Positions 1-64,000 of a stretch of 64,000 nucleotides of DNA are shown piece by piece. Under the pieces are notes generated by a model that had not been told where the DNA came from, ran no database searches, and saw only the letters and a program-made list of their open reading frames with translations. How positions within the stretch are numbered: the stretch's first letter is position 1; each line of letters opens with the position of its first letter. The DNA comes from Massilia sp. R2A-15 (GTDB lineage: Bacteria; Pseudomonadota; Gammaproteobacteria; Burkholderiales; Burkholderiaceae_D): NCBI RefSeq assembly GCF_030704305.1, contig NZ_CP131935.1, positions 1,178,001 through 1,242,000 of the forward strand, written 5' to 3'. The position numbers and the translations under genes were made by a program.

Positions 1-1914
1 AAGCTGCGCCTCGTCTCGCTCGACATCGAAACCACGTCCTACGGCGACCTGTATTCGATCGCGCTGGAAGGCTGCGGCCTGCGCCAGGTCTACATGCTCG
101 GCCCGCCCAATGGCAGCGCGGAGGCGCTCGACTTCGATCTCGAATATTGCGACAGCCGTCCGCAGATGCTGGAGCGCCTGAACGAGTGGATGGCGCGCCA
201 CGATCCCGACGTCATCATCGGCTGGAACCTGGTGCAGTTCGACCTGCGCGTGCTGCAGAAGCATTCCGAACGCTTCAACGTGCCGCTGCTGCTTGGCCGC
301 GGCGCCAGCGCGATGGAGTGGCGCGAGCATGGCGGCAAGCAGGAGCATTACTTCGCGGCCGCCGCCGGGCGCCTGATCATCGACGGCATCGAGGCGCTCA
401 GGTCCGCAACCTGGAGCTTCCCGTCGTTCAGCCTGGAGAGCGTGTCGCAGACACTGCTGGGCGAGGGCAAGTCGATCGACAATCCCTACGATCGGATGGC
501 CGAAATCGACCGCCGCTTCGCCGAGGACAAGCCGGCGCTGGCGCGCTACAACCTGAAGGACTGCGAGCTGGTCACGCGCATCTTCGAAAAGACCGAGCTG
601 ATGACCTTCCTGCTCGAGCGCGCCAGCGTCACCGGCCTGGCGGCCGACCGCAGCGGCGGCTCGGTGGCCGCGTTCGAGCACCTGTACATGCCGATGATGC
701 ACCGCCAGGGCTACGTGGCGCCCAACCTGGGCGACGTCACCGGCGGCGAGAGCCCTGGCGGCTTCGTGATGGATTCGCAGTCCGGCCTGTACGACTCGGT
801 GCTGGTGCTCGATTACAAAAGCCTGTACCCGTCCATCATCCGCACCTTCCTGATCGACCCGGTCGGACTGGTGGTCGGCACGCGCGGCGACAATGATGAA
901 GCGACGGTGGAGGGATTTCGCGGCGGGCGCTTCTCGCGGGAGAAGCACTGCCTGCCGGCCATCGTCAAGCAGATCTGGGACGGGCGCGACGCCGCCAAGC
1001 GCGAGCAGAACAAGCCGCTGTCGCAGGCGCTGAAGATCATCATGAACGCGTTCTACGGCGTGCTGGGGTCGAGCGGCTGCCGCTTCTTCGACCCGCGCCT
1101 GGCGTCGTCGATCACGCTGCGCGGCCACGAGATCATGCACCTGACGCGCAAGCTGATCGAAGGGCAGGGCTACCAGGTGATCTACGGCGACACCGATTCC
1201 ACCTTCGTCTGGCTGAAGCACGCGCACTCGGAGGAGCAGGCCGGCGAGATCGGCCGCGCGCTGGTGAAGCACGTGAACCATTGGTTCGACGACTACCTGC
1301 GGCGCGAATTCGGCCTGGCCAACGCGCTGGAACTGCAGTACGAAACCCACTACCGGCGCTTCCTGATGCCGACCATCCGCGGCTCCGACGAAGGCAGCAA
1401 GAAGCGCTACGCGGGCCTGGTGCGCAATCCCGACGGCAGCGAGGCGATGGTGTTCAAGGGACTGGAGACCGTGCGCAGCGACTGGACGCCGCTGGCGCAG
1501 CAGTTCCAGCAGGTGCTCTACGAGCGCATCTTCAAGGGCGAGGAGTACCGCGATTACGTGCGCGACTACGCCGCGCGCACCGCCGGCGGCGACTTCGACG
1601 AGCTGCTGGTGTACCGCAAGCGCCTGCGCCGCCCGCTCGAGGATTACGAGCGCAACGTGCCGCCGCACGTGCGCGCGGCGCGCATCGCCGATGAATTCAA
1701 CCGCCAGCACGGGCGCCCGCTGCAATACCAGAACGGTGGCTGGATTCGTTACGTGATGACGCTGGCCGGGCCGGAACCGCTTGAGGCGCGCCGCTCGCCG
1801 ATCGACTACGAGCACTACCTGACGCGCCAGTTGCAACCGGTGGCGGACGCGATCCTGCCGTTCGTCGACGACGATTTCGCCGCGCTGACCAGCCGCCAGC
1901 ACACGCTGTTCTAG
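1..1914 (+). CDS. polB: DNA polymerase II (family B), 5' end outside the window
   Basis: Family B DNA polymerase with 3'-5' proofreading; in E. coli Pol II is SOS-induced and helps replication restart and lesion bypass. The frame is open from base 1 and ends with TAG at 1912-1914, giving 637 residues against 783 in E. coli, so about 150 N-terminal residues are missing. Exonuclease motifs appear in order: DIE (residues 8-10), NLVQFD (about 76) and YNLKDC. Polymerase motifs follow: [10 protein letters not shown] (about 271, motif A), KIIMNAFYG (about 345, motif B) and YGDTDS (about 395, motif C). All catalytic acidic residues are present, so the enzyme looks active. A terminator follows 13 bases after the stop. 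Confidence 0.95.
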
Positions 1915-1927
1915 CGGCGCGGACGAA

Positions 1928-1954
1928 AAAAAGCTCCCAGGTTGGGAGCTTTTT
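1928..1954. terminator. Rho-independent terminator after polB, probably bidirectional
   Basis: A perfect 12-bp stem (AAAAAGCTCCCA pairing with TGGGAGCTTTTT) closes a three-base loop. It has a T run on the + strand and an A run upstream, so it can end polB transcription and also any minus-strand transcript arriving from 2222. Confidence 0.9.
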
Positions 1955-2222
1955 ATCCGCCCTGACATGCGGCGGCCACCTTGGTGGGATACGACTGACG
2001 GTTTGCCGCCCTTCGACGCCGAGCCGGCCACATTACCGCCGGTTGTACTGCTACTCGGGTCGGACTGCTGGCTTCCGGTGATGGCGCTGTTCCTGCCGCC
2101 TTGAGCGCCGGATGACTATTCCTTACTGCCCGGACCAGTGACTGGTCCGCTACCGGAACTTGGATCCGGACTGCTTGCTGTCGCTATGGTCGTGATGCAC
2201 TGCTACTCCGGTCACTCCTCAT
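1953..2222 (-). pseudogene. Decayed small ORF, Ser/Gly-rich relic, unrecognised
   Basis: This 455-base gap (1915-2369) has no intact gene. On the minus strand an AGGAG motif sits five bases before an ATG at 2220-2222. The frame it opens reaches TAA at 1953-1955, right at the terminator, after 90 codons, but is broken by TAG at 2184-2186. Other minus frames carry low-complexity stretches (SSGSGPVTGPGS; SSSTTGGNVAGSASKGG), which suggests a small Ser/Gly-rich protein damaged by frameshifts. A perfect 8-bp hairpin (CGGACCAG/CTGGTCCG) lies at 2131-2149. Codon use is less GC-rich at third positions than in neighbouring genes. It could instead be noncoding. Confidence 0.3.
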
Positions 2223-2369
2223 AGGATCTCCTGTGCTGTTTCTTGTAACTCCATGATAGACGGCATCGCCCCGTTCTCAATAGGAGCGGACCGGACAGGC
2301 AGGTAGGACAACTCCTAGTTGCCGGAATTAAATTCGCCTTGGCCGCGCGCGGGCAAGCGGAGGCCTGCG

Positions 2370-2645
2370 TCAGCGCTTGAGCGAATCGATTAGCCGGCGC
2401 GCTTCGGCAATCAGCGTCGCGTGGGCGTCGGGCAGGGCAGGGAAGCACAGTTCGCCGTCTTCGGGAATCGAATGCATGTCTACCGATTTCCAGCCGTCCT
2501 CACAGTACTGCGGATGCAGCAAGCGGATGCGCGCATGCGCCGCGTAAGGCACCGGCTCTCCCGCTTTCCAGCCGGAGGATTTTATTTCGCGGCAGGACGC
2601 GGTAATGGTCCAGCCTTCATAGTGTTCGTCGTGTGCAATCAACAT
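2370..2645 (-). CDS. Hypothetical protein, 91 aa
   Basis: Small soluble protein of unknown function, beginning MLIAHDEHYEGWTI and rich in His, Trp and acidic residues; no family recognised. The start is uncertain. The ATG at 2643-2645 lacks a clear ribosome site. A GTG at 2697-2699 in the same frame has AGGGGA about eight bases upstream and would add 18 residues, giving 109 aa. No membrane segment or signal peptide is visible. It stands alone, with the decayed ORF downstream on the same strand. Confidence 0.6.
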   Translation of the reverse strand: MLIAHDEHYEGWTITASCREIKSSGWKAGEPVPYAAHARIRLLHPQYCEDGWKSVDMHSIPEDGELCFPALPDAHATLIAEARRLIDSLKR

Positions 2646-2832
2646 AAATCGGGACAAATGTATTAAAAGCACAATCTTATCATGCGGATAACTGCGCACG
2701 ATTGAAATTCCCCTGCCTTACCCACCGTTACAAATGTTGCGGCGTGCTATCACCGTGTAACGGAGTAGGGCGATACAGTGAACTCGTCTGCAAAACGCAG
2801 GCGCTCAACTGAACGGACCGGAGGGACTTATC

Positions 2833-3159
2833 ATGAACATCTATCTGAAAGCATTGGCAGCGGGCGCAATTGCACTGGCGGCGGCACAGCCGGCGCTGGC
2901 GCAAACCAGCTTCGGGATCTATGCCGGTACGCCCGTCCGCGTCCAGCAGCAGTACGCGCCGGCCCCTGGCTATTACGTGGCGCCGCAGGGCTATGGCTAC
3001 GACGACGGCTATCGCCACGACTGGCGCGCGCGCCGCGCCGCTGAAATTCGCCGCCAGGAGTGGCTGCGCCGCGAGGAATGGCGCCGCGAGCAGTGGCGCC
3101 GCGAACAATGGCGCCGCGAGCATCACCGCTACGACCGCGGCTGGGACGGCCGCTATTGA
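2833..3159 (+). CDS. Small secreted protein with Arg/Glu/Trp repeats, 108 aa
   Basis: The N-terminus is a typical Sec signal peptide (MNIYLKALAAGAIALAAAQPALAQ, cut expected after ALA). The mature part has a Tyr/Pro/Gly-rich section (about 28-60) and then tandem copies of a five-residue unit, W-R-R-E followed by Q, E or H, around residues 75-100. The charge pattern suggests a periplasmic or cell-surface protein binding a polyanion or metal, but this is inference. GGAGGG lies seven bases before the ATG. No family recognised with certainty. Confidence 0.75.
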   Translation: MNIYLKALAAGAIALAAAQPALAQTSFGIYAGTPVRVQQQYAPAPGYYVAPQGYGYDDGYRHDWRARRAAEIRRQEWLRREEWRREQWRREQWRREHHRYDRGWDGRY

Positions 3160-3168
3160 TTGAAGTTC

Positions 3169-3196
3169 GGGGTCTGGTCCTGCGGGACCTGACCCC
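3169..3196. repeat. Interspersed palindrome, family A (single copy)
   Basis: Member of the main repeat family of the window: GGGGTC, one base, GGTCC, a short centre, GGACC, one base, GACCCC, about 27 bp. Here it lies between two converging genes and could act as a bidirectional transcription stop. Copies come in two orientations, called form 1 (GGGGTCAGG...) and form 2 (GGGGTCTGG...); this one is form 2. Confidence 0.85.
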
Positions 3197-3220
3197 ATTT
3201 CTGTTAGTACCCGCAGCAAA

Positions 3221-4753
3221 CTAGCATGGCAGCGGCACCTTCGCCAGCTTCTTCCAGCGCTTGGTGGCCAGCTTGCCCTCGTCCGGAATGCGCGCTGCAA
3301 GCATGCCTTCGGCAAATCCCACTTCCAGCGCGAGCGCCGGTTCGCTCTCCGATATTTCGGTCAGCAGGCGAGTGGCGACCGTGATGTCGTTCAGCAGTCC
3401 CAGTTCATCCTGCAGGCCGGTCAGCGCCTTGACGTAGGGCCGCACGCGCCGCTGGGGAAACAGCGATGAAAAAAATTCGGCGGCATAGCGCGTCTTCTTG
3501 GCCGCGATGCGCACCCGATGCCGTTGCTCGGGCGTGGCCGTCGACAGCGCTCGCGCGCGCCGGCGCAGGCGCCGCTCGTCGCGCTTTAATATCTGACGGG
3601 CGAATTTGCGCACCGGCTGGTCCAACACGCCGGCGGCGGCCTGCGTCGCCCGCGCATCGTCGCGCCATCCTTTTGCCTCCAACCAGCGTGTGATGCCGAG
3701 CATGAGGCGGGTGTAGCGGACCGATCCCGCAGCCGCCGCGGCGCTGGCGTGATGCTGCTTCGCCTTGTCGGCCGCGGCCCGCGCCACGCCCGCGATGCGC
3801 GCCGGCTCGGGCAGGACGCGCGCCATCGACGGCAGCGTGGTCTCGGCCAGCACATCCCAGTCGCGCGCCGAACCGAGTTCGTCGGCCAGCCAGTCCAGCT
3901 CCAGCTGCAAGGCTTCGGGCAGGCGCAGTACATCCTTGAACATCCCCAGCGCCGAGCGCAGGCGCCGCATTCCGACCCGCATCTGGTGCAGGCTTTCGAC
4001 GTCGCGCACCTTGGCCACGTTGTCCGCGTTGTCCTGAATGTGCGCCAGGCAGTTCGACACGATCTGCTGGAACGCCTGGTCGAGCGGCATGGCGCGCTCC
4101 AGCGTCAGCGGCTTGGCCTTGACCGCTACGCGCGGCTGCGGCGCCAGCAGCGCGTAGCCACGGTCGGCCTTGCTCAGGTTAGCGATGCGGAAAGGGACAT
4201 CCTTGAGCAGGTCCAGCGCCAGGTCGAACAGCTGCGCCGGATCGCCCGCCTTCAGTTCCAGTTCGAGTTCGCTGATCGGCGCCTTTTCGGTGCCGTGTTC
4301 GAGCGTGCCCACGTCGAGCGCGCATTCGACGTGTACGCCTTTTTTCAGGTGCAGGTCCCACACGGTGCGCTTGATGTGCGTGCTGAACACGGGAGCCAGC
4401 CGCTGTTCGAGCGAGTCGGCGCCGAGCGCGTCGCGCCGGATCTGCTTTTCGTCGACCAGCTCGCGCAGGCGCGCCAGGTCCGGTGTCGGCCGATCGACCG
4501 GCGACTCCCACTCGCCGCGCTGGTGCAGGCCGCCGTTGGCGCCTGCGCCGTTCTTCATGGTCTGGATCCAGCGCTTGCCGACTTCGCGCACGCGAAGCCC
4601 GACGTCATGCCGGCGCAGCCGCAGCCGGGGCGTATCGAAATAGGTATCGGCCAAAGTTTCTTCGCGCGGCTTGGCGCCGCCATGGAACAAGTGGTGGTGC
4701 AGCAGTTTTTCCCTGGCCTTGGCGTCGAGCTGAAGCTTGAGTTCGATTTCCAT
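3221..4753 (-). CDS. CYTH and CHAD domain protein, probable inorganic triphosphatase
   Basis: Two-domain protein of 510 aa. The N-terminal CYTH domain (about 1-205) opens with the ExExK signature in MEIELKLQLD. In the E. coli homologue YgiF this domain hydrolyses inorganic triphosphate with a divalent metal. The C-terminal CHAD domain (about 220-500) is a helical domain with conserved His and Arg (LHQMRVGMRRLRSAL) that binds polyphosphate. GGAGG sits eight bases before the ATG at 4753, which argues against a longer in-frame start at 4816. It is divergent from pstS, with a Pho box between them, so both may respond to phosphate limitation. Confidence 0.9.
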   Translation of the reverse strand: MEIELKLQLDAKAREKLLHHHLFHGGAKPREETLADTYFDTPRLRLRRHDVGLRVREVGKRWIQTMKNGAGANGGLHQRGEWESPVDRPTPDLARLRELVDEKQIRRDALGADSLEQRLAPVFSTHIKRTVWDLHLKKGVHVECALDVGTLEHGTEKAPISELELELKAGDPAQLFDLALDLLKDVPFRIANLSKADRGYALLAPQPRVAVKAKPLTLERAMPLDQAFQQIVSNCLAHIQDNADNVAKVRDVESLHQMRVGMRRLRSALGMFKDVLRLPEALQLELDWLADELGSARDWDVLAETTLPSMARVLPEPARIAGVARAAADKAKQHHASAAAAAGSVRYTRLMLGITRWLEAKGWRDDARATQAAAGVLDQPVRKFARQILKRDERRLRRRARALSTATPEQRHRVRIAAKKTRYAAEFFSSLFPQRRVRPYVKALTGLQDELGLLNDITVATRLLTEISESEPALALEVGFAEGMLAARIPDEGKLATKRWKKLAKVPLPC

Positions 4754-4803
4754 CGCTACCGCCTCCGTGAAGTTGATCGCGTAAAGACAAAGTATGCGCC
4801 GGC

Positions 4804-4832
4804 GCGTCAGGCACACGTCACACCAGCGTCAT
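4804..4832. promoter_or_regulatory. Candidate Pho box with three 11-bp-spaced half-sites
   Basis: Three direct repeats, GCGTCAG (4804-4810), ACGTCAC (4815-4821) and GCGTCAT (4826-4832), lie exactly 11 bp apart, the spacing of PhoB half-sites. A -10-like TAGACT at 4843-4848 follows 10 bp later, as in PhoB-activated promoters where the box replaces the -35. The ATG of pstS is 49 bp downstream of the box. Confidence 0.65.
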
Positions 4833-4880
4833 ATTCGGCTCGTAGACTGCACGCATCCAAACAACAGGGAAGACCTGAAA

Positions 4881-5924
4881 ATGAAAATCAACAAGATGCT
4901 GACTTCAATGGTTCTGGGCGCACTGGCAACGATGGCCGCGACCAGCGCAATGGCCGCCGACATGACCGGCGCCGGCGCCACGTTCCCGTATCCGATCTAC
5001 GCCAAGTGGGCCGAGTCGTACAAGGCTGCCACCGGCAACGGCCTGAATTACCAATCGATCGGCTCGGGCGCAGGCATCAAGCAGATCAAGGCGAAGACGG
5101 TCGACTTCGGCGCGTCCGACATGCCATTGAAAGCGGAAGAACTCGACGCCGAAGGCCTGATGCAGTTCCCGGCCATCATGGGCGGCGTGGTCGCGGTGGT
5201 CAACGTCGACGGCGTGGCGCCGGGCCAGCTTAAGCTGACTGGTCCCGTCCTCGCCGACATCTACCTGGGCAAGATCACCAAGTGGAACGCGCCTGAAATC
5301 GCCGCGCTGAACCCTGGCGTGAAGCTGCCGGCCGACGACATCACCGTGGTGCATCGCGCAGACAGCTCCGGCACCTCGTTCCTGTTCACCGACTACCTGT
5401 CGAAGACCAATGCCGACTTCAAGAGCAAGATTGGCGCCGGCACCGCGGTGAAGTGGGTGATCGGCGTGGGCGGCAAGGGCAACGAAGGCGTCGCCGCCAA
5501 CGTCCAGCGCATCAAGGGTTCGATCGGCTACGTCGAGTGGGCCTACGCCAAAAAGAACAAGATGTCGCACACCCAGCTGAAGAACAAGGACGGCGTGTTC
5601 CTGCAGCCTGACGACGACAACTTCAAGGCCGCCGCTGCCGGCGCCGAGTGGACCAAGACGCCCGGCTTCGCCGTGGTGCTGACCGACCAGGCGGGCAAGG
5701 CGAGCTGGCCGATCACCGGCGTGTCGTACATCCTGATGCACAAGGCGCAGGCCGACGCTGCCAAGGGCAAGGAAGTGCTGAAGTTCTTCGACTGGGCCTA
5801 CAAGCACGGCGGCCAGGCCGCGACCGAACTTGACTACGTGCCGATGCCCGCATCGGTGGTCTCGCTGGTAGAAGGCGCCTGGAAAGTGCAACTGAAGGAC
5901 ACTGCCGGCAAAGCGATCTACTAA
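4881..5924 (+). CDS. pstS: Phosphate ABC transporter substrate-binding protein
   Basis: Periplasmic phosphate receptor of the high-affinity Pst importer, 347 aa, the usual length. A signal peptide ends at SAMA before ADMTGAGATFPYPIYAKW. Family phosphate-contact motifs are visible: TGAGATFPYP near the N-terminus, GSGAGI with the following DFGASD, and HRADSSGTSF in the middle. GGGAAG precedes the ATG at 4881. A Pho box lies just upstream. No pstC, pstA or pstB follows, so the rest of the transporter must be elsewhere. This is an orphan pstS sharing a regulatory region with the CYTH-CHAD gene. Confidence 0.95.
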   Translation: MKINKMLTSMVLGALATMAATSAMAADMTGAGATFPYPIYAKWAESYKAATGNGLNYQSIGSGAGIKQIKAKTVDFGASDMPLKAEELDAEGLMQFPAIMGGVVAVVNVDGVAPGQLKLTGPVLADIYLGKITKWNAPEIAALNPGVKLPADDITVVHRADSSGTSFLFTDYLSKTNADFKSKIGAGTAVKWVIGVGGKGNEGVAANVQRIKGSIGYVEWAYAKKNKMSHTQLKNKDGVFLQPDDDNFKAAAAGAEWTKTPGFAVVLTDQAGKASWPITGVSYILMHKAQADAAKGKEVLKFFDWAYKHGGQAATELDYVPMPASVVSLVEGAWKVQLKDTAGKAIY

Positions 5925-5954
5925 GCAGCACCGGGGGTGAAGCAGGGATTTAGC

Positions 5955-6000
5955 GGAGCGAAGCTTCGCTCCTGCGGAACGGTCGAGCCTTGCAAGGCTC
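5955..6000. repeat. Two perfect palindromes after pstS
   Basis: GGAGCGAAGCTTCGCTCC (5955-5972) and GAGCCTTGCAAGGCTC (5985-6000) are perfect inverted repeats. They may fold as tandem hairpins and limit readthrough from pstS, though there is no T run. Confidence 0.6.
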
Positions 6001-6009
6001 GGCTCCTTC

Positions 6010-6087
6010 CAGGTCCCGCGGACCTGACCCCATCTTCACTACGCCGCCATCATCGAACATTGGGCCAGGTCCGCAGGACCAGGCCCC
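6010..6087. repeat. Family A palindrome pair in the promoter region of the response regulator
   Basis: A 5'-truncated form 2 copy (6010-6031) is followed by a form 1 copy (6062-6087). The pair ends 18 bases before the GTG start of the next gene. Confidence 0.75.
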
Positions 6088-6105
6088 GACAACGCACCCC
6101 TCATC

Positions 6106-6786
6106 GTGCCATTGATCCTCATCGTCGAAGACGAACCCGCCGTGGCGGAACTGGTGAAGTTCGCGCTTGGCGCCCACGGGTGGGACTGCTGCATCGTCGC
6201 CACCGTCAGCCTGGCCTGGGAGTTCATCCAGGCGCGCCGGCCGCACCTCGTGGTCCTCGACTGGATGCTGCGCGGCCAGAGCGGCCTGCACCTGCTGCTG
6301 CGGATTCGCAGTGAAAGCGCATTGTGTCGGCTGCCCGTGGTGATGCTCAGTGGGCGCACCGCGGAGCAGGACCGGATCGATGGCCTCAACAGCGGCGCGG
6401 ACGCTTACGTCACCAAGCCGTTTTCGCCGCGCGAACTGCTGGCGCGTGCGTCATCGCTTTTGGGGGCAAGTCCGCCGGACCTGACCCCGCCCTTGTCGCC
6501 GGCGGCGGCAAGACTCGCGCTCGACGAAGCACACGGCACGCTTCGCGTTGACGGCCGCTGGGTGCCGATCGGCGCGGTGGAGTTCCGCATGCTGCAGCTG
6601 CTTGTGGCAAATCCGCGCGAAGTGTTTTCGCGCGGCCAGCTCCTCGGCCACATCTGGGAAAGCGGCAGCGTCACCGACGAACGCACCGTCGACGTCGTGG
6701 TCTTGCGGCTGCGCAAGGTGCTCGGCCCTGCGCGCTCGCTGGTCAAGACGGTGCGCGGCGCCGGCTACATGCTGGCCGAATCGTGA
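6106..6786 (+). CDS. PhoB/OmpR-family response regulator with a repeat inside its linker
   Basis: Two-component DNA-binding regulator, 226 aa. The receiver domain (about 1-120) has the acidic pair in LIVEDEP, the phospho-acceptor Asp in VVLDWMLRG, and Thr-Lys in VTKPFSPREL. The C-terminal winged helix (about 140-224) matches the trans_reg_C family, with SRGQLLGHIW and DERTVDVVVLRLRKVL. The linker SPPDLTPPLS is encoded by a copy of the family A palindrome (6463-6488). The only NTG start near the N-terminus is GTG at 6106, with no evident ribosome site, because palindromes occupy the upstream DNA. No histidine kinase is adjacent. The pstS neighbour makes a PhoB-like role possible but unproven. 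Confidence 0.88.
   Translation: MPLILIVEDEPAVAELVKFALGAHGWDCCIVATVSLAWEFIQARRPHLVVLDWMLRGQSGLHLLLRIRSESALCRLPVVMLSGRTAEQDRIDGLNSGADAYVTKPFSPRELLARASSLLGASPPDLTPPLSPAAARLALDEAHGTLRVDGRWVPIGAVEFRMLQLLVANPREVFSRGQLLGHIWESGSVTDERTVDVVVLRLRKVLGPARSLVKTVRGAGYMLAES
6463..6488. repeat. Family A palindrome inside a coding sequence
   Basis: Form 2-like copy, diverged (GGGGCAAGTCC, centre, GGACCTGACCCC), in frame within the response-regulator linker between receiver and DNA-binding domains. Confidence 0.7.
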
Positions 6787-6881
6787 CTTGGTTGTCATCA
6801 CCCTGACATAAAGCGGCGCCAGAATAGTTGCACACGGGAATTAGCCGTGATTTGATACTCAACGCAACGACTTCTCCCTTG

Positions 6882-8543
6882 ATGAAAAAATTCAGCTTAC
6901 ACACCGGCGCGCGCATCGTGCTGTCCTTCGCGCTCGTCCTCGTCATCATGGCGACCATGTCGGCGGTCGCCGTGTGGCGCCTGCAGGCGGCCGACCAGGC
7001 GACCTCCGGCCTGGTCAACGACACGCTGGCCAAGCGCCAGCTCGCGGCCGAACTGCTGGCGATGGCGCGGCTGAACGGCGTACGCGCAGCGGCGATCGCA
7101 CGCAGCGACAGCATGGAAGTGGGCGACTATTTTGGCGCGCAGCTGGGCGAGGGCGACAAACAGCAGGCCGCGCTCGAAGCCAGATTGGCGGCGCTGACGC
7201 ATGACGGCGCCGAGCGCGACTTGCTGGCACGGGCCGACGCCGCACGCAAAGCCTACCTGGGGGTGCGTGCGGAGGCGTTCAAAATGAAGGACCTGGGCAA
7301 GACCCAGGAGGTGGCGCAGCTGGCCGACGGCGCCCTCGAAACCACGTTCAGGCAATACAGCGGCGCGCAGGCTGCGCTGCTCGATTATCACACCCGCCAG
7401 GCCGGCACGGTCGCGCAGCAGTCGCACAGCCAGTTCGTGCTGGGCCGCGCGCTGCTGGTCGGGCTCGGCGTGTTCGCGCTGGCCGCCGGCGGCGTGCTGG
7501 CGTGGCTGCTCACGCGCGGCATCGTCGCGCCGCTGCGCGCGGCGGTCGCGCAGATCGTGCGTGTCGCCGGCGGCGACTTGCGGCCCGTCGAGGCCAATAC
7601 GCGCAGTGACGAAATCGGCCAGTTGCTCGGTGCGCTCGGCGCGATGACGGCGCGCCTCGCCGCCACGGTGGCGCAGGTGAAGGATGGCGCAATCGCCCTG
7701 GATGTGGCGTCCGGCGAAATCGCCGCCGGCAACGCCGACCTGTCGCGGCGCACCGAGCAGCAGGCCGGCGCGCTGGAGGAAACCGCGTCCTCGATCGAGG
7801 AGCTGACCTCGGCGGTTCGGCAGAACAGCGTCAACGCGCGGCAGGCCAACCAGGTCGCGCTGCAGGCGTCCTCGCTGGCCGACAAGGGCGGCGAGGCGGT
7901 CGCCGACGTCGTCGGCACGATGGCGGCAATCAGCAGCTCGGCGACCCGTATCGTCGACATCACCGCCGTCATCGACGGAATCGCATTCCAGACCAACCTG
8001 CTGGCGCTGAACGCGGCGGTCGAAGCGGCGCGCGCGGGCGAGCAGGGGCGGGGCTTCGCGGTGGTCGCGGGCGAGGTGCGCACCCTGGCGCAGCGCGCTT
8101 CGCTGGCGGCGCGCGAAATCAAGGATCTGATCGGCGAGTCCGTCGAGCGCATCGAGGAAGGCCGGCGCCTGACCGCACAGGCCGGCGGCACGATGCAGGA
8201 CATCGTCGCCGGCGTGCGCAAGGTGGCGGCGATTATTGGCGAGATCAGCGTATCAAGCGCCGAACAGGAGGCGGGCATCGGCCAGATCAACGGCGCGATC
8301 GGCGACATGGACGCGGTGACCCAGCAGAATGCGGCGCTGGTCGAGCAGGCAGCGGCGTCGGCCGAGTCGCTGCACGAACAGGCCGCGCAGCTGGCGGCGA
8401 CGGTGGCGTTGTTCCGCCTGTCCACCGCGCAGCCCGCGCCGCTGAAACTGGTGCCGGTGCTCGAGCCGACCGGACAAAGCTGCCGCGGCGCCGCAACCGG
8501 ACCACGAGCAAATCCATCGTACCGGCGCGAAATGACGGCTTGA
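6882..8543 (+). CDS. Methyl-accepting chemotaxis protein
   Basis: Membrane chemoreceptor of 553 aa that signals through CheW and CheA. A first membrane segment (about 9-30) is followed by a helical periplasmic four-helix-bundle sensor (about 31-185), a second membrane segment (about 188-210, [20 protein letters not shown]), a HAMP domain (about 211-265) and the signalling domain. The hairpin tip [19 protein letters not shown] and the flanking methylation helices with E/Q pairs are clear. ATG at 6882 was chosen because the basic [11 protein letters not shown] fits a membrane-protein N-terminus; the site before it is weak. It stands alone, while a CheW gene is 5.4 kb downstream. Confidence 0.93.
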
Positions 8544-8711
8544 TGACCTTTCCTTGACGAGTGTGAAATGTCTCAAAATGAACATTACGGGTTGGTAATG
8601 TCTAATTTATATAAATTCTTGACGCCGGCTGATTGGCGAGATTACGGTTAGTCCATCCCCGGGTTAAAAAGGGGCGAACCGGATGATTTCGACAGACCAA
8701 TTGGAGATAAG

Positions 8712-10439
8712 ATGACCCTTCGTAAAACGCTGCTGGCCGCAACGATCGCCGCACTCCCGCTCATGATGTCCGGCGCCGCGCAAGCCGCAGCCCCTGCGGG
8801 GAACCCGGCAATGCAAGCACAAGACAACGCCAACATGATGTCGCAGCTGATGTCGCAGCGCGGCCGCAACGGCCTCGACAGCCGCCACGGCTTCGCGCTG
8901 GGCAACCAGCATCCGGGCGCCGGCGGCACCACCATCAGCCGCCTCGACCACACCTTCAAAGGTGTGCGCGTGTACGGTTCCGAATCGGTGGTGGTCACCG
9001 GCGCGCACGGCAACGTGATCAGCGAATCGGCCGCCAACCGCCGCGCCGGCCTGACCAAGGGCGACTTCAACGTGGCCCCCGGCCTGTCCGCCAAAGCCGC
9101 GATCGATGGCGTCGTCGCCCGCGTCTCGCCGAACGGCAAGCCGATCGATCCGCCAAGCGCCGAACTGATCATCTACCCTGTCATCACGGAAGAGCGCATC
9201 GCCTCGGCCGCCGGCAAGGCCGAAAAGGACCTGAACGCCACCGACCTGCAGGAAGTCGTCACCGGCTACCAGCTGGCCTACCTGGTCAAGACCCGCCACG
9301 TTTCCGGCAACACGCCGCAGTTCTACAACACCATCGTCAGCGCCACCGACGGCTCCGTCATCGACCAGTGGAGCATGGTGCAGACCGTCGTCGGCACCGG
9401 CAACAGCCAGTACAACGGCGCCGTGCCGATCAACACCACCCTGTCGGGCAGCACCTACTCGATGAAGGACACCACCCGCGGCGTGGGCGGCACCTTCGGC
9501 GGCATGGCCATCACCAACGCCAACCACACCACCAGCGCCGGCGCGATCTACACCAACACGGTCAACACCTGGGGCGACGGCCAGAACTACATCGCCGGCG
9601 GCAGCACCACCAACGCCAACGGCCAGACCGCGGCGGTGAACGCTGCCTGGGGCCTGCAGAACACCTACGACATGCTGAACAATACGCTCGGCTGGAAGTC
9701 GTTGGACGGCAACAACACCGCGACCTACATCGCGGCCCACGTCAACACCGCCTACGACAACGCCTACTACAGCGACACCTGCAAGTGCATGTACATCGGC
9801 GACGGCGGCACCTCGTTCACCAGCCTCGGTTCGATCGACGTGATCGGCCACGAGATGGGCCACGGCGTCACCGCCGCGACCTCGAACCTGGCCTACCGCG
9901 CCGAATCGGGCGGCCTGAACGAGTCCGCGTCCGACATCCAGGGTGAGATGGTGGAGGCCTACGCGCGCGCCGGCGGCACCGGCGCCTTGATCCCGGCCGG
10001 CAACGACTGGATGATGGGCAAGGAAATCGCCAAGAACGGCCAGCCGCTGCGCTGGCTGTACAAGCCGAGCAAGGACGGCGCCAGCCCGAACGCGTGGAGC
10101 AGCAGCATCAAGCGCCTGGACGTGCACTACAGCAGCGGCCCGAACAACCGCATGTTCTACTTCCTGTCGCAGGGTTCGAGCTCGTCGCCGACCAGCGACT
10201 ACTACAGCTCGTACCTGAACAAGGCGCCGCTGGCCATGACCGGCATCGGCAACGACAAGGCGTTCCGCATCTGGTTCAAGGCGCTGACCACGAAATTCAC
10301 GTCGGCGACCAACTACGCCGACGCGCGCCTGAAGGTCATCGCCGCCGCGCAGGAACTGTATGGCGTGGGCAGCGCCGAAGACAAGGCGGTGCAGCGCGCC
10401 TACGCGGCGATCAACGTCGGCGCCGACGTCGCCGAGTAA
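8712..10439 (+). CDS. Secreted thermolysin-like metalloprotease (M4)
   Basis: Extracellular zinc endopeptidase of 575 aa. A signal peptide (ends near AAQA, residue 27) is followed by FTP/PepSY propeptide regions (about 50-215) and the M4 catalytic domain. The zinc site is HEMGH with His380, Glu381 and His384. The third ligand, Glu404, lies in GGLNESASD, exactly 24 residues after the first His as in thermolysin. A C-terminal helical part ends with the usual AYAAINVGA. GGAGATAAG precedes the ATG. The gene is monocistronic, with a repeat pair after it. Likely role: digesting external protein. Confidence 0.95.
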   Translation: MTLRKTLLAATIAALPLMMSGAAQAAAPAGNPAMQAQDNANMMSQLMSQRGRNGLDSRHGFALGNQHPGAGGTTISRLDHTFKGVRVYGSESVVVTGAHGNVISESAANRRAGLTKGDFNVAPGLSAKAAIDGVVARVSPNGKPIDPPSAELIIYPVITEERIASAAGKAEKDLNATDLQEVVTGYQLAYLVKTRHVSGNTPQFYNTIVSATDGSVIDQWSMVQTVVGTGNSQYNGAVPINTTLSGSTYSMKDTTRGVGGTFGGMAITNANHTTSAGAIYTNTVNTWGDGQNYIAGGSTTNANGQTAAVNAAWGLQNTYDMLNNTLGWKSLDGNNTATYIAAHVNTAYDNAYYSDTCKCMYIGDGGTSFTSLGSIDVIGHEMGHGVTAATSNLAYRAESGGLNESASDIQGEMVEAYARAGGTGALIPAGNDWMMGKEIAKNGQPLRWLYKPSKDGASPNAWSSSIKRLDVHYSSGPNNRMFYFLSQGSSSSPTSDYYSSYLNKAPLAMTGIGNDKAFRIWFKALTTKFTSATNYADARLKVIAAAQELYGVGSAEDKAVQRAYAAINVGADVAE

Positions 10440-10447
10440 GTCAGAAT

Positions 10448-10526
10448 GGGGTCAGGTCCGCAGGACCAGACCCCGGAATGCATGCGTCGCCGTCAAAGCT
10501 GGGGTCTGGTCCTGCGGACCTGCCCC
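10448..10526. repeat. Family A inverted pair
   Basis: Form 1 at 10448-10474 faces form 2 at 10501-10526, so the two copies can pair into one long stem. It lies between the M4 protease and the M20 peptidase. Confidence 0.85.
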
Positions 10527-10593
10527 GTTTTCACTTGCGCGATGCGGCGACTGCGGCAATACTGCGACTCTTTCAATCCTGAGAGTCTTTCCC

Positions 10594-11991
10594 ATGACGC
10601 TGCGCCGCTTGTTCACCGCCCTCATCCTCACCGCGCCGGTCGTGGCGCACGCCACTCCCGCCAGCGACCCGTGGCACGCCAAGGCGCGCAGCCTGCTCGA
10701 ACACGCGGTGAACATCCCCACCGTGCAGGGCCGCGACCGCGTGCCGGAGCTGGCCGGCTATCTCGCCGCCCAGTACCGCGCCGCGGGCATTCCGGCCGCC
10801 GACATCCATGTCCTGCCCTACAAGCAGACCGCGGCGCTGATCGTGCGCTGGCGCGCCGAAGGCAAGCCTGCCGCGAAGCCGATCATGCTGATGGCGCACA
10901 TGGACGTGGTCGAGGCAAAGCGTGAAGACTGGTCGGCGAGCGACCCGTTCGTGTTTACCGAGCGCGATGGCTACTACTACGGCCGCGGCACCTCCGACAT
11001 CAAGCAGGGCATCGCCGCCACCACCGCCGCGATCCTGAAACTGAAGGCGGGCGGCTTCAAGCCGAAGCGCGACATCATCGTGTTCTACACCGGCGACGAG
11101 GAAACCGCAGGCGTGGGCGCCGAACTGGGCGCGACGACCTGGCATGAGCTGCTCGATGCCGAATACGGCCTGAACGCCGATGGCGGCGGCGGCGGCTTCG
11201 CGCCGGATGGACGTCCGCTTGGCTTCACCTTGCAGACCGCCGAAAAGACCTTCGCCGACTATACGCTGACCGCGCGCAACCGCGGCGGCCACTCGTCCAA
11301 GCCTCGGCCCGACAACGCCATCTACCAGCTCGCCAACGCGCTACGCCGGCTGGAAAATTACCGCTTCGAACCGGTGCAGAACGAGACCACGCGCGCCTAT
11401 TTCGCCGGGCGCCAGCAGGGCGAGACCGGGCCGCTGGGCGACGCGATGCGCGCCTGGCTGAAGAATCCGGGCGACGGCGCCGCGGCGGACGCGATCGAGG
11501 CGGACGAAGGGGAGGCGGGGCTGACGCGCACGCGCTGCGTCGCCACGCTGCTGGCCGGCGGCCATGCCGACAACGCGCTGCCGCAGCTGGCGACGGCCAC
11601 GGTCAACTGCCGCATCATGCCGGGCGTGTCGCCGGACGCGATCCGCGACGAACTGCAGAAGGTGGTGGGCGATCCCGGCGTGGTGGTCACGCGCGGCGAC
11701 AAGAACCGGGCGGCGCTGGCGTCGCCCTTGCGCGCCGACGTGGTCAACGCCTATACCGATTCGGTGAAGGCACTGCATCCGGGGGCGCAGGTAGTGCCCG
11801 AGATGAGCGCGGGCGCCAGCGACGCGGTGCCGTTTCGCGTGATCGGGATACCGGTGTACGGCGTCGATGGTGCATGGGGCGTGGTGCCGACCGATCTGCG
11901 CGCGCACGGGCAGGACGAGCGGCTGCCGGTGAAGGCGCTGGACGACGATGTCGACCACTGGGTGCTGATGCTCAAAAAGCTGGCGGGGTAA
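10594..11991 (+). CDS. Secreted M20 family metallopeptidase
   Basis: Di-zinc exopeptidase of 465 aa with a signal peptide (MTLRRLFTALILTAPVVAHA). Metal and catalytic residues are visible: the first ligand His and Asp in MLMAHMDVVEAK, the bridging Asp in GRGTSDIKQG, and the catalytic and ligand Glu pair in YTGDEETAG. A dimerisation/lid domain lies in the middle (about 210-340). The C-terminal ligand His is probably in LRAHGQDERLP. The family includes dipeptidases, carboxypeptidases and acetylornithine deacetylase; a periplasmic dipeptidase or carboxypeptidase fits the signal peptide. ATG at 10594 is the start just ahead of the signal sequence. Confidence 0.9.
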   Translation: MTLRRLFTALILTAPVVAHATPASDPWHAKARSLLEHAVNIPTVQGRDRVPELAGYLAAQYRAAGIPAADIHVLPYKQTAALIVRWRAEGKPAAKPIMLMAHMDVVEAKREDWSASDPFVFTERDGYYYGRGTSDIKQGIAATTAAILKLKAGGFKPKRDIIVFYTGDEETAGVGAELGATTWHELLDAEYGLNADGGGGGFAPDGRPLGFTLQTAEKTFADYTLTARNRGGHSSKPRPDNAIYQLANALRRLENYRFEPVQNETTRAYFAGRQQGETGPLGDAMRAWLKNPGDGAAADAIEADEGEAGLTRTRCVATLLAGGHADNALPQLATATVNCRIMPGVSPDAIRDELQKVVGDPGVVVTRGDKNRAALASPLRADVVNAYTDSVKALHPGAQVVPEMSAGASDAVPFRVIGIPVYGVDGAWGVVPTDLRAHGQDERLPVKALDDDVDHWVLMLKKLAG

Positions 11992-12000
11992 TCGGAGGGC

Positions 12001-12114
12001 GGGGTCTGGTCCCGCGGACCTGACCCCGTCTTTGTCGCTGCGGCTGGCGTTGCGCCGCACGCCTTCTCTGCCGCCTGCGTCAACCCCGGGGTCAGGTCCG
12101 CAGGACCAGACCCC
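12001..12114. repeat. Family A inverted pair
   Basis: Form 2 at 12001-12027 faces form 1 at 12088-12114. They fill the gap between the converging M20 and M23 peptidase genes and probably stop transcription from both sides. Confidence 0.85.
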
Positions 12115-12124
12115 TCGGCTCCGA

Positions 12125-12838
12125 TCAGTCGCCCAGCAGCGGATACGGATTGATCGCGGTGCCTTTCCACCACTGCTTGGCCGGCGTCAGCTCGAACACG
12201 GCGAAGTGCAGGTGCGGCGCATCCTTGGCCGCGTTGCCGGTGGTGCCGACATAGCCCACCAGGTCGCCCCGCTTGAGCACTGTGCCTTCCTTGACGCCAT
12301 CGGCGTAACGGTCCAGGTGCGCGTAGTAGTACGCGTACTTCTCGCTCGGGTCGAACTGGTACACCGTCAGCCCGCCCGGCTTGCTGTTAAATAGCTTGAC
12401 CACCTTGCCGTCGCCCACCGCGAACACCTTCGCGCCCTTCGGCGCCATGATGTCGAGCGCTTCATGATGGCGTTCCTTGCCGCGCGGCTGGTCGAAGTTG
12501 TCGGTCAGCTGCGCGTACTTGATGCCCTCGACCGGCACTAGCAGCTTGCCTGTCGGCGTCGCCGCGGCCGAGGCGACGTCGGGCACCTTCGCCAGCTCGT
12601 CCTGCGCGGGTTTCAGCGGCAGGTCCACTTCGGTCAGGTCGGTCGGCACCACCGGCGCCGGCGGCAGCGATGCCGCCAGCGTATCGGCCGGCGGCGCAGC
12701 GGGCGCCGTCACCGCCGGCGCGACCACCACCGCAGTCGCAGGCGCAGGCGCGGCATCATGCGGCACCTGGCGCAGGAACACGAACAGCCCGCCGGCGCCA
12801 ATCAGCACGCCGGCCAGGAAGGTCAGAAGCCATCTCAT
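12125..12838 (-). CDS. M23 (LytM-type) peptidoglycan endopeptidase, membrane-anchored
   Basis: Protein of 237 aa with an N-terminal membrane anchor (about 3-24), a long Ala/Pro-rich linker (about 25-100) and a C-terminal M23 domain. Zinc ligands are visible: HxxxD in HHEALDIMAPKG and HxH in HLHF. It should cut peptide cross-bridges of peptidoglycan in the periplasm, or act as an activator if its activity is weak. AGGAG precedes the ATG by seven bases. It lies 35 bp downstream of the L,D-transpeptidase on the same strand, so the two cell-wall enzymes probably form an operon. Confidence 0.92.
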   Translation of the reverse strand: MRWLLTFLAGVLIGAGGLFVFLRQVPHDAAPAPATAVVVAPAVTAPAAPPADTLAASLPPAPVVPTDLTEVDLPLKPAQDELAKVPDVASAAATPTGKLLVPVEGIKYAQLTDNFDQPRGKERHHEALDIMAPKGAKVFAVGDGKVVKLFNSKPGGLTVYQFDPSEKYAYYYAHLDRYADGVKEGTVLKRGDLVGYVGTTGNAAKDAPHLHFAVFELTPAKQWWKGTAINPYPLLGD

Positions 12839-12873
12839 CGTTTTCTCCTCTTGTTATTGTCAGGGACGAGCAT

Positions 12874-13833
12874 TTACTGCACCAGCTGCACCGCCGTGCC
12901 GCCGCCGACCGCCGTCACCAGCGTGGCGACGTCCCAGTTGGTGAGGCGAATGCAGCCGTGCGACTGGGTCTTGCCGATCGAGGCGGGCATCGGCGAGCCG
13001 TGGATGCCGTAGTGCGGCTTCGACAGGTCAATCCAGGCCACGCCCACCGGGTTGTTCGGGCCGGCCGGAATCGTCGCCTTGGTGTCGCCCGCCTTGGCGT
13101 CCCAGAACAGCTTGGGGTTGTAGTGGAACACCGGGTTCTTCGAAATGCCGTTGACCTTCCAGTCGCCGAGCGGCAGCGGATCGTGCTCGCTGCCGGTCGA
13201 TGCGGGGAACTGCGCGATCGTCTTGCCGGCGGTGTCGAGCAGGGTCAGGGTGCGGCCCGACTTCGACACGACGATCTTGCCGCCCTTGGGCAGCGGTTCG
13301 GTATCGAGCACGTTCGGCACGACGATCTGCTCGCCGGCGCGCGCCAGGTCCTTGCCGGGATTGAGGGCCTTGAGCAGGGCGGGGCTGGCATGGAATTTTT
13401 CGCCCAGCGCTTCCTCGGCGCTGGCGAAGCCCAGGGCCGGCAGCTTGGCCTTGTCGGCCATCTCTTCGGGGATCGGCTGGAACGGGCCGGCCACGTCGGC
13501 GTCCAGGATGGTGTAGGTGGTCAGCGCATCGGCGCTGTCGGCGTTGAGCGCGGCCCAGGTGGCGGCGTTCAGGGCGCCGTTGCCGGCGATGCCGCGTGCC
13601 TTCTGGTAGCCGGCGATCGCGGCGCGCATGTTGGTGCCGCTGGCGCCGTCGATCTCGCCGGACGAGAAGTGGGCGCGATCGAGCAGGATCTGGGCGCGCA
13701 GGATTTCAGGCTTGCCCGGTTTGGCCGTGGCCGATTTGCCGGCGCCGTTGACGCTGTCGGCGGTCAGGGGCGTGGCGGCCAGCGCGGGCGCGCAGAGGAC
13801 GGCGGCGAGCAGGGCGATGTGTGCGTGTTTCAA
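12874..13833 (-). CDS. L,D-transpeptidase (YkuD family) with peptidoglycan-binding domain
   Basis: Periplasmic enzyme that forms 3-3 cross-links or attaches proteins to peptidoglycan, 319 aa. A signal peptide (KHAHIALLAAVLCAPALA) is followed by a helical peptidoglycan-binding domain (about 45-95), a LysM-like middle region (EQIVVPNVL) and the YkuD domain. The catalytic Cys is in SHGCIRLTN, with the conserved His in YGIHGSPMP. The start is a TTG at 13831-13833. Another TTG, 24 bases further out, is possible. No ATG exists near the signal peptide. It is cotranscribed with the M23 gene. Confidence 0.92.
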   Translation of the reverse strand: MKHAHIALLAAVLCAPALAATPLTADSVNGAGKSATAKPGKPEILRAQILLDRAHFSSGEIDGASGTNMRAAIAGYQKARGIAGNGALNAATWAALNADSADALTTYTILDADVAGPFQPIPEEMADKAKLPALGFASAEEALGEKFHASPALLKALNPGKDLARAGEQIVVPNVLDTEPLPKGGKIVVSKSGRTLTLLDTAGKTIAQFPASTGSEHDPLPLGDWKVNGISKNPVFHYNPKLFWDAKAGDTKATIPAGPNNPVGVAWIDLSKPHYGIHGSPMPASIGKTQSHGCIRLTNWDVATLVTAVGGGTAVQLVQ

Positions 13834-13931
13834 GGTAGGTCCCGGAGCTAGTGACAATGAGTCAAGACTAGTTCCTCCGGGAACCCCGGTCTGTGCGCCA
13901 GCGTACTTTGTACCGACGCCGCCGCGCCCCG

Positions 13932-14450
13932 TTACGCGGCCAGGCTGCCCAGCACGCCGATGTCCGGGCTGCCCATCAGCTTGTCGATGTCCACCAGGAT
14001 CAGCATGCGCTCGTCGAGCGTGCCCAGGCCGATCAGGTAGTCGCTCTCGAACACGCCGCCCATGTCGGGCGCCGGACGGATCTGCTGCGGCGCCAGGGTG
14101 GTCACGTCGGAGACGCTGTCGACCACCATGCCGACCACTTTGCCGCCCAGGTTCAGCACGATGACGATGGTGAATTCGTCGTAGCTCGGCGTGCCGAGAT
14201 TGAACCTGATGCGCATGTCGACGATCGGCACGATCACGCCGCGGAGGTTCATGACGCCCTTGAAGAACGCCGGCGTGTTGGCGATGCGGGTGACCGCGCC
14301 GGTTTCGTAGCCGCGGATTTCCTGCACCTTGAGGATGTCGAGGCCGTATTCTTCCTCGCCCATCGTGAAGGCCAGGAATTCGTGGCCGGCTTCGTCGCGC
14401 GCATGCGCGTGGTGGTGGACTGCGTGGTCCGCTGCGTGGGTTTGTAACAT
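13932..14450 (-). CDS. cheW: Chemotaxis coupling protein CheW
   Basis: Scaffold linking chemoreceptors to CheA, 172 aa. The CheW fold is clear from [35 protein letters not shown] and [13 protein letters not shown]. An unusual His-rich N-terminal tail ([19 protein letters not shown]) precedes the domain. ATG at 14448-14450 has AGG eight bases upstream; a TTG at 14492 would add 14 residues. No che operon is nearby, so it is probably an accessory CheW. The chemoreceptor at 6.9 kb is the nearest chemotaxis gene. Confidence 0.93.
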
Positions 14451-14662
14451 GGTATCGGCCTGGTGAGTTTGAAAAGCGGGATCGCCGCTCAAGGGGCTAC
14501 GGCGGGGGCGGGGGCAATAGCGCGGGCTTGACGAGGACGGATTCCGACCGCCGCGGCGTGATGCGCGGCACAGGCTCTCACGTTACACTTGCCGTACGGA
14601 AATGTCGAGAGATGTCTTGTCGGATAGATACTTGTTGTTGCGCTGCCGTAACAAATTGTGAC

Positions 14663-15559
14663 TCAGTGCGGCATGCCCAGCGCCTTGCGGATCGCCGGCA
14701 GCACCAGTTTGAACGAAGGCGAACTGGCCGCGACCTCGTCGTAATGGCTGGCGCCGGGCAGCACGATGACGTCGGCGGTGTCGCCGGCGGCCCTGGCGCG
14801 CGCGGCGTAATCGCGGGCGGCACGCGGCGGCGAGACGGTGTCGAGCTCGCCGGTGATGAGCACCGTGTGGCTGCCGTTGGGGACCAGCTCGGCCGCGTTG
14901 GTGTCGGCGAACACATTCGGCCGCGCCGGGCCCGGCAGGCCGGCCAGGTCGGCCGTGTCGCGCCCGCAGCTGGACTGGATCAGCGCGCGCTCGTTGCGCA
15001 GGTCGGCCAGGCCACCCAGGCTGACGATTTCGCGCACCGGCAGCGGATGGGCGCGGTGCAGCGGGCTCGACGCCGGGATTTTCGCGCGCCCGGCGATCCA
15101 TTGCACCAGCTGCCCGCCGGCCGAGTGGCCGACCGCGACGATGCGCGAGAGGTCGAGCTGGTTGGCCGTCGCGCTGCGCTCCAGCAAGTCGAGCGCCGCG
15201 TGCATGTCCTGGTAGGTGCCGGGATAACCGCCGCCATCCTCGTCGACCCGGCGGTATTCGACGTTCCACACGGCGATGCCCTGGGCGGCCAGCGCGCCGG
15301 CCAAGTTGCGCATCTGGCCGATGCCGCCGAACTTGATGGTCCAGCAGCCACCATGCACCAGCACCACCACCGGGAACGGGCCGGCGCCGGCGGGACGGAA
15401 CAGCTCGGCGTACTGCGACGGCGCGCTGCCGTAGGCCAGTTTCGCGGTCGGCGCCGGGCCGCTCAGGGCCAGGTAGTCGGCCAGCTTCATCGGGGCGGCG
15501 GCGGCCAGGCTTGCGCTCAGCAGGGCGGCGGGGAGCAGGGCGCGCAGGAAAGGTGTCAT
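14663..15559 (-). CDS. Secreted alpha/beta hydrolase, esterase/lipase type
   Basis: Serine hydrolase of 298 aa with a signal peptide (MTPFLRALLPAALLSASLAAAA). The nucleophile elbow is GHSAGGQ, the oxyanion-hole motif is HGGCW, and the catalytic Asp and His are likely in TGELDTVSPP and GASHYD. This resembles BD-FAE/acetyl-xylan-esterase and kynurenine-formamidase-like esterases. The substrate cannot be read from the sequence. ATG at 15557-15559 was chosen because it starts the signal peptide. The gene is monocistronic. Confidence 0.88.
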   Translation of the reverse strand: MTPFLRALLPAALLSASLAAAAPMKLADYLALSGPAPTAKLAYGSAPSQYAELFRPAGAGPFPVVVLVHGGCWTIKFGGIGQMRNLAGALAAQGIAVWNVEYRRVDEDGGGYPGTYQDMHAALDLLERSATANQLDLSRIVAVGHSAGGQLVQWIAGRAKIPASSPLHRAHPLPVREIVSLGGLADLRNERALIQSSCGRDTADLAGLPGPARPNVFADTNAAELVPNGSHTVLITGELDTVSPPRAARDYAARARAAGDTADVIVLPGASHYDEVAASSPSFKLVLPAIRKALGMPH

Positions 15560-15699
15560 CGCAATATGGTCGAGTTGGTCAGGCGCCAACTATACCGGGG
15601 TTTTGCCGCTCTGCGCGCCCTTGCGCACGATTGAACGCGGCGGCAAATGCGATCGGGGCCTTCATGCTAGTCTGCCAAAAAAACCATTAGGGGAATGAC

Positions 15700-15942
15700 A
15701 TGGCAGATGCATCGGAAGACTATCGCGGCTACCGCATCACGGTAACGCCGATCAAGGATTGCGAGGACCGGTGGGACTTCGAGTACCGCATCGGCCCGTT
15801 CGGCGGCGGCGAGCAGGTCCGTTCGCGCAGCAAGACCGCCAACGGCTACATGACCACCGAGGCGGCCTGCGTGGCCGGCATCGAGGTGGCGCGCACCGAA
15901 ATCGACAATCTGCTCGCGCTCGACAGCACGAAAGCGAACTGA
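15700..15942 (+). CDS. Hypothetical protein, 80 aa
   Basis: Small acidic soluble protein (MADASEDYRGYRITVTPIKD) with an alternating beta pattern at the N-terminus and a C-terminal helix with regularly spaced Ala. The layout resembles the small DUF1488-like or DUF6566-like proteins of Burkholderiales, but I do not assign a family. GGGGAATG precedes the ATG, so the start is secure. No operon partner. Confidence 0.7.
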   Translation: MADASEDYRGYRITVTPIKDCEDRWDFEYRIGPFGGGEQVRSRSKTANGYMTTEAACVAGIEVARTEIDNLLALDSTKAN

Positions 15943-16035
15943 TCAGATAACCATTGATTTTCGATAAACACCCGGCGTCGTGGCTTGCTACGATGCCATT
16001 TTGGCCCGGTAGCAATGGGGCAGAAAAGGCTGGAG

Positions 16036-16230
16036 ATGAGCATTACCGATTCAAGCAAGGAACAGGGCTGGGACCGCGGCATCGGCAGTGTGCGGGCCCA
16101 TTCGACGCCGGACCCGGACCTGCCGCCCACGCCCAACCCGGTGCCGGACGATGTGCCGGCGCCGGCCAATGCGCCGGTGCAGGAACCGAAGTTTCCCGAG
16201 CCGCCGATCAAGGCGGCGCGGGAGGAATAA
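16036..16230 (+). CDS. Small proline-rich protein, 64 aa
   Basis: Starts MSITDSSKEQGWDRGIGSVR, followed by a Pro/Asp/Ala-rich low-complexity tail (PDPDLPPTPNPVPDDVPAP), probably disordered. AAGG lies seven bases before the ATG. It converges with the next small gene, four bases apart. No family recognised. Confidence 0.55.
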   Translation: MSITDSSKEQGWDRGIGSVRAHSTPDPDLPPTPNPVPDDVPAPANAPVQEPKFPEPPIKAAREE

Positions 16231-16234
16231 GCGC

Positions 16235-16402
16235 TCAGGATTGCGGAGTGGCCGGCTTGTCGGCCGCCGGCAGCGGCGGGATCTGGCGGATCATTTCCTC
16301 CGTTTCCTTTTGGGCGGGAGTCTTCTCGCCGCTGCCGATGTCGGCTTCGTCGAACAGGGGGCGAACGGTACGCGGGTCGGCGGGGCGGGTGGTCTGGTTC
16401 AT
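16235..16402 (-). CDS. Small hypothetical protein, 55 aa
   Basis: Short charged protein (MNQTTRPADPRTVRPLFDEAD) with a Pro/Ala-rich end. AGGAG sits seven bases before the ATG at 16400-16402, a good reason to prefer this start over the one 36 bases upstream. It shares the opening MNQT with the small protein at 17337-17540. Function unknown. Confidence 0.6.
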   Translation of the reverse strand: MNQTTRPADPRTVRPLFDEADIGSGEKTPAQKETEEMIRQIPPLPAADKPATPQS

Positions 16403-16522
16403 GCAGGTCTCCTGGTTGCTGTGTTTCGATTGATTCATCCTAGCAGGACAAACTGGAGTCGGGCGCGCAATAAGAAAACAACAATTGGTGTTGCTTCACA
16501 GTCAGAAATATTGCAAATCCAA

Positions 16523-16550
16523 TTGCGCGCGTTGATAACAGTTCTATAAT
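16523..16550 (+). promoter_or_regulatory. Sigma70-type promoter for the 45-aa membrane protein
   Basis: TTGCGC (16523-16528) and a perfect TATAAT (16545-16550) are separated by 16 bp. The start codon of the small gene follows 37 bp later. Confidence 0.6.
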
Positions 16551-16586
16551 CGGTCATCGGGTCAACACATGTTGCTGGAGAGCGTC

Positions 16587-16724
16587 ATGGGCAATTCATT
16601 GCACAACAAAATCTACCTCGGCCGCCACTCCGCACTGACGTCGCGCAAGCTAAGGGTGCTGCTGGCGCTCGGAGCGCTGGTCGGGGTCGCGGTCGCCTGG
16701 ATGGCAATTCGCGGCTTCAAATAG
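16587..16724 (+). CDS. Single-span membrane microprotein, 45 aa
   Basis: Starts MGNSLHNKIYLGRHSALTSR and then has one hydrophobic segment (about 23-41, VLLALGALVGVAVAWMAI) ending RGFK. GGAGAG lies six bases before the ATG and a strong promoter lies upstream, so it is very likely expressed. The N-terminus is basic, which predicts a cytoplasmic N-terminus. Function unknown. Confidence 0.65.
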   Translation: MGNSLHNKIYLGRHSALTSRKLRVLLALGALVGVAVAWMAIRGFK

Positions 16725-16783
16725 ACGCGCACGGCGTTTCGCGGTTACCATGTGCGCCGCACTGGCTCACTTGGAAAGCAGCA

Positions 16784-17155
16784 ATGAAGAACGAAACACT
16801 GACCACCGACGAATATGACGCGCTCGGCCACATCGAGCGTGGCGCCGCGCACGACAAGGTAAATGCCTGCGTCGGGCGTAACGCCAAGCGCCTGTCGGGG
16901 CTGAAGATGATCCAATATGGCCGCGACGGCCGGCTGTCGCTGAGCGAGAAGGGGCAGCAGGTGCTGTTCCTGCGCCGCTGCATCAACGCCTTGCGCGCGC
17001 TGGCGGCCGATCCGGCGGCGGCGGTCGATGCCGATGTCGCCGGCTTCCTGGGCAAGAAATCGCACATCGCCAAGCTGGAAGGCGGCGGCTACGAGGTGAC
17101 CGCCAAGGGCCGCGAGTCGCTGGCCGATATCGACGCCCAGCAAAAACCGAAGTAG
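16784..17155 (+). CDS. Hypothetical protein, 123 aa
   Basis: Soluble protein with a possible winged-helix arrangement in the first half (LTTDEYDALGHIERGAAHD...LSGLKMIQYGRDGRLSLSEKG), followed by a helical stretch and a second similar half (YEVTAKGRESLADI). Sequence around GLKMIQYGRDGRLSLSEKGQ reads like the wing of a small DNA-binding fold, but no family is assigned. GGAAAG precedes the ATG. Confidence 0.65.
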   Translation: MKNETLTTDEYDALGHIERGAAHDKVNACVGRNAKRLSGLKMIQYGRDGRLSLSEKGQQVLFLRRCINALRALAADPAAAVDADVAGFLGKKSHIAKLEGGGYEVTAKGRESLADIDAQQKPK

Positions 17156-17162
17156 GGAATTT

Positions 17163-17290
17163 TGTTTGTCGTTCCTGGGCTCGGCGCCCCCCTTGGCAGG
17201 AACCCATACCCCGTTCGAGCAGCGGGGCGCATCATTTCGCAACGAGTATCGAGCTGAGCATAGGTTCCTGCCTTCGCAGGAACGACCTGC
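17163..17290. repeat. Family B repeat, diverged copy
   Basis: Contains the family B ends, GTCGTTCCTG at the left and CTTCGCAGGAACGAC at the right, with an internal GTTCCTGCC. Family B elements are roughly 80-130 bp, with GTCGT(A/T)CC and GG(T/A)ACGAC as terminal inverted repeats. Confidence 0.6.
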
Positions 17291-17300
17291 TTCACGCCAA

Positions 17301-17327
17301 AAAAAACCGGGCAGCGCCCGGTTTTTT
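17301..17327. terminator. Bidirectional Rho-independent terminator
   Basis: Perfect 12-bp stem (AAAAAACCGGGC with GCCCGGTTTTTT) and three-base loop. It serves the converging genes ending at 17155 and 17337. Confidence 0.9.
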
Positions 17328-17336
17328 CTTGTCCGC

Positions 17337-17540
17337 TTACTGGCGGCGGCGGTTCGGATACACCAGCGTGCGGATCGCCACTTCCGCCGGCACGTTCATC
17401 GCCGACAGGAATTCGGCGGCGCGCTGCAGACCCACCGTCGGGATCGACGCGATCGCCTGATTGATCACGTCGCGCGTGCGGAAATCGGTGCGCGGATGTT
17501 TGATGTCGTGCCGGTTAAGCGCGGCGCTGGTCTGGTTCAT
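17337..17540 (-). CDS. Hypothetical protein, 67 aa
   Basis: Small protein starting MNQTSAALNRHDIKHPRTDF, with a helix-rich middle (VINQAIASIPTVGLQRAAEFLSAM) and a basic end (YPNRRRQ). The repeated central helices and basic tail suggest a small regulatory or DNA-associated protein, but no family is recognised. GAGAA precedes the ATG; a terminator follows directly. Confidence 0.65.
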   Translation of the reverse strand: MNQTSAALNRHDIKHPRTDFRTRDVINQAIASIPTVGLQRAAEFLSAMNVPAEVAIRTLVYPNRRRQ

Positions 17541-17663
17541 GTCGGTTCTCGTGTGTGATCAGGGTTCGGTCCACGCAATCGCATCTTTCGTGCAACATGC
17601 GTTGTTCAGAATCATAAACCAGTTTATCACGATGATGTCGAATTAATACTGCTATTTTTGTGC

Positions 17664-20522
17664 TCAGCCCGCCGCGACGCCATCGAGCAATGGCAGGCAG
17701 CGGCGTTGGCGCAGCAGCGCTTCGAACTCGGCCGCCGGCAGCGGACGGCTGAAGAAGTAGCCCTGCATCTCGTCGCAGCCGTGGCGCCGCAGGTAGTCCA
17801 GCTGGTCTTCGGTCTCGACGCCTTCGGCGATCACCGCCAGCTTCAGGTTGTGCGCCAGCGCGACGATCGAGGCGACGATCGCGGCGTCGTTCGAGTCGCG
17901 CGTGATGGCCGCGACGAACGAGCGGTCGATCTTGAGCACGTCGATCGGGAAGCGCGACAGGTAGGACAGGCTGGAGTAGCCGGTGCCGAAGTCGTCGATC
18001 GACAGCTTGACGCCCAGATTCTTCATCGCGTGCAGCAGCTCCACCGCCAGCGTGACGTCGCTCATGAACAGGCTCTCGGTCAGCTCGATCTCGAGGCAGT
18101 CCGGCGCCAGCCCGGTCTCGCGCAGCACGGCGCCGATGTCGGCGATCAGCTTGGGCGCGCCGAACTGGCGCGCCGACAGGTTCACCGCCACGCGCAGTTT
18201 GCCCAAGCCGGCCTGCTGCCACGCCTTGTTCTGGCGGCAGGCCTCGCGCATGACCCAGGCGCCGATCTGCACGATCAGTCCCGTCTCCTCGGCCACGCCG
18301 ATAAAGCGGTTCGGCGCGACCATGCCCATCTCCGGATGCTGCCAGCGGATCAGCGCTTCCATGCCGACGATCTCGCCGCTGGCCAGGTCCACCTGCGGCT
18401 GGTAGTGCAGCACGAACTCGTCGCGCTCGAGGGCGTTGCGCAGCGCGCTCTCGATGCGCACCCGCTCCATCGCCTCTTCGTTCATCGACGGCGTGTAGAA
18501 CTGGAAGTTGTTGCGGCCCAGCTTCTTGGCGCGGTACATGGCGATGTCGGCGTGCTCGATCAGGCTGTCGGCCGGGGCGCCGTCGGTCGGGTACACCGCC
18601 ACGCCGATCGAGCAGGTGACGAAGAATTCCTTGATGCCCAACATGACCGGCTGCGCCACAGAATCCATCAGGCGCTGCACCACGTCGACGGTCAGCTTCT
18701 GGTCTTCGTGCTCGGTGAGGATCACGACGAATTCGTCGCCCGACAGGCGCGCCACGGTGTCGGTGTCGCGCAGCGCCCCGCGCAAACGCGCCGCCACCGT
18801 CATCAGGAGCACGTCGCCGGCCTTGTGGCCCATGCTGTCGTTGACGAACTTGAAGCGGTCCAGGTCGATCAGCATCACCCACACCGGGTGGGCGCAACGC
18901 ATCGAGTAGGCCACCGCCTGGGAGAGACGGTCCTGCAGCAGGCTGCGGTTCGGCAGGCCGGTCAGCACGTCGTGCTGCGCCACGTGATGGATGCGCTGCT
19001 CCGACAGCTTGCGCGCGGTGATGTCGGTGCCGGTGCCGCGGTAGCCCTTGAACTTGCCGTGCTCGTCGAACACCGGCTCGCCGTTGACGTTGAACCAGCG
19101 CGTGCCGCCTTCGTCGTCGCGCAGCGAATATTCGAAGTTGGAAAAGCGCTGGTGCGCCTCGGTCTCGGCGATGTGGGCGCGGCCCCAGTCGGTGTCGGCC
19201 ATCTCGGGGATGATTTCCCAGCGCGTCTTGCCCAGCAGCCGGTCGGACGACACGCCGGCTTTTTCGCCGAAGCCGCCGGTGATCGCGGTGAAGCGGAAGT
19301 TCTCGTCCTGTTCCCAGTACCAGTCGGACGACATCGACACCAGCTGGCGGAAGCGCTGCTCGCTTTCCTGCAGCGCTTTTTCGGTGCGCTTGCGGTCGGC
19401 CACGTCGTGGATCAGGCGCCGGTTCGACAGTTCCAGGTCGGCGGTGCGCTCCTGCACCAGGCGCTGGACCCGGCGCGAACGGCGCACCTGCGCCTGCACC
19501 AGTGCGCCCATGAGCAGTGTCAGCAGCGTGCCGCCGACCAGGACCAGCAGCGAGCCGAAATGATCGAGCAGGAACGGGCGCGGCGCCTGGGCGACATCGA
19601 CGCGCCAGGCCTGGCCGGCGAAATCGAGGCTGCGCGTCAGGCTTGGCGCATGGTGCAGGGCCAGCCAGGGCAGGGCCGGCGCCGCCTCGCCGCGCGGCAG
19701 CGGGTCGCCCACGCGCGGGTAGACCTGGCTCGGCTTGCCGTCGGCGCCGGTCGCGTACACGGCCAGGCTCAGGCCATCGTCGTCGCGCTGCCCGGACATG
19801 ATCCGCCATACCAGGTCGCCGGCGCGGATGCTGGCCGCGGTGTCGCCGATCAGCGCGGCGCGGCGCTGCTGCGGCGTGTCCAGCGGTGCGTGTCTGCGGT
19901 ACACCGGCATGATGACCAGGAAGCCGGCCTGAGGGCGCGGCGCCAGCGCCAGTCCGAGCAGGGCGGTGCCGCTGGGGCGCCCGCTGTCGAGGGCACGCTC
20001 GAGCGCGGCGACGAACAGCTTGCTGTCGCCGGCGTCGATGCCGAAGGCGAGCTCGTTGCCGGCCATCGGCTCGACGTATTCGAGCGCGTTGTAGACCGGC
20101 CGCCGCGGCGCCGCCTTGCGCCTGGCCTCGACGATGTCGATGATGCCGCTGCCGGGAAGGACCGCGGACAGGCCCGCCTCGAAGCGCGCGCGGTCGGCGT
20201 CGGCCACCCGCCGATGGAAGGTGAAGGCCTTGATGAAGGGATAGCGCTGCAGCAGCGGCGCGGTGAAATCGTGGAACTGCTCGCGCGTGACCGGGTCCAC
20301 CGTGGCGAACAGCCGGTTGGTGACGGTGACCACTTCGACCACCTGGTCGAGGCCCTGGCGGATCGCCGCGACGCGCACGCCGGCGCGCTGCTCGAAGGAC
20401 AGCTGCGCCTTGTCGTATTCGAGGTGGCTGACGGCCAGGAACAGGGCGGCGGTGGCAACGAGGCCGCCCGCCAGCGTGAGAGCGGTGGCGGCGGCGAGCG
20501 AAGACGGCAGGCGGACTGGCAT
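17664..20522 (-). CDS. CHASE-PAS-GGDEF-EAL protein, cyclic-di-GMP turnover
   Basis: Membrane sensor of 952 aa. A first membrane segment (about 10-32) and a CHASE-type periplasmic domain (about 40-270) are followed by a second membrane segment (about 290-315), a coiled coil, a PAS domain (about 370-490), a GGDEF domain (about 500-670) and an EAL domain (about 680-940). The cyclase signature reads SGDEF, which is often active. The phosphodiesterase motif is intact (GMEALIRW, DDFGTGYSSL). It probably tunes biofilm or motility by c-di-GMP in response to an external ligand. ATG at 20520-20522 has AAGGAA 11 bases upstream; a longer frame to 20663 lacks signs of use. Confidence 0.93.
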   Translation of the reverse strand: MPVRLPSSLAAATALTLAGGLVATAALFLAVSHLEYDKAQLSFEQRAGVRVAAIRQGLDQVVEVVTVTNRLFATVDPVTREQFHDFTAPLLQRYPFIKAFTFHRRVADADRARFEAGLSAVLPGSGIIDIVEARRKAAPRRPVYNALEYVEPMAGNELAFGIDAGDSKLFVAALERALDSGRPSGTALLGLALAPRPQAGFLVIMPVYRRHAPLDTPQQRRAALIGDTAASIRAGDLVWRIMSGQRDDDGLSLAVYATGADGKPSQVYPRVGDPLPRGEAAPALPWLALHHAPSLTRSLDFAGQAWRVDVAQAPRPFLLDHFGSLLVLVGGTLLTLLMGALVQAQVRRSRRVQRLVQERTADLELSNRRLIHDVADRKRTEKALQESEQRFRQLVSMSSDWYWEQDENFRFTAITGGFGEKAGVSSDRLLGKTRWEIIPEMADTDWGRAHIAETEAHQRFSNFEYSLRDDEGGTRWFNVNGEPVFDEHGKFKGYRGTGTDITARKLSEQRIHHVAQHDVLTGLPNRSLLQDRLSQAVAYSMRCAHPVWVMLIDLDRFKFVNDSMGHKAGDVLLMTVAARLRGALRDTDTVARLSGDEFVVILTEHEDQKLTVDVVQRLMDSVAQPVMLGIKEFFVTCSIGVAVYPTDGAPADSLIEHADIAMYRAKKLGRNNFQFYTPSMNEEAMERVRIESALRNALERDEFVLHYQPQVDLASGEIVGMEALIRWQHPEMGMVAPNRFIGVAEETGLIVQIGAWVMREACRQNKAWQQAGLGKLRVAVNLSARQFGAPKLIADIGAVLRETGLAPDCLEIELTESLFMSDVTLAVELLHAMKNLGVKLSIDDFGTGYSSLSYLSRFPIDVLKIDRSFVAAITRDSNDAAIVASIVALAHNLKLAVIAEGVETEDQLDYLRRHGCDEMQGYFFSRPLPAAEFEALLRQRRCLPLLDGVAAG

Positions 20523-20666
20523 GTGCCGGAATGGTTCCTTGTCAGCGACGTGCCGGGAGTGGCGCGCCGATCGAGACGTTAGTGTGTCACAACCTTGTCG
20601 AAAATTGCAATTAAATTGTATAGTGGCAACAGAAGGCGGCGAATTTGTTGTCTGCGGGTACAATTT

Positions 20667-21443
20667 TCAGCGCCGGGACAGCCAGGCCACGAGGATGCGC
20701 ACCAGCAGCCGGTTCACCAGGCCGAAGCCGAAGCCGCGCCGGCGCCCCAGCAGCCGCTGCACCCATTGCGCGCGGCCACGCGGGCGGCGCGGGTCGGCGT
20801 CGAGCGGCGCCTTGACCGCGAACAGGATGCGGTTGTTGCCGGCCACCTGACGGAACCAGCTCACGCGCCCGCCGAACATCAGGCGCAGGCGGCCCAGCAT
20901 GGCGGGATAGTGAGGATCGTAGCTGAATACGTTCGCCACCAGCACGCCGCCGTCGCACAGTGCGCGCCGGCAGTGCGCATAGAACCGCGAGCTGCCCAGC
21001 GCCGGCGGCAGGCCTTCCTCGTCGAAGCCGTCGACCACCAGCACGTCGAAGCCGCCGCGCGCGTGTTCCAGCCAGCGCGCGGCGTCGGCGTGCACCACGC
21101 GAAAGCGCTCGTCGTCGGCCGGCACGTGGAACTGCTCGCGCAGCGCGATCACGTCGGCGCGCAGTTCCAGCACCGTGATGCGCGCGGCGGGGAAGTGACG
21201 GTAGCAGAACTTGGCCAGCGAGCCGCCGCCCAGCCCGACCATCAGGATGTGGCGCGGGCGCGGCACGAACAGGGCGAAGCACGCCATCGCGCGCACGTAG
21301 TCGAGCACCAGCGCATCGGGACGCGACAGGCGCATCTCGCTCTGCACGTTCCCCGCCATGAACTCGAGCCGGCGCGTGTCGCCCTCGGTCGACACCAGCG
21401 GTGGTGGCCAGGACGGGGACGATGGCGGGACGGTGTGCGGCAT
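20667..21443 (-). CDS. Spermidine synthase-like methyltransferase-fold protein
   Basis: Protein of 258 aa with a Rossmann-like SAM-binding fold: GLGGGSLAKF is the glycine-rich loop, TVLELRAD the acidic end of strand 2, and VVHADAARWLEH and VLVVDGFDEEGLP follow as in SpeE. The spermidine-synthase N-terminal strand domain is short, so a true aminopropyltransferase is not certain. The usual gatekeeper and catalytic Asp region (VDGFD) is present. The C-terminus is basic (RRGFGFGLVNRLLVRILVAWLSRR). Start ATG at 21441-21443 is tentative. Confidence 0.75.
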   Translation of the reverse strand: MPHTVPPSSPSWPPPLVSTEGDTRRLEFMAGNVQSEMRLSRPDALVLDYVRAMACFALFVPRPRHILMVGLGGGSLAKFCYRHFPAARITVLELRADVIALREQFHVPADDERFRVVHADAARWLEHARGGFDVLVVDGFDEEGLPPALGSSRFYAHCRRALCDGGVLVANVFSYDPHYPAMLGRLRLMFGGRVSWFRQVAGNNRILFAVKAPLDADPRRPRGRAQWVQRLLGRRRGFGFGLVNRLLVRILVAWLSRR

Positions 21444-21522
21444 CGGGTGAGTATATGCCAGTCCAAATGCTTGTTGCACGATATGCCTTTCTGATAAGCT
21501 GACCCATCGCCACGGAGATCCC

Positions 21523-21798
21523 ATGTTCCTAGACCATCCCACCCTTACCGCGACCAACAGCCTGACCGAACCTGACCGCATCGAGCGGCTAGGCCGCGTC
21601 TACGGGTACGCGGTGGCGCTGGCCGACCGCAATCCGGGCGCCCGCTTCATCGAAAAGGTCACCCAGATCCACGACCACAAGGGCACCCTGATCGTGTTCT
21701 GGAACGACGCGCCGGGCGAGGCGGAAAAGGAATACTTCGCGCAGGCCTGGTCCAGCAGGATCGGCGACGGCAGCCGCAACGTCGAACACGAATTCTGA
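21523..21798 (+). CDS. Hypothetical protein, 91 aa
   Basis: Small soluble alpha/beta protein (MFLDHPTLTATNSLTEPDRI) with a conserved-looking core, VTQIHDHKGTLIVFWND. GGAGATCCC precedes the ATG. It ends 11 bases before the next gene and may be cotranscribed with that degenerate GGDEF protein. Family unknown. Confidence 0.7.
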   Translation: MFLDHPTLTATNSLTEPDRIERLGRVYGYAVALADRNPGARFIEKVTQIHDHKGTLIVFWNDAPGEAEKEYFAQAWSSRIGDGSRNVEHEF

Positions 21799-21809
21799 CG
21801 CGCCCGCCC

Positions 21810-22970
21810 ATGGACATCACCACCATGCTGTTCGCCCTCGCGCTGGGCAACCTGACCCTGTGCGCCGCGCTGTTCTTCTTCGAGCACGGCCGCCATAAAT
21901 CGACGTCGCTGTCGGCCTGGGCGCTGTCGAAGCAGATCCAGGCCGTGGCCTGGCTGCTGCTGTACCTGCGCGCCAGCGGCGTCGTGGCCGACGCGATCGC
22001 GATCCCGGCCGGCTATGCTGCGCTGTTTGCCGGCGTCGCGCTCGAGGGCGGCGCGCTGTGGGAGTCATCCGGCCGCACCCAATGGCGCCGCATTACGCTC
22101 GTCGCGCTGATCCTGGCCATCGGCGCCTTCGCCGCCGCGTATGCGATCGACCCTGCGGGCCTGCGCACGGTGGCCGGATCGCTGGTGCTCGGCGCCCTCT
22201 ACCTGTCCGGCGCCTGCGCCTTCGCGCTCGACTGGCGCACCGCCACGATGCTGCGCCGCTTCCTTGCCATCGCCACCACCTTGCTGGCGCTGCTCGTCGC
22301 CGCGCGCGGCGTGATGGTGCTGACCATGCCCGGCGGCTGGGGATGGATCAGCAACGGCTTCCTGCAGATCTGGTCGTCGGCCGCCTTCTACCTGCTGATG
22401 CTGCTCAACGGATTCGGCTACCTGCTGCTGGCGCGCGAGCAGGTGCAGCAGGAACTGGACAGGCTGGCGGTGGTGGACGCCCACACCGACGTGCCGAACC
22501 GGCGCGGCTTCTTCATGGCGCTGGCGCCGCTGCTGGCGCTGGCGCGCAGGCCCGGCGCGCCGACCGCGCTGGTGGTGTTCGACCTCGACCAGTTCAAGCG
22601 CGTCAACGACGGCTACGGCCACGCGGCCGGCGACACGGCGCTGCGCGCGGTGATCGACGTGTGCAAGCGCCAGCTGCGCGACAGCGACCAGCTGGGGCGC
22701 CTGATCGGCGTCGAATTCGCCATCCTGCTGCCGCGCACCGGCCTGCCCGAAGCGATGCTGGTGGCCGAGCGCATGCGCGCGGCGATCGAAGCGGCGCCGG
22801 TCAAGAGCGAGCGCGCGCTGATCCGGCTCACCGCCAGCTTCGGCGTGACCACCCTGCGCGCCGACGACACCACCACCAGCCTGTTCAAGCGCGCCGACGA
22901 CGCGCTGCAGGCGGCCAAGCAGGGCGGGCGCAACTGCGTCGTCCGCGCAGAGGCGCCGGTCACGGTGTAA
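21810..22970 (+). CDS. Membrane GGDEF protein with degenerate active site
   Basis: Protein of 386 aa with six or more membrane helices in the first half (about 5-205) and a GGDEF domain at 225-385. The domain keeps the fold (VFDLDQFKRVNDGYGHAAGD), but the active site reads IGVEF in place of GGDEF: the second Gly and the acidic residue are replaced by Gly-Val. It is therefore unlikely to make c-di-GMP and may act as a receptor or a GTP-binding partner. The last codons are included in a 148-bp tandem duplication. Confidence 0.88.
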   Translation: MDITTMLFALALGNLTLCAALFFFEHGRHKSTSLSAWALSKQIQAVAWLLLYLRASGVVADAIAIPAGYAALFAGVALEGGALWESSGRTQWRRITLVALILAIGAFAAAYAIDPAGLRTVAGSLVLGALYLSGACAFALDWRTATMLRRFLAIATTLLALLVAARGVMVLTMPGGWGWISNGFLQIWSSAAFYLLMLLNGFGYLLLAREQVQQELDRLAVVDAHTDVPNRRGFFMALAPLLALARRPGAPTALVVFDLDQFKRVNDGYGHAAGDTALRAVIDVCKRQLRDSDQLGRLIGVEFAILLPRTGLPEAMLVAERMRAAIEAAPVKSERALIRLTASFGVTTLRADDTTTSLFKRADDALQAAKQGGRNCVVRAEAPVTV

Positions 22971-23248
22971 TCGGGCCTGTCGTTCCCGCCACTGGCGGAA
23001 ACGACTACCAGCGAAGGCTGGTACCCATACGGCGCATGCGCTGGCACTGGGCGTCGCTCAGCATGGGTACCTGCCTTCGCAGGTACGACACCCATCTAAA
23101 GCGCCGGCCACGGTATAACCCCGCCTGTCGTTCTCGCCACTGGCGGAAACGACTAGCAGCGAAGGCTGGTACCCATACGGCGCATGCGCTGGCACTGGGC
23201 TTCGCTCAGCATGGGTACCTGCCTTCGCAGGTACGACGCCCTCGGTCA
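22953..23248. repeat. 148-bp tandem duplication carrying two family B elements
   Basis: GCGCCGGTCACGG at 22953 recurs as GCGCCGGCCACGG at 23101, and the following 130 bases match closely, so a unit of 148 bp is present twice. Each unit holds a family B element (22979-23089 and 23126-23237). The duplicated unit includes the last codons and stop of the upstream GGDEF gene. Confidence 0.85.
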
Positions 23249-23303
23249 TACGCGTGTCATGTGCCGCCGCTATTGTGGTACGATTTTCAGCGCTGGAGCC
23301 GCC

Positions 23304-24788
23304 ATGACACCGTATGAGGAAGAAGCTGGTATGTATGCTGCCGTCGATCTTGGTTCCAACAGTTTTCGCCTGCACATCGGCAAGCATGACGGCGATGCGA
23401 TCCGCGTCGTCAAGAGCATGCGCGAACCGATCCGCCTCGGCGCGGGACTCGACAAATCCAATAACCTGACCGAGGCGGCGATGAAATCCGCGCTGGCCTG
23501 CCTGCAGACCTTTCGCGCCACCCTGTCGGGTTACCGGCTCGACGCCGTGCGCGTGGTCGGCACCGCCGCGCTGCGCTTGGCGCGCAATGCCGGCACCTTC
23601 CTGCCGGCCGCCGAAAAAGCCATCGGCTACCCGATCGAAATCATCTCCGGCGAGGAGGAGGGCCGCCTGATCTACATGGGCGTGGCCAATGCGCTCGCCA
23701 CGCCGGGGGAACGGCGCCTCGTGCTCGACATCGGAGGCGGCTCGACCGAGCTCATACTGGGACGCGGGCTCGATATCGAACGGGTCGAATCGTTCAGCGT
23801 CGGCACCGTCAAGCAAAGCCTGTCGTTCTTTACCGGCGGGATCATCGACCCCGGCTCGTTCGAGGCGGCGGTCCTGTCGGCGCGCAGCCACTTCGAGGAC
23901 GGCGCGCCGCCTTATCACCGCGGGAACTGGCGCAACGCCTACGGCTCCTCCGGCACCATCCGCGCGATCGCCGAGATCATCGAGCGCAACAAGATCGGCG
24001 ACGGCCGCATGACGCCGGCCTCGCTCGATGCGCTCAAACGCCGCTTCATCGCCTTCGGCACGGTCGCCAAGATCGACCTGCAGGGGCTGCGCCCGGACCG
24101 CGCCAGCACCATCGTCGGCGGGCTGGCCATCCTGATCGCGCTGTTCGTCGAACTGGACATCGAGGTCCTGACCCCGGTCGAGGCGGGGCTGCGCATGGGC
24201 GTGATGTGGGACCTGTACGCGCGCTCGATGCACCGCGACCGGCGCGAGGAATCGGTGCGCGTTCTGGCCGCGAAATTCCACTGCGAGCCGGCGCGCGCGA
24301 GCCGCGTGGCGCTCGAAGCGGCCGCGCTGTACGCCCAGCTCAAGCCGGCGAGCGACGCCTACACCAAGCTGCTGGCATGGAGCGCCCAGCTGCACGAGAT
24401 GGGGATGGTGGTGTCGCAGACCGGCTACCACAAGCACGCCGCCTACATGATCGAAAACGCCGACCTGCCGGGCTTCACCGCGCGCGAGCAGAAGGCGATG
24501 GCCAGGCTGATCGTGGCGCAGAAGGGCAACCTGCGCAAGATCGGCGACGCGCTGGCCGAACCGGATTTCGCCAAGGCCGTGCTGGCGCTGCGCCTGGCGA
24601 TCCTCTTGATGCACGCGCGCATCGAGGCCGATTTCAGCGAACTCAAACTGCGTATGAAAAACAAGATCGAGCTCGAAATCAAGAAGGGCTGGGTGGCGCA
24701 CCATCCGACCGTGTCGTACTGGATCGAGAAAGAGCAGGAGTGGTGGGACGAGGTCGGTGTGGACTTCAGCCTCAAGACCAGCGCCTGA
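23304..24788 (+). CDS. ppx: Exopolyphosphatase / guanosine pentaphosphatase (Ppx/GppA)
   Basis: Enzyme of 494 aa in the ASKHA fold that releases phosphate from polyphosphate ends, or hydrolyses pppGpp. Motifs: AAVDLGSNSFRLHI (phosphate 1 loop), VVGTAALRLARN, ISGEEEGRLIYMG (catalytic Glu) and VLDIGGGSTELILG (phosphate 2 loop). The C-terminal helical half (about 310-490) resembles the HD-like part of Ppx. GGAG lies seven bases before the ATG at 23304. With the CYTH-CHAD and pstS genes it makes a second polyphosphate-related function in the window. Confidence 0.93.
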   Translation: MTPYEEEAGMYAAVDLGSNSFRLHIGKHDGDAIRVVKSMREPIRLGAGLDKSNNLTEAAMKSALACLQTFRATLSGYRLDAVRVVGTAALRLARNAGTFLPAAEKAIGYPIEIISGEEEGRLIYMGVANALATPGERRLVLDIGGGSTELILGRGLDIERVESFSVGTVKQSLSFFTGGIIDPGSFEAAVLSARSHFEDGAPPYHRGNWRNAYGSSGTIRAIAEIIERNKIGDGRMTPASLDALKRRFIAFGTVAKIDLQGLRPDRASTIVGGLAILIALFVELDIEVLTPVEAGLRMGVMWDLYARSMHRDRREESVRVLAAKFHCEPARASRVALEAAALYAQLKPASDAYTKLLAWSAQLHEMGMVVSQTGYHKHAAYMIENADLPGFTAREQKAMARLIVAQKGNLRKIGDALAEPDFAKAVLALRLAILLMHARIEADFSELKLRMKNKIELEIKKGWVAHHPTVSYWIEKEQEWWDEVGVDFSLKTSA

Positions 24789-24859
24789 GGAGGCTGAAAT
24801 TATGCGCAAAACTGCATAATCGACTATATTGTATAAATAATTAACAACAGGAGCGAGCG

Positions 24860-25330
24860 ATGCGCAAACCAGCAGCCGCAAAAAAAACAACAACCACCGC
24901 AGCTGCCAGGCCTGCCGCCAAGGCCGCGGCGAAAAAGCCCGCCGCGAAAGCCGCCGCAAAGCCGGCCGCAAAGCCAGCCGCCAAACCTGTCGCCAAGCCA
25001 GCCGCGAAGCCCGCGGTAAAGAAGGCTGCTGCCAAGCCCGCGGCGAAGAAGGCTCCGGCGAAGAAAGTGGCGAAGACGGCGGCGCCGGAAGCGGCGCGCG
25101 AGAAGGCGCGCAAGACCCGGCTGGTGCGCGACAGCTTTACGATGCCCGAGCACGAGTACGAACAGCTTGGGCTGGTGAAGAAGGCGTGCCTGAAGGCGGG
25201 GTTCGAGATCAAGAAAAGCGAATTGCTGCGGATCGGCGTCGCGCTGATTGGCCAGATGGACATGGCGACCTTGCAAAATGTGCTGGCCAGCCTGCCCCAA
25301 TTGAAAACAGGACGGCCGAAGAAGGCCTGA
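24860..25330 (+). CDS. Histone H1-like tail fused to a putative ribbon-helix-helix domain
   Basis: Protein of 156 aa. Residues 1-85 are a Lys/Ala/Pro tail made of AAKPA-type repeats, like eukaryotic H1 tails, AlgP and BpH1. Residues 90-156 form a compact domain (RDSFTMPEHEYEQLGLVKKAC, then KKSELLRIGVALIGQM) that reads as strand-helix-helix and may be a DNA-binding RHH-like fold. It probably binds DNA through both parts. AGGAG precedes the ATG. An inverted repeat (ATTATGC...GCATAAT, 24801-24822) and TATAAA at 24832-24837 form a likely promoter region. Confidence 0.75.
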   Translation: MRKPAAAKKTTTTAAARPAAKAAAKKPAAKAAAKPAAKPAAKPVAKPAAKPAVKKAAAKPAAKKAPAKKVAKTAAPEAAREKARKTRLVRDSFTMPEHEYEQLGLVKKACLKAGFEIKKSELLRIGVALIGQMDMATLQNVLASLPQLKTGRPKKA

Positions 25331-25370
25331 CGGCTTGAGCGCCGTACCTGCCCGCAGGTACGGCAGATTT

Positions 25371-25655
25371 TCAGTGCATCGTATTGGCGAGCTCTTTGAG
25401 GTCGCGGATGCTCATGTCCGACTTCTCGTGCATGCGCAGCAAAATGGTCGCGCCAACGGCCAGTTTGCGGTGCCGGATCTTGCTGACGATGGGCGGCTGC
25501 ACCTCGAGCACCCGGCACAGTTCCGCGTCATTTTTCAGATTCAGCTTTTCGATCAGCGTATCGAGCAGCTTGTTCGGCACAAAGCTCGAAGGCTCCAGCG
25601 CCCGGGCGCGGTTCATCGCCTCGATCATTTCCTGTTTCTTTTGCCGTACGTTCAT
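25371..25655 (-). CDS. Small helix-turn-helix protein, 94 aa
   Basis: Helical protein. The core (LLDTLIEKLNLKNDAELCRVLEVQPPIVSKIRHRKL) has the spacing of an XRE/Cro-type helix-turn-helix, with VQPPIVSKIRHRK as recognition helix. The C-terminus (MHEKSDMSIRDLKELAN) resembles the end of the helix-turn-helix fold in phage-type repressors. GGAGG lies five bases before the ATG at 25653-25655. A -10-like TATAAT is visible upstream on the minus strand (near 25706-25711). It is probably an autonomous DNA-binding regulator; its target is unknown. Confidence 0.75.
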   Translation of the reverse strand: MNVRQKKQEMIEAMNRARALEPSSFVPNKLLDTLIEKLNLKNDAELCRVLEVQPPIVSKIRHRKLAVGATILLRMHEKSDMSIRDLKELANTMH

Positions 25656-25822
25656 CTTGTCCTCCACAATGTGCACGAGTTGGGGGCGAGTCTATTGTGT
25701 AATTATAGCAACCCAACTGTGACAATTGGAGATATTTTATGCAGATTGGGTTAGTTGTGATAATACTACGGCCGTAGTGATTTGCCAGTATTGCTTGAAA
25801 ATATCGGCAAGGAAAGCCGTAT

Positions 25823-26482
25823 TTAGATGTGTTTAGGCGACAGCGCGGCCAGGCCGGTGCGTGACAATATGAGTATTTCGTCTGCCTGTTCAGCGGCGGC
25901 GCGCGAGTGCGTCACCATGATGGCGCTGGCGCCGTTGGCCTTGATTTCGGCGCGCAGGAGCGCCAGTACGCTGGCCGCGGTTTCGGGGTCCAGATTGCCG
26001 GTGGGCTCGTCTGCCAGCACCAGCGCGGGGCGGTGCGCCAGCGCGCGCGCGATGGCCACGCGCTGCATTTCCCCGCCCGACAACTGGCGCGGAAAATCGG
26101 CGCCGCGGCCGGCCAGTCCGACCGCCGCCAGCATCTGGCCGGCGCGGTCGGCGGGCATCCGGTTTAACAGAAGCGGCAGCGCCACGTTCTGTTCCAGCGT
26201 CAGGTGCGGCAGCACGTGGAAGGCCTGGAAGATGAATCCCATGCGCGCGCGGCGCAGGCGCGTGGCGGCGTCGTCGTCCAGCTTCGAGATCGGCCGGCCA
26301 TCGACGATCACATCGCCTTCGTCCAGGACATCGAGGCCGGCGATCAGGTTCAGCAAGGTCGATTTTCCGACCCCCGATTCGCCCATGATGGCGACGAACT
26401 CGCCGGCCTTGAAGTGGTGCGAGACGCCTTCGAGCACGCGCCGCCCGCCGTAGGACTTGGAGATGGCGCGCAGTTCGAGCAT
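25823..26482 (-). CDS. ABC transporter ATPase (LolD/MacB-type), last gene of the importer operon
   Basis: Nucleotide-binding subunit of 219 aa: Walker A GESGVGKST, signature LSGGEMQRVAIARAL, Walker B LVLADEPTGNLDPE, and switch His in VTHSRAAAE. The sequence is closest to the LolD/MacB/FtsE class of exporter ATPases, not to PhnC. It starts five bases after the second permease stops, so it belongs to the five-gene operon. This gives the operon two different ATPases, which is unusual. Either they form a heterodimer, or this one serves another permease. Confidence 0.88.
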   Translation of the reverse strand: MLELRAISKSYGGRRVLEGVSHHFKAGEFVAIMGESGVGKSTLLNLIAGLDVLDEGDVIVDGRPISKLDDDAATRLRRARMGFIFQAFHVLPHLTLEQNVALPLLLNRMPADRAGQMLAAVGLAGRGADFPRQLSGGEMQRVAIARALAHRPALVLADEPTGNLDPETAASVLALLRAEIKANGASAIMVTHSRAAAEQADEILILSRTGLAALSPKHI

Positions 26483-26487
26483 GGCGG

Positions 26488-27270
26488 TCAGCGCGTGAGC
26501 AAGCGGCGCAGCGCGAAGCTGGCCGCGTCGACCATCGCCACCAGCAGCAGCATGCAGATGATGACGGTGGCCGCGTTCTGCATCTGGAACAGCGACAGGT
26601 GGTACTTGAGCATCTGGCCGAGTCCACCGGCGCCGACCACGCCCAGCACGGCTGCGGCGCGGATGTTGTTCTCCCAGCGGTACAGGGTGTACGAGAGCAT
26701 CTGCGGCAGCGCCTGCGGCAAGGTCGCATAGAAGAAGGCCGCCATCGGCGCCGCGCCGTTGGTCAGCAGCGTCTGGTGCGGCAGCGGTTCGGCGTTTTCC
26801 AGCGCGTCGGCGAACAGCCGTCCGAGCACGCCGCTGGTGTGCGCGGCCAGCGCCAGGGTGCCGGCGAGCGGCCCGAGGCCGGCGGCCACCAGCAGCAGCG
26901 ACGCCCACACCAGTTCCGGGATCGAGCGCAGGATGTTGAGGATGGTGCGGGTGGCGCCGCGCGGCACGCGGCCGAAGCGGCCCGCCGCCGGCAAGGCCAG
27001 CGCCAGGCCGCCGATCACCGCGAGCAGGGTGCCGAGCGCCGACATCGACAAGGTCTCGGCGGTCGCGTTCAGGCACTTCATCAGGAACGGCGCGGCCAGT
27101 TCGGGCGGCGCGAAGCCCCTCAGGAATTCGGCGGTGGTGGAGGCCGCCTCGGCGCTGAAGAACGCCGCGAACTGCAGCGGCAGCGACGCGAAGCTGGCGG
27201 CGACCAGCGCGGCCAGTGCCAGCATCAGCAGCCAGGTCGACAGCCGCCGGCGCGGGGGGGCGGGCATCAT
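26488..27270 (-). CDS. ABC permease, PhnE family, second copy
   Basis: Inner-membrane permease of 260 aa with about six helices. The EAA-type loop is present late in the protein (AAVLGVVGAGGLGQML), and RSIPELVWASLLLV is the usual PhnE signature. It starts at an ATG overlapping the stop of the first permease by four bases (ATGA), with AGGAGG upstream. It is homologous to the first permease, so the two probably form a heterodimeric channel. Confidence 0.9.
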   Translation of the reverse strand: MMPAPPRRRLSTWLLMLALAALVAASFASLPLQFAAFFSAEAASTTAEFLRGFAPPELAAPFLMKCLNATAETLSMSALGTLLAVIGGLALALPAAGRFGRVPRGATRTILNILRSIPELVWASLLLVAAGLGPLAGTLALAAHTSGVLGRLFADALENAEPLPHQTLLTNGAAPMAAFFYATLPQALPQMLSYTLYRWENNIRAAAVLGVVGAGGLGQMLKYHLSLFQMQNAATVIICMLLLVAMVDAASFALRRLLTR

Positions 27271-28097
27271 CCGAGCCTCCTGCGCAGCAGCTTCGACACC
27301 ACGTCGGCCAGCGCCACCAGCAGCACGAACACGATCAGCATGGTCGAGACCTCGCCGCCGGCCATCATGCGCGTCGATTCGTCCATGCGCTGGCCAAGGC
27401 CGCCGGCGCCCACAAAACCCATCACGGCCGATCCGCGGATCGCGCACTCCCAGCGGTACACGGTGTACGACACCAGTTCGGAGGCGGACGACGGCAGCGC
27501 GCCGTAGAACAGGGCGGGCAAGCGCCCGGCGCCGTTGGCCAGCAGGATGTCGGTGGCGTGGGCGTCGGACGACTCGAGGATTTCGGCATACACCTTGCCC
27601 AGCATGCCGCAGTAGGTGAGCGCGATGGCCAGCACGCCGGCGGTGGGGCCCAGGCCAACGACGCGCACGAACAGCAGCGCCCATACCAGTTCCGGCACGC
27701 TGCGCAGCAGCACCAGGATCCAGCGCACGCACTGGCGCACCAGCTTCGACGACAGGCGCATGCGGCCGGTGCCAAGACGCGAGATCGACAGCCGCTCGGT
27801 GACGACCAGCGTGGCGGGAATGGCGCCCAGCAGCGCGAGGGTCAGGCCGGCGGTGGCGATGGCGACGGTCTGCCACGTTTCGCGCAGCACCATCTGGAGG
27901 AATTCGAGCGAGTGGGCCGGATGCAGGAAGCCTTCCAGGAAGCGGCCCGCCGCCACCAGGCTTTGCATGTCGAACAGCAGCCAGGGCTTGAATTCGCTGA
28001 ACACCAGCGCGGGCCACAGCAGCGCCAGGCAGACGATGGTGGCGGTGACGCGGGTGCGCCAGGCCGGATCGGCCGGCATGCGTGAGTCGGTCGTCAT
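27267..28097 (-). CDS. ABC permease, PhnE family, first copy
   Basis: Inner-membrane permease of 276 aa. The conserved parts are LLRSVPELVWALLFV and the EAA loop GSAVMGFVGAGGLGQRM, with six predicted helices. It begins four bases after the upstream ATPase and overlaps the next permease, so translation is likely coupled. The family includes phosphonate, phosphite and putative selenate importers. Confidence 0.92.
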   Translation of the reverse strand: MTTDSRMPADPAWRTRVTATIVCLALLWPALVFSEFKPWLLFDMQSLVAAGRFLEGFLHPAHSLEFLQMVLRETWQTVAIATAGLTLALLGAIPATLVVTERLSISRLGTGRMRLSSKLVRQCVRWILVLLRSVPELVWALLFVRVVGLGPTAGVLAIALTYCGMLGKVYAEILESSDAHATDILLANGAGRLPALFYGALPSSASELVSYTVYRWECAIRGSAVMGFVGAGGLGQRMDESTRMMAGGEVSTMLIVFVLLVALADVVSKLLRRRLG

Positions 28098-28101
28098 GGA
28101 T

Positions 28102-28917
28102 TCAGAAGCAGGCGCCGACGGCGATGCGGTCTGGGGATTCGTGAAACACCGGCGGGTGCGGCGTCATCGATTCGTTCTGATACAGCGCATCGATCATCGC
28201 GTCGGTCACCTGTTCGCGCGGCGCGTCGAACACGATGCGGCCTTCGCGCAAGCCGACGATGCGGGCGAAATGGGCGCGCGCGATGTCCACCTGGTGCAGG
28301 CTGCAGATCAGCGTGGCGTTGCGAGTCGCGGCCTCCTGCTGCAGCGTCGACAGCGTCAGTTGCGACAGCGCCGGGTCGAGCGCCGATAGCGGCTCGTCGA
28401 CCAGGAAGGCGTGCGCCGACGACAGCAGCAGGCGCGCCAGGCCGCAGCGCTGGCGCTCGCCGCCCGACAGCCGGTCCACCCGCGCATACAGCTTGTCGCC
28501 CAGGCCGAAGCGCTGCAGCGCGCCCCAGGCGGCTTCGGGATCGGCCGGTTTCACCAGCGAGGCGAGGGCCTGCCACAAGGACCACTGCGGCAGGCGCGCG
28601 GCCAACACCGCGGTCACCACGCGCTGGCGCGGCGGCAGCGGCGGCGTCTGCGGCGCCAGGCACAGGCGCGCGCGCAGGCGATGGCGCTGTTCGTCGGTCA
28701 GCGTCCACGGATCCTGCCCGAACGCCTCGAACGTGCCGCCGGCAGGCCGCTGCGCGCAGGCCAGGGTGGCCAGCAAGGTCGTCTTGCCGGCGCCCGACGG
28801 TCCGATCACGGCCAGCTGCTCGCCCTGCGCAATCCGCAGGTCGATGTCGTGCAGCGCGGCGGCGCCAGTTCTGGCCCCTAGATGGCGCACTGTCAGCTTG
28901 TCGAGCAGGTAGGTCAT
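28102..28917 (-). CDS. ABC importer ATPase, PhnC family
   Basis: ATP-binding subunit of 271 aa: Walker A GPSGAGKTT, signature LSGGERQRCGLARLL, Walker B AFLVDEPLSALDPA, and switch His in LICSLHQVDIAR. SLHQVD is the PhnC-family form of the H-loop. It lies five bases after the binding-protein gene and four before the first permease. It should power uptake of the anion bound by the periplasmic partner. Confidence 0.92.
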   Translation of the reverse strand: MTYLLDKLTVRHLGARTGAAALHDIDLRIAQGEQLAVIGPSGAGKTTLLATLACAQRPAGGTFEAFGQDPWTLTDEQRHRLRARLCLAPQTPPLPPRQRVVTAVLAARLPQWSLWQALASLVKPADPEAAWGALQRFGLGDKLYARVDRLSGGERQRCGLARLLLSSAHAFLVDEPLSALDPALSQLTLSTLQQEAATRNATLICSLHQVDIARAHFARIVGLREGRIVFDAPREQVTDAMIDALYQNESMTPHPPVFHESPDRIAVGACF

Positions 28918-28922
28918 CGCGA

Positions 28923-29810
28923 TTACTTCAGCAGGCCCGCGTTGTGGGCGGCCGCCTCGATCGCGGTGTAGTTCTCGGCCTTGGTCGGAATGAACTTGCT
29001 GGCGCGCTGCAGCTCGAGGATCTCCTTGCCTTCAGGCGTGGACTTGTCCAGCGCGAGGAAGGCGTCGGTGATCTTTTTCTTCAGCGCCGGGTTCATGTCC
29101 GAGCGCACGCTCCAGTTGTAGTCGTAGTAGCCGGGCGTGGTGTAGAACACGCGCACCACCGACGGATCGACCTTGTGCTCGGCGACCAGCTTTTCCCATA
29201 CCGAGATGTTCAGCGCGCCCGCATCGACCTTGCCGCCGGCAACCGACGCCACCGTCGCGTCGTGCGCGCCAGAGAACGCGATGCGTTTCAGGTCGGTGTC
29301 CGGATTGATCTTCGCGGCCAGCAGGTAGGAGCGCGGCATCAGGTGGCCCGAGGTGGACGACTCGGAGCCGAACGACAGCGTCTTGCCCTTCAGGTCTTCG
29401 AGCTTGTTGATGTCCTTGTGGGTGGTGACGAACACCGAGCGGAATTTTTCGTCTTCGGCGCGCTGCACCAGCGGCGTGACCATGCCCTTGCTGCGCACGT
29501 TGGCCTGCACGAAGGTGAAGCCGCCGAACCAGACCATGTCGATCTTCTTGTTGATCAGGCCTTCGACCGACGCCGCGTAATCCGTCACCGGGGTGAACTC
29601 GACCTTCAGGCCCGTCTGCTTGGCCAGGTAGTCTCCGAGCGGCTTGAACTTGCGCTGCAGTTCGGTCGGGTTCTCGTCCGGGATCGCCGACACGCGCAGC
29701 ACACCGGGCGTATTTTGCGCGGCGGCGTGCGTGGATGCGAACATCAGGCCGGCGGCGGCGGTCGCGCCCAGGATCGTCTTCAGGGTGCGGATTGCGGAAA
29801 ATTGGCTCAT
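28923..29810 (-). CDS. PhnD-like substrate-binding protein, putative selenate/selenite importer
   Basis: Periplasmic receptor of 295 aa with a signal peptide (cut near HAAAQ). The motifs LRVSAIPDENPTELQRKFKP, FTPVTDYAASVEGL, GGFTFVQA and SSTSGHLMPRSYLL are those I associate with the putative selenate ABC transporter binding protein group (TIGR04553-like). True phosphonate PhnD differs in this pocket. It heads a five-gene operon and is divergent from egtD-egtB. Selenium uptake would fit the sen genes 14 kb away. Ligand identity is inference; phosphonate or phosphite cannot be excluded. Confidence 0.82.
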   Translation of the reverse strand: MSQFSAIRTLKTILGATAAAGLMFASTHAAAQNTPGVLRVSAIPDENPTELQRKFKPLGDYLAKQTGLKVEFTPVTDYAASVEGLINKKIDMVWFGGFTFVQANVRSKGMVTPLVQRAEDEKFRSVFVTTHKDINKLEDLKGKTLSFGSESSTSGHLMPRSYLLAAKINPDTDLKRIAFSGAHDATVASVAGGKVDAGALNISVWEKLVAEHKVDPSVVRVFYTTPGYYDYNWSVRSDMNPALKKKITDAFLALDKSTPEGKEILELQRASKFIPTKAENYTAIEAAAHNAGLLK

Positions 29811-29891
29811 AAGCCCTTTCTGTCGGGAAGTTGAATGGAGTCAGCCGCCGTGGTGCGATCCGATTCGAATAGGCATGAAGCTGACAATTTG

Positions 29892-29905
29892 GATATTCAG
29901 ATATC
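29892..29905. promoter_or_regulatory. Small inverted repeat between importer operon and egtD
   Basis: GATAT (29892-29896) and ATATC (29901-29905), four bases apart, lie in the 165-bp AT-richer divergent gap. It could be an operator shared by both units, but the arms are short. Confidence 0.25.
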
Positions 29906-29975
29906 ATAACAAAAACAGTGACATCCTATTCAGCCTGCACGATTACTGCGCCGCTGTGGTGCCAATGAAAAGCCT

Positions 29976-30941
29976 ATGTCGACGTCTTCACCGACCGAAT
30001 CGCATCACCCTCACGCCGGCGCCGCCGTGCTGGCCGAACTCGATGCCGGTCTGCGCGCCAGCCATCCGTGCATCTCGCCCAAGTTCCTGTACGACGCGCT
30101 TGGGTCGCGCCTGTTCGAGGCGATCTGCGAACTGCCCGAGTACTATCCGACCCGCACCGAGGCGTCCATCTTTGCGCGCCACGGCGCCGCGATGGCGCGC
30201 GAGGTCGGCCCCGGCCGCACCCTGATCGACCTTGGCGCCGGCAACTGCGCCAAGGCCGCCAGCCTGTTCCCGCTGCTGCATCCGGCCCAGTACGTCGCCA
30301 TCGACATCTCGGCCGACTTCGTGCGCGAGTCGCTAGAACGCCTGCACCAGCGGTTTCCCCACATCGAAATGACCGCGCTGGGGCTCGATTTTTCGAACGC
30401 GCTCGATCTGCCTGGTGTGGTGCGGCGCGAGAAGCGCCTGTTCTTCTACCCGGGTTCGTCGATCGGCAATTTCACGCCCGGCCAGGCGGGCGCCTTCCTG
30501 CGCCGCGCGCGTGCCCAGTGCGACGACGACGGCGCATTGCTGATCGGGATCGACCTGGTGAAGGACAGCGCCACGCTGGACGCCGCCTACGACGATGCGC
30601 TCGGCGTCACGGCCGCCTTCAACCTCAATATCCTGCGCCACGTGAACCACCTGGCCGGCGCCGACTTCGACGTGCGCCAGTGGCGCCACAGCGGCCGGTA
30701 CAACGCGCTTGAAAGCCGCATCGAAATGCACCTCGAAGCGCGCGAGGACCTTACCGTGAACTGGCGCGGCGGCCAGCGCGCCTTCCGCGCCGGCGCGCGG
30801 ATCCACACCGAGAACAGCTATAAATACCGGCAAAGCGCAGCGGTCGGGCTGCTGGAACAGGCGGGCTTCCAGGCCACCGGCGTCTGGACCGACCCGGCCG
30901 GCTGGTTCGCCGTCATCCACGCGCGCGCGATCGCGCCCTGA
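29976..30941 (+). CDS. egtD: L-histidine N-alpha-methyltransferase EgtD
   Basis: Adds three methyl groups from SAM to the amino group of histidine to make hercynine, the shared precursor of ergothioneine and selenoneine. 321 aa, the usual size. Motifs: SPKFLYDALGSRLFEAICELPEYYPTR at the N-terminus, LIDLGAGNCAKAASL (SAM loop), FYPGSSIGNF, and LNILRHVNHLAGADFD with RIEMHLEA in the histidine-binding C-terminal domain. It is followed three bases later by egtB. Start ATG at 29976 has only a weak ribosome site. Confidence 0.96.
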   Translation: MSTSSPTESHHPHAGAAVLAELDAGLRASHPCISPKFLYDALGSRLFEAICELPEYYPTRTEASIFARHGAAMAREVGPGRTLIDLGAGNCAKAASLFPLLHPAQYVAIDISADFVRESLERLHQRFPHIEMTALGLDFSNALDLPGVVRREKRLFFYPGSSIGNFTPGQAGAFLRRARAQCDDDGALLIGIDLVKDSATLDAAYDDALGVTAAFNLNILRHVNHLAGADFDVRQWRHSGRYNALESRIEMHLEAREDLTVNWRGGQRAFRAGARIHTENSYKYRQSAAVGLLEQAGFQATGVWTDPAGWFAVIHARAIAP

Positions 30942-30944
30942 GCC

Positions 30945-32129
30945 ATGAAACCGTCCGACGATTTCACCTGCCGCCGCCGCTTCGAGAGCGTGCGCAAGCG
31001 ATCGGAGGCGCTGGCAGCACCGCTGTCGGACGAAGACTGCGGTGCCCAGTCGATGCCGGACGCCAGTCCCGTCAAGTGGCACCTGGCGCACACCACCTGG
31101 TTCTTCGAGACCTTCATCCTCGAACAAATGGAGGAGCGCTTCCAGCCCTTCCATCCCACGTTCCGCTTCCTGTTCAACTCCTACTACAACGGCATCGGCG
31201 ACCGCCATCCGCGCGCCAAGCGGGGCTTGCTGACGCGGCCGTCGATGGCCGAAGTGCGCGCCTACCGCGCCGACGTGGACGAACGGATCGGACGCCTGCT
31301 GGCGGCGCAGGCCGACAACCCGCAGCTGGCGGCGCTGATCGAGCTCGGGCTGCAGCACGAACAGCAGCACCAGGAGCTGATCCTCACCGACGTGCAGCAC
31401 CTGCTGGCGCAAAATGCGCTCAATCCCGCCTACACCTTGGCGGCGCCGGCGCCGGCCGAGGCGACGCCGCTGCGATTCCTCGACTTCGCCGGCGGCGTCG
31501 CGCAGATCGGCCACGCGGGCGACGGCTTCTGCTTCGACAATGAGCTGCCGCGCCATCGCCAGTTCGTCGAGCCCTTCGCGCTCGCCGACCGGCTGGTGAC
31601 CAATGGCGAATACCTCGCCTTCATTGACGCCGGCGGCTACCGCGATGCGGCGCTGTGGCTGTCCGAAGGCTGGGACCAGGTCAATGCGCTGGCGCTGGCG
31701 CAGCCGATGTACTGGCAGCGCGACGAAGCAGGGCGCTGGTGCGAGTTCACCTTGCACGGCCTGCGCCCGCTCGACCTCGCGCGGCCGGTGACCAGCGTGT
31801 CGCTGTTCGAGGCCGACGCCTACGCCAACTGGCGCGGCGCGCGGCTGCCGACCGAGTTCGAATGGGAGCTGGCCGAAGGCCAGGGCGAAGCGCTGCGCCA
31901 GATGTTCGGCCATTGCTGGCAGTGGACCAGCAGCAGCTACGCACCGTACCCGGGCTACGCGACGGCGCCTGGCGCGCTGGGCGAATACAATGGCAAGTTC
32001 ATGCTCAACCAGTATGTGCTGCGCGGTTCCTCGAGCGCGACGCCTGCGGGCCACTCGCGCGCGACCTACCGCAACTTCTTCCCCGCCGGCGCACGCTGGC
32101 AATTCACCGGAATCAGGCTCGCAAAATAA
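30945..32129 (+). CDS. egtB: Hercynine oxygenase EgtB (sulfoxide synthase)
   Basis: Nonheme iron enzyme that joins a thiol (cysteine or gamma-glutamylcysteine) to hercynine with O2. 394 aa. The DinB-like N-terminal domain carries the iron ligands in WHLAHTTWFFETF and LQHEQQHQELILTD (HxxxHxE). The C-terminal formylglycine-generating-enzyme fold is seen in RLPTEFEWELA and QYVLRGSSSATP. Together with egtD it forms the core of ergothioneine synthesis. No egtA, egtC or egtE lies in the window. It is clearly distinct from the SenA paralogue at 45.9 kb. Confidence 0.95.
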   Translation: MKPSDDFTCRRRFESVRKRSEALAAPLSDEDCGAQSMPDASPVKWHLAHTTWFFETFILEQMEERFQPFHPTFRFLFNSYYNGIGDRHPRAKRGLLTRPSMAEVRAYRADVDERIGRLLAAQADNPQLAALIELGLQHEQQHQELILTDVQHLLAQNALNPAYTLAAPAPAEATPLRFLDFAGGVAQIGHAGDGFCFDNELPRHRQFVEPFALADRLVTNGEYLAFIDAGGYRDAALWLSEGWDQVNALALAQPMYWQRDEAGRWCEFTLHGLRPLDLARPVTSVSLFEADAYANWRGARLPTEFEWELAEGQGEALRQMFGHCWQWTSSSYAPYPGYATAPGALGEYNGKFMLNQYVLRGSSSATPAGHSRATYRNFFPAGARWQFTGIRLAK

Positions 32130-32131
32130 TA

Positions 32132-33070
32132 ATGACAGTCCATCTGCCGCACATCGACCTCCACATCCTCAACCGCCGCGCCAACGCCTACATACTCGCC
32201 CATCCGCTCGCCTTTACCTTGCAGGTGCTGAAGGCGTTCCGCGCCAACCAGGGCTTGCTGCTGGCCGGCGCGGTAGCCTATTACGCCTTGCTGTCCATCG
32301 TGCCGTTCCTGATGCTGGTGGTGGTGATCCTGTCGCACTTCATCGACCAGGCCGAGCTGCTGCTCACGCTCAAGCGCTACCTCGAATGGCTGGTGCCGAG
32401 CCAGTCGAACTCGATCGCCGCCGAGGTGGCGCACTTCCTCGACAACCGCGACCTGATTACCTGGGTGCTGGGCGGGACGATGGTGTTTTTCAGTTCGCTC
32501 GCGTTCACGGTGCTGGAGAACGCGATGAGCGTGATCTTCATCCACCGGGTCGCGATCCGGCGCCGGCACTTCCTGGTGTCGGCGGTGCTTCCTTACTGCT
32601 ACATCGTCGCGCTGGGCGCCGGCGTGATGCTGGTCACGCTGGTGGCCGGGTCGCTGCAGGTGATGGGGCAGGAGAGCGTGCGCCTGTTCGGCGCCACCTG
32701 GTCGCTCAAGGGAGTGTCGGGCGTGATGCTGTATCTGCTGGGGCTGAGCGGCGAGATCCTGGTGCTGACGTCGATCTACCTGGTGATGCCGGTCGGGCGG
32801 CTGTCGCTGCAGCACGCGCTGATCGGCGGCGTCACCGCGGCGCTGCTGTGGGAAGTCGCGCGCCACGTGCTGGTGTGGTACTTCACCACGCTGTCGCAGG
32901 TGAACGTGGTGTACGGCTCGATGACGACGGCGATCGTGGTGATGTTCTCGCTGGAGATCGGCGCGACCTTGCTGCTGATGGGGGCGCAGGTGATATCGGA
33001 ATACGAGCGGGTGGGGCGCGATGGCGAGGGCGGGGAACCGAAGCCGATGGTGACGCGGCCGCCGGTGTAA
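32132..33070 (+). CDS. YihY/BrkB family inner-membrane protein
   Basis: Membrane protein of 312 aa with about six helices. Typical family features: GLLLAGAVAYYALLSIVPFLMLVVVIL near the N-terminus and YGSMTTAIVVMFSLEIGATLLLMGAQ near the C-terminus. The family was once called RNase BN but is not a nuclease; its role is unclear. It starts two bases after the egtB stop, so it is probably cotranscribed with egtD-egtB. Whether it helps export or retention of ergothioneine is not known. Confidence 0.9.
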   Translation: MTVHLPHIDLHILNRRANAYILAHPLAFTLQVLKAFRANQGLLLAGAVAYYALLSIVPFLMLVVVILSHFIDQAELLLTLKRYLEWLVPSQSNSIAAEVAHFLDNRDLITWVLGGTMVFFSSLAFTVLENAMSVIFIHRVAIRRRHFLVSAVLPYCYIVALGAGVMLVTLVAGSLQVMGQESVRLFGATWSLKGVSGVMLYLLGLSGEILVLTSIYLVMPVGRLSLQHALIGGVTAALLWEVARHVLVWYFTTLSQVNVVYGSMTTAIVVMFSLEIGATLLLMGAQVISEYERVGRDGEGGEPKPMVTRPPV

Positions 33071-33078
33071 CGTGGTTC

Positions 33079-33118
33079 GGGTCTGACCGGCGTGGAACTC
33101 GGCGTCCCCGTCAGACCC
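33079..33118. repeat. Inverted repeat after yihY
   Basis: GGGTCTGAC at the left and GTCAGACCC at the right flank an internal GGCGTCCCC. It is related to the palindrome at 52363 and probably ends the egt operon. Confidence 0.55.
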
Positions 33119-33163
33119 TAATGCCGTTAAGTTAAGGTGAACATTGGAGCTGCTCGCAGAATC

Positions 33164-33305
33164 GGGGTCTGGTCCTGCGGACCTGACCCCATTTTTATTT
33201 CGCCACAAATTATCGAAACAAGGTTTTGCGGTACCAAAAACACCCGTGTGCTCTCGGTGCCGCCGAAGTTCTCAACATGGGGTCAGGTCCGCAGGACCAG
33301 ACCCC
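33164..33305. repeat. Family A inverted pair
   Basis: Form 2 (33164-33190) and form 1 (33279-33305) face each other between the converging yihY and zinc-protein genes. The gap 33071-33328 holds only repeats. Confidence 0.85.
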
Positions 33306-33328
33306 GATGAAGCGCGCGCTGTCGATTC

Positions 33329-33568
33329 TTACGTAACCGCATTAAGGTCGTACCCCCGTGCCGCAGCAGCCGCGCTGAAGCTGGATCGGCGGCACTTGAC
33401 GGTGCCGTAGGAGCAGAACACGCAGCAGTCGCCGGCTTTCGGCCGCAGCAGCGCCGCGCAGCCGGTGCACTCATAGTAGAACTGGCAGGCGTCGGTCGGC
33501 ATGGTTTCGGATTTGCTGGCGCCGCAATGCGGGCAGGTCAAAACGGATTCGAGGATCGCATCGGCCAC
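33329..33568 (-). CDS. GDCCVFCSYG zinc-ribbon protein with frameshifted C-terminus
   Basis: Small protein of 79 aa with two Cys pairs near the N-terminus (LTCPHCG, YECTGCAALLR) and the highly conserved GDCCVFCSYG block, probably zinc-binding and of unknown role. In this family SYG is normally followed by a few residues and then CPPIQ. Here the frame gives KCRRSSFSAAAAARG, while the next frame reads KCPPIQLQRGCC and stops at 33342. A single missing base near 33391 explains this. The start is GTG at 33566-33568 with AAGGAG upstream. Confidence 0.8.
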   Translation of the reverse strand: MADAILESVLTCPHCGASKSETMPTDACQFYYECTGCAALLRPKAGDCCVFCSYGTVKCRRSSFSAAAAARGYDLNAVT

Positions 33569-33607
33569 AGTGAGCTCCTTCTGAAATAATTTGCTGCGCC
33601 GCACAAA

Positions 33608-33861
33608 AACTGTGCTACACTTCGTTTTGTTGTGCTGCAGTCCGCTTGCGAACCGCACCATGATACCCCGGGCTTTGCGCCTCGATAGCGGCATGTGTAA
33701 TGCTGCGATTCGTAGACAGTCGCAAAAGGACGGGTTTGTAATTCCGGATACGTTGGTCGATTTACACACCGGCGCACCACGCAGATAGCATGGGCGTTCG
33801 AGACTTGATTAAAGCATTGGTAATACATTGGAACAGAGCTCGCTTCGGCGAGCTTTTTTTT
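33608..33861 (+). ncRNA. Possible small transcript ending in a UUCG terminator
   Basis: The 359-base gap 33569-33927 contains no convincing gene but ends in a strong terminator. A -10-like TACACT with an upstream TG lies near 33612-33617 (TGTGCTACACT). A short frame (MIPRALRLDSGMCNAAIRRQ, 33660-33788) has no ribosome site. A regulatory RNA is possible; so is transcription of the divergent zinc-protein promoter region. Confidence 0.25.
33837..33861 (+). terminator. Rho-independent terminator with UUCG tetraloop
   Basis: AGCTCGC, loop TTCG, GCGAGCT, followed by eight T. The gene it serves is not evident. Confidence 0.85.
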
Positions 33862-33878
33862 ATGGGCGAACAGAAAAT

Positions 33879-33918
33879 GGGGACTCGGCGTCCCCGTCGC
33901 TCCGCAGGACCAGACCCC
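33879..33918. repeat. Family A composite palindrome
   Basis: GGGGACTCGGCGTCCCC fused to the right half of a form 1 element (CCGCAGGACCAGACCCC). The same composite recurs at 37712 and 48583. Confidence 0.75.
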
Positions 33919-33927
33919 GGGGCCGTA

Positions 33928-34689
33928 TCAGGCGCGCAGCTTGTAGCCGGTCTTGAAGATCCACCAGATCGCGGCCATGCACACGGCCAGCAGGCCGACG
34001 CCCATGCCGGCGCTGAGCGCCACGCCCACGTCCGACACGCCATAAAAGCTCCAGCGGAAGCCGCTGATCAAATACACCACCGGATTGAACAGCGCCACCT
34101 TCTGCCAGAACGGCGGCAGCATGCTCATCGAGTAGAAGCTTCCGCCCAAGAACGACAGCGGCGTGATGACCAGCATCGGCACGATCTGGACCTTCTCGAA
34201 GCCGTCCGCCCAGATGCCGATGATGAAGCCGAGCAGGCTGAAGGCGATCGCCGTCAGCACCATGAACACCATCATCCAGAACGGATGCACGATCTCGAAG
34301 TCGACAAAGCAGCGCGCGGTAATTAATATCAGCACGCCGAGAATCACCGACTTGCTGGCCGCAGCGCCGACGTAGCCGAGCACGATCTCCAGCGCGGAAA
34401 TCGGCGCCGACAGTATTTCGTAGATGGTGCCGGAGAACTTGGGCATGTAGATGCCGAACGAGGCGTTGGCCACGCTTTGCGTCATTAGCGACATCATGAT
34501 CAGGCCAGGCACGATGAAGGCGCCGTACCGCACGCCATCGACCTGCACCATGCGCGAGCCGATCGCCGCGCCGAACACGACGAAGTACAGCGACGTCGAG
34601 ATGACCGGCGACGCAATGCTCTGCATGAGGGTGCGCCAGGTGCGCGCCATTTCGAACTGGTACAGCGCGCGAATTGCGTAGATGTTCAT
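33928..34689 (-). CDS. ABC-2 type exporter permease (YadH-like)
   Basis: Six-helix permease of 253 aa. Family landmarks: [21 protein letters not shown] near the start, [21 protein letters not shown], and [20 protein letters not shown] near the end. It overlaps the ATPase gene upstream by four bases, so the two form one transporter. The E. coli YadGH pair is uncharacterised, and substrates of this group are unknown. Confidence 0.92.
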
Positions 34690-35612
34690 GCGTGCGCCTC
34701 CACCAGATTCACAAAAATGTCTTCGAGCGAGCTTTGGTTCGACTGCAGGTCCTTGAAGTCGATGCCGTGCGCTTCGAGCTGGCGGAACAGTTCCGCGATG
34801 CCGGTCTGCTCGCTTTGCGCATCGAAGGTGTAGACCAGCTCATTGCCGTCGGCCGACAGCGCCAGCGCCTGGCCGGCCAGCGCCGCGGGGATCTCGGCCA
34901 GCGGGCGTTGCAGGTGCAGGGTCAGCTGCTTCTTGCCCAGCTTGTGCATCAGCGCCGCCTTGTCCTCGACCAGGATGATCTCGCCCTTGCGGATCACGCC
35001 GATGCGGTCGGCCATTTCCTCGGCTTCCTCGATGTAGTGGGTGGTCAGGATGATCGTCACTCCCTGGTCGCGCAGGCCGCGCACCATGTCCCACATGTCG
35101 CGCCGCAGGACCACATCGACGCCGGCGGTGGGCTCGTCGAGGAACAGGATCTGCGGCTCGTGCGACAGCGCCTTGGCGATCATCACGCGCCGTTTCATGC
35201 CGCCCGACAGCGTCATGATGCGCGCGTCGCGCTTGTCCCACAGCGACAGCTGGCGCAGCAGCTTTTCGATGTGCGCGGGATTGGGCGGCTTGCCGAAGAT
35301 CCCGCGCGACAGGCTGACCGTGGCGCGCACGCTTTCGAATGCGTCGGTAGCCAGCTCCTGCGGCACCAGGCCGATCTTCGCGCGCGCGGCGCGGTAGTCG
35401 CGGACGACGTCGTGGCCGTCGGCGAGGATGGTGCCGCTGCTCGGATTGACGATGCCGCAGATGGTGTTGATCAGGGTGGTCTTGCCAGCGCCGTTCGGGC
35501 CGAGCAGGGCGAAGATTTCGCCGCGGCGGATCTCCAGGTCGACCGCCTTCAGCGCCTGGTGGCCCGACTCGTACACCTTCGAAAGCTGCTTCACTGAGAT
35601 GATCGCTTGCAT
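34686..35612 (-). CDS. ABC-2 type exporter ATPase (YadG-like)
   Basis: ATP-binding subunit of 308 aa: Walker [10 protein letters not shown], signature [15 protein letters not shown], Walker [14 protein letters not shown], and H-loop TTHYIEEAE. The C-terminal 80 residues ([15 protein letters not shown]...[10 protein letters not shown]) are the usual extra domain of drug/lipid-type exporters. It is first in the two-gene operon. Substrate unknown. Confidence 0.93.
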
Positions 35613-35808
35613 GCTGCGCCTTGCGGATTTTGGATGAGTCCGATTGTAGTGCGGAACGGGGCGATCATGTTTTTCCAGAGGAGGTAATAGCCCGAATGCA
35701 TTGGGTTTATTGTCTTAATTAAATTATAGAAAACACAATAATTTATGGTTTCTTGGTCGAAATCTGTACCAGAATAATGATCCTATCCACAATTCGAAGG
35801 AGATCGAC

Positions 35809-36663
35809 ATGCCTAAGGTTGCCTTGATCACGGTGCACGGAATGGGAGTGACGCTGTCGGACTATGCCGAACCCTTGAAAGCGAGGTTAAAGCACGAACT
35901 TGGCGACCGCTACCTTGACCTGACCATTCGTCCGGTTTTTTACCAGGACCTGTTACAGGATAATGAAGCCGCGGTGTGGGACCGGGTGGAGATGACAACC
36001 AAGGTGCACTACGATGACCTGCGCAAGTTCCTGCTATTCGGCTTCGGCGACGCTGCCGGCCTGGAATCGCGCAAGGAGGACGCCGATTCGGTGTACGAGA
36101 TGGCGCAGCGGGAAATTGCGCGCGCCTTGCTGGACGTCTACCAGCAATGCGGCAGCGACTGCCACGTCGTGTTCCTGTCGCAGTCGCTGGGATGCCAGGT
36201 GCTGTCGAACTATATTTACGATGGCCAGAAATTCAGGAAAGGACTGACCGTCGACGCCGGCATCTGGCGCGACATCGAGCACACGCGCAACGCGCTGGGC
36301 GGCGTGGAGACGGCGGCGCTGCCGTTCCTGCGCGCCGAGACCTGCATGGCGTGGGTGACGACCGGCTGCAACATCCCGATCTTCGCGTCGGCGCACAGGA
36401 ACATCACGCCGATCGAACCGCCGAACGGTTTGCCGACCTTCAGGTGGATCAACTTCTACGATCCCGACGACGTGCTCGGCTGGCCGCTGCGGCCGCTCTC
36501 GCCGGAATACAGCGCGCTGGTCGATGACCGCCCGATCAATTCGGGCAGCGGCGCGCTTAACTGGATCATGAAGAGCTGGAATCCGATGGCGCATACGACC
36601 TATTGGACCGATGGCGACGTGGTCAAGCCATTGGCCCAACTGCTGCGCGGCTTGCTCGTGTAG
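35809..36663 (+). CDS. Probable alpha/beta-hydrolase-fold protein, 284 aa
   Basis: The N-terminus VALITVHGMGVT has the HGxG oxyanion motif, and CHVVFLSQSLGCQVLSNYIYD contains a nucleophile elbow (SQSLGC) in the right place, so a lipase/esterase or a related noncatalytic fold is likely. A C-terminal His lies in MAHTTYWTDGDVV. There is no signal peptide, so it is cytoplasmic. AAGGAG precedes the ATG. The 190 bases upstream are strikingly AT-rich, which may mark a promoter or a recent arrival. Substrate unknown. Confidence 0.75.
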   Translation: MPKVALITVHGMGVTLSDYAEPLKARLKHELGDRYLDLTIRPVFYQDLLQDNEAAVWDRVEMTTKVHYDDLRKFLLFGFGDAAGLESRKEDADSVYEMAQREIARALLDVYQQCGSDCHVVFLSQSLGCQVLSNYIYDGQKFRKGLTVDAGIWRDIEHTRNALGGVETAALPFLRAETCMAWVTTGCNIPIFASAHRNITPIEPPNGLPTFRWINFYDPDDVLGWPLRPLSPEYSALVDDRPINSGSGALNWIMKSWNPMAHTTYWTDGDVVKPLAQLLRGLLV

Positions 36664-36691
36664 TCCGCGGCTTGACAATTGTCGAGGGCGA

Positions 36692-36741
36692 TTCCAGAAT
36701 CGGGCGGCATTGCGGTCGCGAATAGCCGCCGGATTCTGGAA
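36692..36741. promoter_or_regulatory. Long inverted repeat just before the SGNH gene
   Basis: Two 17-base arms (TTCCAGAATCGGGCGGC at 36692-36708 and GCCGCCGGATTCTGGAA at 36725-36741) pair with one mismatch around a 16-base loop. The ribosome site AAGGA begins at the edge of the right arm. Confidence 0.6.
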
Positions 36742-36754
36742 AAGGAAAAGCTCG

Positions 36755-37702
36755 ATGGTCGAGGCGGGAAAAGGCAAGGGCGCGCAGTGGACGCGTGCAC
36801 GACGAGTGCTGGCGTCGCTTGGCGTGGCGTGCTGCCTGGCGGCGTCGCCCGCGTTGGCCGAGAATATTCTCTTCGTCGGCAACAGCTTTACGTTCGCGGC
36901 GGGCACGCCGATCATGCAGTTCAAGTCGAACTTCGTCACCGACCTCAATCGCAATGGGACGGGCGGGGTGCCGGCCCTGTTCAAACTGTTCACCCTGCAG
37001 GCGGGGCTGGACTACGACGTCTTCCTCGAAACGCAGCCGGGGGCCGGCATCGACTGGCACCTCAAGCACAGGCTTCCTGAGCTTCGCGCGCGGCGTTGGC
37101 AGACGGTGGTCCTGCAAAGTTACAGCACGCTCGACGAGAAGCGTCCCGGCGACGGCGCGCTGCTCGCCAAATCGGTCGGGCAGATGACGGAGCTGGTGCG
37201 CAAGGCGAACCCCGATGTCAAAGTGAAGCTGGTGGCTACCTGGTCGCGGGCCGACCAGACCTACCAGGAGAGCGGACACTGGTACGGCAAGCCGATCGAC
37301 GCGATGGCGAACGATGTGCGCGCCGCGTACGACAAGGCTGCGGCCGGCGCACGGGCGAGTGTCATCCCGGTTGGCGAGGCGTGGAGCAGGGCGATTAGGA
37401 CTGGCTTCGCGGACGGTAATCCGTATGACGGCATCGACGCCGGCAAGGTCGACCTGTGGGGCGACGATCATTATCACGCCAGCATTCATGGATACTACCT
37501 GGAAGCGCTGACGATATTCGGCGGCGTGACCGGCGTCGATCCGCGCTCGCTGGGGGCGAAGGAATGCGCCGGCACCGAGCTGGGGATGACGGCGGAGCAG
37601 ATCGGCGCGCTCGAGCAGATTGCGTTCGACCAGTTGGCAGCGTCGGGGACGGCGACGAGGCCGCGCGCCATCAAGACCGCCGACTGTGCTGGCTTGCACT
37701 AA
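36755..37702 (+). CDS. Secreted SGNH/GDSL-like hydrolase, 315 aa
   Basis: A signal peptide (basic start, then VLASLGVACCLAASPALA) is followed by ENILFVGNSFTF, matching the SGNH block I with Ser in GNSF, and TVVLQSYSTLDEK as block III-like. DDHYHASIHGYYLEAL contains the catalytic Asp-x-x-His pair. DUF4886-type proteins have this layout. Substrate unknown; it may remove acyl groups from an envelope carbohydrate. AAGGA lies nine bases before the ATG at 36755. It sits between an unrelated hydrolase and leuA. Confidence 0.75.
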   Translation: MVEAGKGKGAQWTRARRVLASLGVACCLAASPALAENILFVGNSFTFAAGTPIMQFKSNFVTDLNRNGTGGVPALFKLFTLQAGLDYDVFLETQPGAGIDWHLKHRLPELRARRWQTVVLQSYSTLDEKRPGDGALLAKSVGQMTELVRKANPDVKVKLVATWSRADQTYQESGHWYGKPIDAMANDVRAAYDKAAAGARASVIPVGEAWSRAIRTGFADGNPYDGIDAGKVDLWGDDHYHASIHGYYLEALTIFGGVTGVDPRSLGAKECAGTELGMTAEQIGALEQIAFDQLAASGTATRPRAIKTADCAGLH

Positions 37703-37711
37703 CTTCAAAAT

Positions 37712-37793
37712 GGGGACTCGGCGCCCCCGTCGCTCCGCGGGACCAGGCCCCGGTGTCGGCAGCATCGGGGTCTGGTCCTGCGGACCTGACCCC
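37712..37793. repeat. Family A inverted pair
   Basis: Composite form 1 (37712-37751) facing form 2 (37767-37793), between the converging SGNH and leuA genes. Confidence 0.85.
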
Positions 37794-37804
37794 ATTGTCG
37801 TCGG

Positions 37805-39484
37805 CTACGCGGCCACTGCCTCCGGCACCGCAGCCAGCTGCCGATTCACCGCGCTCAGCACCGCCTTGAACGAGGCCGTGACGATATTGCTGTCTATGCC
37901 CGCGCCGAACATGGTCGGACCGTTCGCCAGCCGCAGTTCGACGTAGCACGCCGCGCGCGCATTCGCGCCCGAACCGATCGCGTGCTCGTGATAATCCATC
38001 AGCTTGATATCCAGTCCAAGCGCATTGACGAACGCGTCGATCGGCCCGTTCCCGCCGCCCTGCAGCGCCATGCTGGCCTGGCGGTGAGTGAGCGCGATGT
38101 CGATCTGCACCGGTTCGTCGCTGCTGCTGTCCTCCACCATCCGGTGCGCGCCGTACGCATACGGCGTCACCTGGTCGAAATACTCGCGGCAGAAGATGTC
38201 GTGGATTTCGCTTGCCGCGATCTCGCGGCCGCTGGCGTCGGCCACCTTCTGCACGGCGCGCGAAAACTCGATCTGCAAGCGGCGCGGCAGTTGCAGGCCG
38301 AACTCCTGCTCGAGCAAATACGCCATGCCGCCCTTGCCGGACTGGCTGTTCACGCGGATCATCGCGTCGTAGCTGCGGCCAAGATCGGCCGGGTCGATCG
38401 GCAAATACGGCACTTCCCAGATCGCGTCCGGACGCTGCTGCGCGAAGCCTTTCTTGATGGCGTCCTGGTGCGAGCCGGAGAACGCGGTGAACACCAGGTC
38501 GCCCGCGTACGGATGGCGCGGATGAACCGGCAGCTGGTTGCACTCCTCGACCACCTGGCGCACCGCGTCGATGTCGGAAAAGTCCAGGCCCGGATGCACG
38601 CCCTGCGTGTACAGGTTCATCGCCAGCGTCACCAGGTCCACGTTGCCGGTGCGCTCGCCATTGCCGAACAGGCAGCCCTCGACGCGGTCGGCGCCGGCCA
38701 TCACCGCCAGTTCGGCCGAGGCGATCGCGGTGCCGCGGTCGTTGTGCGGGTGGACGCTGATGACGATCGATTCGCGCCGCGCGAGGTTGCGCGACATCCA
38801 TTCGATCTGGTCGGCGTACACGTTCGGCGTGCTGCATTCGACCGTCGAGGGCAGGTTGAAGATCATCTTGCGCTCGGGCGTGGGCTGCCACACGGCACTG
38901 ACGGCGTTACAAATGTCGCGCGAAAAATCGAGTTCGGTGGTGGAGAACGACTCCGGCGAATACTCGAAGCCCCATTCGGTATGCGGATGCTGCGCGACCA
39001 GGTCCTTTACCAGCTGCGTGCCGGTGACGGCGATCTGGGTGATCTCCTCGCGCGTCATGTTGAAGACGACCTTGCGGAAAACCGGCGCCACCGAGTTGTA
39101 GAGGTGGACAATGGCGCGCCTGGCGCCAACCGCCGATTCGACCGTGCGGCGGATCAGCTCGTCGCGCGACTGGGTCAGCACGATGATGGTCACGTCGTCC
39201 GGGATGCGGTCTTCGTCGATCAGCTTGCGCACGAAATCGAAGTCGGTCTGCGAGGCGGACGGAAAGCCCACTTCGATTTCCTTCAGGCCGATCTTCACCA
39301 GCATCTCGAAGAAGCGCAGTTTTTTCTCGGGGCTCATCGGCTCGATCAGCGCCTGGTTGCCGTCGCGCAGATCGGTGCTCATCCAGATCGGCGGCTTCGT
39401 GATGGTCTTGTTGGGCCAGGTGCGGTCGGCCAGGTTCACTGCGGGGAAGGGACGGTATTTGGCTGCCGGGTTCTGCATCATCAT
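37805..39484 (-). CDS. leuA: 2-isopropylmalate synthase
   Basis: First committed enzyme of leucine synthesis: condenses acetyl-CoA with 2-oxoisovalerate. 559 aa, the long type common in betaproteobacteria. Catalytic TIM barrel (about 30-310): [11 protein letters not shown] carries the metal-binding Asp, and [12 protein letters not shown] the two His ligands, followed by [12 protein letters not shown]. The C-terminal regulatory domain for leucine feedback (about 420-550) ends with [25 protein letters not shown] lies eight bases before the first of three ATG codons. Its 5' leader encodes two Leu-rich peptides. Confidence 0.96.
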
Positions 39485-39552
39485 GGTGCTGCTCCTGAAA
39501 ACGTAAGGGAATGGTCGCTGTGGCGGAGAGGCTGCCGGGCGGCCACGTTACG

Positions 39553-39669
39553 CTAGGCCAGGCAACCGGTCGGTAGCAGTAGCAGCAGGCGGGCGAGCGC
39601 GCGCGAACCGCAAGCCAGGGCTGGCTGGGTACGGACTGCGAACGTTGCGGAGTGAAGGCTAGGGCACAT
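39553..39669 (-). CDS. Second leucine-rich leader peptide of leuA, 38 aa
   Basis: Minus-strand ORF with AGGAAA before its ATG (39667-39669). It ends with ALARLLLLLPTGCLA, which has five consecutive Leu codons (CTG CTG CTA CTG CTA), and stops at 39553-39555, 69 bases before leuA. Arms GTGGC and GCCAC downstream can pair. The Leu run and position are those of an attenuation sensor, where ribosome stalling at low leucyl-tRNA changes RNA folding. Confidence 0.7.
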   Translation of the reverse strand: MCPSLHSATFAVRTQPALACGSRALARLLLLLPTGCLA

Positions 39670-39690
39670 CTGAAACTTTCCTGGGGTTTT

Positions 39691-39717
39691 ACAACATCGC
39701 CGGCGGGGAGCCGGGCG
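39691..39717 (-). terminator. Candidate attenuator hairpin between the two leu leaders
   Basis: On the minus strand CGCCCGGC and GCCGGCG pair with one bulged base around TCCCC, followed by ATGTTGT. The U run is weak. It lies 14 bases after the first leader's stop, as expected for a leader-controlled terminator. Confidence 0.45.
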
Positions 39718-39731
39718 GCGCACTGCGAGGA

Positions 39732-39803
39732 TTAGGCGCGTGCAGCTGGTAGCGACAGGGTCGCTAGCGGTAGGGAAAGTAGCAGGTGCAAAGTGGAAGG
39801 CAT
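39732..39803 (-). CDS. First leucine-rich leader peptide of leuA, 23 aa
   Basis: Starts MPSTLHLLLSLPLATLSL and contains eight Leu in 23 residues, using CTA four times along with TTG, CTT and CTG. The ATG (39801-39803) is six bases after the -10 box, so the transcript probably begins at the ATG itself and is leaderless. A 7-bp hairpin (TAGCGAC/GTCGCTA) lies inside the Leu-codon region and would serve as a pause structure. Confidence 0.7.
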   Translation of the reverse strand: MPSTLHLLLSLPLATLSLPAARA

Positions 39804-39809
39804 GGATTC

Positions 39810-39839
39810 AATGTACGTGACGCGACGCAGCATTGTCAA
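39810..39839 (-). promoter_or_regulatory. leuA promoter
   Basis: Minus strand: perfect TTGACA (39839-39834), 18-bp spacer, TACATT (39815-39810). Start expected near 39803. This gives leuA a leader of about 320 bases. Confidence 0.75.
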
Positions 39840-39856
39840 GCGTTGTGTTGAAAAAT

Positions 39857-39883
39857 GGGGACAAGCTCGCAGGGCCAGTCCCC
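39857..39883. repeat. Family A palindrome, diverged
   Basis: GGGGACAAGCTC...GGGCCAGTCCCC, between the leuA promoter and the DUF6090-like gene. Its GGGGAC/GTCCCC ends match the copies at 59839 and 59880. Confidence 0.6.
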
Positions 39884-39884
39884 G

Positions 39885-40613
39885 TCAACGCGCCTGGTCG
39901 GGATACATCCGGTCGATGTCGGCGATGATTTCCTTGCCTTCTTTTTGCAGGCCCTCGTGGCGCTCGTACAGTTGGGGGAAAGTGACCATCCTCTCGGCCA
40001 GGCGCTTGCCCTTGGGCGACGTGATTGCCTTGTAGCGTGCCGTCAGGCTGTCGTCTTCGCCCAGTTTCTCTTCGGTGAACGCCTGCAGCGCACGGTGGGC
40101 GCTGTTCCAGCCATTCCACGAGAAATGTGCCCTGGGAATCGAATATTCGTAATGGCTGACGATTTTTTCGAGCAGCGCGTCGTCCTCCACGTTGATCAAC
40201 TTGCCGCTGGACTTGAAGCCTTCGTAGCGCGCTAGCCGCGGCACGAGGAAGTTGTTCGCGTTCAGGAGGCCGTACGCGGCGTTGAATTTGTCGCGGTCCG
40301 GCGCCTCCCCGGGATCGCGCGAGGCCAGGTAGGCGTAGCGTTCGTCGGAGGCATGGTGAAAGGCGAGAATCCCTTCGATCTGGTCGTTGTCGCTCTCGAT
40401 GTCGTGTTTCAGGCCGAGCAGGAAGCTTCTCACCTTGTCCTGCTCGTGGCGGTGCTCGGCCATGGAATGAAACCAGATGCTGACGCTGACCGCGAACACG
40501 ATGATGAAGATTTCCAGCAGCATTTCGCGGGCCTTGTGCCAGATGCCGTGCTCGGCCCCCTTCAAGATGCCCCACATCTGCTTGGTGTGCTTCGCGATTT
40601 CCTGGTCTGCCAT
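39885..40613 (-). CDS. Single-span membrane protein of unknown function, 242 aa
   Basis: A short cytoplasmic N-terminus is followed by one membrane helix (about 33-49, LLEIFIIVFAVSVSIWF) and a helical, charged periplasmic domain of about 190 residues. The arrangement MLLEIFIIVFAVSVSIWFHS is typical of DUF6090-like proteins. No catalytic motif is seen. It stands alone, divergent from the KefB-type gene. Function unknown. Confidence 0.75.
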   Translation of the reverse strand: MADQEIAKHTKQMWGILKGAEHGIWHKAREMLLEIFIIVFAVSVSIWFHSMAEHRHEQDKVRSFLLGLKHDIESDNDQIEGILAFHHASDERYAYLASRDPGEAPDRDKFNAAYGLLNANNFLVPRLARYEGFKSSGKLINVEDDALLEKIVSHYEYSIPRAHFSWNGWNSAHRALQAFTEEKLGEDDSLTARYKAITSPKGKRLAERMVTFPQLYERHEGLQKEGKEIIADIDRMYPDQAR

Positions 40614-40760
40614 GGCGTTTGTTGAATTTTAGGAATATTGAATTATAGCCAAGGAATCTCCGGACAGGGGCACTCGGCCCCCGGTCTGCACGCCGTCGGC
40701 CATTCGCCTGTAAAATTACTTGAGCAGTCAACAATCTTTCTCTGGAGGAACACCGCGCCG

Positions 40761-42458
40761 ATGCACCACAACCTCAGCCTCATCACCACTTTTGCCGCCG
40801 CCCTCGGATTCGGACTCTTGTTCGGCATGCTGGCCTTGCGCCTGCGGCTTCCGGCGCTGGTCGGCTATCTCGCCGCCGGCATCCTGATCGGTCCGGCCAC
40901 GCCGGGCTTCGTCGCCGATGTCGCGCTGTCGGGCCAGCTGGCCGAAATCGGCGTGATGCTGCTGATGTTCGGCGTCGGCCTGCATTTTTCGATCAAGGAC
41001 CTGATGGATGTGCGCAAGATCGCGCTGCCCGGCGCAATCCTGCAAATCGTCGTGGCCACGCTGATGGGCATCGGGCTGGCGCTCGGGTGGGGCTGGAGCC
41101 TGGGCGGGGGACTGGTGTTCGGCATCGCGCTGTCGGTCGCCAGCACCGTGGTGCTGCTGCGCGCGCTGGAAGACCGCGGCATCCTCGATTCGCTCAACGG
41201 CCGCATCGCCGTCGGCTGGCTGGTGGTCGAAGACCTGGTCACGGTGCTGGTGCTGGTGCTGCTGCCGGCGATCGCGGGCCCGCTGGGCGGCGTCGGCGCC
41301 GACAGCACCCGTCCGCTGTGGCAGACCCTCGCCATCACTTTCGGCCAGGTCGCCGCTTTCGTCGCTTTCATGCTGATCGTCGGGCGCAAGCTGTTCCCGT
41401 GGCTGCTGTGGCGCGTCGCCAAGACCGGCTCGCGCGAGATGTTCACGCTGTGCGTGATCGCCGCCGCCGTCGGCATCGCCTACGGCTCGTCCGAGATCTT
41501 CGGCGTGTCGTTCGCGCTGGGCGCCTTCTTCGCCGGCATGGTGCTGCGCGAATCGGAACTGAGCCACCGCGCCGCGGAAGAATCGCTGCCGCTGCGCGAC
41601 GCGTTCTCGGTGCTGTTCTTCGTCTCGGTCGGCATGCTGTTCGATCCGATGGTGATCGTGCAAAGCCCGCTGAAGGTGCTCGCCGTGGTGGGCGTGATCA
41701 TCTTCGGCAAGTCGCTGGCCGCGTTCGTGCTGGTGCTGCTGCTGCGCTACCCGCTCAACACCGCGCTGACGGTGTCGGCCAGCCTGGCGCAGATCGGCGA
41801 GTTCTCGTTCATCCTGGCCGGCATGGGCATGCAATTGAAGCTGATGCCGGCCGAGGGCCAGAGCCTGATCCTGGCCGGCGCCATCATCTCGATCGCGGTC
41901 AATCCGCTGCTGTTCAAGGCGGTCGAGCCGCTGCAGAAATGGATCCGCTCGAAGTCGGAACTGGCGCGCCGCATGGAGCGCAGCGAAGATCCGCTGGCGC
42001 TGCTGCCGATGTCCACCGACCACGCGAAGCTGAGCGGGCAGGTGGTGCTGGTTGGGTACGGCCGGGTGGGCAGGCGCATCGCGCGCGACTTGGCCGCGCG
42101 CGGCGTGCACTACGTCGTCGCGGAGCAGAACCGCGAGCTGGTCGAGGAGTTGCGCAAGCGGGGCGTGCCGGCTGTGGCGGGCGATGCGGGCGAGCCGGCG
42201 GTGCTCATCCAGGCGCACATCGCGCGCGCGGCGATGCTGGTGGTGGCCACGCCCGACACGTTCCGTGTGCGGGCCATGATCGAAACGGCGCGCGCGCTCA
42301 ATCCGTCGGTCGGGATCGTGGTGCGCACGCACAGCGAGGGAGAAGCCGATTTGCTGCGCAGCGAACACGCAGGGAAGGTGTTCCTGGGCGAGCACGAACT
42401 GGCCGACAGCATGACCCAGTATGTGCTGTCGCACCTGAAGGCGGAAGCGCCTCATTAG
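40761..42458 (+). CDS. Cation:proton antiporter, KefB/YbaL type with TrkA-N domain
   Basis: CPA2 family transporter of 565 aa with about 12 membrane helices (about 5-390), including GVGLHFSIKDL and the ion-path region SLAQIGEFSFILAGMG, followed by a TrkA-N (RCK) domain (about 415-535) with a nucleotide-binding loop GYGRVGRRIARDL. E. coli YbaL is the closest layout; KefB/KefC export potassium under glutathione control. The ATG at 40761 has GGAGG 12 bases upstream, a little far. A family B repeat follows the stop. Confidence 0.92.
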   Translation: MHHNLSLITTFAAALGFGLLFGMLALRLRLPALVGYLAAGILIGPATPGFVADVALSGQLAEIGVMLLMFGVGLHFSIKDLMDVRKIALPGAILQIVVATLMGIGLALGWGWSLGGGLVFGIALSVASTVVLLRALEDRGILDSLNGRIAVGWLVVEDLVTVLVLVLLPAIAGPLGGVGADSTRPLWQTLAITFGQVAAFVAFMLIVGRKLFPWLLWRVAKTGSREMFTLCVIAAAVGIAYGSSEIFGVSFALGAFFAGMVLRESELSHRAAEESLPLRDAFSVLFFVSVGMLFDPMVIVQSPLKVLAVVGVIIFGKSLAAFVLVLLLRYPLNTALTVSASLAQIGEFSFILAGMGMQLKLMPAEGQSLILAGAIISIAVNPLLFKAVEPLQKWIRSKSELARRMERSEDPLALLPMSTDHAKLSGQVVLVGYGRVGRRIARDLAARGVHYVVAEQNRELVEELRKRGVPAVAGDAGEPAVLIQAHIARAAMLVVATPDTFRVRAMIETARALNPSVGIVVRTHSEGEADLLRSEHAGKVFLGEHELADSMTQYVLSHLKAEAPH

Positions 42459-42462
42459 CTTG

Positions 42463-42549
42463 TCGTACCAGCGAAGGCTGGTACCCATGCTGACTTGGCT
42501 TTACCTAAACGGCAGGCTCAGCATGGGTACCTGCCTTCGCAGGTACGAC
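42463..42549. repeat. Family B repeat
   Basis: An 87-bp element with clean terminal inverted repeats GTCGTACC and GGTACGAC, located between the antiporter and trpS, which converge. Inner arms GCGAAGGCTGGTACC and GGTACCTGCCTTCGC pair imperfectly, so it can fold into one hairpin. Confidence 0.8.
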
Positions 42550-42558
42550 GGCTTCGGG

Positions 42559-43566
42559 TCAGCCGAAGTAGTTCAGGCCCAGCGCGCCCTTGACTTCGGA
42601 CAGCGTCTGCGCCGCCGCTTCGCGCGCTTTCTCGGTGCCGCGGCGCAGCACGTTGAGCATCTCGCCGCGGTCCCTGGCCAGCCGCTCGCGTTCGGCGCGG
42701 ATCGGCGCGATTGCTTCCTGCAGGCGCTCGTTGAGCATCTTCTTCAGCACGCCGTCGCCCAGCCCGCCGCGGCGGTAGTGCGCCTTCAGCTCGTCCACCT
42801 TCGCCGTATCCGGCTCGAACGCGTCGAGGAAGGAGAACACCACGTTGCCTTCGACCTGGCCCGGATCGTCCACGCGCAGGTGGTTCGGGTCGGTGTACAT
42901 CATCTTGACCGCCTTGCTGATTTCATCCGGCGTGGCACCCAGCGCGATCGAGTTCCCCAGCGACTTGCTCATCTTGGCCTTGCCGTCGATGCCGGGCAGG
43001 CGAGTCACGGCCGACAGCACGGCCTTGCACTCGACCAGCACCTGGCGATCCACCGTGCTGTTGAATTTGCGGACCAGTTCATTGGTTTGCTCGATCATCG
43101 GCAGCTGGTCGTCGCCGACCGGCACCATGGTCGCCTTGAACGCGGTGATGTCGGCCGCCTGGCTGACCGGGTAGACCAGGAAGCCGGCCGGGATGTCGCG
43201 CTCGAAGCCGCGGTGGACGATCTCCTGCTTGATGGTCGGGTTGCGCTCCAGGCGCGCGACGGTCACGAGGTTCATCAGGTACTGGGTCAGCTCGGCCAGC
43301 TCGATCACCTGCGACTGGATGAAGATCGTCGATTTTTCCGGATCGATGCCGGCCGCGAGGTAGTCGAGCGCGACTTCGATCACGTTGTCGGTGACCTTCT
43401 GGTGCTTGCCGACGTTGTCGGTCATGGCCTGGGCGTCGGCCAGCAGCAGGAACTGCTTCGCTTCGTGCTGCAGCTGGACGCGCGCGCGCAGCGAGCCGAG
43501 GTAGTGGCCGAGGTGCAGCGGGCCGGTGGTGCGGTCGCCGGTAAGGATGATCGGTTGCGTGGACAT
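42559..43566 (-). CDS. trpS: Tryptophanyl-tRNA synthetase
   Basis: Class I aminoacyl-tRNA synthetase, 335 aa. TGDRTTGPLHLGHYLGSL holds the HIGH motif (HLGH), and KAKMSKSLGN the KMSKS motif. The Rossmann fold residues for Trp recognition lie between. AGGAG precedes the ATG at 43564-43566. A longer frame to 43638 is only the attenuator region. Upstream lies a leader peptide with two adjacent Trp codons and a terminator, so its expression should rise when charged tRNA-Trp falls. Confidence 0.96.
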   Translation of the reverse strand: MSTQPIILTGDRTTGPLHLGHYLGSLRARVQLQHEAKQFLLLADAQAMTDNVGKHQKVTDNVIEVALDYLAAGIDPEKSTIFIQSQVIELAELTQYLMNLVTVARLERNPTIKQEIVHRGFERDIPAGFLVYPVSQAADITAFKATMVPVGDDQLPMIEQTNELVRKFNSTVDRQVLVECKAVLSAVTRLPGIDGKAKMSKSLGNSIALGATPDEISKAVKMMYTDPNHLRVDDPGQVEGNVVFSFLDAFEPDTAKVDELKAHYRRGGLGDGVLKKMLNERLQEAIAPIRAERERLARDRGEMLNVLRRGTEKAREAAAQTLSEVKGALGLNYFG

Positions 43567-43603
43567 CGAAACTCCTGTGGTTGCGATGTCGCCGGAGGGC
43601 TGC

Positions 43604-43635
43604 AGAAACAACAATGCCGCCTGGTCCGGCGGCAT
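43604..43635 (-). terminator. Attenuator terminator of trpS
   Basis: Minus strand ATGCCGCC and GGCGGCAT pair perfectly (8 bp, loop GGACCA), followed by TGTTGTTT. The same 5' arm (GCCGCC) can pair instead with the earlier GGCGGC (about 43662-43669), giving an antiterminator. Confidence 0.75.
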
Positions 43636-43674
43636 CACGTGATTAATCGTGCGTGTGAAAACGGGCCGCCAAGG

Positions 43675-43716
43675 TCAGGCGCGCCACCAATACGTGTTTG
43701 TGCGTGGGGTTTTCAT
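43675..43716 (-). CDS. trpS leader peptide, MKTPRTNTYWWRA
   Basis: A 13-residue ORF with adjacent Trp codons (TGG TGG) ending in TGA at 43675-43677. It is followed by an alternative pairing segment and the terminator at 43614-43635, the classic attenuation order. No ribosome site fits: the -10 box (TATACT) ends seven bases before the ATG, so the message is probably leaderless. Confidence 0.8.
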   Translation of the reverse strand: MKTPRTNTYWWRA

Positions 43717-43723
43717 GGATGCG

Positions 43724-43751
43724 AGTATAGCATGCTAAAAACGGGTGTCGT
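43724..43751 (-). promoter_or_regulatory. Promoter of the trpS leader transcript
   Basis: Minus strand ACGACA (43751-43746), 16-bp spacer, extended -10 TGC-TATACT (43729-43724). The -35 lies inside the right arm of a minimal family B palindrome (43747-43768). Confidence 0.6.
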
Positions 43752-43768
43752 TCCTGCGCAGGAACGAC
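43747..43768. repeat. Minimal family B palindrome
   Basis: GTCGTTCCTG directly followed by its inverted arm CAGGAACGAC after two bases: a 22-bp version of family B that has lost its interior. It sits between selD and the trpS leader. Confidence 0.65.
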
Positions 43769-43770
43769 GT

Positions 43771-44823
43771 TCAGGAAACGGTGACTTTCGGCGCGCCCGC
43801 GTGCATCTTGCCGATCACCGCGGCGTGAGCAAATCCATCTTTCGCGAACAGCGCCAGCACTTCGTCCACGCTGCCCGCATCGCACGCCACCAGCAAGCCG
43901 CCCGAGGTCTGCGGATCGGTCAGCAAGGCCTGCTGCGCCGGCGTGATGCCCGCTGCCAGCTCGACTTCCTTGCCGTACGCATCCCAGTTGCGGCCCGATG
44001 CGCCGGTGAAGAAGCCGTCGTGCGCCAGCTGCTCGACACCCGGCAGAAGCGGAATGTTCGCCATGTCCAGGTGCGCCGTCAGCTTGGCGCCGCGCGCCAG
44101 TTCCAGCAGGTGGCCCAGCAGGCCAAAGCCGGTGACGTCGGTCAGCGCGTGCACGCCTTCCATCTCGGCCAGCGCCTTGCCCGGCTTGTTCAACTTGGTG
44201 GTGTTCTCGATCATGGCCGCGTAGCCTTCTGCGCCCAGCACGTCTTTTTTCAGCGCCGCCGACAGCACGCCCACGCCGAGCGGCTTGCCCAGGATGAGGA
44301 CATCGCCGTCCTTCGAGTCGGCATTGCGCTTGACCTTCGACGGGTGCACGAGGCCGAGCACGACCAGGCCGTAGATCGGCTCGACCGAGTCGATGGTGTG
44401 GCCGCCGGCGATCGGGATGCCGGCTTCGGCGCAAATCGATTCGCCGCCGCGGATCACCTGGCCGATGGTCTCGAGCGGCAGTTTGTTGACCGGCATGCCG
44501 ACCAGTGCGAGCGCCATGATCGGCGTGCCGCCCATTGCGTACACGTCGGAGATGGCGTTGGTGGCGGCGATGCGGCCGAAATCGAACGGGTCGTCGACGA
44601 TCGGCATGAAGAAGTCGGTGGTGGCGATCAGCGCCTGCTCGTCGTTGAGTTTATAGACCGCGGCGTCGTCGGCCGTCTCGATGCCGACCATCAGTTCCTT
44701 CGGCACCGGGAAGCCGGTCGAATTCTTGAGGATCTCGGACAGCACGCCGGGCGCAATCTTGCAGCCGCAGCCGCCGCCGTGCGAGAAGGAGGTGAGTTTG
44801 ATTGGCTGGTCGCTAGTGCTCAT
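43771..44823 (-). CDS. selD: Selenophosphate synthase (SelD / SenC role)
   Basis: Makes selenophosphate from selenide and ATP. 350 aa. The active-site segment is SHGGGCGCKIAP, with Cys (not selenocysteine) at the catalytic position and Lys after it. The glycine-rich ATP loop and GGHTIDSVEPIYG with ADSKDGD follow as in SelD. It lies 16 bases downstream of the senB-like gene, so it is likely in one operon. It therefore probably plays the SenC role in selenoneine synthesis. It may also serve selenoprotein or seleno-tRNA synthesis; no selA, selB or selU is in the window. Confidence 0.93.
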   Translation of the reverse strand: MSTSDQPIKLTSFSHGGGCGCKIAPGVLSEILKNSTGFPVPKELMVGIETADDAAVYKLNDEQALIATTDFFMPIVDDPFDFGRIAATNAISDVYAMGGTPIMALALVGMPVNKLPLETIGQVIRGGESICAEAGIPIAGGHTIDSVEPIYGLVVLGLVHPSKVKRNADSKDGDVLILGKPLGVGVLSAALKKDVLGAEGYAAMIENTTKLNKPGKALAEMEGVHALTDVTGFGLLGHLLELARGAKLTAHLDMANIPLLPGVEQLAHDGFFTGASGRNWDAYGKEVELAAGITPAQQALLTDPQTSGGLLVACDAGSVDEVLALFAKDGFAHAAVIGKMHAGAPKVTVS

Positions 44824-44839
44824 GAGTGTTCCATTCCTG

Positions 44840-45814
44840 TTATTGGTGCGTATCGAGCAGATTATCCACTAAACCGAGCACCGCCGCTTGCTCCGCGGCC
44901 GGCGCAAACAAGGCGGCGCGCGCGTCGCATTGGTCGCGCAGGCGCCGGTAAAAGGCCGGATCGTCGATGCTGCGGTCGATCAGCGCGGCCAGCGCGGCGG
45001 CGTCGCCAGGCGCGAAATAGCCTTCGTAATCGTCGCCCAGCATGCCGCGGTTGCCGCTGATGTCGGAGGCCAGCACCGGCACGCCCGACGTCACCGCTTC
45101 GATGATGACGTTGGCGCCGCCTTCCATGCGCGAGGCGATCACCATCGCGTGGCTGCGCTTGAGGCGCTGGCGCGTGGCGGCGTGCGCCAGGTTGCCGAGC
45201 CAGCGGTAGCGCGGATTGGACGCCTGCGCCGCTTCGGCCGCCGCGCCCAATGCGGGATCGAGCGCGCCGCCGATGTGGATCATGCGCGCCTTCGGATTGC
45301 GCACCAGCGCGGCCGCTGCGATGAAGGTGCGTGGATCCTTTTCCTCGCGCAGGTGGCCGATCATCGAAATCGAATAGGCGCGGCGCGATGAGGGATGCGG
45401 GTAGGGCGCAAGGGCCGGCGCGGACTGGTAGATGACGCGCGCCTTGCCGCGCATGGCCGGCGGCAGCAGCGCCAGTCCGGCGTCCTGCAGCAGCACCAGC
45501 GCAGTCGCGCTCTTGAGTGATTGCTGCGCGGAGCGGTCGGTGGCGATGTCGCGATACAGGTCGGTGCCGGTCAGCACCAGCGCGGTGGGCCGGTCCGGAT
45601 GCGCTTGCGCGAACGCGGCCAGTGAGGAGGCCGAGCGGCGCGCATGCAGCGCGATCAGGAGGTCGGGCGCGGGCAGGGCGGCGCTCCATTCGAGCACGAT
45701 GTCGACATCGTAGCGCTCGCGCAGGAACAGGGCCCAGCGGCGCGCGGTCTGCCAGTTGCCGTTGTTTTGCTGCGCCCGGGCAGGGCTCACGATCGTCACG
45801 CGTTTCGATGCCAC
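44840..45814 (-). CDS. senB: Selenosugar synthase SenB-like glycosyltransferase
   Basis: GT-B type glycosyltransferase of 324 aa. The start [26 protein letters not shown] and the C-terminal donor site ([32 protein letters not shown]) match the group placed in the selenoneine operon. There SenB joins selenophosphate to a UDP-sugar (UDP-GlcNAc or UDP-glucose) to form a selenosugar. The start is GTG at 45812-45814 with AAGGA upstream. It is first in the senB-selD operon and divergent from senA. Assignment rests on motif and context, not a search. Confidence 0.85.
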
Positions 45815-45833
45815 CGGGTTCCTTAAAGAAGAT

Positions 45834-45860
45834 GGGGTCAGGTCCGCGGGACCAGACCCC
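45834..45860. repeat. Family A palindrome, form 1
   Basis: Single copy in the 89-bp divergent gap between senB and senA. It separates the two start regions and could block readthrough both ways. Confidence 0.8.
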
Positions 45861-45891
45861 GGCCTTTCGGCGCCCCCGCGGGAAAAATCGC

Positions 45892-45897
45892 TACAAT
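45892..45897 (+). promoter_or_regulatory. Candidate -10 box of senA
   Basis: TACAAT lies six bases before the senA ATG, so the mRNA may be leaderless. No convincing -35 box is seen at the right distance. Confidence 0.4.
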
Positions 45898-45903
45898 CTG
45901 GTC

Positions 45904-47100
45904 ATGAGTTCAATCAATGCGTCATTCCGGCACGCCAGGCCGCAGCAACTGGCCGAAGCGCTCCAGGCTGCGCGAAATTATACGCTGAGCCTGTTCGACT
46001 GCCTGGCCGCCGCCGGCATGGACACGCTGTCGCGCGTGCCGCACATCGCCACCATCAATCCGCCGCTGTGGGAGCTTGGCCACATCGCCTGGTTCGCCGA
46101 GTGGTTCATCCTGCGCGAGGCGATGTCCACCCATCCCGCGGCGGCGGAGCGCCATTCGCTGCTGATGCGCGGCGACGACTGGTTCGATTCGAAGACTGTG
46201 CCGCACCGCACGCGCTGGACGCTGGACCTGCCGTCGCCGGGCGGGGTGAAGACCTACTGCCACGAGGTGCTCGACCGCGTGCTCGACAAGCTCACGCGCG
46301 AAGCGGCTACCGACGCCGCGCTGTATCCGTACCGGCTGGCGCTGGCGCACGAGGACATGCACGGCGAGGCCTTGCTGTACACGATGCAGACGCTGGGCAT
46401 CCCGGCGCCGGCGCATCTGACGCATGACGAGGCGGCCAGCTCGCCGTCGTCCAGCATCCGCTACCCGGGCGGGACCATCGTGCTGGGCGGCGCGCAGGAG
46501 GGCGGCTTCGTGTTCGACAACGAAAAGCCGCCAATGCAGATCTACGTGGCGCCGTTCGAGATCGATGCGGGGCTGGTGACCAACGCCCAGTACGCGGAGT
46601 TCATCGCCGACGGCGGCTACCAGGACGGCCGCTTCTGGAGCAAGGCGGGCAGCGCGTGGCTGATGCAGCAGGAGCGCTCGTCGCCGCGCTACTGGCAGCG
46701 CGACGGCGACCAGTGGCGCACGATGCGCTTCGGGCGGCTGTCGACGCTGGCGCCGTCCGAACCGGTGCGGCACGTGTCGCTGTTCGAGGCGCAGGCGTAC
46801 TGCATGTGGGCCGGCCGGCGCCTGCCGACCGAAGCGGAATGGGAGTTCGCGGCCATCTCCGGGCAGCCCGGATTCCGCTGGGGCCAGCTGTGGGAGTGGA
46901 CGGCGTCGCCGTTCGAGCCGCACCCGGGCTTCACTCCCGACCGCTACGGCGAATATTCCGAGCCGTGGTTCATGACCCACCAGGTGCTGCGCGGCGCCTC
47001 GTTCGCCACCCCGTCGCGCTTCGGATCGGCGCGTTTCCGCAACTTCTACCTGCCCGATCGCGACGACATGTTTGCCGGCCTCAGAACCTGTGCTTATTAA
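45904..47100 (+). CDS. senA: Selenoneine synthase SenA (EgtB paralogue)
   Basis: Nonheme iron enzyme that couples a selenosugar to hercynine to make selenoneine. 398 aa. DinB-like N-terminal domain with iron ligands in [13 protein letters not shown] and [14 protein letters not shown] (HxxxHxE). The C-terminal FGE-type fold is seen in [27 protein letters not shown] and [15 protein letters not shown]. It is more distant from EgtB than a duplicate would be, and it lies beside senB and selD, which supports SenA over EgtB. Hercynine would come from EgtD at 30 kb. Confidence 0.87.
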
Positions 47101-47181
47101 TGTAGACGTTGTCCAAATTGCTCGATACAATGCCCTCGTGTCATCACTAAAACAAATAACGGTAATTCACGGGGACTATAA

Positions 47182-47328
47182 ATGGAAACTGGTTTGATTG
47201 CGTTGATGTTGTTGATTTTGTGGGGACCGGCCGTGCTGTACGTCGGCTGGAGAGTAGTCAAGATGCTCAATGCGCCCAAGGTGCAGCAGCCGCAGCACGT
47301 GGCCGCGGACCAGGCAGGCCAGCACTAG
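47182..47328 (+). CDS. Single-span membrane microprotein, 48 aa
   Basis: METGLIALMLLILWGPAVLY is one hydrophobic helix, followed by a basic stretch (GWRVVKMLNAPK) and a Gln/His-rich tail. GGGGAC lies eight bases before the ATG. It lies 81 bases after senA on the same strand and may be cotranscribed. It overlaps the stop of the converging permease gene by four bases. Function unknown. Confidence 0.6.
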   Translation: METGLIALMLLILWGPAVLYVGWRVVKMLNAPKVQQPQHVAADQAGQH

Positions 47329-48455
47329 TCCAGCCAGAACAGCAGCGCATATCCCAGCGCTGCCGCGAAGCCCAGGAACGGAACCGACCAGGCGTGGAAG
47401 CCAATCCACGCCTTGCGGTCGCCGCTCATGCGCAGCGCAATCAGGTTCGCCAGCGATCCCGCCATGAAGCCGAAGCCGCCGACACTGACGGCGTAGGCGA
47501 TCACGCGCCAGTCGCGTGAATATTCCGCCAGCGCGATCGCCGCCGGTACATTGGAGACCAGCTGCGAGGCCGCGATGCCAGCCAGGTAGAGGTGCTTCGG
47601 CTGATCCAGCCCGAAGCCGTGCATCGCATCGCGCACCGGTTCCAGGCCGGCCAGCAGGCGCAGGTCGATGAACATCAATACGAATACCAGCAGCAGTCCC
47701 CAGTCGAGCTGGGCCAGCACGCGCGCGCGCAGCACGAGGAAGGTCGCCAGCACCGCCAGCACGGCCCAGCCGGCGTGGTGCATGTCGGCCGCGGCCAGGA
47801 AGGGGATGTAGAGCGCCAGCGAAACCCCGAGCAGGCGCCGGTCGATCTGACGGCGCCGGTGTTCTGCGCTTGCCGCAATGGGGCGGCTGCGGAACGCCAG
47901 CGCGGTGAGCGCGAGCAGGGCGGCCATCATTGGCAGCACCAGCGGCAGCATGTGCAGCACGAACTGCGCGAACGGTACCTGCGATTGCTGCCAGATGAAG
48001 AGGTTCTGCGGATTGCCGATCGGCGTCAGCGCGGAGCCGGCGTTCACGGCCAGCGCTTCGAACACGATCAGCCGCGTCGCCGGCAGCGCGGCGATGCGGC
48101 ACACGCCCAGCGTCAGCGGGACGACCACGAACAGGGCGACATCGTTGGTGAGCACGGTCGACAACAGCGCCGACGCGGCGACCAGGGACAGTGCGGCCTT
48201 GCGCTCGCTGGCCATCGCGCCGACCAGCCGGTGTCCGAGCCAGCCGATCGCGCCGCTCATTTCCAGCCCCTTGGTCAGCGCCAGCAGGCCGGCCAGGGCG
48301 CCGATGGTGGGCCAGTCCACCAGCGCCGGGTAATCGCCAAGTGGCCGGCGCGTGGCGATCGCCAGCACGGCCAGTCCGGCAAGCAGGATCAGGAAGAAGG
48401 TGTCGCGGCGCAGCGAATCGATGAGGGTGCGCAATGGATGGGTGTGAATGGGCAT
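47325..48455 (-). CDS. SLC13/ArsB-type anion permease
   Basis: Inner-membrane permease of 376 aa with about ten helices. The ion-transporter repeats show as STVLTNDVALFVVVP in the first half and SQLVSNVPAAIALAEY in the second, and GSALTPIGNPQNLFIW is the family signature of ArsB/NadC-type carriers (YbiR-like). The substrate may be an oxyanion or dicarboxylate. There is no ars gene nearby. A role with selenium or sulfur anions is possible, given the sen genes next door, but unproven. Confidence 0.88.
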   Translation of the reverse strand: MPIHTHPLRTLIDSLRRDTFFLILLAGLAVLAIATRRPLGDYPALVDWPTIGALAGLLALTKGLEMSGAIGWLGHRLVGAMASERKAALSLVAASALLSTVLTNDVALFVVVPLTLGVCRIAALPATRLIVFEALAVNAGSALTPIGNPQNLFIWQQSQVPFAQFVLHMLPLVLPMMAALLALTALAFRSRPIAASAEHRRRQIDRRLLGVSLALYIPFLAAADMHHAGWAVLAVLATFLVLRARVLAQLDWGLLLVFVLMFIDLRLLAGLEPVRDAMHGFGLDQPKHLYLAGIAASQLVSNVPAAIALAEYSRDWRVIAYAVSVGGFGFMAGSLANLIALRMSGDRKAWIGFHAWSVPFLGFAAALGYALLFWLD

Positions 48456-48528
48456 GATGCCCGCGAGTATAGGTTACTTTGATCCAGGCCAAGGCTTGCG
48501 CATCGTGTAACGCTATCGTGCGAGGGTT

Positions 48529-48621
48529 GGGGTCTGGTCCTGCGGACCTGACCCCATGTTGGAAGTTGGCGCGAAAAAAAGCGGGACTCGGCGTCCCCGT
48601 CGCTTCGCAGGACCAGACCCC
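48529..48621. repeat. Family A inverted pair
   Basis: Form 2 (48529-48555) and composite form 1 (48583-48621) upstream of the small secreted protein gene. Confidence 0.8.
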
Positions 48622-48640
48622 GCCGTTCAGGAGGCGCAAC

Positions 48641-48949
48641 ATGAAACACCGTATCTTGCTGGCGCTGGCGCTACTGTGCTCCGCCGCCGTCGCCCAGGAC
48701 AACGTGGGCACCTTGCACAACGCCACATTGCGCGAGTGGCACCAGGCTTCGCCCGCCAACCAGTTTGCAACGATTTCGGACCTGGTCGAGCGTATCCTCA
48801 ACGTCAACGACCCGATCGCGGCGGCTCCCAAGGCGCGCAATATCCAGGCCTGCATCAACAAGGTGGCGTCGAACTACCTGCTCGGCTCGCAAATGGTGGT
48901 CGACACCGCGTACGCCTGCATGGGCGAACTTGGCTACTTGCACCGTTAG
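48641..48949 (+). CDS. Small secreted protein, 102 aa
   Basis: A signal peptide (MKHRILLALALLCSAAVAQ) precedes a helical domain with two Cys (NIQACINKV, DTAYACMGELG) that could form a disulphide in the periplasm. The section LREWHQASPANQFATISDLVERIL reads as two amphipathic helices. AGGAGG precedes the ATG by seven bases. Function unknown; the next gene, 39 bases on, may be cotranscribed. Confidence 0.75.
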   Translation: MKHRILLALALLCSAAVAQDNVGTLHNATLREWHQASPANQFATISDLVERILNVNDPIAAAPKARNIQACINKVASNYLLGSQMVVDTAYACMGELGYLHR

Positions 48950-48988
48950 GGCTAACATGGCGCATTCCACCTTCCTCATTGCACAGCC

Positions 48989-49216
48989 ATGACCATATTC
49001 GCAGCATCCGTATTCGACGCCACCGTCATTTTCGAGGACAAGGAATTGTTCAAGGGCCAGGGCGCGGCCAGCGTCTGGGCCGAGAAGCTGGCCAGGGAAA
49101 TCGAAAGCCCGGTGACGCCAGTGAAGATCGGCACCGGGTGGGCCCTGCGCGGCCAGGTCGATGGCGTGGACTGCACCTGGGGCATCCACGGCCAGCGGCT
49201 CAAGCGCATCACCTGA
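48989..49216 (+). CDS. Hypothetical protein, 75 aa
   Basis: Small soluble protein (MTIFAASVFDATVIFEDKELF) with predicted strands and one helix. Only weak ribosome-site bases precede the ATG. No family recognised. It converges with the TIGR03118 gene, 13 bases away. Confidence 0.55.
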   Translation: MTIFAASVFDATVIFEDKELFKGQGAASVWAEKLAREIESPVTPVKIGTGWALRGQVDGVDCTWGIHGQRLKRIT

Positions 49217-49229
49217 GCCGCGCGCCGGA

Positions 49230-50342
49230 TCACTGCATGTCGATCCGGCCGTACAGGCCGTGCTCCTCGTCCGACGGACCGGCCGTGAAGAACAGCGTGT
49301 TCGTTGGCTGGGAATTGACGCCGTTGCCGAATGTGATCCCCCACAGGCCGTCGATCACGATCGGCGTGCCGTCCATCTTGCTTAGCGCGCCCTCGAACTT
49401 GCCGCTCGCCGGATCGTAGGCGTTGATTTTGCCGTCGCCGAAGTTCGCCACCAGCAGCTTGCCGCTGAAGGTGCCGAAATTGGACGGCGCCATCGCCATG
49501 CCCCACGGCGCATTCAGGGCGCCGTCCGATACCAGCCGCTTAATCAAAACGCCGGATGTATCGAACACGTCGATCGCGCCCAGTCCCGCGCCCTTGGTTT
49601 CATCATTGCTGCCGGCCGTCTGCTTCGCAAACGCGACGTAGATGCGGTCGCCGATGGCCTGGATGCCGAACGGGGCATAGCCAGTCGGCAGCGACGGGTC
49701 GCGGAAGCTGCCCGGCAGCGTCACCTTGGTATAGCTGGCGTTGTAGACGTCGACGGCGTTGTTGCGGAAGTCGGCGGCGTAGATGTAGTTTGCGCCGGCG
49801 TAGCTGGCGATCGCCAGGCCCTTGTACAGCGCGCCGTTGGCGCCCGTGTCCACCGCGGTGACTGCGTTGGTGCGGTTGACCGCCGGCGACCAGCCAGCGA
49901 TGGTGCCGCCTTCGCCGGCGAAGATGAAGGCGCTGGCGCCAGTCACGCCGTTTTGGGTGACCTTGAAGTCCTGGCTGCCGTTGAACACGATGCCGGTCGG
50001 GGAGGCGTCGCCTGCGGCCCCCGGCGGAATCGCCACCACCAGCGTCTGCGGCACGCCGTTGCCGTCGTACAGCGTCGATTTGTTGGTGCCGTTGTCGGCA
50101 ACCCAGACGAAGCCGGTCGGGTTGAAGGCGATGCCCCAGGCGTTGACCAGGTTGGCGTCGGTGTGCGGCGCGGCCGGCGTGCCGTCCGAGACGAGGTTGG
50201 TGGTGGCGAATTTGGTCGAGACGATGGGCGGCGGCATATTGTCGTGATGGCTGCCGCCGCCGCAGGAAACCACGCCCGCGGAGATTGCGGCGCCTACCAG
50301 GCCCGCTTTGAACAATGCTACTACCTTGCGTTGGGTATCCAT
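49230..50342 (-). CDS. TIGR03118 family lipoprotein, beta-propeller
   Basis: Protein of 370 aa with a lipobox (GVVSC, then a GGG spacer), so anchored in a membrane facing the periplasm. The mature part is a beta-propeller: LVNAWGIAFNPTGFVWVADNGTNKSTLYD, PTGIVFNGS and NAPWGMAMAPSNFG are TIGR03118 signatures. The role of the family is unknown. AAGGAG precedes the ATG at 50340-50342. A repeat pair separates it from the ECF operon. Confidence 0.88.
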   Translation of the reverse strand: MDTQRKVVALFKAGLVGAAISAGVVSCGGGSHHDNMPPPIVSTKFATTNLVSDGTPAAPHTDANLVNAWGIAFNPTGFVWVADNGTNKSTLYDGNGVPQTLVVAIPPGAAGDASPTGIVFNGSQDFKVTQNGVTGASAFIFAGEGGTIAGWSPAVNRTNAVTAVDTGANGALYKGLAIASYAGANYIYAADFRNNAVDVYNASYTKVTLPGSFRDPSLPTGYAPFGIQAIGDRIYVAFAKQTAGSNDETKGAGLGAIDVFDTSGVLIKRLVSDGALNAPWGMAMAPSNFGTFSGKLLVANFGDGKINAYDPASGKFEGALSKMDGTPIVIDGLWGITFGNGVNSQPTNTLFFTAGPSDEEHGLYGRIDMQ

Positions 50343-50412
50343 TTCCGAGCTCCTTTGCAAACGGTGAGTGTCTGTTCATTCCCGGTTTGCGGCTGGAGGT
50401 TCAATCGGGCAG

Positions 50413-50494
50413 GGGGTCTGGTCCTGCGGACCTGACCCCATTTTGAACTTGCGGCTATATCGAAGATGGGGTCAGGTCCGCGGGACCAGACCCC
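50413..50494. repeat. Family A inverted pair
   Basis: Form 2 (50413-50439) and form 1 (50468-50494), between the outer-membrane gene and the TIGR03118 gene, both on the minus strand. Confidence 0.85.
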
Positions 50495-50501
50495 CTCCTG
50501 C

Positions 50502-51182
50502 TCAGAACGAATAGGAGGCGCTGAGCGCAATCGAGCGCGGCGAACGCAGCGCGCCGATACTGGTGCGGTGCAGCCACGCCAGCTGCACATTGATGTCGCC
50601 GATGTCGGCGCCGATTGCCAGCCGAAGGTCGTAGCGGTCGGGGCTTCCGCGGCCGCGCAGCACCCCCGCGTGGCCGATCAGCTTGAACCGTTCGCGCAAG
50701 GGATAAAACCCGTTCAGCTCCGCGTAGGCGCTGCGCCCGCCATAGCCGTAGTAGGCCGGCGAAAAATAGACGCGCGCCGCCAGGTGGTCGGTCATCACGC
50801 CCGCATATACTTCGCGATAGTTGTATTCCGCCGCGTTCAGGAAAGCGGTGCTGCTGGCGCCTGCCTCCCAGGCCAGGCCCGAGCGCACGCGCCACGCGTA
50901 GCCGCCGTAAGCGGCCAGCGAGGTCACGCCCGAACGCTCGCCCAGCACCAGCCGCGGCGCGGCATAGGCGCCGGCGTACCAGCCCTCTGCGCCATCCCAC
51001 GCCAGCCCGACTTGCGGCGCGGGCCGGCCGTCGCTTAAGGACACGCCGCGTACGCTGTATTCCGATGTCAGCGCCACGGTGGCGCTGGTTTGCGCGTGCG
51101 CCGCCGGCGCCATGCAGCAAAGGATGGCGGCTAGGGTGTACTGACTTTCATCGCGGCGATTGAGGTACATGAACAAACGCAT
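50502..51182 (-). CDS. TorF-type outer-membrane protein (TIGR02001 family)
   Basis: Beta-barrel protein of 226 aa with a signal peptide (ILCCMAPAAHAQ). Alternating strands start with VALTSEYSVRGVSLSDGRPAPQ, the family hallmark, and the C-terminus ends in Phe (ALSASYSF), as barrels recognised by BamA do. It overlaps the end of the protease gene by about 50 bases, so translation is probably coupled. Exact start uncertain (ATG at 51182 or 51170). It is last in the ECF operon. Confidence 0.8.
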   Translation of the reverse strand: MRLFMYLNRRDESQYTLAAILCCMAPAAHAQTSATVALTSEYSVRGVSLSDGRPAPQVGLAWDGAEGWYAGAYAAPRLVLGERSGVTSLAAYGGYAWRVRSGLAWEAGASSTAFLNAAEYNYREVYAGVMTDHLAARVYFSPAYYGYGGRSAYAELNGFYPLRERFKLIGHAGVLRGRGSPDRYDLRLAIGADIGDINVQLAWLHRTSIGALRSPRSIALSASYSF

Positions 51183-52360
51183 GCTCCGGTAATGCGCGCG
51201 ATGCTCGCGCATGCGTCGATGTTACCAGCTTGCGCCGACGCGCCGGTCGATATGGCTGCGGTGTGTGCGGTGAGGATGTCGCGCCGCAGTTGCGCCGGCG
51301 AAGCGCCGGGCTGCAGCTGCGTCAGCAACGCCGCCAGGCCGCTGACGTGCGCCGCGGCGTACGACGGCCCGCTGACGAAACTCCAGCGCGCACCCGGCGC
51401 GGTCGTCGGGATGTCGGCGCCCGGCGCGCGCAGCGGCCCGGCCGTTGCGGACACGGCGATCACGCCGGGCCATGACGCGGGAAAGCCGCCGTCCGGACGT
51501 CCCGGATCGACGGCGCCGACCACCGCCATGCCGCGCGCCGCGGCGGCGTCGAGCAGGGCGCCCAGCAACTGGTCGGGCGGGCCGGTCAGGCTCAGGTTGA
51601 CGATGTGGGCGCCATTCATGATCGCGAAATTGATCGCCTTGGCCAGCGTGAAGCTGTTGCAGCGCGTGGCGCCTGCGCCGTCGGGCCAGCAGGCGCGCAG
51701 GGCGAGCACGCGCGCATCCGGCGCCACCCCGGCGATGCCGACGCCGTTGCCGGCGCGCGCCGCGATGATGCCGGCGACGGCGGTGCCGTGGGCCTCGGCG
51801 CCATCGGGCGAGCCATCGACAAAATTCTCGCGCAGCTGGAACTGTCCGGCCAGGTCGGGGTGGGCGCCGTCGATGCCGCTGTCGATCACCGCGACGCGCA
51901 CGTTGCGGCCGGTGCTGGCCTTGTGCAGTTCGTTCAGGTGCCAGTATTTGGCGGCCGGCTGCACCGGGTACAGGGGATCGCCCCCGTCCAGGCCGCGGAA
52001 GGTTTGCATCGTCTGCGCCCACATCACGCGCGGGTCGCGCGCGAGCGCCTGCACGGTGGGCTCGAGCGGGGCGTCGCCGGTTTGCTCCATGACGAAGCAG
52101 TCGACGCCGATCACCGGCATCGGCCAGTCGTCGACCAGCCTCAGGCCGTGGCTTTGCGCCAGTTCCTGGGCGCTGCGGCGGCGCGCGGCACGGCCGCTGT
52201 CGTTGGGGTAGCGGCCGGCGTAGGCGGCGTCGGGATGGTAGTGCTGGGGCGGCAGGCGCAGCATCACCAGCACCTGGCGCGAGGCCGCGGCTTCGGGCTG
52301 AGAATCCGCGGGGGCGGGGAGCGGGCTGGCTAACAGCACGGCCAGCATCAGCCGCCACAC
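51131..52360 (-). CDS. Secreted S8 family subtilase
   Basis: Serine protease of 409 aa. A signal peptide (WRLMLAVLLASPLPAPADS) and an inhibitor-like propeptide (about 30-110) precede the catalytic domain. The triad is Asp in AVIDSGIDGAHPD, His in EAHGTAVAGI and Ser in SGPSYAAAHVSG, where the usual GTS reads GPS. Start is GTG at 52358-52360, directly after a palindrome, or an ATG four codons on. It is the third gene of the sigma/anti-sigma operon and could be the output or the sensor protease of that system. Confidence 0.88.
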   Translation of the reverse strand: MWRLMLAVLLASPLPAPADSQPEAAASRQVLVMLRLPPQHYHPDAAYAGRYPNDSGRAARRRSAQELAQSHGLRLVDDWPMPVIGVDCFVMEQTGDAPLEPTVQALARDPRVMWAQTMQTFRGLDGGDPLYPVQPAAKYWHLNELHKASTGRNVRVAVIDSGIDGAHPDLAGQFQLRENFVDGSPDGAEAHGTAVAGIIAARAGNGVGIAGVAPDARVLALRACWPDGAGATRCNSFTLAKAINFAIMNGAHIVNLSLTGPPDQLLGALLDAAAARGMAVVGAVDPGRPDGGFPASWPGVIAVSATAGPLRAPGADIPTTAPGARWSFVSGPSYAAAHVSGLAALLTQLQPGASPAQLRRDILTAHTAAISTGASAQAGNIDACASIARITGACVCSCTSIAAMKVSTP

Positions 52361-52362
52361 CA

Positions 52363-52387
52363 GGGTCTGACCCCGCGGGTCAGACCC
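52363..52387. repeat. 25-bp palindrome at the subtilase start
   Basis: GGGTCTGACCCC and its mirror around one central base. It ends two bases before the GTG start, so a hairpin would block or shape ribosome access. Confidence 0.7.
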
Positions 52388-52422
52388 GAACGACAAGAGG
52401 CGCCGGCAAATGGCCACAAGCC

Positions 52423-52510
52423 GTCGTACCTGCGAAGGCAGGTACCCGTGCTGAGCGGGCAGCAAGGTGGGAGCATCATCAGCATGGGTACCTGCCTTCG
52501 CAGGTACGAC
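52423..52510. repeat. Family B repeat inside the sigma operon
   Basis: GTCGTACC...GGTACGAC ends, 88 bp. It lies between the anti-sigma gene and the subtilase and may lower expression of the downstream genes. Confidence 0.8.
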
Positions 52511-52533
52511 AATCTTGTCAGTCAATCGCGATT

Positions 52534-53142
52534 TCACGGGTGATCTCCGGCGGTCAGCGGCTGCGCCAGCGTCACGGCCGGCTCCGCGCGCAGGCGCTTG
52601 ATGGCAGCCGCCGTTTTCGTTGCGGGCAGCGCGAGGACATACGCGTCGGTCACGGTGGGCCCGTCCACCACGCGCGCATTGTTCGCCTGCAGGATGCGGC
52701 GGATTTCGCGTTCCGGCGTGTCGGGCCGGAAGGTGACGACGACGCTGCCCGACGGCGGCGCGGCGCCGAGCGCGCGGTAGTCCGTGTCGGCCGCAGGCCG
52801 CAACAGCAGCAGCGACAATGCCGCGATCACGGCCAGCTGTGCGCCGGCGGCCCAGCGCAGCCAGGCATCGTTGGCCGCGACGGCATTGCGCCAGCGCGCC
52901 AGCATGCCGACCCGCGGCGCCTGTGCACCGAGGCGTGGCAGCAGCGCGGCCAGTGCGCGGTCGGCGTCGCAGCCGCTGGCCGGCGGCGCCGACGCGGCGC
53001 GCAACTGGCGCTGCCACGCCAGGTCGGCCTGGCATTGCGCGCAGCCGGCGACGTGCTGTTCGACGGCGGCCAGGTCGGCGTCGTCCAGGGTGCCGGCCAG
53101 CAGCCAGGGCAGCATGGGCTGGGCGTATTGGTGCGTCGTCAT
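52534..53142 (-). CDS. Anti-sigma factor with a subtilase-propeptide-like domain
   Basis: Protein of 202 aa. The N-terminal zinc-finger anti-sigma domain has HVAGCAQC (HxxxCxxC). A membrane helix (about 108-122, LAVIAALSLLLL) divides it from a periplasmic domain (about 135-200; SVVVTFRPDTPEREIRRIL, then ARVVDGPTVTDAYVLALP) that resembles the I9-like propeptides of subtilases. It overlaps the sigma gene by four bases and the next gene is a subtilase, suggesting that the protease or a similar one recognises this domain. Confidence 0.82.
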   Translation of the reverse strand: MTTHQYAQPMLPWLLAGTLDDADLAAVEQHVAGCAQCQADLAWQRQLRAASAPPASGCDADRALAALLPRLGAQAPRVGMLARWRNAVAANDAWLRWAAGAQLAVIAALSLLLLRPAADTDYRALGAAPPSGSVVVTFRPDTPEREIRRILQANNARVVDGPTVTDAYVLALPATKTAAAIKRLRAEPAVTLAQPLTAGDHP

Positions 53143-53699
53143 GATCCTTCCTCCAGTTGGTCCGCCAGCAGCTTCCTGAGTCGGCGGCGCGCGTGGAACA
53201 TCCGCGTCTTTACCGTATTGACAGGGCAATCCATCACGGCGGCGATGTCGGCGTAGCCCATGTCGTGGTGATAGGTCAGCTGCACCACGGCGCGCTGGGC
53301 CGGCGGCAAATCCTCCAGCGCGGCGCCGATTGCGCGCTGCAGGCGGTGCTGGTCCAGTTCGTGCACCGGGTCGAAGCAGATGTCGCCCTCGAACTGGTCG
53401 GGATCGGTGTCGACCGGATCGTCGAGTCCCTTGATCGCCTTGCACGCCTTGCGGTAGGCGATCGCGAAAATCCAGGTCGAGACCTTGCAGCTGCCATCGT
53501 AGCTGTGCGCCTTTTGCCAGACCACCAGCATCGTGTCGTTGACGATTTCCTCGATCAGCGGCACGCTGCGCGTCATGCCGTTCAGGAAGCGGGTCAGGCG
53601 CGGAAAATAGCCGCGGTACAGGCGCTCGAATGCCTGCCGGTCGCCGGCGGCCACCTGGCCGACCAGCCGGGCGTCGCTCGCATCCACGCTGCCGTGCAT
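53139..53699 (-). CDS. ECF-type RNA polymerase sigma factor
   Basis: Alternative sigma factor of 186 aa. Region 2 (about 24-92) includes FLNGMTRSVPLIEEIVNDTMLVVWQKAHSYDG and ends with STWIFAIAYRKACK; region 4 (about 125-180) includes LPPAQRAVVQLTYHHDMGYADIAAVM with PVNTVKTRMFHARRRL. GGAGGAA precedes the ATG. It heads a four-gene operon: sigma, anti-sigma, subtilase, outer-membrane protein. It probably transcribes its own operon. Confidence 0.93.
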   Translation of the reverse strand: MHGSVDASDARLVGQVAAGDRQAFERLYRGYFPRLTRFLNGMTRSVPLIEEIVNDTMLVVWQKAHSYDGSCKVSTWIFAIAYRKACKAIKGLDDPVDTDPDQFEGDICFDPVHELDQHRLQRAIGAALEDLPPAQRAVVQLTYHHDMGYADIAAVMDCPVNTVKTRMFHARRRLRKLLADQLEEGS

Positions 53700-53917
53700 T
53701 GCCGATTCCTCCCTCGTCAGCCGTTAATGCCTTGAAGATGCCGTGAGGTTCAATGAATTAGAGTATGCACCACCGCGGTGAAATTTAACGCTTTGTGTGC
53801 GCCATCCCACTTACCGAAGCGAGCAGATCAGGCATCCTGTTTGCACTTGGTAGCGCGCCACCTTTCGCGGGAAAATCGCGCTACTATTCACCAGCAACGA
53901 ACTATTTGAGAGTCGCC

Positions 53918-54091
53918 ATGCCACGTAACGAATCTGCAACCTCTAACGTCCGCGATTCCCGCATCGAGCGCGAAGTCGAACGCGAACGTCAGGAACACAT
54001 GATGAACCAGGACGCCAAGGCGCACCTGGAGGAGGACGAGCGCCACAAGGATGCGCGCGAGACGACCTACTCGTCGAAGGTGCGGCGCTGA
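53918..54091 (+). CDS. Small charged protein, 57 aa
   Basis: MPRNESATSNVRDSRIEREV is followed by a highly charged helix (ERERQEHMMNQDAKAHLEED), probably a coiled coil. GAGAG lies before the ATG, and TACTAT about 35 bases upstream is a likely -10. A terminator follows after five bases. Function unknown. Confidence 0.65.
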   Translation: MPRNESATSNVRDSRIEREVERERQEHMMNQDAKAHLEEDERHKDARETTYSSKVRR

Positions 54092-54096
54092 AAATA

Positions 54097-54124
54097 AAAA
54101 ACGGCTACCGAGGTAGCCGTTTTT
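54097..54124. terminator. Bidirectional Rho-independent terminator
   Basis: Perfect 13-bp stem (AAAAACGGCTACC with GGTAGCCGTTTTT) and two-base loop, between the small charged gene and the converging DUF3297 gene. Confidence 0.92.
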
Positions 54125-54138
54125 GATGGTCGGGCGGA

Positions 54139-54387
54139 TTACTTGTAAAACGCTTCGACTTTGCCTTTCAGTTTGATCAGCATGGGCTTGCCCTTGCGGT
54201 CGAGCGTCTTGCCGGCGCTGACCTTGATCCAGCCTTCGCTGAGGCAATATTCGTCGACGTCGAAGCGCTCCTTGTCGTTGAACTTGATGCCAATGTCGTG
54301 CTGGAACACGTCGCGGTCGTGGAAAGGGCTGCTCGGGTCGATGGACAGCCGGTCAGGCAATGGGGGGAGGGTGGTGGTATCGGTCAT
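54139..54387 (-). CDS. DUF3297 family protein, 82 aa
   Basis: Small protein of a conserved proteobacterial family: TLPPLPDRLSIDPSSPFHD, GIKFNDKERFDVDEYCLSEGWI, then KPMLIKLKGKVEAFY. Function unknown, probably cytoplasmic. ATG at 54385-54387 matches the family start; a GTG 15 bases upstream is in frame. Confidence 0.88.
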   Translation of the reverse strand: MTDTTTLPPLPDRLSIDPSSPFHDRDVFQHDIGIKFNDKERFDVDEYCLSEGWIKVSAGKTLDRKGKPMLIKLKGKVEAFYK

Positions 54388-54413
54388 GGCAGAATTATCC
54401 ACGAAGATCGGCT

Positions 54414-54827
54414 TCAGGACAACGGTGTTCGGGCGCGGTCGGCTGGGTGATTGACGCCGTCCTCCGTCGGGATGTCGCCCAAATCGAACGGATTCACGCC
54501 TTCCAGGCAGCCCACGTTATAGCCAAACTGGTCCGGATGGGAGCGCCGCTGGTGGTGCGTGTAGATGCCGCATACCTGGCAGAAATAGTGCTTCGCGGCG
54601 CCTGTATTGAACTGATATAACTTCAGTTGCTCCTCTCCGCGGATGATGCGCAGGCCCGCCAGGGGAACGGAGGCGACGATCGCGCCTTTCCGGCGGCAAA
54701 TCGAACAGTCGCAGCGGCGCGGATTGACGATTCCGTCCGGCAGCGTCAACTCAAGCTCCACAGCGCCGCAATGACAGCTTGCCTTGTGCCTGGCCAGGAT
54801 TTCTGTCGGTCCCACTTTCCTGATCAT
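54414..54827 (-). CDS. GFA/CENP-V domain protein
   Basis: Zinc protein of 137 aa of the glutathione-dependent formaldehyde-activating (GFA) family. Zinc-binding groups: ASCHCGAVELEL, CDCSICRRKGAI and YFCQVCGIYTHH. Substrate unknown; most members are not formaldehyde enzymes. AGGAG precedes the ATG by seven bases. Confidence 0.9.
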   Translation of the reverse strand: MIRKVGPTEILARHKASCHCGAVELELTLPDGIVNPRRCDCSICRRKGAIVASVPLAGLRIIRGEEQLKLYQFNTGAAKHYFCQVCGIYTHHQRRSHPDQFGYNVGCLEGVNPFDLGDIPTEDGVNHPADRARTPLS

Positions 54828-54845
54828 GGGTTCGCTCCTGCCCAG

Positions 54846-55259
54846 TCAGCTGCGATCGATGATGCGCGAGATTTTCCCGCCATCGAACGAAAATTCCGAT
54901 TGCCCTTGCAGGTCCATCACCGTGCCGGCCTTGGGACCGCCGGGGATGTCGGCCGCAAGCCGGCCGCGATAAGCAATCTGCGCTATCACGGCGCCGTCAT
55001 TGGGCTCCAGGGCGGTGATGCGTTGCTCGCGCTCGGAGAAAAGATTCCTGGCGTGTTCCGCGAGTTTCCGGAATTCGTCGATTCCATCGGCCGTAGCGGT
55101 CAGCTTGCCGTCCGAATAATTCTCGAACCGTACTTCCGGAGACAACAGCGTCAGCATGCCGTCGATGTCGAAGGCGTTGTAGGCAGTTAAGTACCGGTCG
55201 ATCAGGTCTTGAGGGCTCGATGCGGGCATGTGCGTGCGAAAAGTGGTGGCGGTTCCCAT
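54846..55259 (-). CDS. SnoaL-like (NTF2-fold) protein, 137 aa
   Basis: Small cone-shaped fold with a helix opening (DLIDRYLTAYNAFDIDGML), the pattern LLSPEVRFENYSDGKLTATADGIDEF, and strands ending QSEFSFDGGKISRIID. Proteins of this type are isomerases, hydrolases or binding domains. Start uncertain: ATG at 55257-55259, or a second ATG 30 bases further in. It is 18 bases upstream of the GFA gene on the same strand, so the two may be cotranscribed. Confidence 0.78.
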   Translation of the reverse strand: MGTATTFRTHMPASSPQDLIDRYLTAYNAFDIDGMLTLLSPEVRFENYSDGKLTATADGIDEFRKLAEHARNLFSEREQRITALEPNDGAVIAQIAYRGRLAADIPGGPKAGTVMDLQGQSEFSFDGGKISRIIDRS

Positions 55260-55322
55260 GTTATCGCAGAGCGGACGCCAAAAAGACGCGCTTTGTAACA
55301 TGCTCACGGCGCTGACAAAAAC

Positions 55323-55349
55323 GGGGTCAGGTCCGCAGGACCAGACCCC
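55323..55349. repeat. Family A palindrome, form 1
   Basis: Single copy between rhlE and the SnoaL-like gene, both on the minus strand, just after the rhlE terminator. Confidence 0.8.
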
Positions 55350-55373
55350 CATCGTACTGCGCAGCGCGAAAAA

Positions 55374-55397
55374 AAACGGCTGCCGAAGCAGCCGTTT
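55374..55397 (-). terminator. rhlE terminator
   Basis: AAACGGCTGC and GCAGCCGTTT pair around CGAA; on the minus strand the stem is followed by a run of eight T. It lies 21 bases after the rhlE stop. Confidence 0.9.
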
Positions 55398-55417
55398 CTC
55401 ATTAACGCGTGGACCGA

Positions 55418-56812
55418 TTAACGATCGCCGTACGAGCGGCGGGCGCCGTCGGCCGAACGCGGGTTCGAACCCTTGTAGCCGCCGCCTTCGCCGCTGCGCG
55501 GTGCGTTCGGCTTGCTGAAGGTGCGCTGGCCCGGCTTGGCTGCCGAACGGTTGTCGCCCGGCTTCCAGCTGCCTGGACGCGATGCCGAACGCGGCGCCGA
55601 GGCGCTGCGCTTAGGCTCGAAACCTTCGATCGCCGACACCGGGATCAGCTGCTTGGTGAAGCGCTCGATGCGCTTGACGTTCATGCTTTCGGCGTGATTG
55701 ACCAGCGACACTGCCTGGCCATTGCGGCCGGCGCGGCCGGTGCGGCCAATGCGGTGCACGTAGTCCTCAGGGAACTTCGGCAGGTCGTAGTTGAACACGT
55801 GGGTGATGTTCGGCACGTCGATACCGCGCGCGGCAACGTCGGTGGCAACGAGCACCTTGACCTGGCCGCGGCGCAGGCTGTCGAGGGTACGGTTGCGGGC
55901 GCCCTGGTGCATGTCGCCATGCAGCGCGGCAGCCGAGAAACCGGCGATGTTCAGGCGGTCGGCGATGGTGTCGGCGTCACGCTTGGTGGCGGTAAACACC
56001 ACGGCCTGGTCGAGCGACTCGTCGCGCAGCAGGTGATCGAGCAGGCGGTTCTTGTGCGACAGGTCGTCGACGAAGTGCACGCGCTGGGTGATGTTGTCGT
56101 GACGCGACTGCGAGCTGGTGATCTGGATGATCATCGGGTCGGTGGTGATGCGGCGCGCCATGTTGCCGACCATGCCGTCGAGCGTGGCCGAGAACAGCAT
56201 CGTCTGGCGGTGGGCCGGCGTCGCTGCAATGATCTTCTCGATGTCGTCGATGAAGCCCATGTCGAGCATGCGGTCCGCTTCGTCGAGCACCAGCACTTCC
56301 AGTTCCGAGAAATCGATCTTGCCCGATTCCATGTGGTCGATCAGGCGGCCCGGGGTCGCGACCAGGATTTCCGGATTGCGCGACAGCAGTTGCATCTGCT
56401 TCGGGTAAGGCATGCCGCCCAGGATCGAGACGGCCTTGATGCGGCGGATGCCGGTGCCGTATTTTTCGGTCGCGGCGGTCACTTGCAGGGCCAGTTCGCG
56501 GGTCGGGGTCAGCACCAGCATTTTTGGCTGTGCGGCTTTAAAACGTGGACGCTCGCCGCGGGCGCGCGCCGATTGCGCTTCCTGGGCTGCGGTCTTGCCG
56601 GCCGGCGATTGCTCGGCGACGGCGAATTTGTGCAGGGCCGGCAGCATGAATGCCGCGGTCTTGCCGGAACCGGTCTGCGACGAGACCAGCAGGTCGCGGC
56701 CTTCGATGGCGGCTGGCACGGCTTGCGCCTGGACTGGCGTTGGCACGGTGTAGCCGGCTTCGGTAACTGCTTTGACGATGGACGCGTGGAGGCCTAAGGC
56801 TTCAAAACTCAT
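55418..56812 (-). CDS. rhlE: DEAD-box RNA helicase RhlE
   Basis: ATP-dependent RNA helicase of 464 aa acting in RNA turnover and ribosome assembly. Motifs in order: Q motif GYTVPTPVQAQAVP, motif I SSQTGSGKTAAF, PTRELA, DEAD in VLDEADRMLDMGF, SAT in FSATLDG, ARGID, and HRIGRTGRAGRNG. The tail is basic and Gly/Arg/Ser-rich, as in cold-adapted helicases. The leader appears to be about 280 bases long, with a -10 box (TATAGT, minus strand) at 57097-57102. Confidence 0.94.
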   Translation of the reverse strand: MSFEALGLHASIVKAVTEAGYTVPTPVQAQAVPAAIEGRDLLVSSQTGSGKTAAFMLPALHKFAVAEQSPAGKTAAQEAQSARARGERPRFKAAQPKMLVLTPTRELALQVTAATEKYGTGIRRIKAVSILGGMPYPKQMQLLSRNPEILVATPGRLIDHMESGKIDFSELEVLVLDEADRMLDMGFIDDIEKIIAATPAHRQTMLFSATLDGMVGNMARRITTDPMIIQITSSQSRHDNITQRVHFVDDLSHKNRLLDHLLRDESLDQAVVFTATKRDADTIADRLNIAGFSAAALHGDMHQGARNRTLDSLRRGQVKVLVATDVAARGIDVPNITHVFNYDLPKFPEDYVHRIGRTGRAGRNGQAVSLVNHAESMNVKRIERFTKQLIPVSAIEGFEPKRSASAPRSASRPGSWKPGDNRSAAKPGQRTFSKPNAPRSGEGGGYKGSNPRSADGARRSYGDR

Positions 56813-57082
56813 TGTTTTCTTTTCTTTCGGTATAGTTCAGCACCCGAGCAAATGCGCCGGACGCAAAATAGCAACGCCAACCAACAAACGAAATGACTCA
56901 GAAATGAAAGAAATTTCGGCACAAAAGCTTTGCGCCGGGACGGTGTCAGGTGCGACACACAAGGCGGGAGGGCTTTAAGGGCTATCTGAAAGATATACCC
57001 TGGCTTGCGAAGCTGCTAGTTTTACTTCTTCTGTAACTGCTTTAACTGCCAACGCAACAGCTTGGTTGCGAATCGTATTGCA

Positions 57083-57120
57083 GCGCACAAACCACACTAT
57101 ACAGTAGTTTCACTGTGCGC
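57083..57120 (-). promoter_or_regulatory. Putative rhlE promoter inside an inverted repeat
   Basis: Minus strand TATAGT (57102-57097). It is flanked by arms GCGCACA (57083-57089) and TGTGCGC (57114-57120). The gap 56813-57199 also contains a family A copy but no gene. An operator or RNA hairpin is possible. Confidence 0.4.
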
Positions 57121-57161
57121 GTAAGGATATCTGGGATTTTAAATGCGGCGACGCGCAAAAT

Positions 57162-57188
57162 GGGATCCGGTCCGCAGGACCAGACCCC
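57162..57188. repeat. Family A palindrome, diverged form 1
   Basis: GGGATCCGGTCC...GGACCAGACCCC, 11 bases after the mltD stop on the minus strand. Confidence 0.7.
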
Positions 57189-57199
57189 GGCGTGCATTG

Positions 57200-58582
57200 T
57201 TAGCCGTTGTGCTTGCGGCGGTTCTGCTTGTCGGCCACCATCGTCTTGCCGCTCTTGCCGCCGACCTTGCTCTTGATCGCGGCGACCGCTTCGGCGGCGC
57301 GCACTTTCAGCTTCTGGGCGCCGCTCATCTGGCGGCCGTTGCGGCCGCGCTTGCCGCTGCCGTCGGCTTCGAACGCGACCACGGCGTTGTCGACGATCTG
57401 CTCGGCGATGTCGTTGTTGGTGGACGTTGAAATGCGCGGCACCAGGATCGTGGAGCCGGCCTTCAGGTGGGTCTGCGCAGGGATGTTGTTGGCCTGGCGG
57501 ATAACTTCTGGCGTGGTGCGGAAACGCGAAGCCAGGCTGGCGATGCTTTCCTTGGCACTGGAAATCTTGTGCGTGGTCCAGGACGACAGCGCGTGGCTCC
57601 AGTTCGCCAGGTTGGCGGTGAACTTGGCCGCATTCTCCTTCGGCAGCAGGATCTTGGTCTGCTCGTCGCCGGTGATGACCGGGCGGTTGAACTGCGGGTT
57701 GAGCGCCTTGAACTCGTCGATCGACATCTCGGCCAGCTGGGCCGCGACGGTCAGGTCGATGTCGCTGGTCTTGTCGACGGCGGTGAAATAGGCCTCGTTG
57801 CTGATCGGCGGCAGGCTGACGGCGTACTGGGCCGGATTGGCGATGATGTTCTTCACCGCCTGCAGCTTCGGCACGTAGTTGCGCGTCTCGGCCGGCATCA
57901 GCTCGGCCAGGCTTTCGAAATCGGTCGGCTTGCCCAGCGACTGGTTCTTCTTGATCGCTTTCTGGACGTTGCCTTCACCCCAGTTGTAGGCCGCCAGCGC
58001 CAGTTGCCAGTCGCCGAACATACCGTACAGCTTTTGCAGGTAGGAGAGGGCGGCATCGGTCGAGGCCAACACGCCGCGGCGCTCGTCTTTGAACAGGTTC
58101 TGCTTCAGGTTAAAATCTTTGCCGGTGCCCGGCACGAACTGCCACATGCCGGCGGCGTTGGCGCTCGAGTTCGCTTGCGGGTTGAAAGCCGACTCGATGA
58201 TCGGCAGCAGCGCCAGCTCGGTCGGCATGCCGCGCTTTTCCAGCTCGGTGACGACGTGGAACAGGTAGCGCGACGCGCGCGCCGAGGTGCGCGCGATGTA
58301 GTCGGGGCGGGTGCTGTACCAGGTGACGTGCTTGGCCACCAGCGCGTTGTCGACGTCGGGAATGGCGTAGCCGGCGCGGATGCGGGCCCACAGGTCGGCT
58401 TCCTTGTAGTCATCGGCCTTGATGGCAGGGGCGGGCTGGGCCAGCGGCGCGGTGCGCGGCGCCGCGGTGCTAAATGCCTGCGACTGGACAGTCGCGGCGA
58501 CATCGTTCGCGTGGCTGATGGCGGGTGCGAGCATGAATACCAGTGCTGCCAGCGATGCGGTGTTGCGGGTCATTTTTTGCAT
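57200..58582 (-). CDS. mltD: Membrane-bound lytic transglycosylase D-like, LysM
   Basis: Periplasmic enzyme of 460 aa that cleaves the glycan chain of peptidoglycan. Signal peptide (ends SHAN), a short Ala/Pro linker, then a GH23 lysozyme-like domain (about 85-260) with catalytic Glu in LLPIIESAFNPQANSS and the conserved AAGMWQFVPGTG, DERRGVLAS and LAAYNWGEGNV. A LysM domain follows at about 355-405 (SLASRFRTTPEVIRQANN), then a basic tail. The start at 58580-58582 is tentative; an ATG three codons later has a better-spaced GGAAG. Confidence 0.93.
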   Translation of the reverse strand: MQKMTRNTASLAALVFMLAPAISHANDVAATVQSQAFSTAAPRTAPLAQPAPAIKADDYKEADLWARIRAGYAIPDVDNALVAKHVTWYSTRPDYIARTSARASRYLFHVVTELEKRGMPTELALLPIIESAFNPQANSSANAAGMWQFVPGTGKDFNLKQNLFKDERRGVLASTDAALSYLQKLYGMFGDWQLALAAYNWGEGNVQKAIKKNQSLGKPTDFESLAELMPAETRNYVPKLQAVKNIIANPAQYAVSLPPISNEAYFTAVDKTSDIDLTVAAQLAEMSIDEFKALNPQFNRPVITGDEQTKILLPKENAAKFTANLANWSHALSSWTTHKISSAKESIASLASRFRTTPEVIRQANNIPAQTHLKAGSTILVPRISTSTNNDIAEQIVDNAVVAFEADGSGKRGRNGRQMSGAQKLKVRAAEAVAAIKSKVGGKSGKTMVADKQNRRKHNG

Positions 58583-59060
58583 GGGCTTCCATTGTGGCGT
58601 CCGGTGAACTGGACTGACGATGAATGAGAAGGGAGTGTACGGACCACTTATCTGCTGAGTCAAGCGTTAAAACCGTTCAGTTACCAAATTTATTGACAAC
58701 ATTTTGGGCCAAAAAGTTCAATTTTGAATACGGAATTTGAGCGGGGTATGCGGTATATCTAACGATTTTCCGCCATGCACGACTGTCATTGTTTTAGCAT
58801 ACTGGTGGGAGTATGTAAGCGATCTCAGCAATAGCCCCTGTCGGCGTTTCGGGCGAGTATGCCTTTCGACAAGACTTGCAGGGTGGAAAAGAGGCTAATA
58901 CCAGATTGTCCACACAGTTGCATTTTCGGTTAGGCAATTCCCTTGACCCAAAACATTGCCAATAGTTCATTTTTGCAAGGTGAATTAGGCCGCCGGGGCG
59001 CCGGTGCCGTACAATTTGGATGGCGCGCGCCGCGCCTTACTAATTAGTGAAAGCATCGCC
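58583..59060. other. Intergenic gap upstream of mltD and the DUF1415 gene
   Basis: 478 bases, AT-richer than the neighbours, between two divergent genes. On the + strand, TACAAT lies at 59010-59015 with the next ATG (59020, a seven-codon ORF, MARAAPY) four bases on; the DUF1415 ATG is 40 bases further. A TTGACA lies at 58693-58698. I see no RNA gene or coding region here. Confidence 0.6.
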
Positions 59061-59630
59061 ATGAGTACCGCCAACCTGAACGCCGACGACGACCAGATCA
59101 TCGCCGCCACCGAAAACTGGCTGGAGAAGGCCGTCATCGGGCTGAATTTGTGCCCGTTCGCCAAAGCCGTGCACGTCAAGAAGCAGGTGCGTTACGTCGT
59201 CTCCAGCGCCACCACGCCGGAAGCGCTGCTCGAACAGCTGATGAACGAGCTGCAGCTGCTGTCGGACACCGATGCGGAAAAGGTCGACACCACCTTGCTG
59301 ATCCACCCGTTCGTGCTGGAAGACTTCCTCGACTTCAACGAGTTCCTCGATGTGGCCGACGCGGCGGTGGAGGACATGCAGCTGGACGGCGAGCTGCAGA
59401 TCGCCAGCTTCCATCCGCAGTACCAGTTTGCCGACACGGACGTCAACGACATCACCAATTACACCAACCGGGCGCCGTACCCGATCCTCCAGCTGCTGCG
59501 CGAGGAAAGCATCGACCGCGCGGTCGAGGCCTTCCCGGAGGCGGAGGAAATCTTCGAAAAGAATATCGAAACGATGGAAAAGCTGGGTTACGACGGATGG
59601 GATGCGCTCGATGTCGGTCCTGCCAAATAA
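59061..59630 (+). CDS. DUF1415 family protein, 189 aa
   Basis: Soluble protein of a conserved proteobacterial family. NWLEKAVIGLNLCPFAKAV opens it, with a single conserved Cys in LCPFA; HPFVLEDFLDFNEFLDVAD and FHPQYQFADTDVNDITNYTNRAPYP are core family blocks. Function unknown. It overlaps the following DUF1289 gene by 20 bases. Confidence 0.92.
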   Translation: MSTANLNADDDQIIAATENWLEKAVIGLNLCPFAKAVHVKKQVRYVVSSATTPEALLEQLMNELQLLSDTDAEKVDTTLLIHPFVLEDFLDFNEFLDVADAAVEDMQLDGELQIASFHPQYQFADTDVNDITNYTNRAPYPILQLLREESIDRAVEAFPEAEEIFEKNIETMEKLGYDGWDALDVGPAK

Positions 59631-59829
59631 CGCGCCGGCGGGCGAGGAAGTGCAGGAGCGGCCGGACACGCCCTGCGTGGCCGTCTGCTCGACCACGTTC
59701 GACGACGTGTGCCGTGGCTGCGGGCGCACGGTGGCCGAGGTCGCGCACTGGGTGTCGATGAGCGACCTGCAGAAGGAGCTGGTGTGGCAGCGGATCCTTG
59801 CGCAGGGTTATCCGAAGCGGAACGGCTGA
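59611..59829 (+). CDS. DUF1289 family protein, 72 aa
   Basis: Small zinc-ribbon-like protein: CVAVCSTTFDDVCRGCGRTVAEV holds the conserved CxxxC and CxxC groups. Family role unknown; often encoded near Fe-S or metabolism genes. Its ATG at 59611 lies inside the DUF1415 gene, so translation is coupled. Confidence 0.9.
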   Translation: MSVLPNNAPAGEEVQERPDTPCVAVCSTTFDDVCRGCGRTVAEVAHWVSMSDLQKELVWQRILAQGYPKRNG

Positions 59830-59838
59830 AAACAAAAT

Positions 59839-59906
59839 GGGGACAGGTCCGCAGGACCAGCCCCCGTAGCGCCGAAGTTGGGGACTGGTCCTGCGGACCT
59901 GTCCCC
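59839..59906. repeat. Family A inverted pair, GGGGAC variant
   Basis: Form 1 (59839-59865, GGGGACAGGTCC...) and form 2 (59880-59906, GGGGACTGGTCC...), between the converging DUF1289 and DUF1993 genes. Confidence 0.85.
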
Positions 59907-59923
59907 ATTTTCACTTTCGCGGC

Positions 59924-60430
59924 TTAAAAGCTGCCGATGAAGTCCTTCTTGCCGATCTCGACGCCGTTGTGGCGCAGGATGTCGTAGGCGGTGGTCGCAT
60001 GGAAGTAGAAATGCGGCAGCGCGTAGTGAATCAGATAAGTCTGCCCCTTCCACTGCTTGGCCTTCTCGCCCGAACCGGTGGTGATGTCGCGCCCAGCGCT
60101 CGCTTCGATGCCGTCCTGCGGCACGCTGGCGATGAATTCCAGCGTCTTCGCGATGCGCGCCTTCAGTTCGCCGAACGTCTGCTCGTTGTCCTCGAACTTC
60201 GGCACCTCCACGCCGCCCAGCCGCGCCGCGGCGCCCTTGGCAAAATCGGCCGCGATCTGCACCTGGCGGATGAACGGGAACATGTCCGGGAACAGCCGCG
60301 CCTGCAGCAGCGCCGCCGGCTCGATCTTCTTTTCGGTCGCGTGCGCCTCGGCCTTGTCGATGATCGCCGACAGGCTGGTCAGGATTTGCTTGAATACCGG
60401 CGCCGATGCCGAGTACATGGAAAACGTCAT
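59924..60430 (-). CDS. DUF1993 family protein, 168 aa
   Basis: Helical protein of the DinB-like DUF1993 family: LFPDMFPFIRQVQIAADFAKGAAARL, then YLIHYALPHFYFHATTAYDILRHNG with His residues that may bind a metal. Function unknown, probably cytoplasmic. GGGG lies eight bases before the ATG. Confidence 0.9.
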   Translation of the reverse strand: MTFSMYSASAPVFKQILTSLSAIIDKAEAHATEKKIEPAALLQARLFPDMFPFIRQVQIAADFAKGAAARLGGVEVPKFEDNEQTFGELKARIAKTLEFIASVPQDGIEASAGRDITTGSGEKAKQWKGQTYLIHYALPHFYFHATTAYDILRHNGVEIGKKDFIGSF

Positions 60431-60662
60431 GATGGGTCCCCTTTATTAAAGTGCTGCGATCATAGCAAGCCCGGCCAATTCCTGCTCGCCGCCGCGCCGG
60501 GCCAGTCTGTCGCGTGTTCACCACCCCAAAGCGCATTTTCGTGACGTAGGCCAATTTTTGACTGATAATTACATCTGGGCAATTTTCTGCTAGCGACACT
60601 CTTTCCTTGATAAGGCCCGGGCCGGCGCCCGGACGATGTTTACATGTATGAACTGCAACTGA

Positions 60663-63600
60663 ATGCGTAAGGTAGCCTTGCGCGACGTGCGCGCCAAACT
60701 GGGCAATCTGTACGGGCTGTCGATCTACGGCGCATTGCTGCTGGTGGTCATCGGCGGCCTGGTGCTGCCCGCCACCGTCGGTAGCTACCTGCTGATCGGG
60801 GTGCAGGAGCAACAGTCGGCGCGCACCGCGCTCAACGACGCGCTGCAGCGCAACGCCGACATCCTGGCTCTGGGCATGCAGGAGTCGCTGTGGAACATGA
60901 ACGCCGAATCGGCCCGCTCGCTCGGCCAGTCGGTCATGCGCGACCCGTCCGTGCTGCACATCCTCGTCACTGGCCAGGCCGACACCGAATTCATGAACAT
61001 CCGCGCCGCCGAGCCGCAGGCGGGCAAGATCTATCGCGCCGAGCGCGAGATCGTGGTGCGCGGCGAGCGCATCGGCCGGGTGCTAGTCGAGATGGACGAC
61101 GCCCGCAGCCAGCAGGAACTGCGCGGCAAGCAGTCGAACTACGCCTTCGTGCTGGCCAGCCAGTTGGCCATTTCGCTGATCCTGATCGTGCTGTTCCTGA
61201 ACAAGCGCCTGCTTTCGCCGCTGCGCACCCTGATGAATTTCTCCGATCGCCTGTCGCACGGCGACTTCGAGACCCCGGTCGGCCTGCGCGGGCGCGACGA
61301 GCTGGGGCGCCTTGGGAGCCAGATGGAGCAGATGCGGGTCGCGATCCGCCACCTGTTCGAAGACATTGGTCAGCGCGAGGAACGCTTCCGCACCATCGTG
61401 ACGCAGGTGCCGGGCGCGGTGTTCCGCGTGCGTCCCGGCGGGGCGATCGAATTCGTCAGCGACGCCATCGAGGACATCTGCGGCTTCTCGGCGGCGCAGC
61501 TGATGCGCTCGACCACCGACGCCTGGTCCGACCTGATCTTCCCGGAAGACCGCCGCATGCATCGGCGCCTGGTGAGCGAGGCGATCGCCTCGGGCCGGCC
61601 CTACGAAATCGAATACCGCATCGTCGACGCCTTCGGCACCGAGCGCTGGGTCTCGGAGAACGGCCAGCCGCAGCTCGACGAGGGCGGCGGCGCGCTGTGG
61701 GTGGACGGCATCCTGTCCGACATCAGCGAACGCAAGCACAACGAGATGCGCATCGAAGGCCTGCTGGCCGAGCAGAGCGCGATCCTCGACAACGTGATGT
61801 TCGGCGTGATGTTCGTGCGCCACCGGCGCGTGGTGTCGGCCAACCGCCGCTGCGAGGAGCTGTTCGGCTACACCAACGGCCAGCTGACGGGCGGCTCGAC
61901 CGCGATGGTGTTCCCGTCGGACGAAGCGTTCGCCGATGCCGGCCAGGCCCAGTACGCGGTGCTGGCCGACGGCAAGTACGTCACCGAGGAGCGCCAGTAC
62001 CGGCGCCGCGACGGCAGCATGTTCTGGTGCCTGGTCAGCGGCTACGCGCTCGACCCTCTGCGTCCCCACGAGGGCAGCATCTGGGTGTTCGCCGATGTCA
62101 CCGAGCGCAAGCTGGCCGAGGAGAAGCTGCGCCTGTCGGCCACCGTGCTCGAACACATCGCCGACGGCGTGATGGTGATCGACGGCGCCGGCCACATCGT
62201 CGCGATCAACCCGGCCTTCACCCAGATCACCGGCTACACCGAAAGCGAAGCGCTGGGCCAGGATTCGAGCCTGACCCGCTCCGGGCGCCACGAGGTCTCG
62301 TACTACAAGCGCTTGTGGGAAGAGCTGATCGAACACGGCTTCTGGCGCGGCGAGATCTGGAACATGCGCAAGAACGGCGAGGAATACCTCGAGTGGCTCA
62401 CGGTGTCCGCGGTGCGCGACAACCAGGGCGTGACCACCCATTACGTGGCCGTGTTCAGCGACATCACCAAGGTCAAGGAATCGCAGGACAAGCTCGATCA
62501 CCTGGCCCACCACGATCCGCTCACCGCGCTGCCGAACCGCCTGCTGTTCCACGACCGCCTGCAGCACGCCTTGCTGCGTGCCGGCCGCGACGAGGAACAG
62601 CTGGCGATCCTGTTCATCGACCTTGACCGCTTCAAGAACGTCAACGACACGCTCGGCCACCACGTCGGCGACGAACTTCTGCAGCAGGTGGCGCGTGCGC
62701 TGACCGAGCAGCTGCGCGAAGGCGACACGCTGGCCCGGCTGGGCGGCGACGAATTCATCGTGCTGCTCGAGAACGTCGAAAGCCAGGCCAGCGCCGGCCA
62801 CGTGGCCGAAAAGCTGGTGGCGATGTTCGAGCAGCCGTTCATGGTGTCGGACTACGAGCTGTTCGTCACCGGCAGCGTGGGCATCAGCGTGTATCCGAAC
62901 GACGCCACCGACCTGAACATGCTGATCCGGAACGCCGACGTGGCGATGTACCAGGCCAAGGCGCGCGGCCGCAACGGCTATCAGTTCTACGCGCCGTCGA
63001 TGACGGGCGAGGGCGTCGAGCGCCTGCGCCTGGAGACCATGCTGCGCCGTTCGATCGAGAAGAACGAGATCTTCCTGAACTACCAGCCGCAGGTGGAAAT
63101 CGACAGCGGCCGCCTGATCGGGGTCGAGGCGCTGGTGCGCTGGGATAATCCGGAGCTGGGGCTGGTGGCGCCGGCGCGCTTCATCCCGCTGGCCGAGGAC
63201 ACGGGATTCATCAACCAGCTTGGCAAGTGGGTGCTGTACGAGGCGTGCCGCCAGATGATCCGCTGGCAGGAGGCTGGCCTTTACGTGCCGAAGATCGCGG
63301 TCAACCTGTCGGTCAAGCAGTTCGAGCGCGGCAGCATCGTCGGCATGGTGGCCGACATCCTGAAGGAGACCGGCCTGGCGCCGCATCGCCTGCAGCTGGA
63401 AGTGACGGAGTCGGTCATCATGAACACGGGCGACGCGCTGGTGTTCATCAACGACCTGCACGCGATCGGAGTGGGGCTGGCGATCGACGATTTCGGCACT
63501 GGCTACTCGTCGCTGGCCTACCTGAAGCAGATGCCGGTGCAGACGCTGAAGATCGACCGCAGCTTCATCAAGGACATCTCGACCGACGCCAACGACGAGG

Positions 63601-63797
63601 CGATCGCGATCGCCATCATCCAGCTTGGCAAGAGCCTGCATCTGTCGGTGATCGCCGAAGGGGTGGAGACCGCAGCCCAGGCGGCCTTCCTGCTGCGCCA
63701 CGGCTGCAACCTGGCGCAGGGTTACATGTACAGCCACCCCGAGCCGGCGCTGGTGGTGCTGGAACGGTGGCGCGAAGCCGCGGTCGTGGTGGAGTAG
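60663..63797 (+). CDS. HAMP-PAS-GGDEF-EAL protein, cyclic-di-GMP turnover
   Basis: Membrane sensor of 1044 aa. Two membrane helices (about 20-45 and 165-185) enclose a periplasmic domain of about 120 residues. A HAMP domain (about 185-240) follows, then three PAS domains (about 250-375, 380-485, 490-610), a GGDEF domain (about 625-785) with intact RLGGDEF, and an EAL domain (about 795-1040) with GVEALVRW and DDFGTGYSS. Both active sites look complete. The first two bases of the signal and the gap of 230 bases upstream show no second gene. Confidence 0.94.
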   Translation: MRKVALRDVRAKLGNLYGLSIYGALLLVVIGGLVLPATVGSYLLIGVQEQQSARTALNDALQRNADILALGMQESLWNMNAESARSLGQSVMRDPSVLHILVTGQADTEFMNIRAAEPQAGKIYRAEREIVVRGERIGRVLVEMDDARSQQELRGKQSNYAFVLASQLAISLILIVLFLNKRLLSPLRTLMNFSDRLSHGDFETPVGLRGRDELGRLGSQMEQMRVAIRHLFEDIGQREERFRTIVTQVPGAVFRVRPGGAIEFVSDAIEDICGFSAAQLMRSTTDAWSDLIFPEDRRMHRRLVSEAIASGRPYEIEYRIVDAFGTERWVSENGQPQLDEGGGALWVDGILSDISERKHNEMRIEGLLAEQSAILDNVMFGVMFVRHRRVVSANRRCEELFGYTNGQLTGGSTAMVFPSDEAFADAGQAQYAVLADGKYVTEERQYRRRDGSMFWCLVSGYALDPLRPHEGSIWVFADVTERKLAEEKLRLSATVLEHIADGVMVIDGAGHIVAINPAFTQITGYTESEALGQDSSLTRSGRHEVSYYKRLWEELIEHGFWRGEIWNMRKNGEEYLEWLTVSAVRDNQGVTTHYVAVFSDITKVKESQDKLDHLAHHDPLTALPNRLLFHDRLQHALLRAGRDEEQLAILFIDLDRFKNVNDTLGHHVGDELLQQVARALTEQLREGDTLARLGGDEFIVLLENVESQASAGHVAEKLVAMFEQPFMVSDYELFVTGSVGISVYPNDATDLNMLIRNADVAMYQAKARGRNGYQFYAPSMTGEGVERLRLETMLRRSIEKNEIFLNYQPQVEIDSGRLIGVEALVRWDNPELGLVAPARFIPLAEDTGFINQLGKWVLYEACRQMIRWQEAGLYVPKIAVNLSVKQFERGSIVGMVADILKETGLAPHRLQLEVTESVIMNTGDALVFINDLHAIGVGLAIDDFGTGYSSLAYLKQMPVQTLKIDRSFIKDISTDANDEAIAIAIIQLGKSLHLSVIAEGVETAAQAAFLLRHGCNLAQGYMYSHPEPALVVLERWREAAVVVE

Positions 63798-63798
63798 C

Positions 63799-64000
63799 TT
63801 ACTTTTCGGCCGCGGCCAGTAGCGTGCGCAGGTTGCAGTCGCGCTGCCAGTTGCGGCGCTCCTCGGTGCTGCCGGCCAGCCTTTTCAGCTCGTCCTCGCT
63901 GTGCGCCAGCTGCGCCGCCAGCAGCCGTTCGGCCAGGATGGCGTCGGGCAGCGTGGTGCCGAAGAACGTGACGGTGTCGCCGCGCTGGATCAGCAGGGTA
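63799..64000 (-). CDS. C-terminal part of an unrecognised protein, cut by the window end
   Basis: The minus frame is open from 64000 to TAA at 63799-63801, giving 66 residues: TLLIQRGDTVTFFGTTLPDA, then a helical Ala/Leu-rich end (AERLLAAQLAHSEDELKRLA). Codon use matches the neighbours, so it is a real gene. It ends one base from the converging GGDEF-EAL stop. Too little remains to name it. Confidence 0.65.
   Translation of the reverse strand, partial: TLLIQRGDTVTFFGTTLPDAILAERLLAAQLAHSEDELKRLAGSTEERRNWQRDCNLRTLLAAAEK

Follow-up and report, generated by a model that had tools for sequence, protein, structure and literature searches.

Three neighbouring genes in a Massilia-type bacterium raise the question of whether it encodes a whole route to selenoneine, and where the selenium and the hercynine for such a route would come from. 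The genes lie in a 64,000-nucleotide stretch of DNA (the window), which was analysed together with the genome and with those of relatives. The preliminary description of the locus had assigned them to the SenA, SenB and SenC functions of selenoneine synthesis, an assignment that we uphold, and had drawn further inferences from the divergent senA, a palindrome and the adjacent trpS, which did not hold. A sen cluster of senA, senB and senC was reportedly described from Variovorax paradoxus by Kayrouz et al. in 2022. PMC9814287, PMC10891094 and PMC10702425 cover this cluster and the chemistry of the selenoneine pathway, with the enzyme steps known for the sen family. From sequence comparison, the bacterium very probably carries an intact selenoneine gene set in two arms, with a SelD that should also serve the tRNA selenouridine synthase SelU and a palindrome that has no sen-specific role.

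Layout of the sen Locus

The features at the locus are the following (position in the window, strand, feature, basis):

43771..44823, minus strand, senC/selD, selenophosphate synthase, 350 aa (profile matches)
44840..45814, minus strand, senB, selenosugar synthase, 324 aa (profile and solved-chain matches)
45904..47100, plus strand, senA, selenoneine synthase, 398 aa (profile, solved chains, iron ligands, tree)
45834..45860, plus strand, 27-nt REP-like palindrome between the divergent senB and senA starts (copy counts)
45892..45897, plus strand, TACAAT, a -10-like hexamer 6 nt upstream of the senA ATG (recurrence in relatives)
43747..43768, minus strand, terminator-like perfect 22-nt palindrome and T run downstream of senC (scan)
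42559..43638, minus strand, trpS, adjoining senC

The coordinates of the senB-selD operon, the divergent senA, the palindrome between them and trpS alongside were confirmed. Only 16 bp separate senB from senC/selD in what is one operon, and senA lies on the opposite strand. The ORF listing puts the start of senA far upstream (45517); with translation begun at the ATG at 45904, the SenA model aligns from residue 9 onwards. The divergence had been taken as a special layout, unlike a simple senABC operon, a view that we reject because senA is divergent in 37 of the 38 other distinct loci compared, V. paradoxus among them (in strain ISL-79, senA likewise diverges from senB-senC). senC could be located in 33 of the other distinct loci, and in 31 of these it shares a strand with senB.

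The hexamer TACAAT recurs in 9 of the 23 other senA-senB gaps among those listed, including all four same-genus gaps, and the consensus scan gave no promoter at this hexamer. Downstream of senC, the 22-nt palindrome occurs once in the window and fits a terminator, and it was rejected as a further repeat (terminator-like sites are not in excess in the region, with 2 against a shuffle mean of 2.8 in a weak scan). trpS also lies beside senC in three of four congeners, and the adjacency itself is real. It had been noted along with the cluster; however, a terminator-like site and then a promoter-like site of trpS's own intervene between senC and trpS (both from weak scans), so that membership of trpS in the cluster is unsupported. 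trpS looks separate, with no functional meaning in the adjacency.

A Dispersed Repeat between senA and senB

The 27-nt palindrome had been described as a feature of the locus that splits senA off. When up to 3 mismatches are allowed, the window holds 15 copies of it against an expectation of 0.00, and its pattern has 473 matches genome-wide, whereas the reversed-pattern control has none. No copy was found in the genomes of 59 relatives, sen-bearing congeners included. It could be imagined as a bidirectional operator for senA and senBC, given its place between the divergent starts and close to the -10-like hexamer of senA. Such a role is highly improbable and was rejected, since the same palindrome is scattered over the genome, and since the senA-senB gaps of four congeners lack it and are shorter (36-87 bp, compared to 92 bp here, between aligned ends). 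The palindrome is a dispersed genome-wide repeat of one lineage without a sen-specific role, and it distinguishes this gap from that of the Variovorax sen cluster. Like REP elements, it is short and palindromic and occurs hundreds of times, in several cases as inverted pairs; the genome has two Y1_Tnp genes, and genes of this kind are also carried by all four repeat-less congeners.

Identity of SenA, SenB and SenC

Each of the three proteins exceeds its curated cut-off. SenA scored 539 bits with the curated NCBI profile NF041186 (cut-off 420), and the solved SenA chains 8ryz/8k5i match it at 309 bits. The HxxxHxE iron site noticed at first is HEDMHGE, which carries His149 and His153, and with His60 as third ligand the three-His iron site is whole. 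In a tree of 70 rows (in which 4x8b, a solved EgtB, forms a long branch of uncertain placement), SenA grouped with solved SenA and apart from EgtB, including the window's own EgtB, with support of 99/89. OvsA selenoxide synthase (8ux5, 8u41), a related selenium-handling enzyme with ovoselenol as product, matched at 213 bits, and the window's SenA is thus closer to solved SenA, with which it also groups in the tree.

Could SenA instead be a paralogue of EgtB whose product is ergothioneine or some other sulfur compound, with its neighbours incidental? The two families are related, fold and three-His iron site are common to both (solved EgtB 8qf6/6qki/6o6l), and the EgtB model TIGR03440 gives SenA 311 bits. 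This score is, however, below the EgtB cut-off of 360, so SenA does not qualify as an EgtB, whereas the SenA cut-off is exceeded. Furthermore, the window already holds a separate EgtB above its cut-off (419 bits with the solved EgtB chains; 379 bits with the SenA model, below 420), which reads DRHPRAKRG where SenA has VPHRTRW, and the tree sets the two apart. SenA is also tied to the selenosugar enzyme by the family genomes that lack SenB, since in 40 of these 43 the iron site of SenA has gone too. A sulfur product is therefore most improbable for SenA.

SenB scored 427 bits with TIGR04348 (cut-off 300), and its best solved chains are 8k5u (303 bits) and 8jjq (287 bits). Twelve of 13 checked sites are identical to 8jjq, and K158, E231 and the checked phosphate and nucleotide contacts are kept, the exception being Q for the nucleotide-contacting R22. 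We considered R22Q and EGGANV (in place of EGGAHV) as signs of an altered function and rejected this, because both are majority states among the aligned SenB rows (53 and 65 of 75, respectively). The GT-B glycosyltransferase accordingly belongs to the SenB family; it is 52% identical to ISL-79 SenB (best segment). Since SenA falls in the SenA clade and SenB in its family with catalytic residues kept, neither placement that would speak against the assignment (senA within the EgtB clade, senB in an unrelated glycosyltransferase family) was found. By curated cut-offs, tree and SenB residues, the predicted SenA, SenB and SenC functions stand, and the cluster resembles that of V. paradoxus in having these three enzymes, whose checked active-site residues are conserved.

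SenC/SelD scored 545 bits with NF002098 (cut-off 299) and 436 bits with TIGR00476 (cut-off 125), and has the Cys-bearing motif GGCGCK. At E <= 1e-40 the genome has no other SelD match, by which a second, pathway-dedicated SelD was rejected. SelU is encoded in the genome, and the profile search found no SelB above its cut-off there. As the only SelD found, it should also supply SelU, and one might argue that it serves tRNA selenouridine synthesis and sits beside senB by chance. This is very unlikely: SelU lies about 800 kb away, senB and senC keep a common strand across most of the loci compared (see above), and the two roles are compatible, a single SelD for both products being the likelier reading.

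Hercynine Supply and a Putative Selenium Importer

The preliminary description overlooked egtD, egtB and a putative selenium importer within the same window, about 12-17 kb from senC:

29976..30941, plus strand, egtD, histidine N-alpha-methyltransferase, hercynine supply (TIGR03438 373 bits, cut-off 290.9)
30945..32129, plus strand, egtB, ergothioneine sulfoxide synthase (TIGR03440 545 bits, cut-off 360)
28923..29810, minus strand, substrate-binding protein of a putative selenate ABC importer (TIGR04553 404 bits, cut-off 250)
28102..28917, minus strand, PhnC-like ATPase, putative importer (TIGR02315 189 bits, below cut-off 266)
27267..28097, minus strand, PhnE-like permease 1, putative importer (TIGR01097 188 bits, below cut-off 217)
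26488..27270, minus strand, PhnE-like permease 2, putative importer (TIGR01097 238 bits over 26497-27270, cut-off 217; gene end set by the stop codon)

The ATPase gene stands in the same gene order in relatives. The two arms, importer-egtD-egtB (26488-32129) and senC-senB-senA (43771-47100), are about 12 kb apart, with unrelated genes (leuA, an antiporter, trpS) between them.

Importer and senB occur together in 68 family genomes. They lie within 25 kb of each other in 50 of these and 28-58 kb apart in 4, and in the other 14 they are on separate contigs or have no listed place. The importer adjoins egtD in 12 of 17 importer-bearing genomes with SenB and in 0 of 8 without it (hand tally; Fisher p=0.0016, which makes the evidence look stronger than it is, as the genomes counted include related ones). 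In the set of 60 genomes, 7 of the 25 importer genes are near neither egtD nor selD (hand tally). The importer does not belong to selenoneine alone, since of the 155 family genomes that carry it 87 lack a SenB match, and its conserved linkage owes part to shared ancestry.

The selenate substrate of TIGR04553 is the name of a 'hypoth_equivalog' model only, and no paper testing this model or giving binding data was found among the literature matches listed. ArrX/Aio-type proteins bind arsenic oxyanions. These, along with phosphonate- and phosphite-binding proteins, are the solved relatives of the binding protein, and the subunits are PhnC/PhnE-like, so the importer might carry phosphite, phosphonate or another oxyanion, with a linkage that is merely inherited gene order. 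We regard this as rather unlikely, because the selenium-related partner differs by lineage: in two Variovorax genomes the importer genes follow senA, with 81-83 bp between senA and the binding-protein gene (in the present window they lie next to egtD instead, some 14 kb away from senC); in Noviherbaspirillum humi, 73 bp separate the binding-protein gene from senC (distances between aligned ends); and of 8 SenB-less genomes, 5 have the importer within 3 kb of selD. Such varied partners are not easily explained by gene order from one ancestor. An unspecified ABC-transporter ATPase near an orphan selD is mentioned in PMC5029168. On balance, the TIGR04553 ABC system (26488-29810) would probably supply SelD, and thereby SenB and SelU. 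Together with egtD/egtB and senABC, the importer would then make up a single conserved selenium-to-selenoneine island in this bacterial family.

In the proposed pathway, the importer would take up a selenium oxyanion, which the cell would reduce to selenide. By homology, SenC/SelD would convert this to selenophosphate, from which, with a nucleotide sugar, SenB would make a selenosugar; EgtD would supply hercynine, and the iron enzyme SenA would couple it with the selenosugar, elimination and reduction then giving selenoneine. EgtB would draw on the same hercynine for ergothioneine, and the same SelD should also feed SelU.

Ligand-Less SenA in Relatives without SenB

The iron ligands of SenA-family proteins are lost in 40 of 43 SenB-less family genomes, compared to 0 of 110 SenB-bearing rows. 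The ligand-less proteins remain under purifying selection, and 47 of 48 pass the NF041186 cut-off; the NCBI model would name these 47 selenoneine synthase, so a genome should be taken for that of a selenoneine producer only once its SenA has been checked for the iron ligands. Between absence of SenB and loss of the iron site, three supported, phylogenetically independent pairs agree in most of 200 pairings, and in the rest two agree and one is undecided, which is too few for significance. Among the literature matches listed, we found no papers on ligand-less SenA, nor any on selenoneine in Massilia or Janthinobacterium.

The three-gene selenoneine set is already known; the interest lies in the link to the importer and in the SenA proteins without iron ligands. 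SenB-less relatives provide a natural control for SenA, with the iron ligands mostly lost and the protein retained. A Massilia-type bacterium is predicted to combine an intact selenoneine set with a source of hercynine and a candidate importer of selenium, and through this importer operon the question of whether bacteria own a specific selenium transporter becomes testable.

Selenoneine genes in the window

The three genes at 43771-47100 are all intact, and each passes its NCBIfam cut-off:

43771-44823, minus strand, senC/selD (SelD model, 545 bits, cut-off 299)
44840-45814, minus strand, senB (SenB model, 427 bits, cut-off 300)
45904-47100, plus strand, senA (SenA model, 539 bits, cut-off 420)

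Functions of all genes are putative, assigned from homology, residues and neighbourhood. senB lies 16 bp upstream of senC/selD on the same strand. senA was first described as an EgtB paralogue; the EgtB model gave 311 bits on this protein (under the NCBIfam cut-off of 360), and the closest solved chains are selenoneine synthase (309 bits). Its iron-binding histidines His60, His149 and His153 are all present. In an IQ-TREE phylogeny of 70 rows (EgtB 4x8b being a long branch; rows of the doubly fetched loci L087 and L099 and one truncated EgtB were left out), a single branch (99/89) parts SenA (46 rows) from EgtB (23 rows); the window SenA falls within the SenA side and not inside the EgtB clade, and the second window homologue within the EgtB side. 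Solved OvsA and one OvsA relative also fall in the SenA side. The assignments of selD as a selenophosphate synthase and of senB as the SenB glycosyltransferase hold. The solved chains closest to SenB are the Se-glycosyltransferase SenB (303 and 287 bits), and 12 of the 13 sites linked to binding or catalysis in PMC10702425 and PMC10891094 are unchanged; the one that differs has Q for R22, a state shared by 53 of 75 aligned rows. SenB of the congener G001 is 79% identical to the window protein.

The genome (a single contig of 5.03 Mb) has one SelD, one SelU over cut-off and no SelB over cut-off (best matches 182 bits, cut-off 242); therefore, SelD of the sen operon presumably feeds both selenoneine and tRNA selenouridine.

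Gene arrangement and flanking sequences

The divergent senA had been regarded as a departure from a simple senABC operon, but senA is also divergent from senB in 37 of the 38 other loci with both genes nearby (window and two duplicate loci excluded; the sole exception is locus L069), both Variovorax loci included. A divergent senA is the ordinary layout. The adjoining trpS recurs beside senC in the congener loci L040, L043 and L045 (2.6 kb apart in genome G002). In the window, consensus matches give a terminator-like palindrome downstream of senC and a promoter-like site ahead of trpS. Terminator-like sites there are no commoner than in shuffles (2 vs a mean of 2.8), and promoter-like sites somewhat commoner (2 vs 0.4).

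The palindrome said to split senA off is present between senB and senA (45834-45860), but this 27-mer is a dispersed repeat, with 15 copies in the window at up to 3 mismatches (expected 0.00). A search of the genome that left three positions of the pattern free gave 473 copies, 250 on one strand and 223 on the other, and the reversed-pattern control gave 0. Among the window copies are those at 10448, 12001, 12088, 33164, 33279, 37767, 45834, 48529, 50413, 50468 and 55323, several in inverted pairs. The pattern had 0 matches in 59 relatives, including four congeners; it is absent from the senA-senB gaps of the four congeners, and TACAAT directly before the senA start is kept in all four. The 27-mer is a repeat of the organism's own lineage, inserted beside the senA promoter region; the two Y1_Tnp genes of the genome (G000:C1:4060168 and 4219615) are candidate movers.

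The egtD-egtB arm and a putative importer

A second arm in the window was missed by the first reading:

26488-29810, putative selenate ABC importer, divergent from egtD-egtB
29976-30941, egtD (373 bits)
30945-32129, egtB (545 bits)

The PhnD-like binding protein of the importer scored 404 bits (cut-off 250) with TIGR04553, titled 'putative selenate ABC transporter substrate-binding protein'; it is accompanied by an ATPase and one permease, and a second permease (238 bits) and egtB complete the arm. Among solved structures its relatives are proteins that bind phosphonate or phosphite and proteins of the ArrX/Aio type, which fits an oxyanion importer without pointing to selenium. According to the reviews PMC9312934 and PMC13188914, prokaryotes have no identified high-affinity transport system specific for selenium. 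A further ABC ATPase gene (25823-26482, minus strand) comes directly after the importer on its downstream side, and three other genomes have, near egtD, a gene that resembles it by eye.

The importer is linked with senB across the family. Among 60 relatives, SenB was over cut-off in 27, the importer in 25 and both in 17; the importer adjoins egtD in 12 of these 17 vs none of the 8 importer genomes without SenB (hand tally, Fisher p=0.0016, a value that overstates the evidence as the genomes are related), and in 5 of the 8 it is within 3 kb of selD. Of 294 family genomes, SenB was present in 97 (over cut-off in 96), the importer in 155 (over cut-off in 154) and the two together in 68. In 50 of the 68 the importer was within 25 kb of senB, in another 4 on the same contig within 59 kb, and in 14 on other contigs or at a place not listed. 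By aligned ends, the gap between the importer gene and senA measures 81-83 bp in Variovorax, and that between the importer gene and senC 73 bp in Noviherbaspirillum humi.

Three Massilia loci (L079, L081 and L082) have senB-senC, egtB, egtD and the importer together, and the 10 kb lying upstream of senB contain no senA; in other family genomes an intact senA is present far from senB. Genome G048 has a high-scoring SenB (L075 4127-5131, 444 bits) and no SenA over cut-off (best SenA-family match 169 bits, in an 878-aa frame); egtD was not found there at the threshold used.

SenA-family proteins without the iron ligands

SenA and SenB were compared over the 294 family genomes, and the ligands were checked in the window SenA and in 163 fetched SenA-family proteins. 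Left out of the counts were eight second copies, one OvsA-like protein and two duplicate loci. At least one iron ligand is lost in 40 of 43 SenA from genomes without a SenB match (none at E <= 1e-60 or 1e-40; some assemblies are incomplete, e.g., G012, 80% complete), and in none of the 110 rows (102 different proteins, window's included) from SenB-bearing genomes. The three exceptions (L137, L139 and L140) keep all three histidines and lie beside selD. A further senB-linked SenA (genome G162) is likewise intact, all 12 SenA merely distant from SenB keep the three ligands, and the second copies set aside have lost ligands in 8 of 8. On a FastTree phylogeny the loss corresponds to five changes, at least three on well-supported branches, and independent pairs of SenB absence and ligand loss gave a supported count of at most 3; Fisher values overstate the evidence because the genomes compared are related.

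The 48 ligand-less proteins (L068, L070, L072, L073, L128-L136, L138, L141-L166 and L179-L186), from SenB-less genomes or second copies, have a median identity to the window SenA of 64% (65% in the 99 ligand-bearing proteins compared), keep 89 of 101 near-invariant sites and pass the NCBI SenA cut-off in 47 cases (the exception, L068, has 413 bits); His153 is kept in none. Their median pairwise dN/dS is 0.13-0.15, vs 0.17-0.23 in three ligand-bearing groups (rough values, dS being high, to ~1.2 in one group), so they are selected for some function; the 48 proteins are intact and under purifying selection. Judging from the ligands, they would not bind iron; that they bind hercynine-type compounds, or act as regulators with them, is no more than a guess.

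Three gene contexts recur among them. In one genus (named by eye) the gene comes after one for a PhoR-like kinase in 23 of 24 loci, with selD intervening in the 24th; other genera have it divergent from selD; and in four loci it is close to egtD-egtB. In genome G005, the place expected for senB, between selD and the ligand-less senA, is taken by an N-acylglucosamine 2-epimerase gene (L068 4593-5876, PF07221, 342 bits). SenA without SenB serves as a natural control for SenA.
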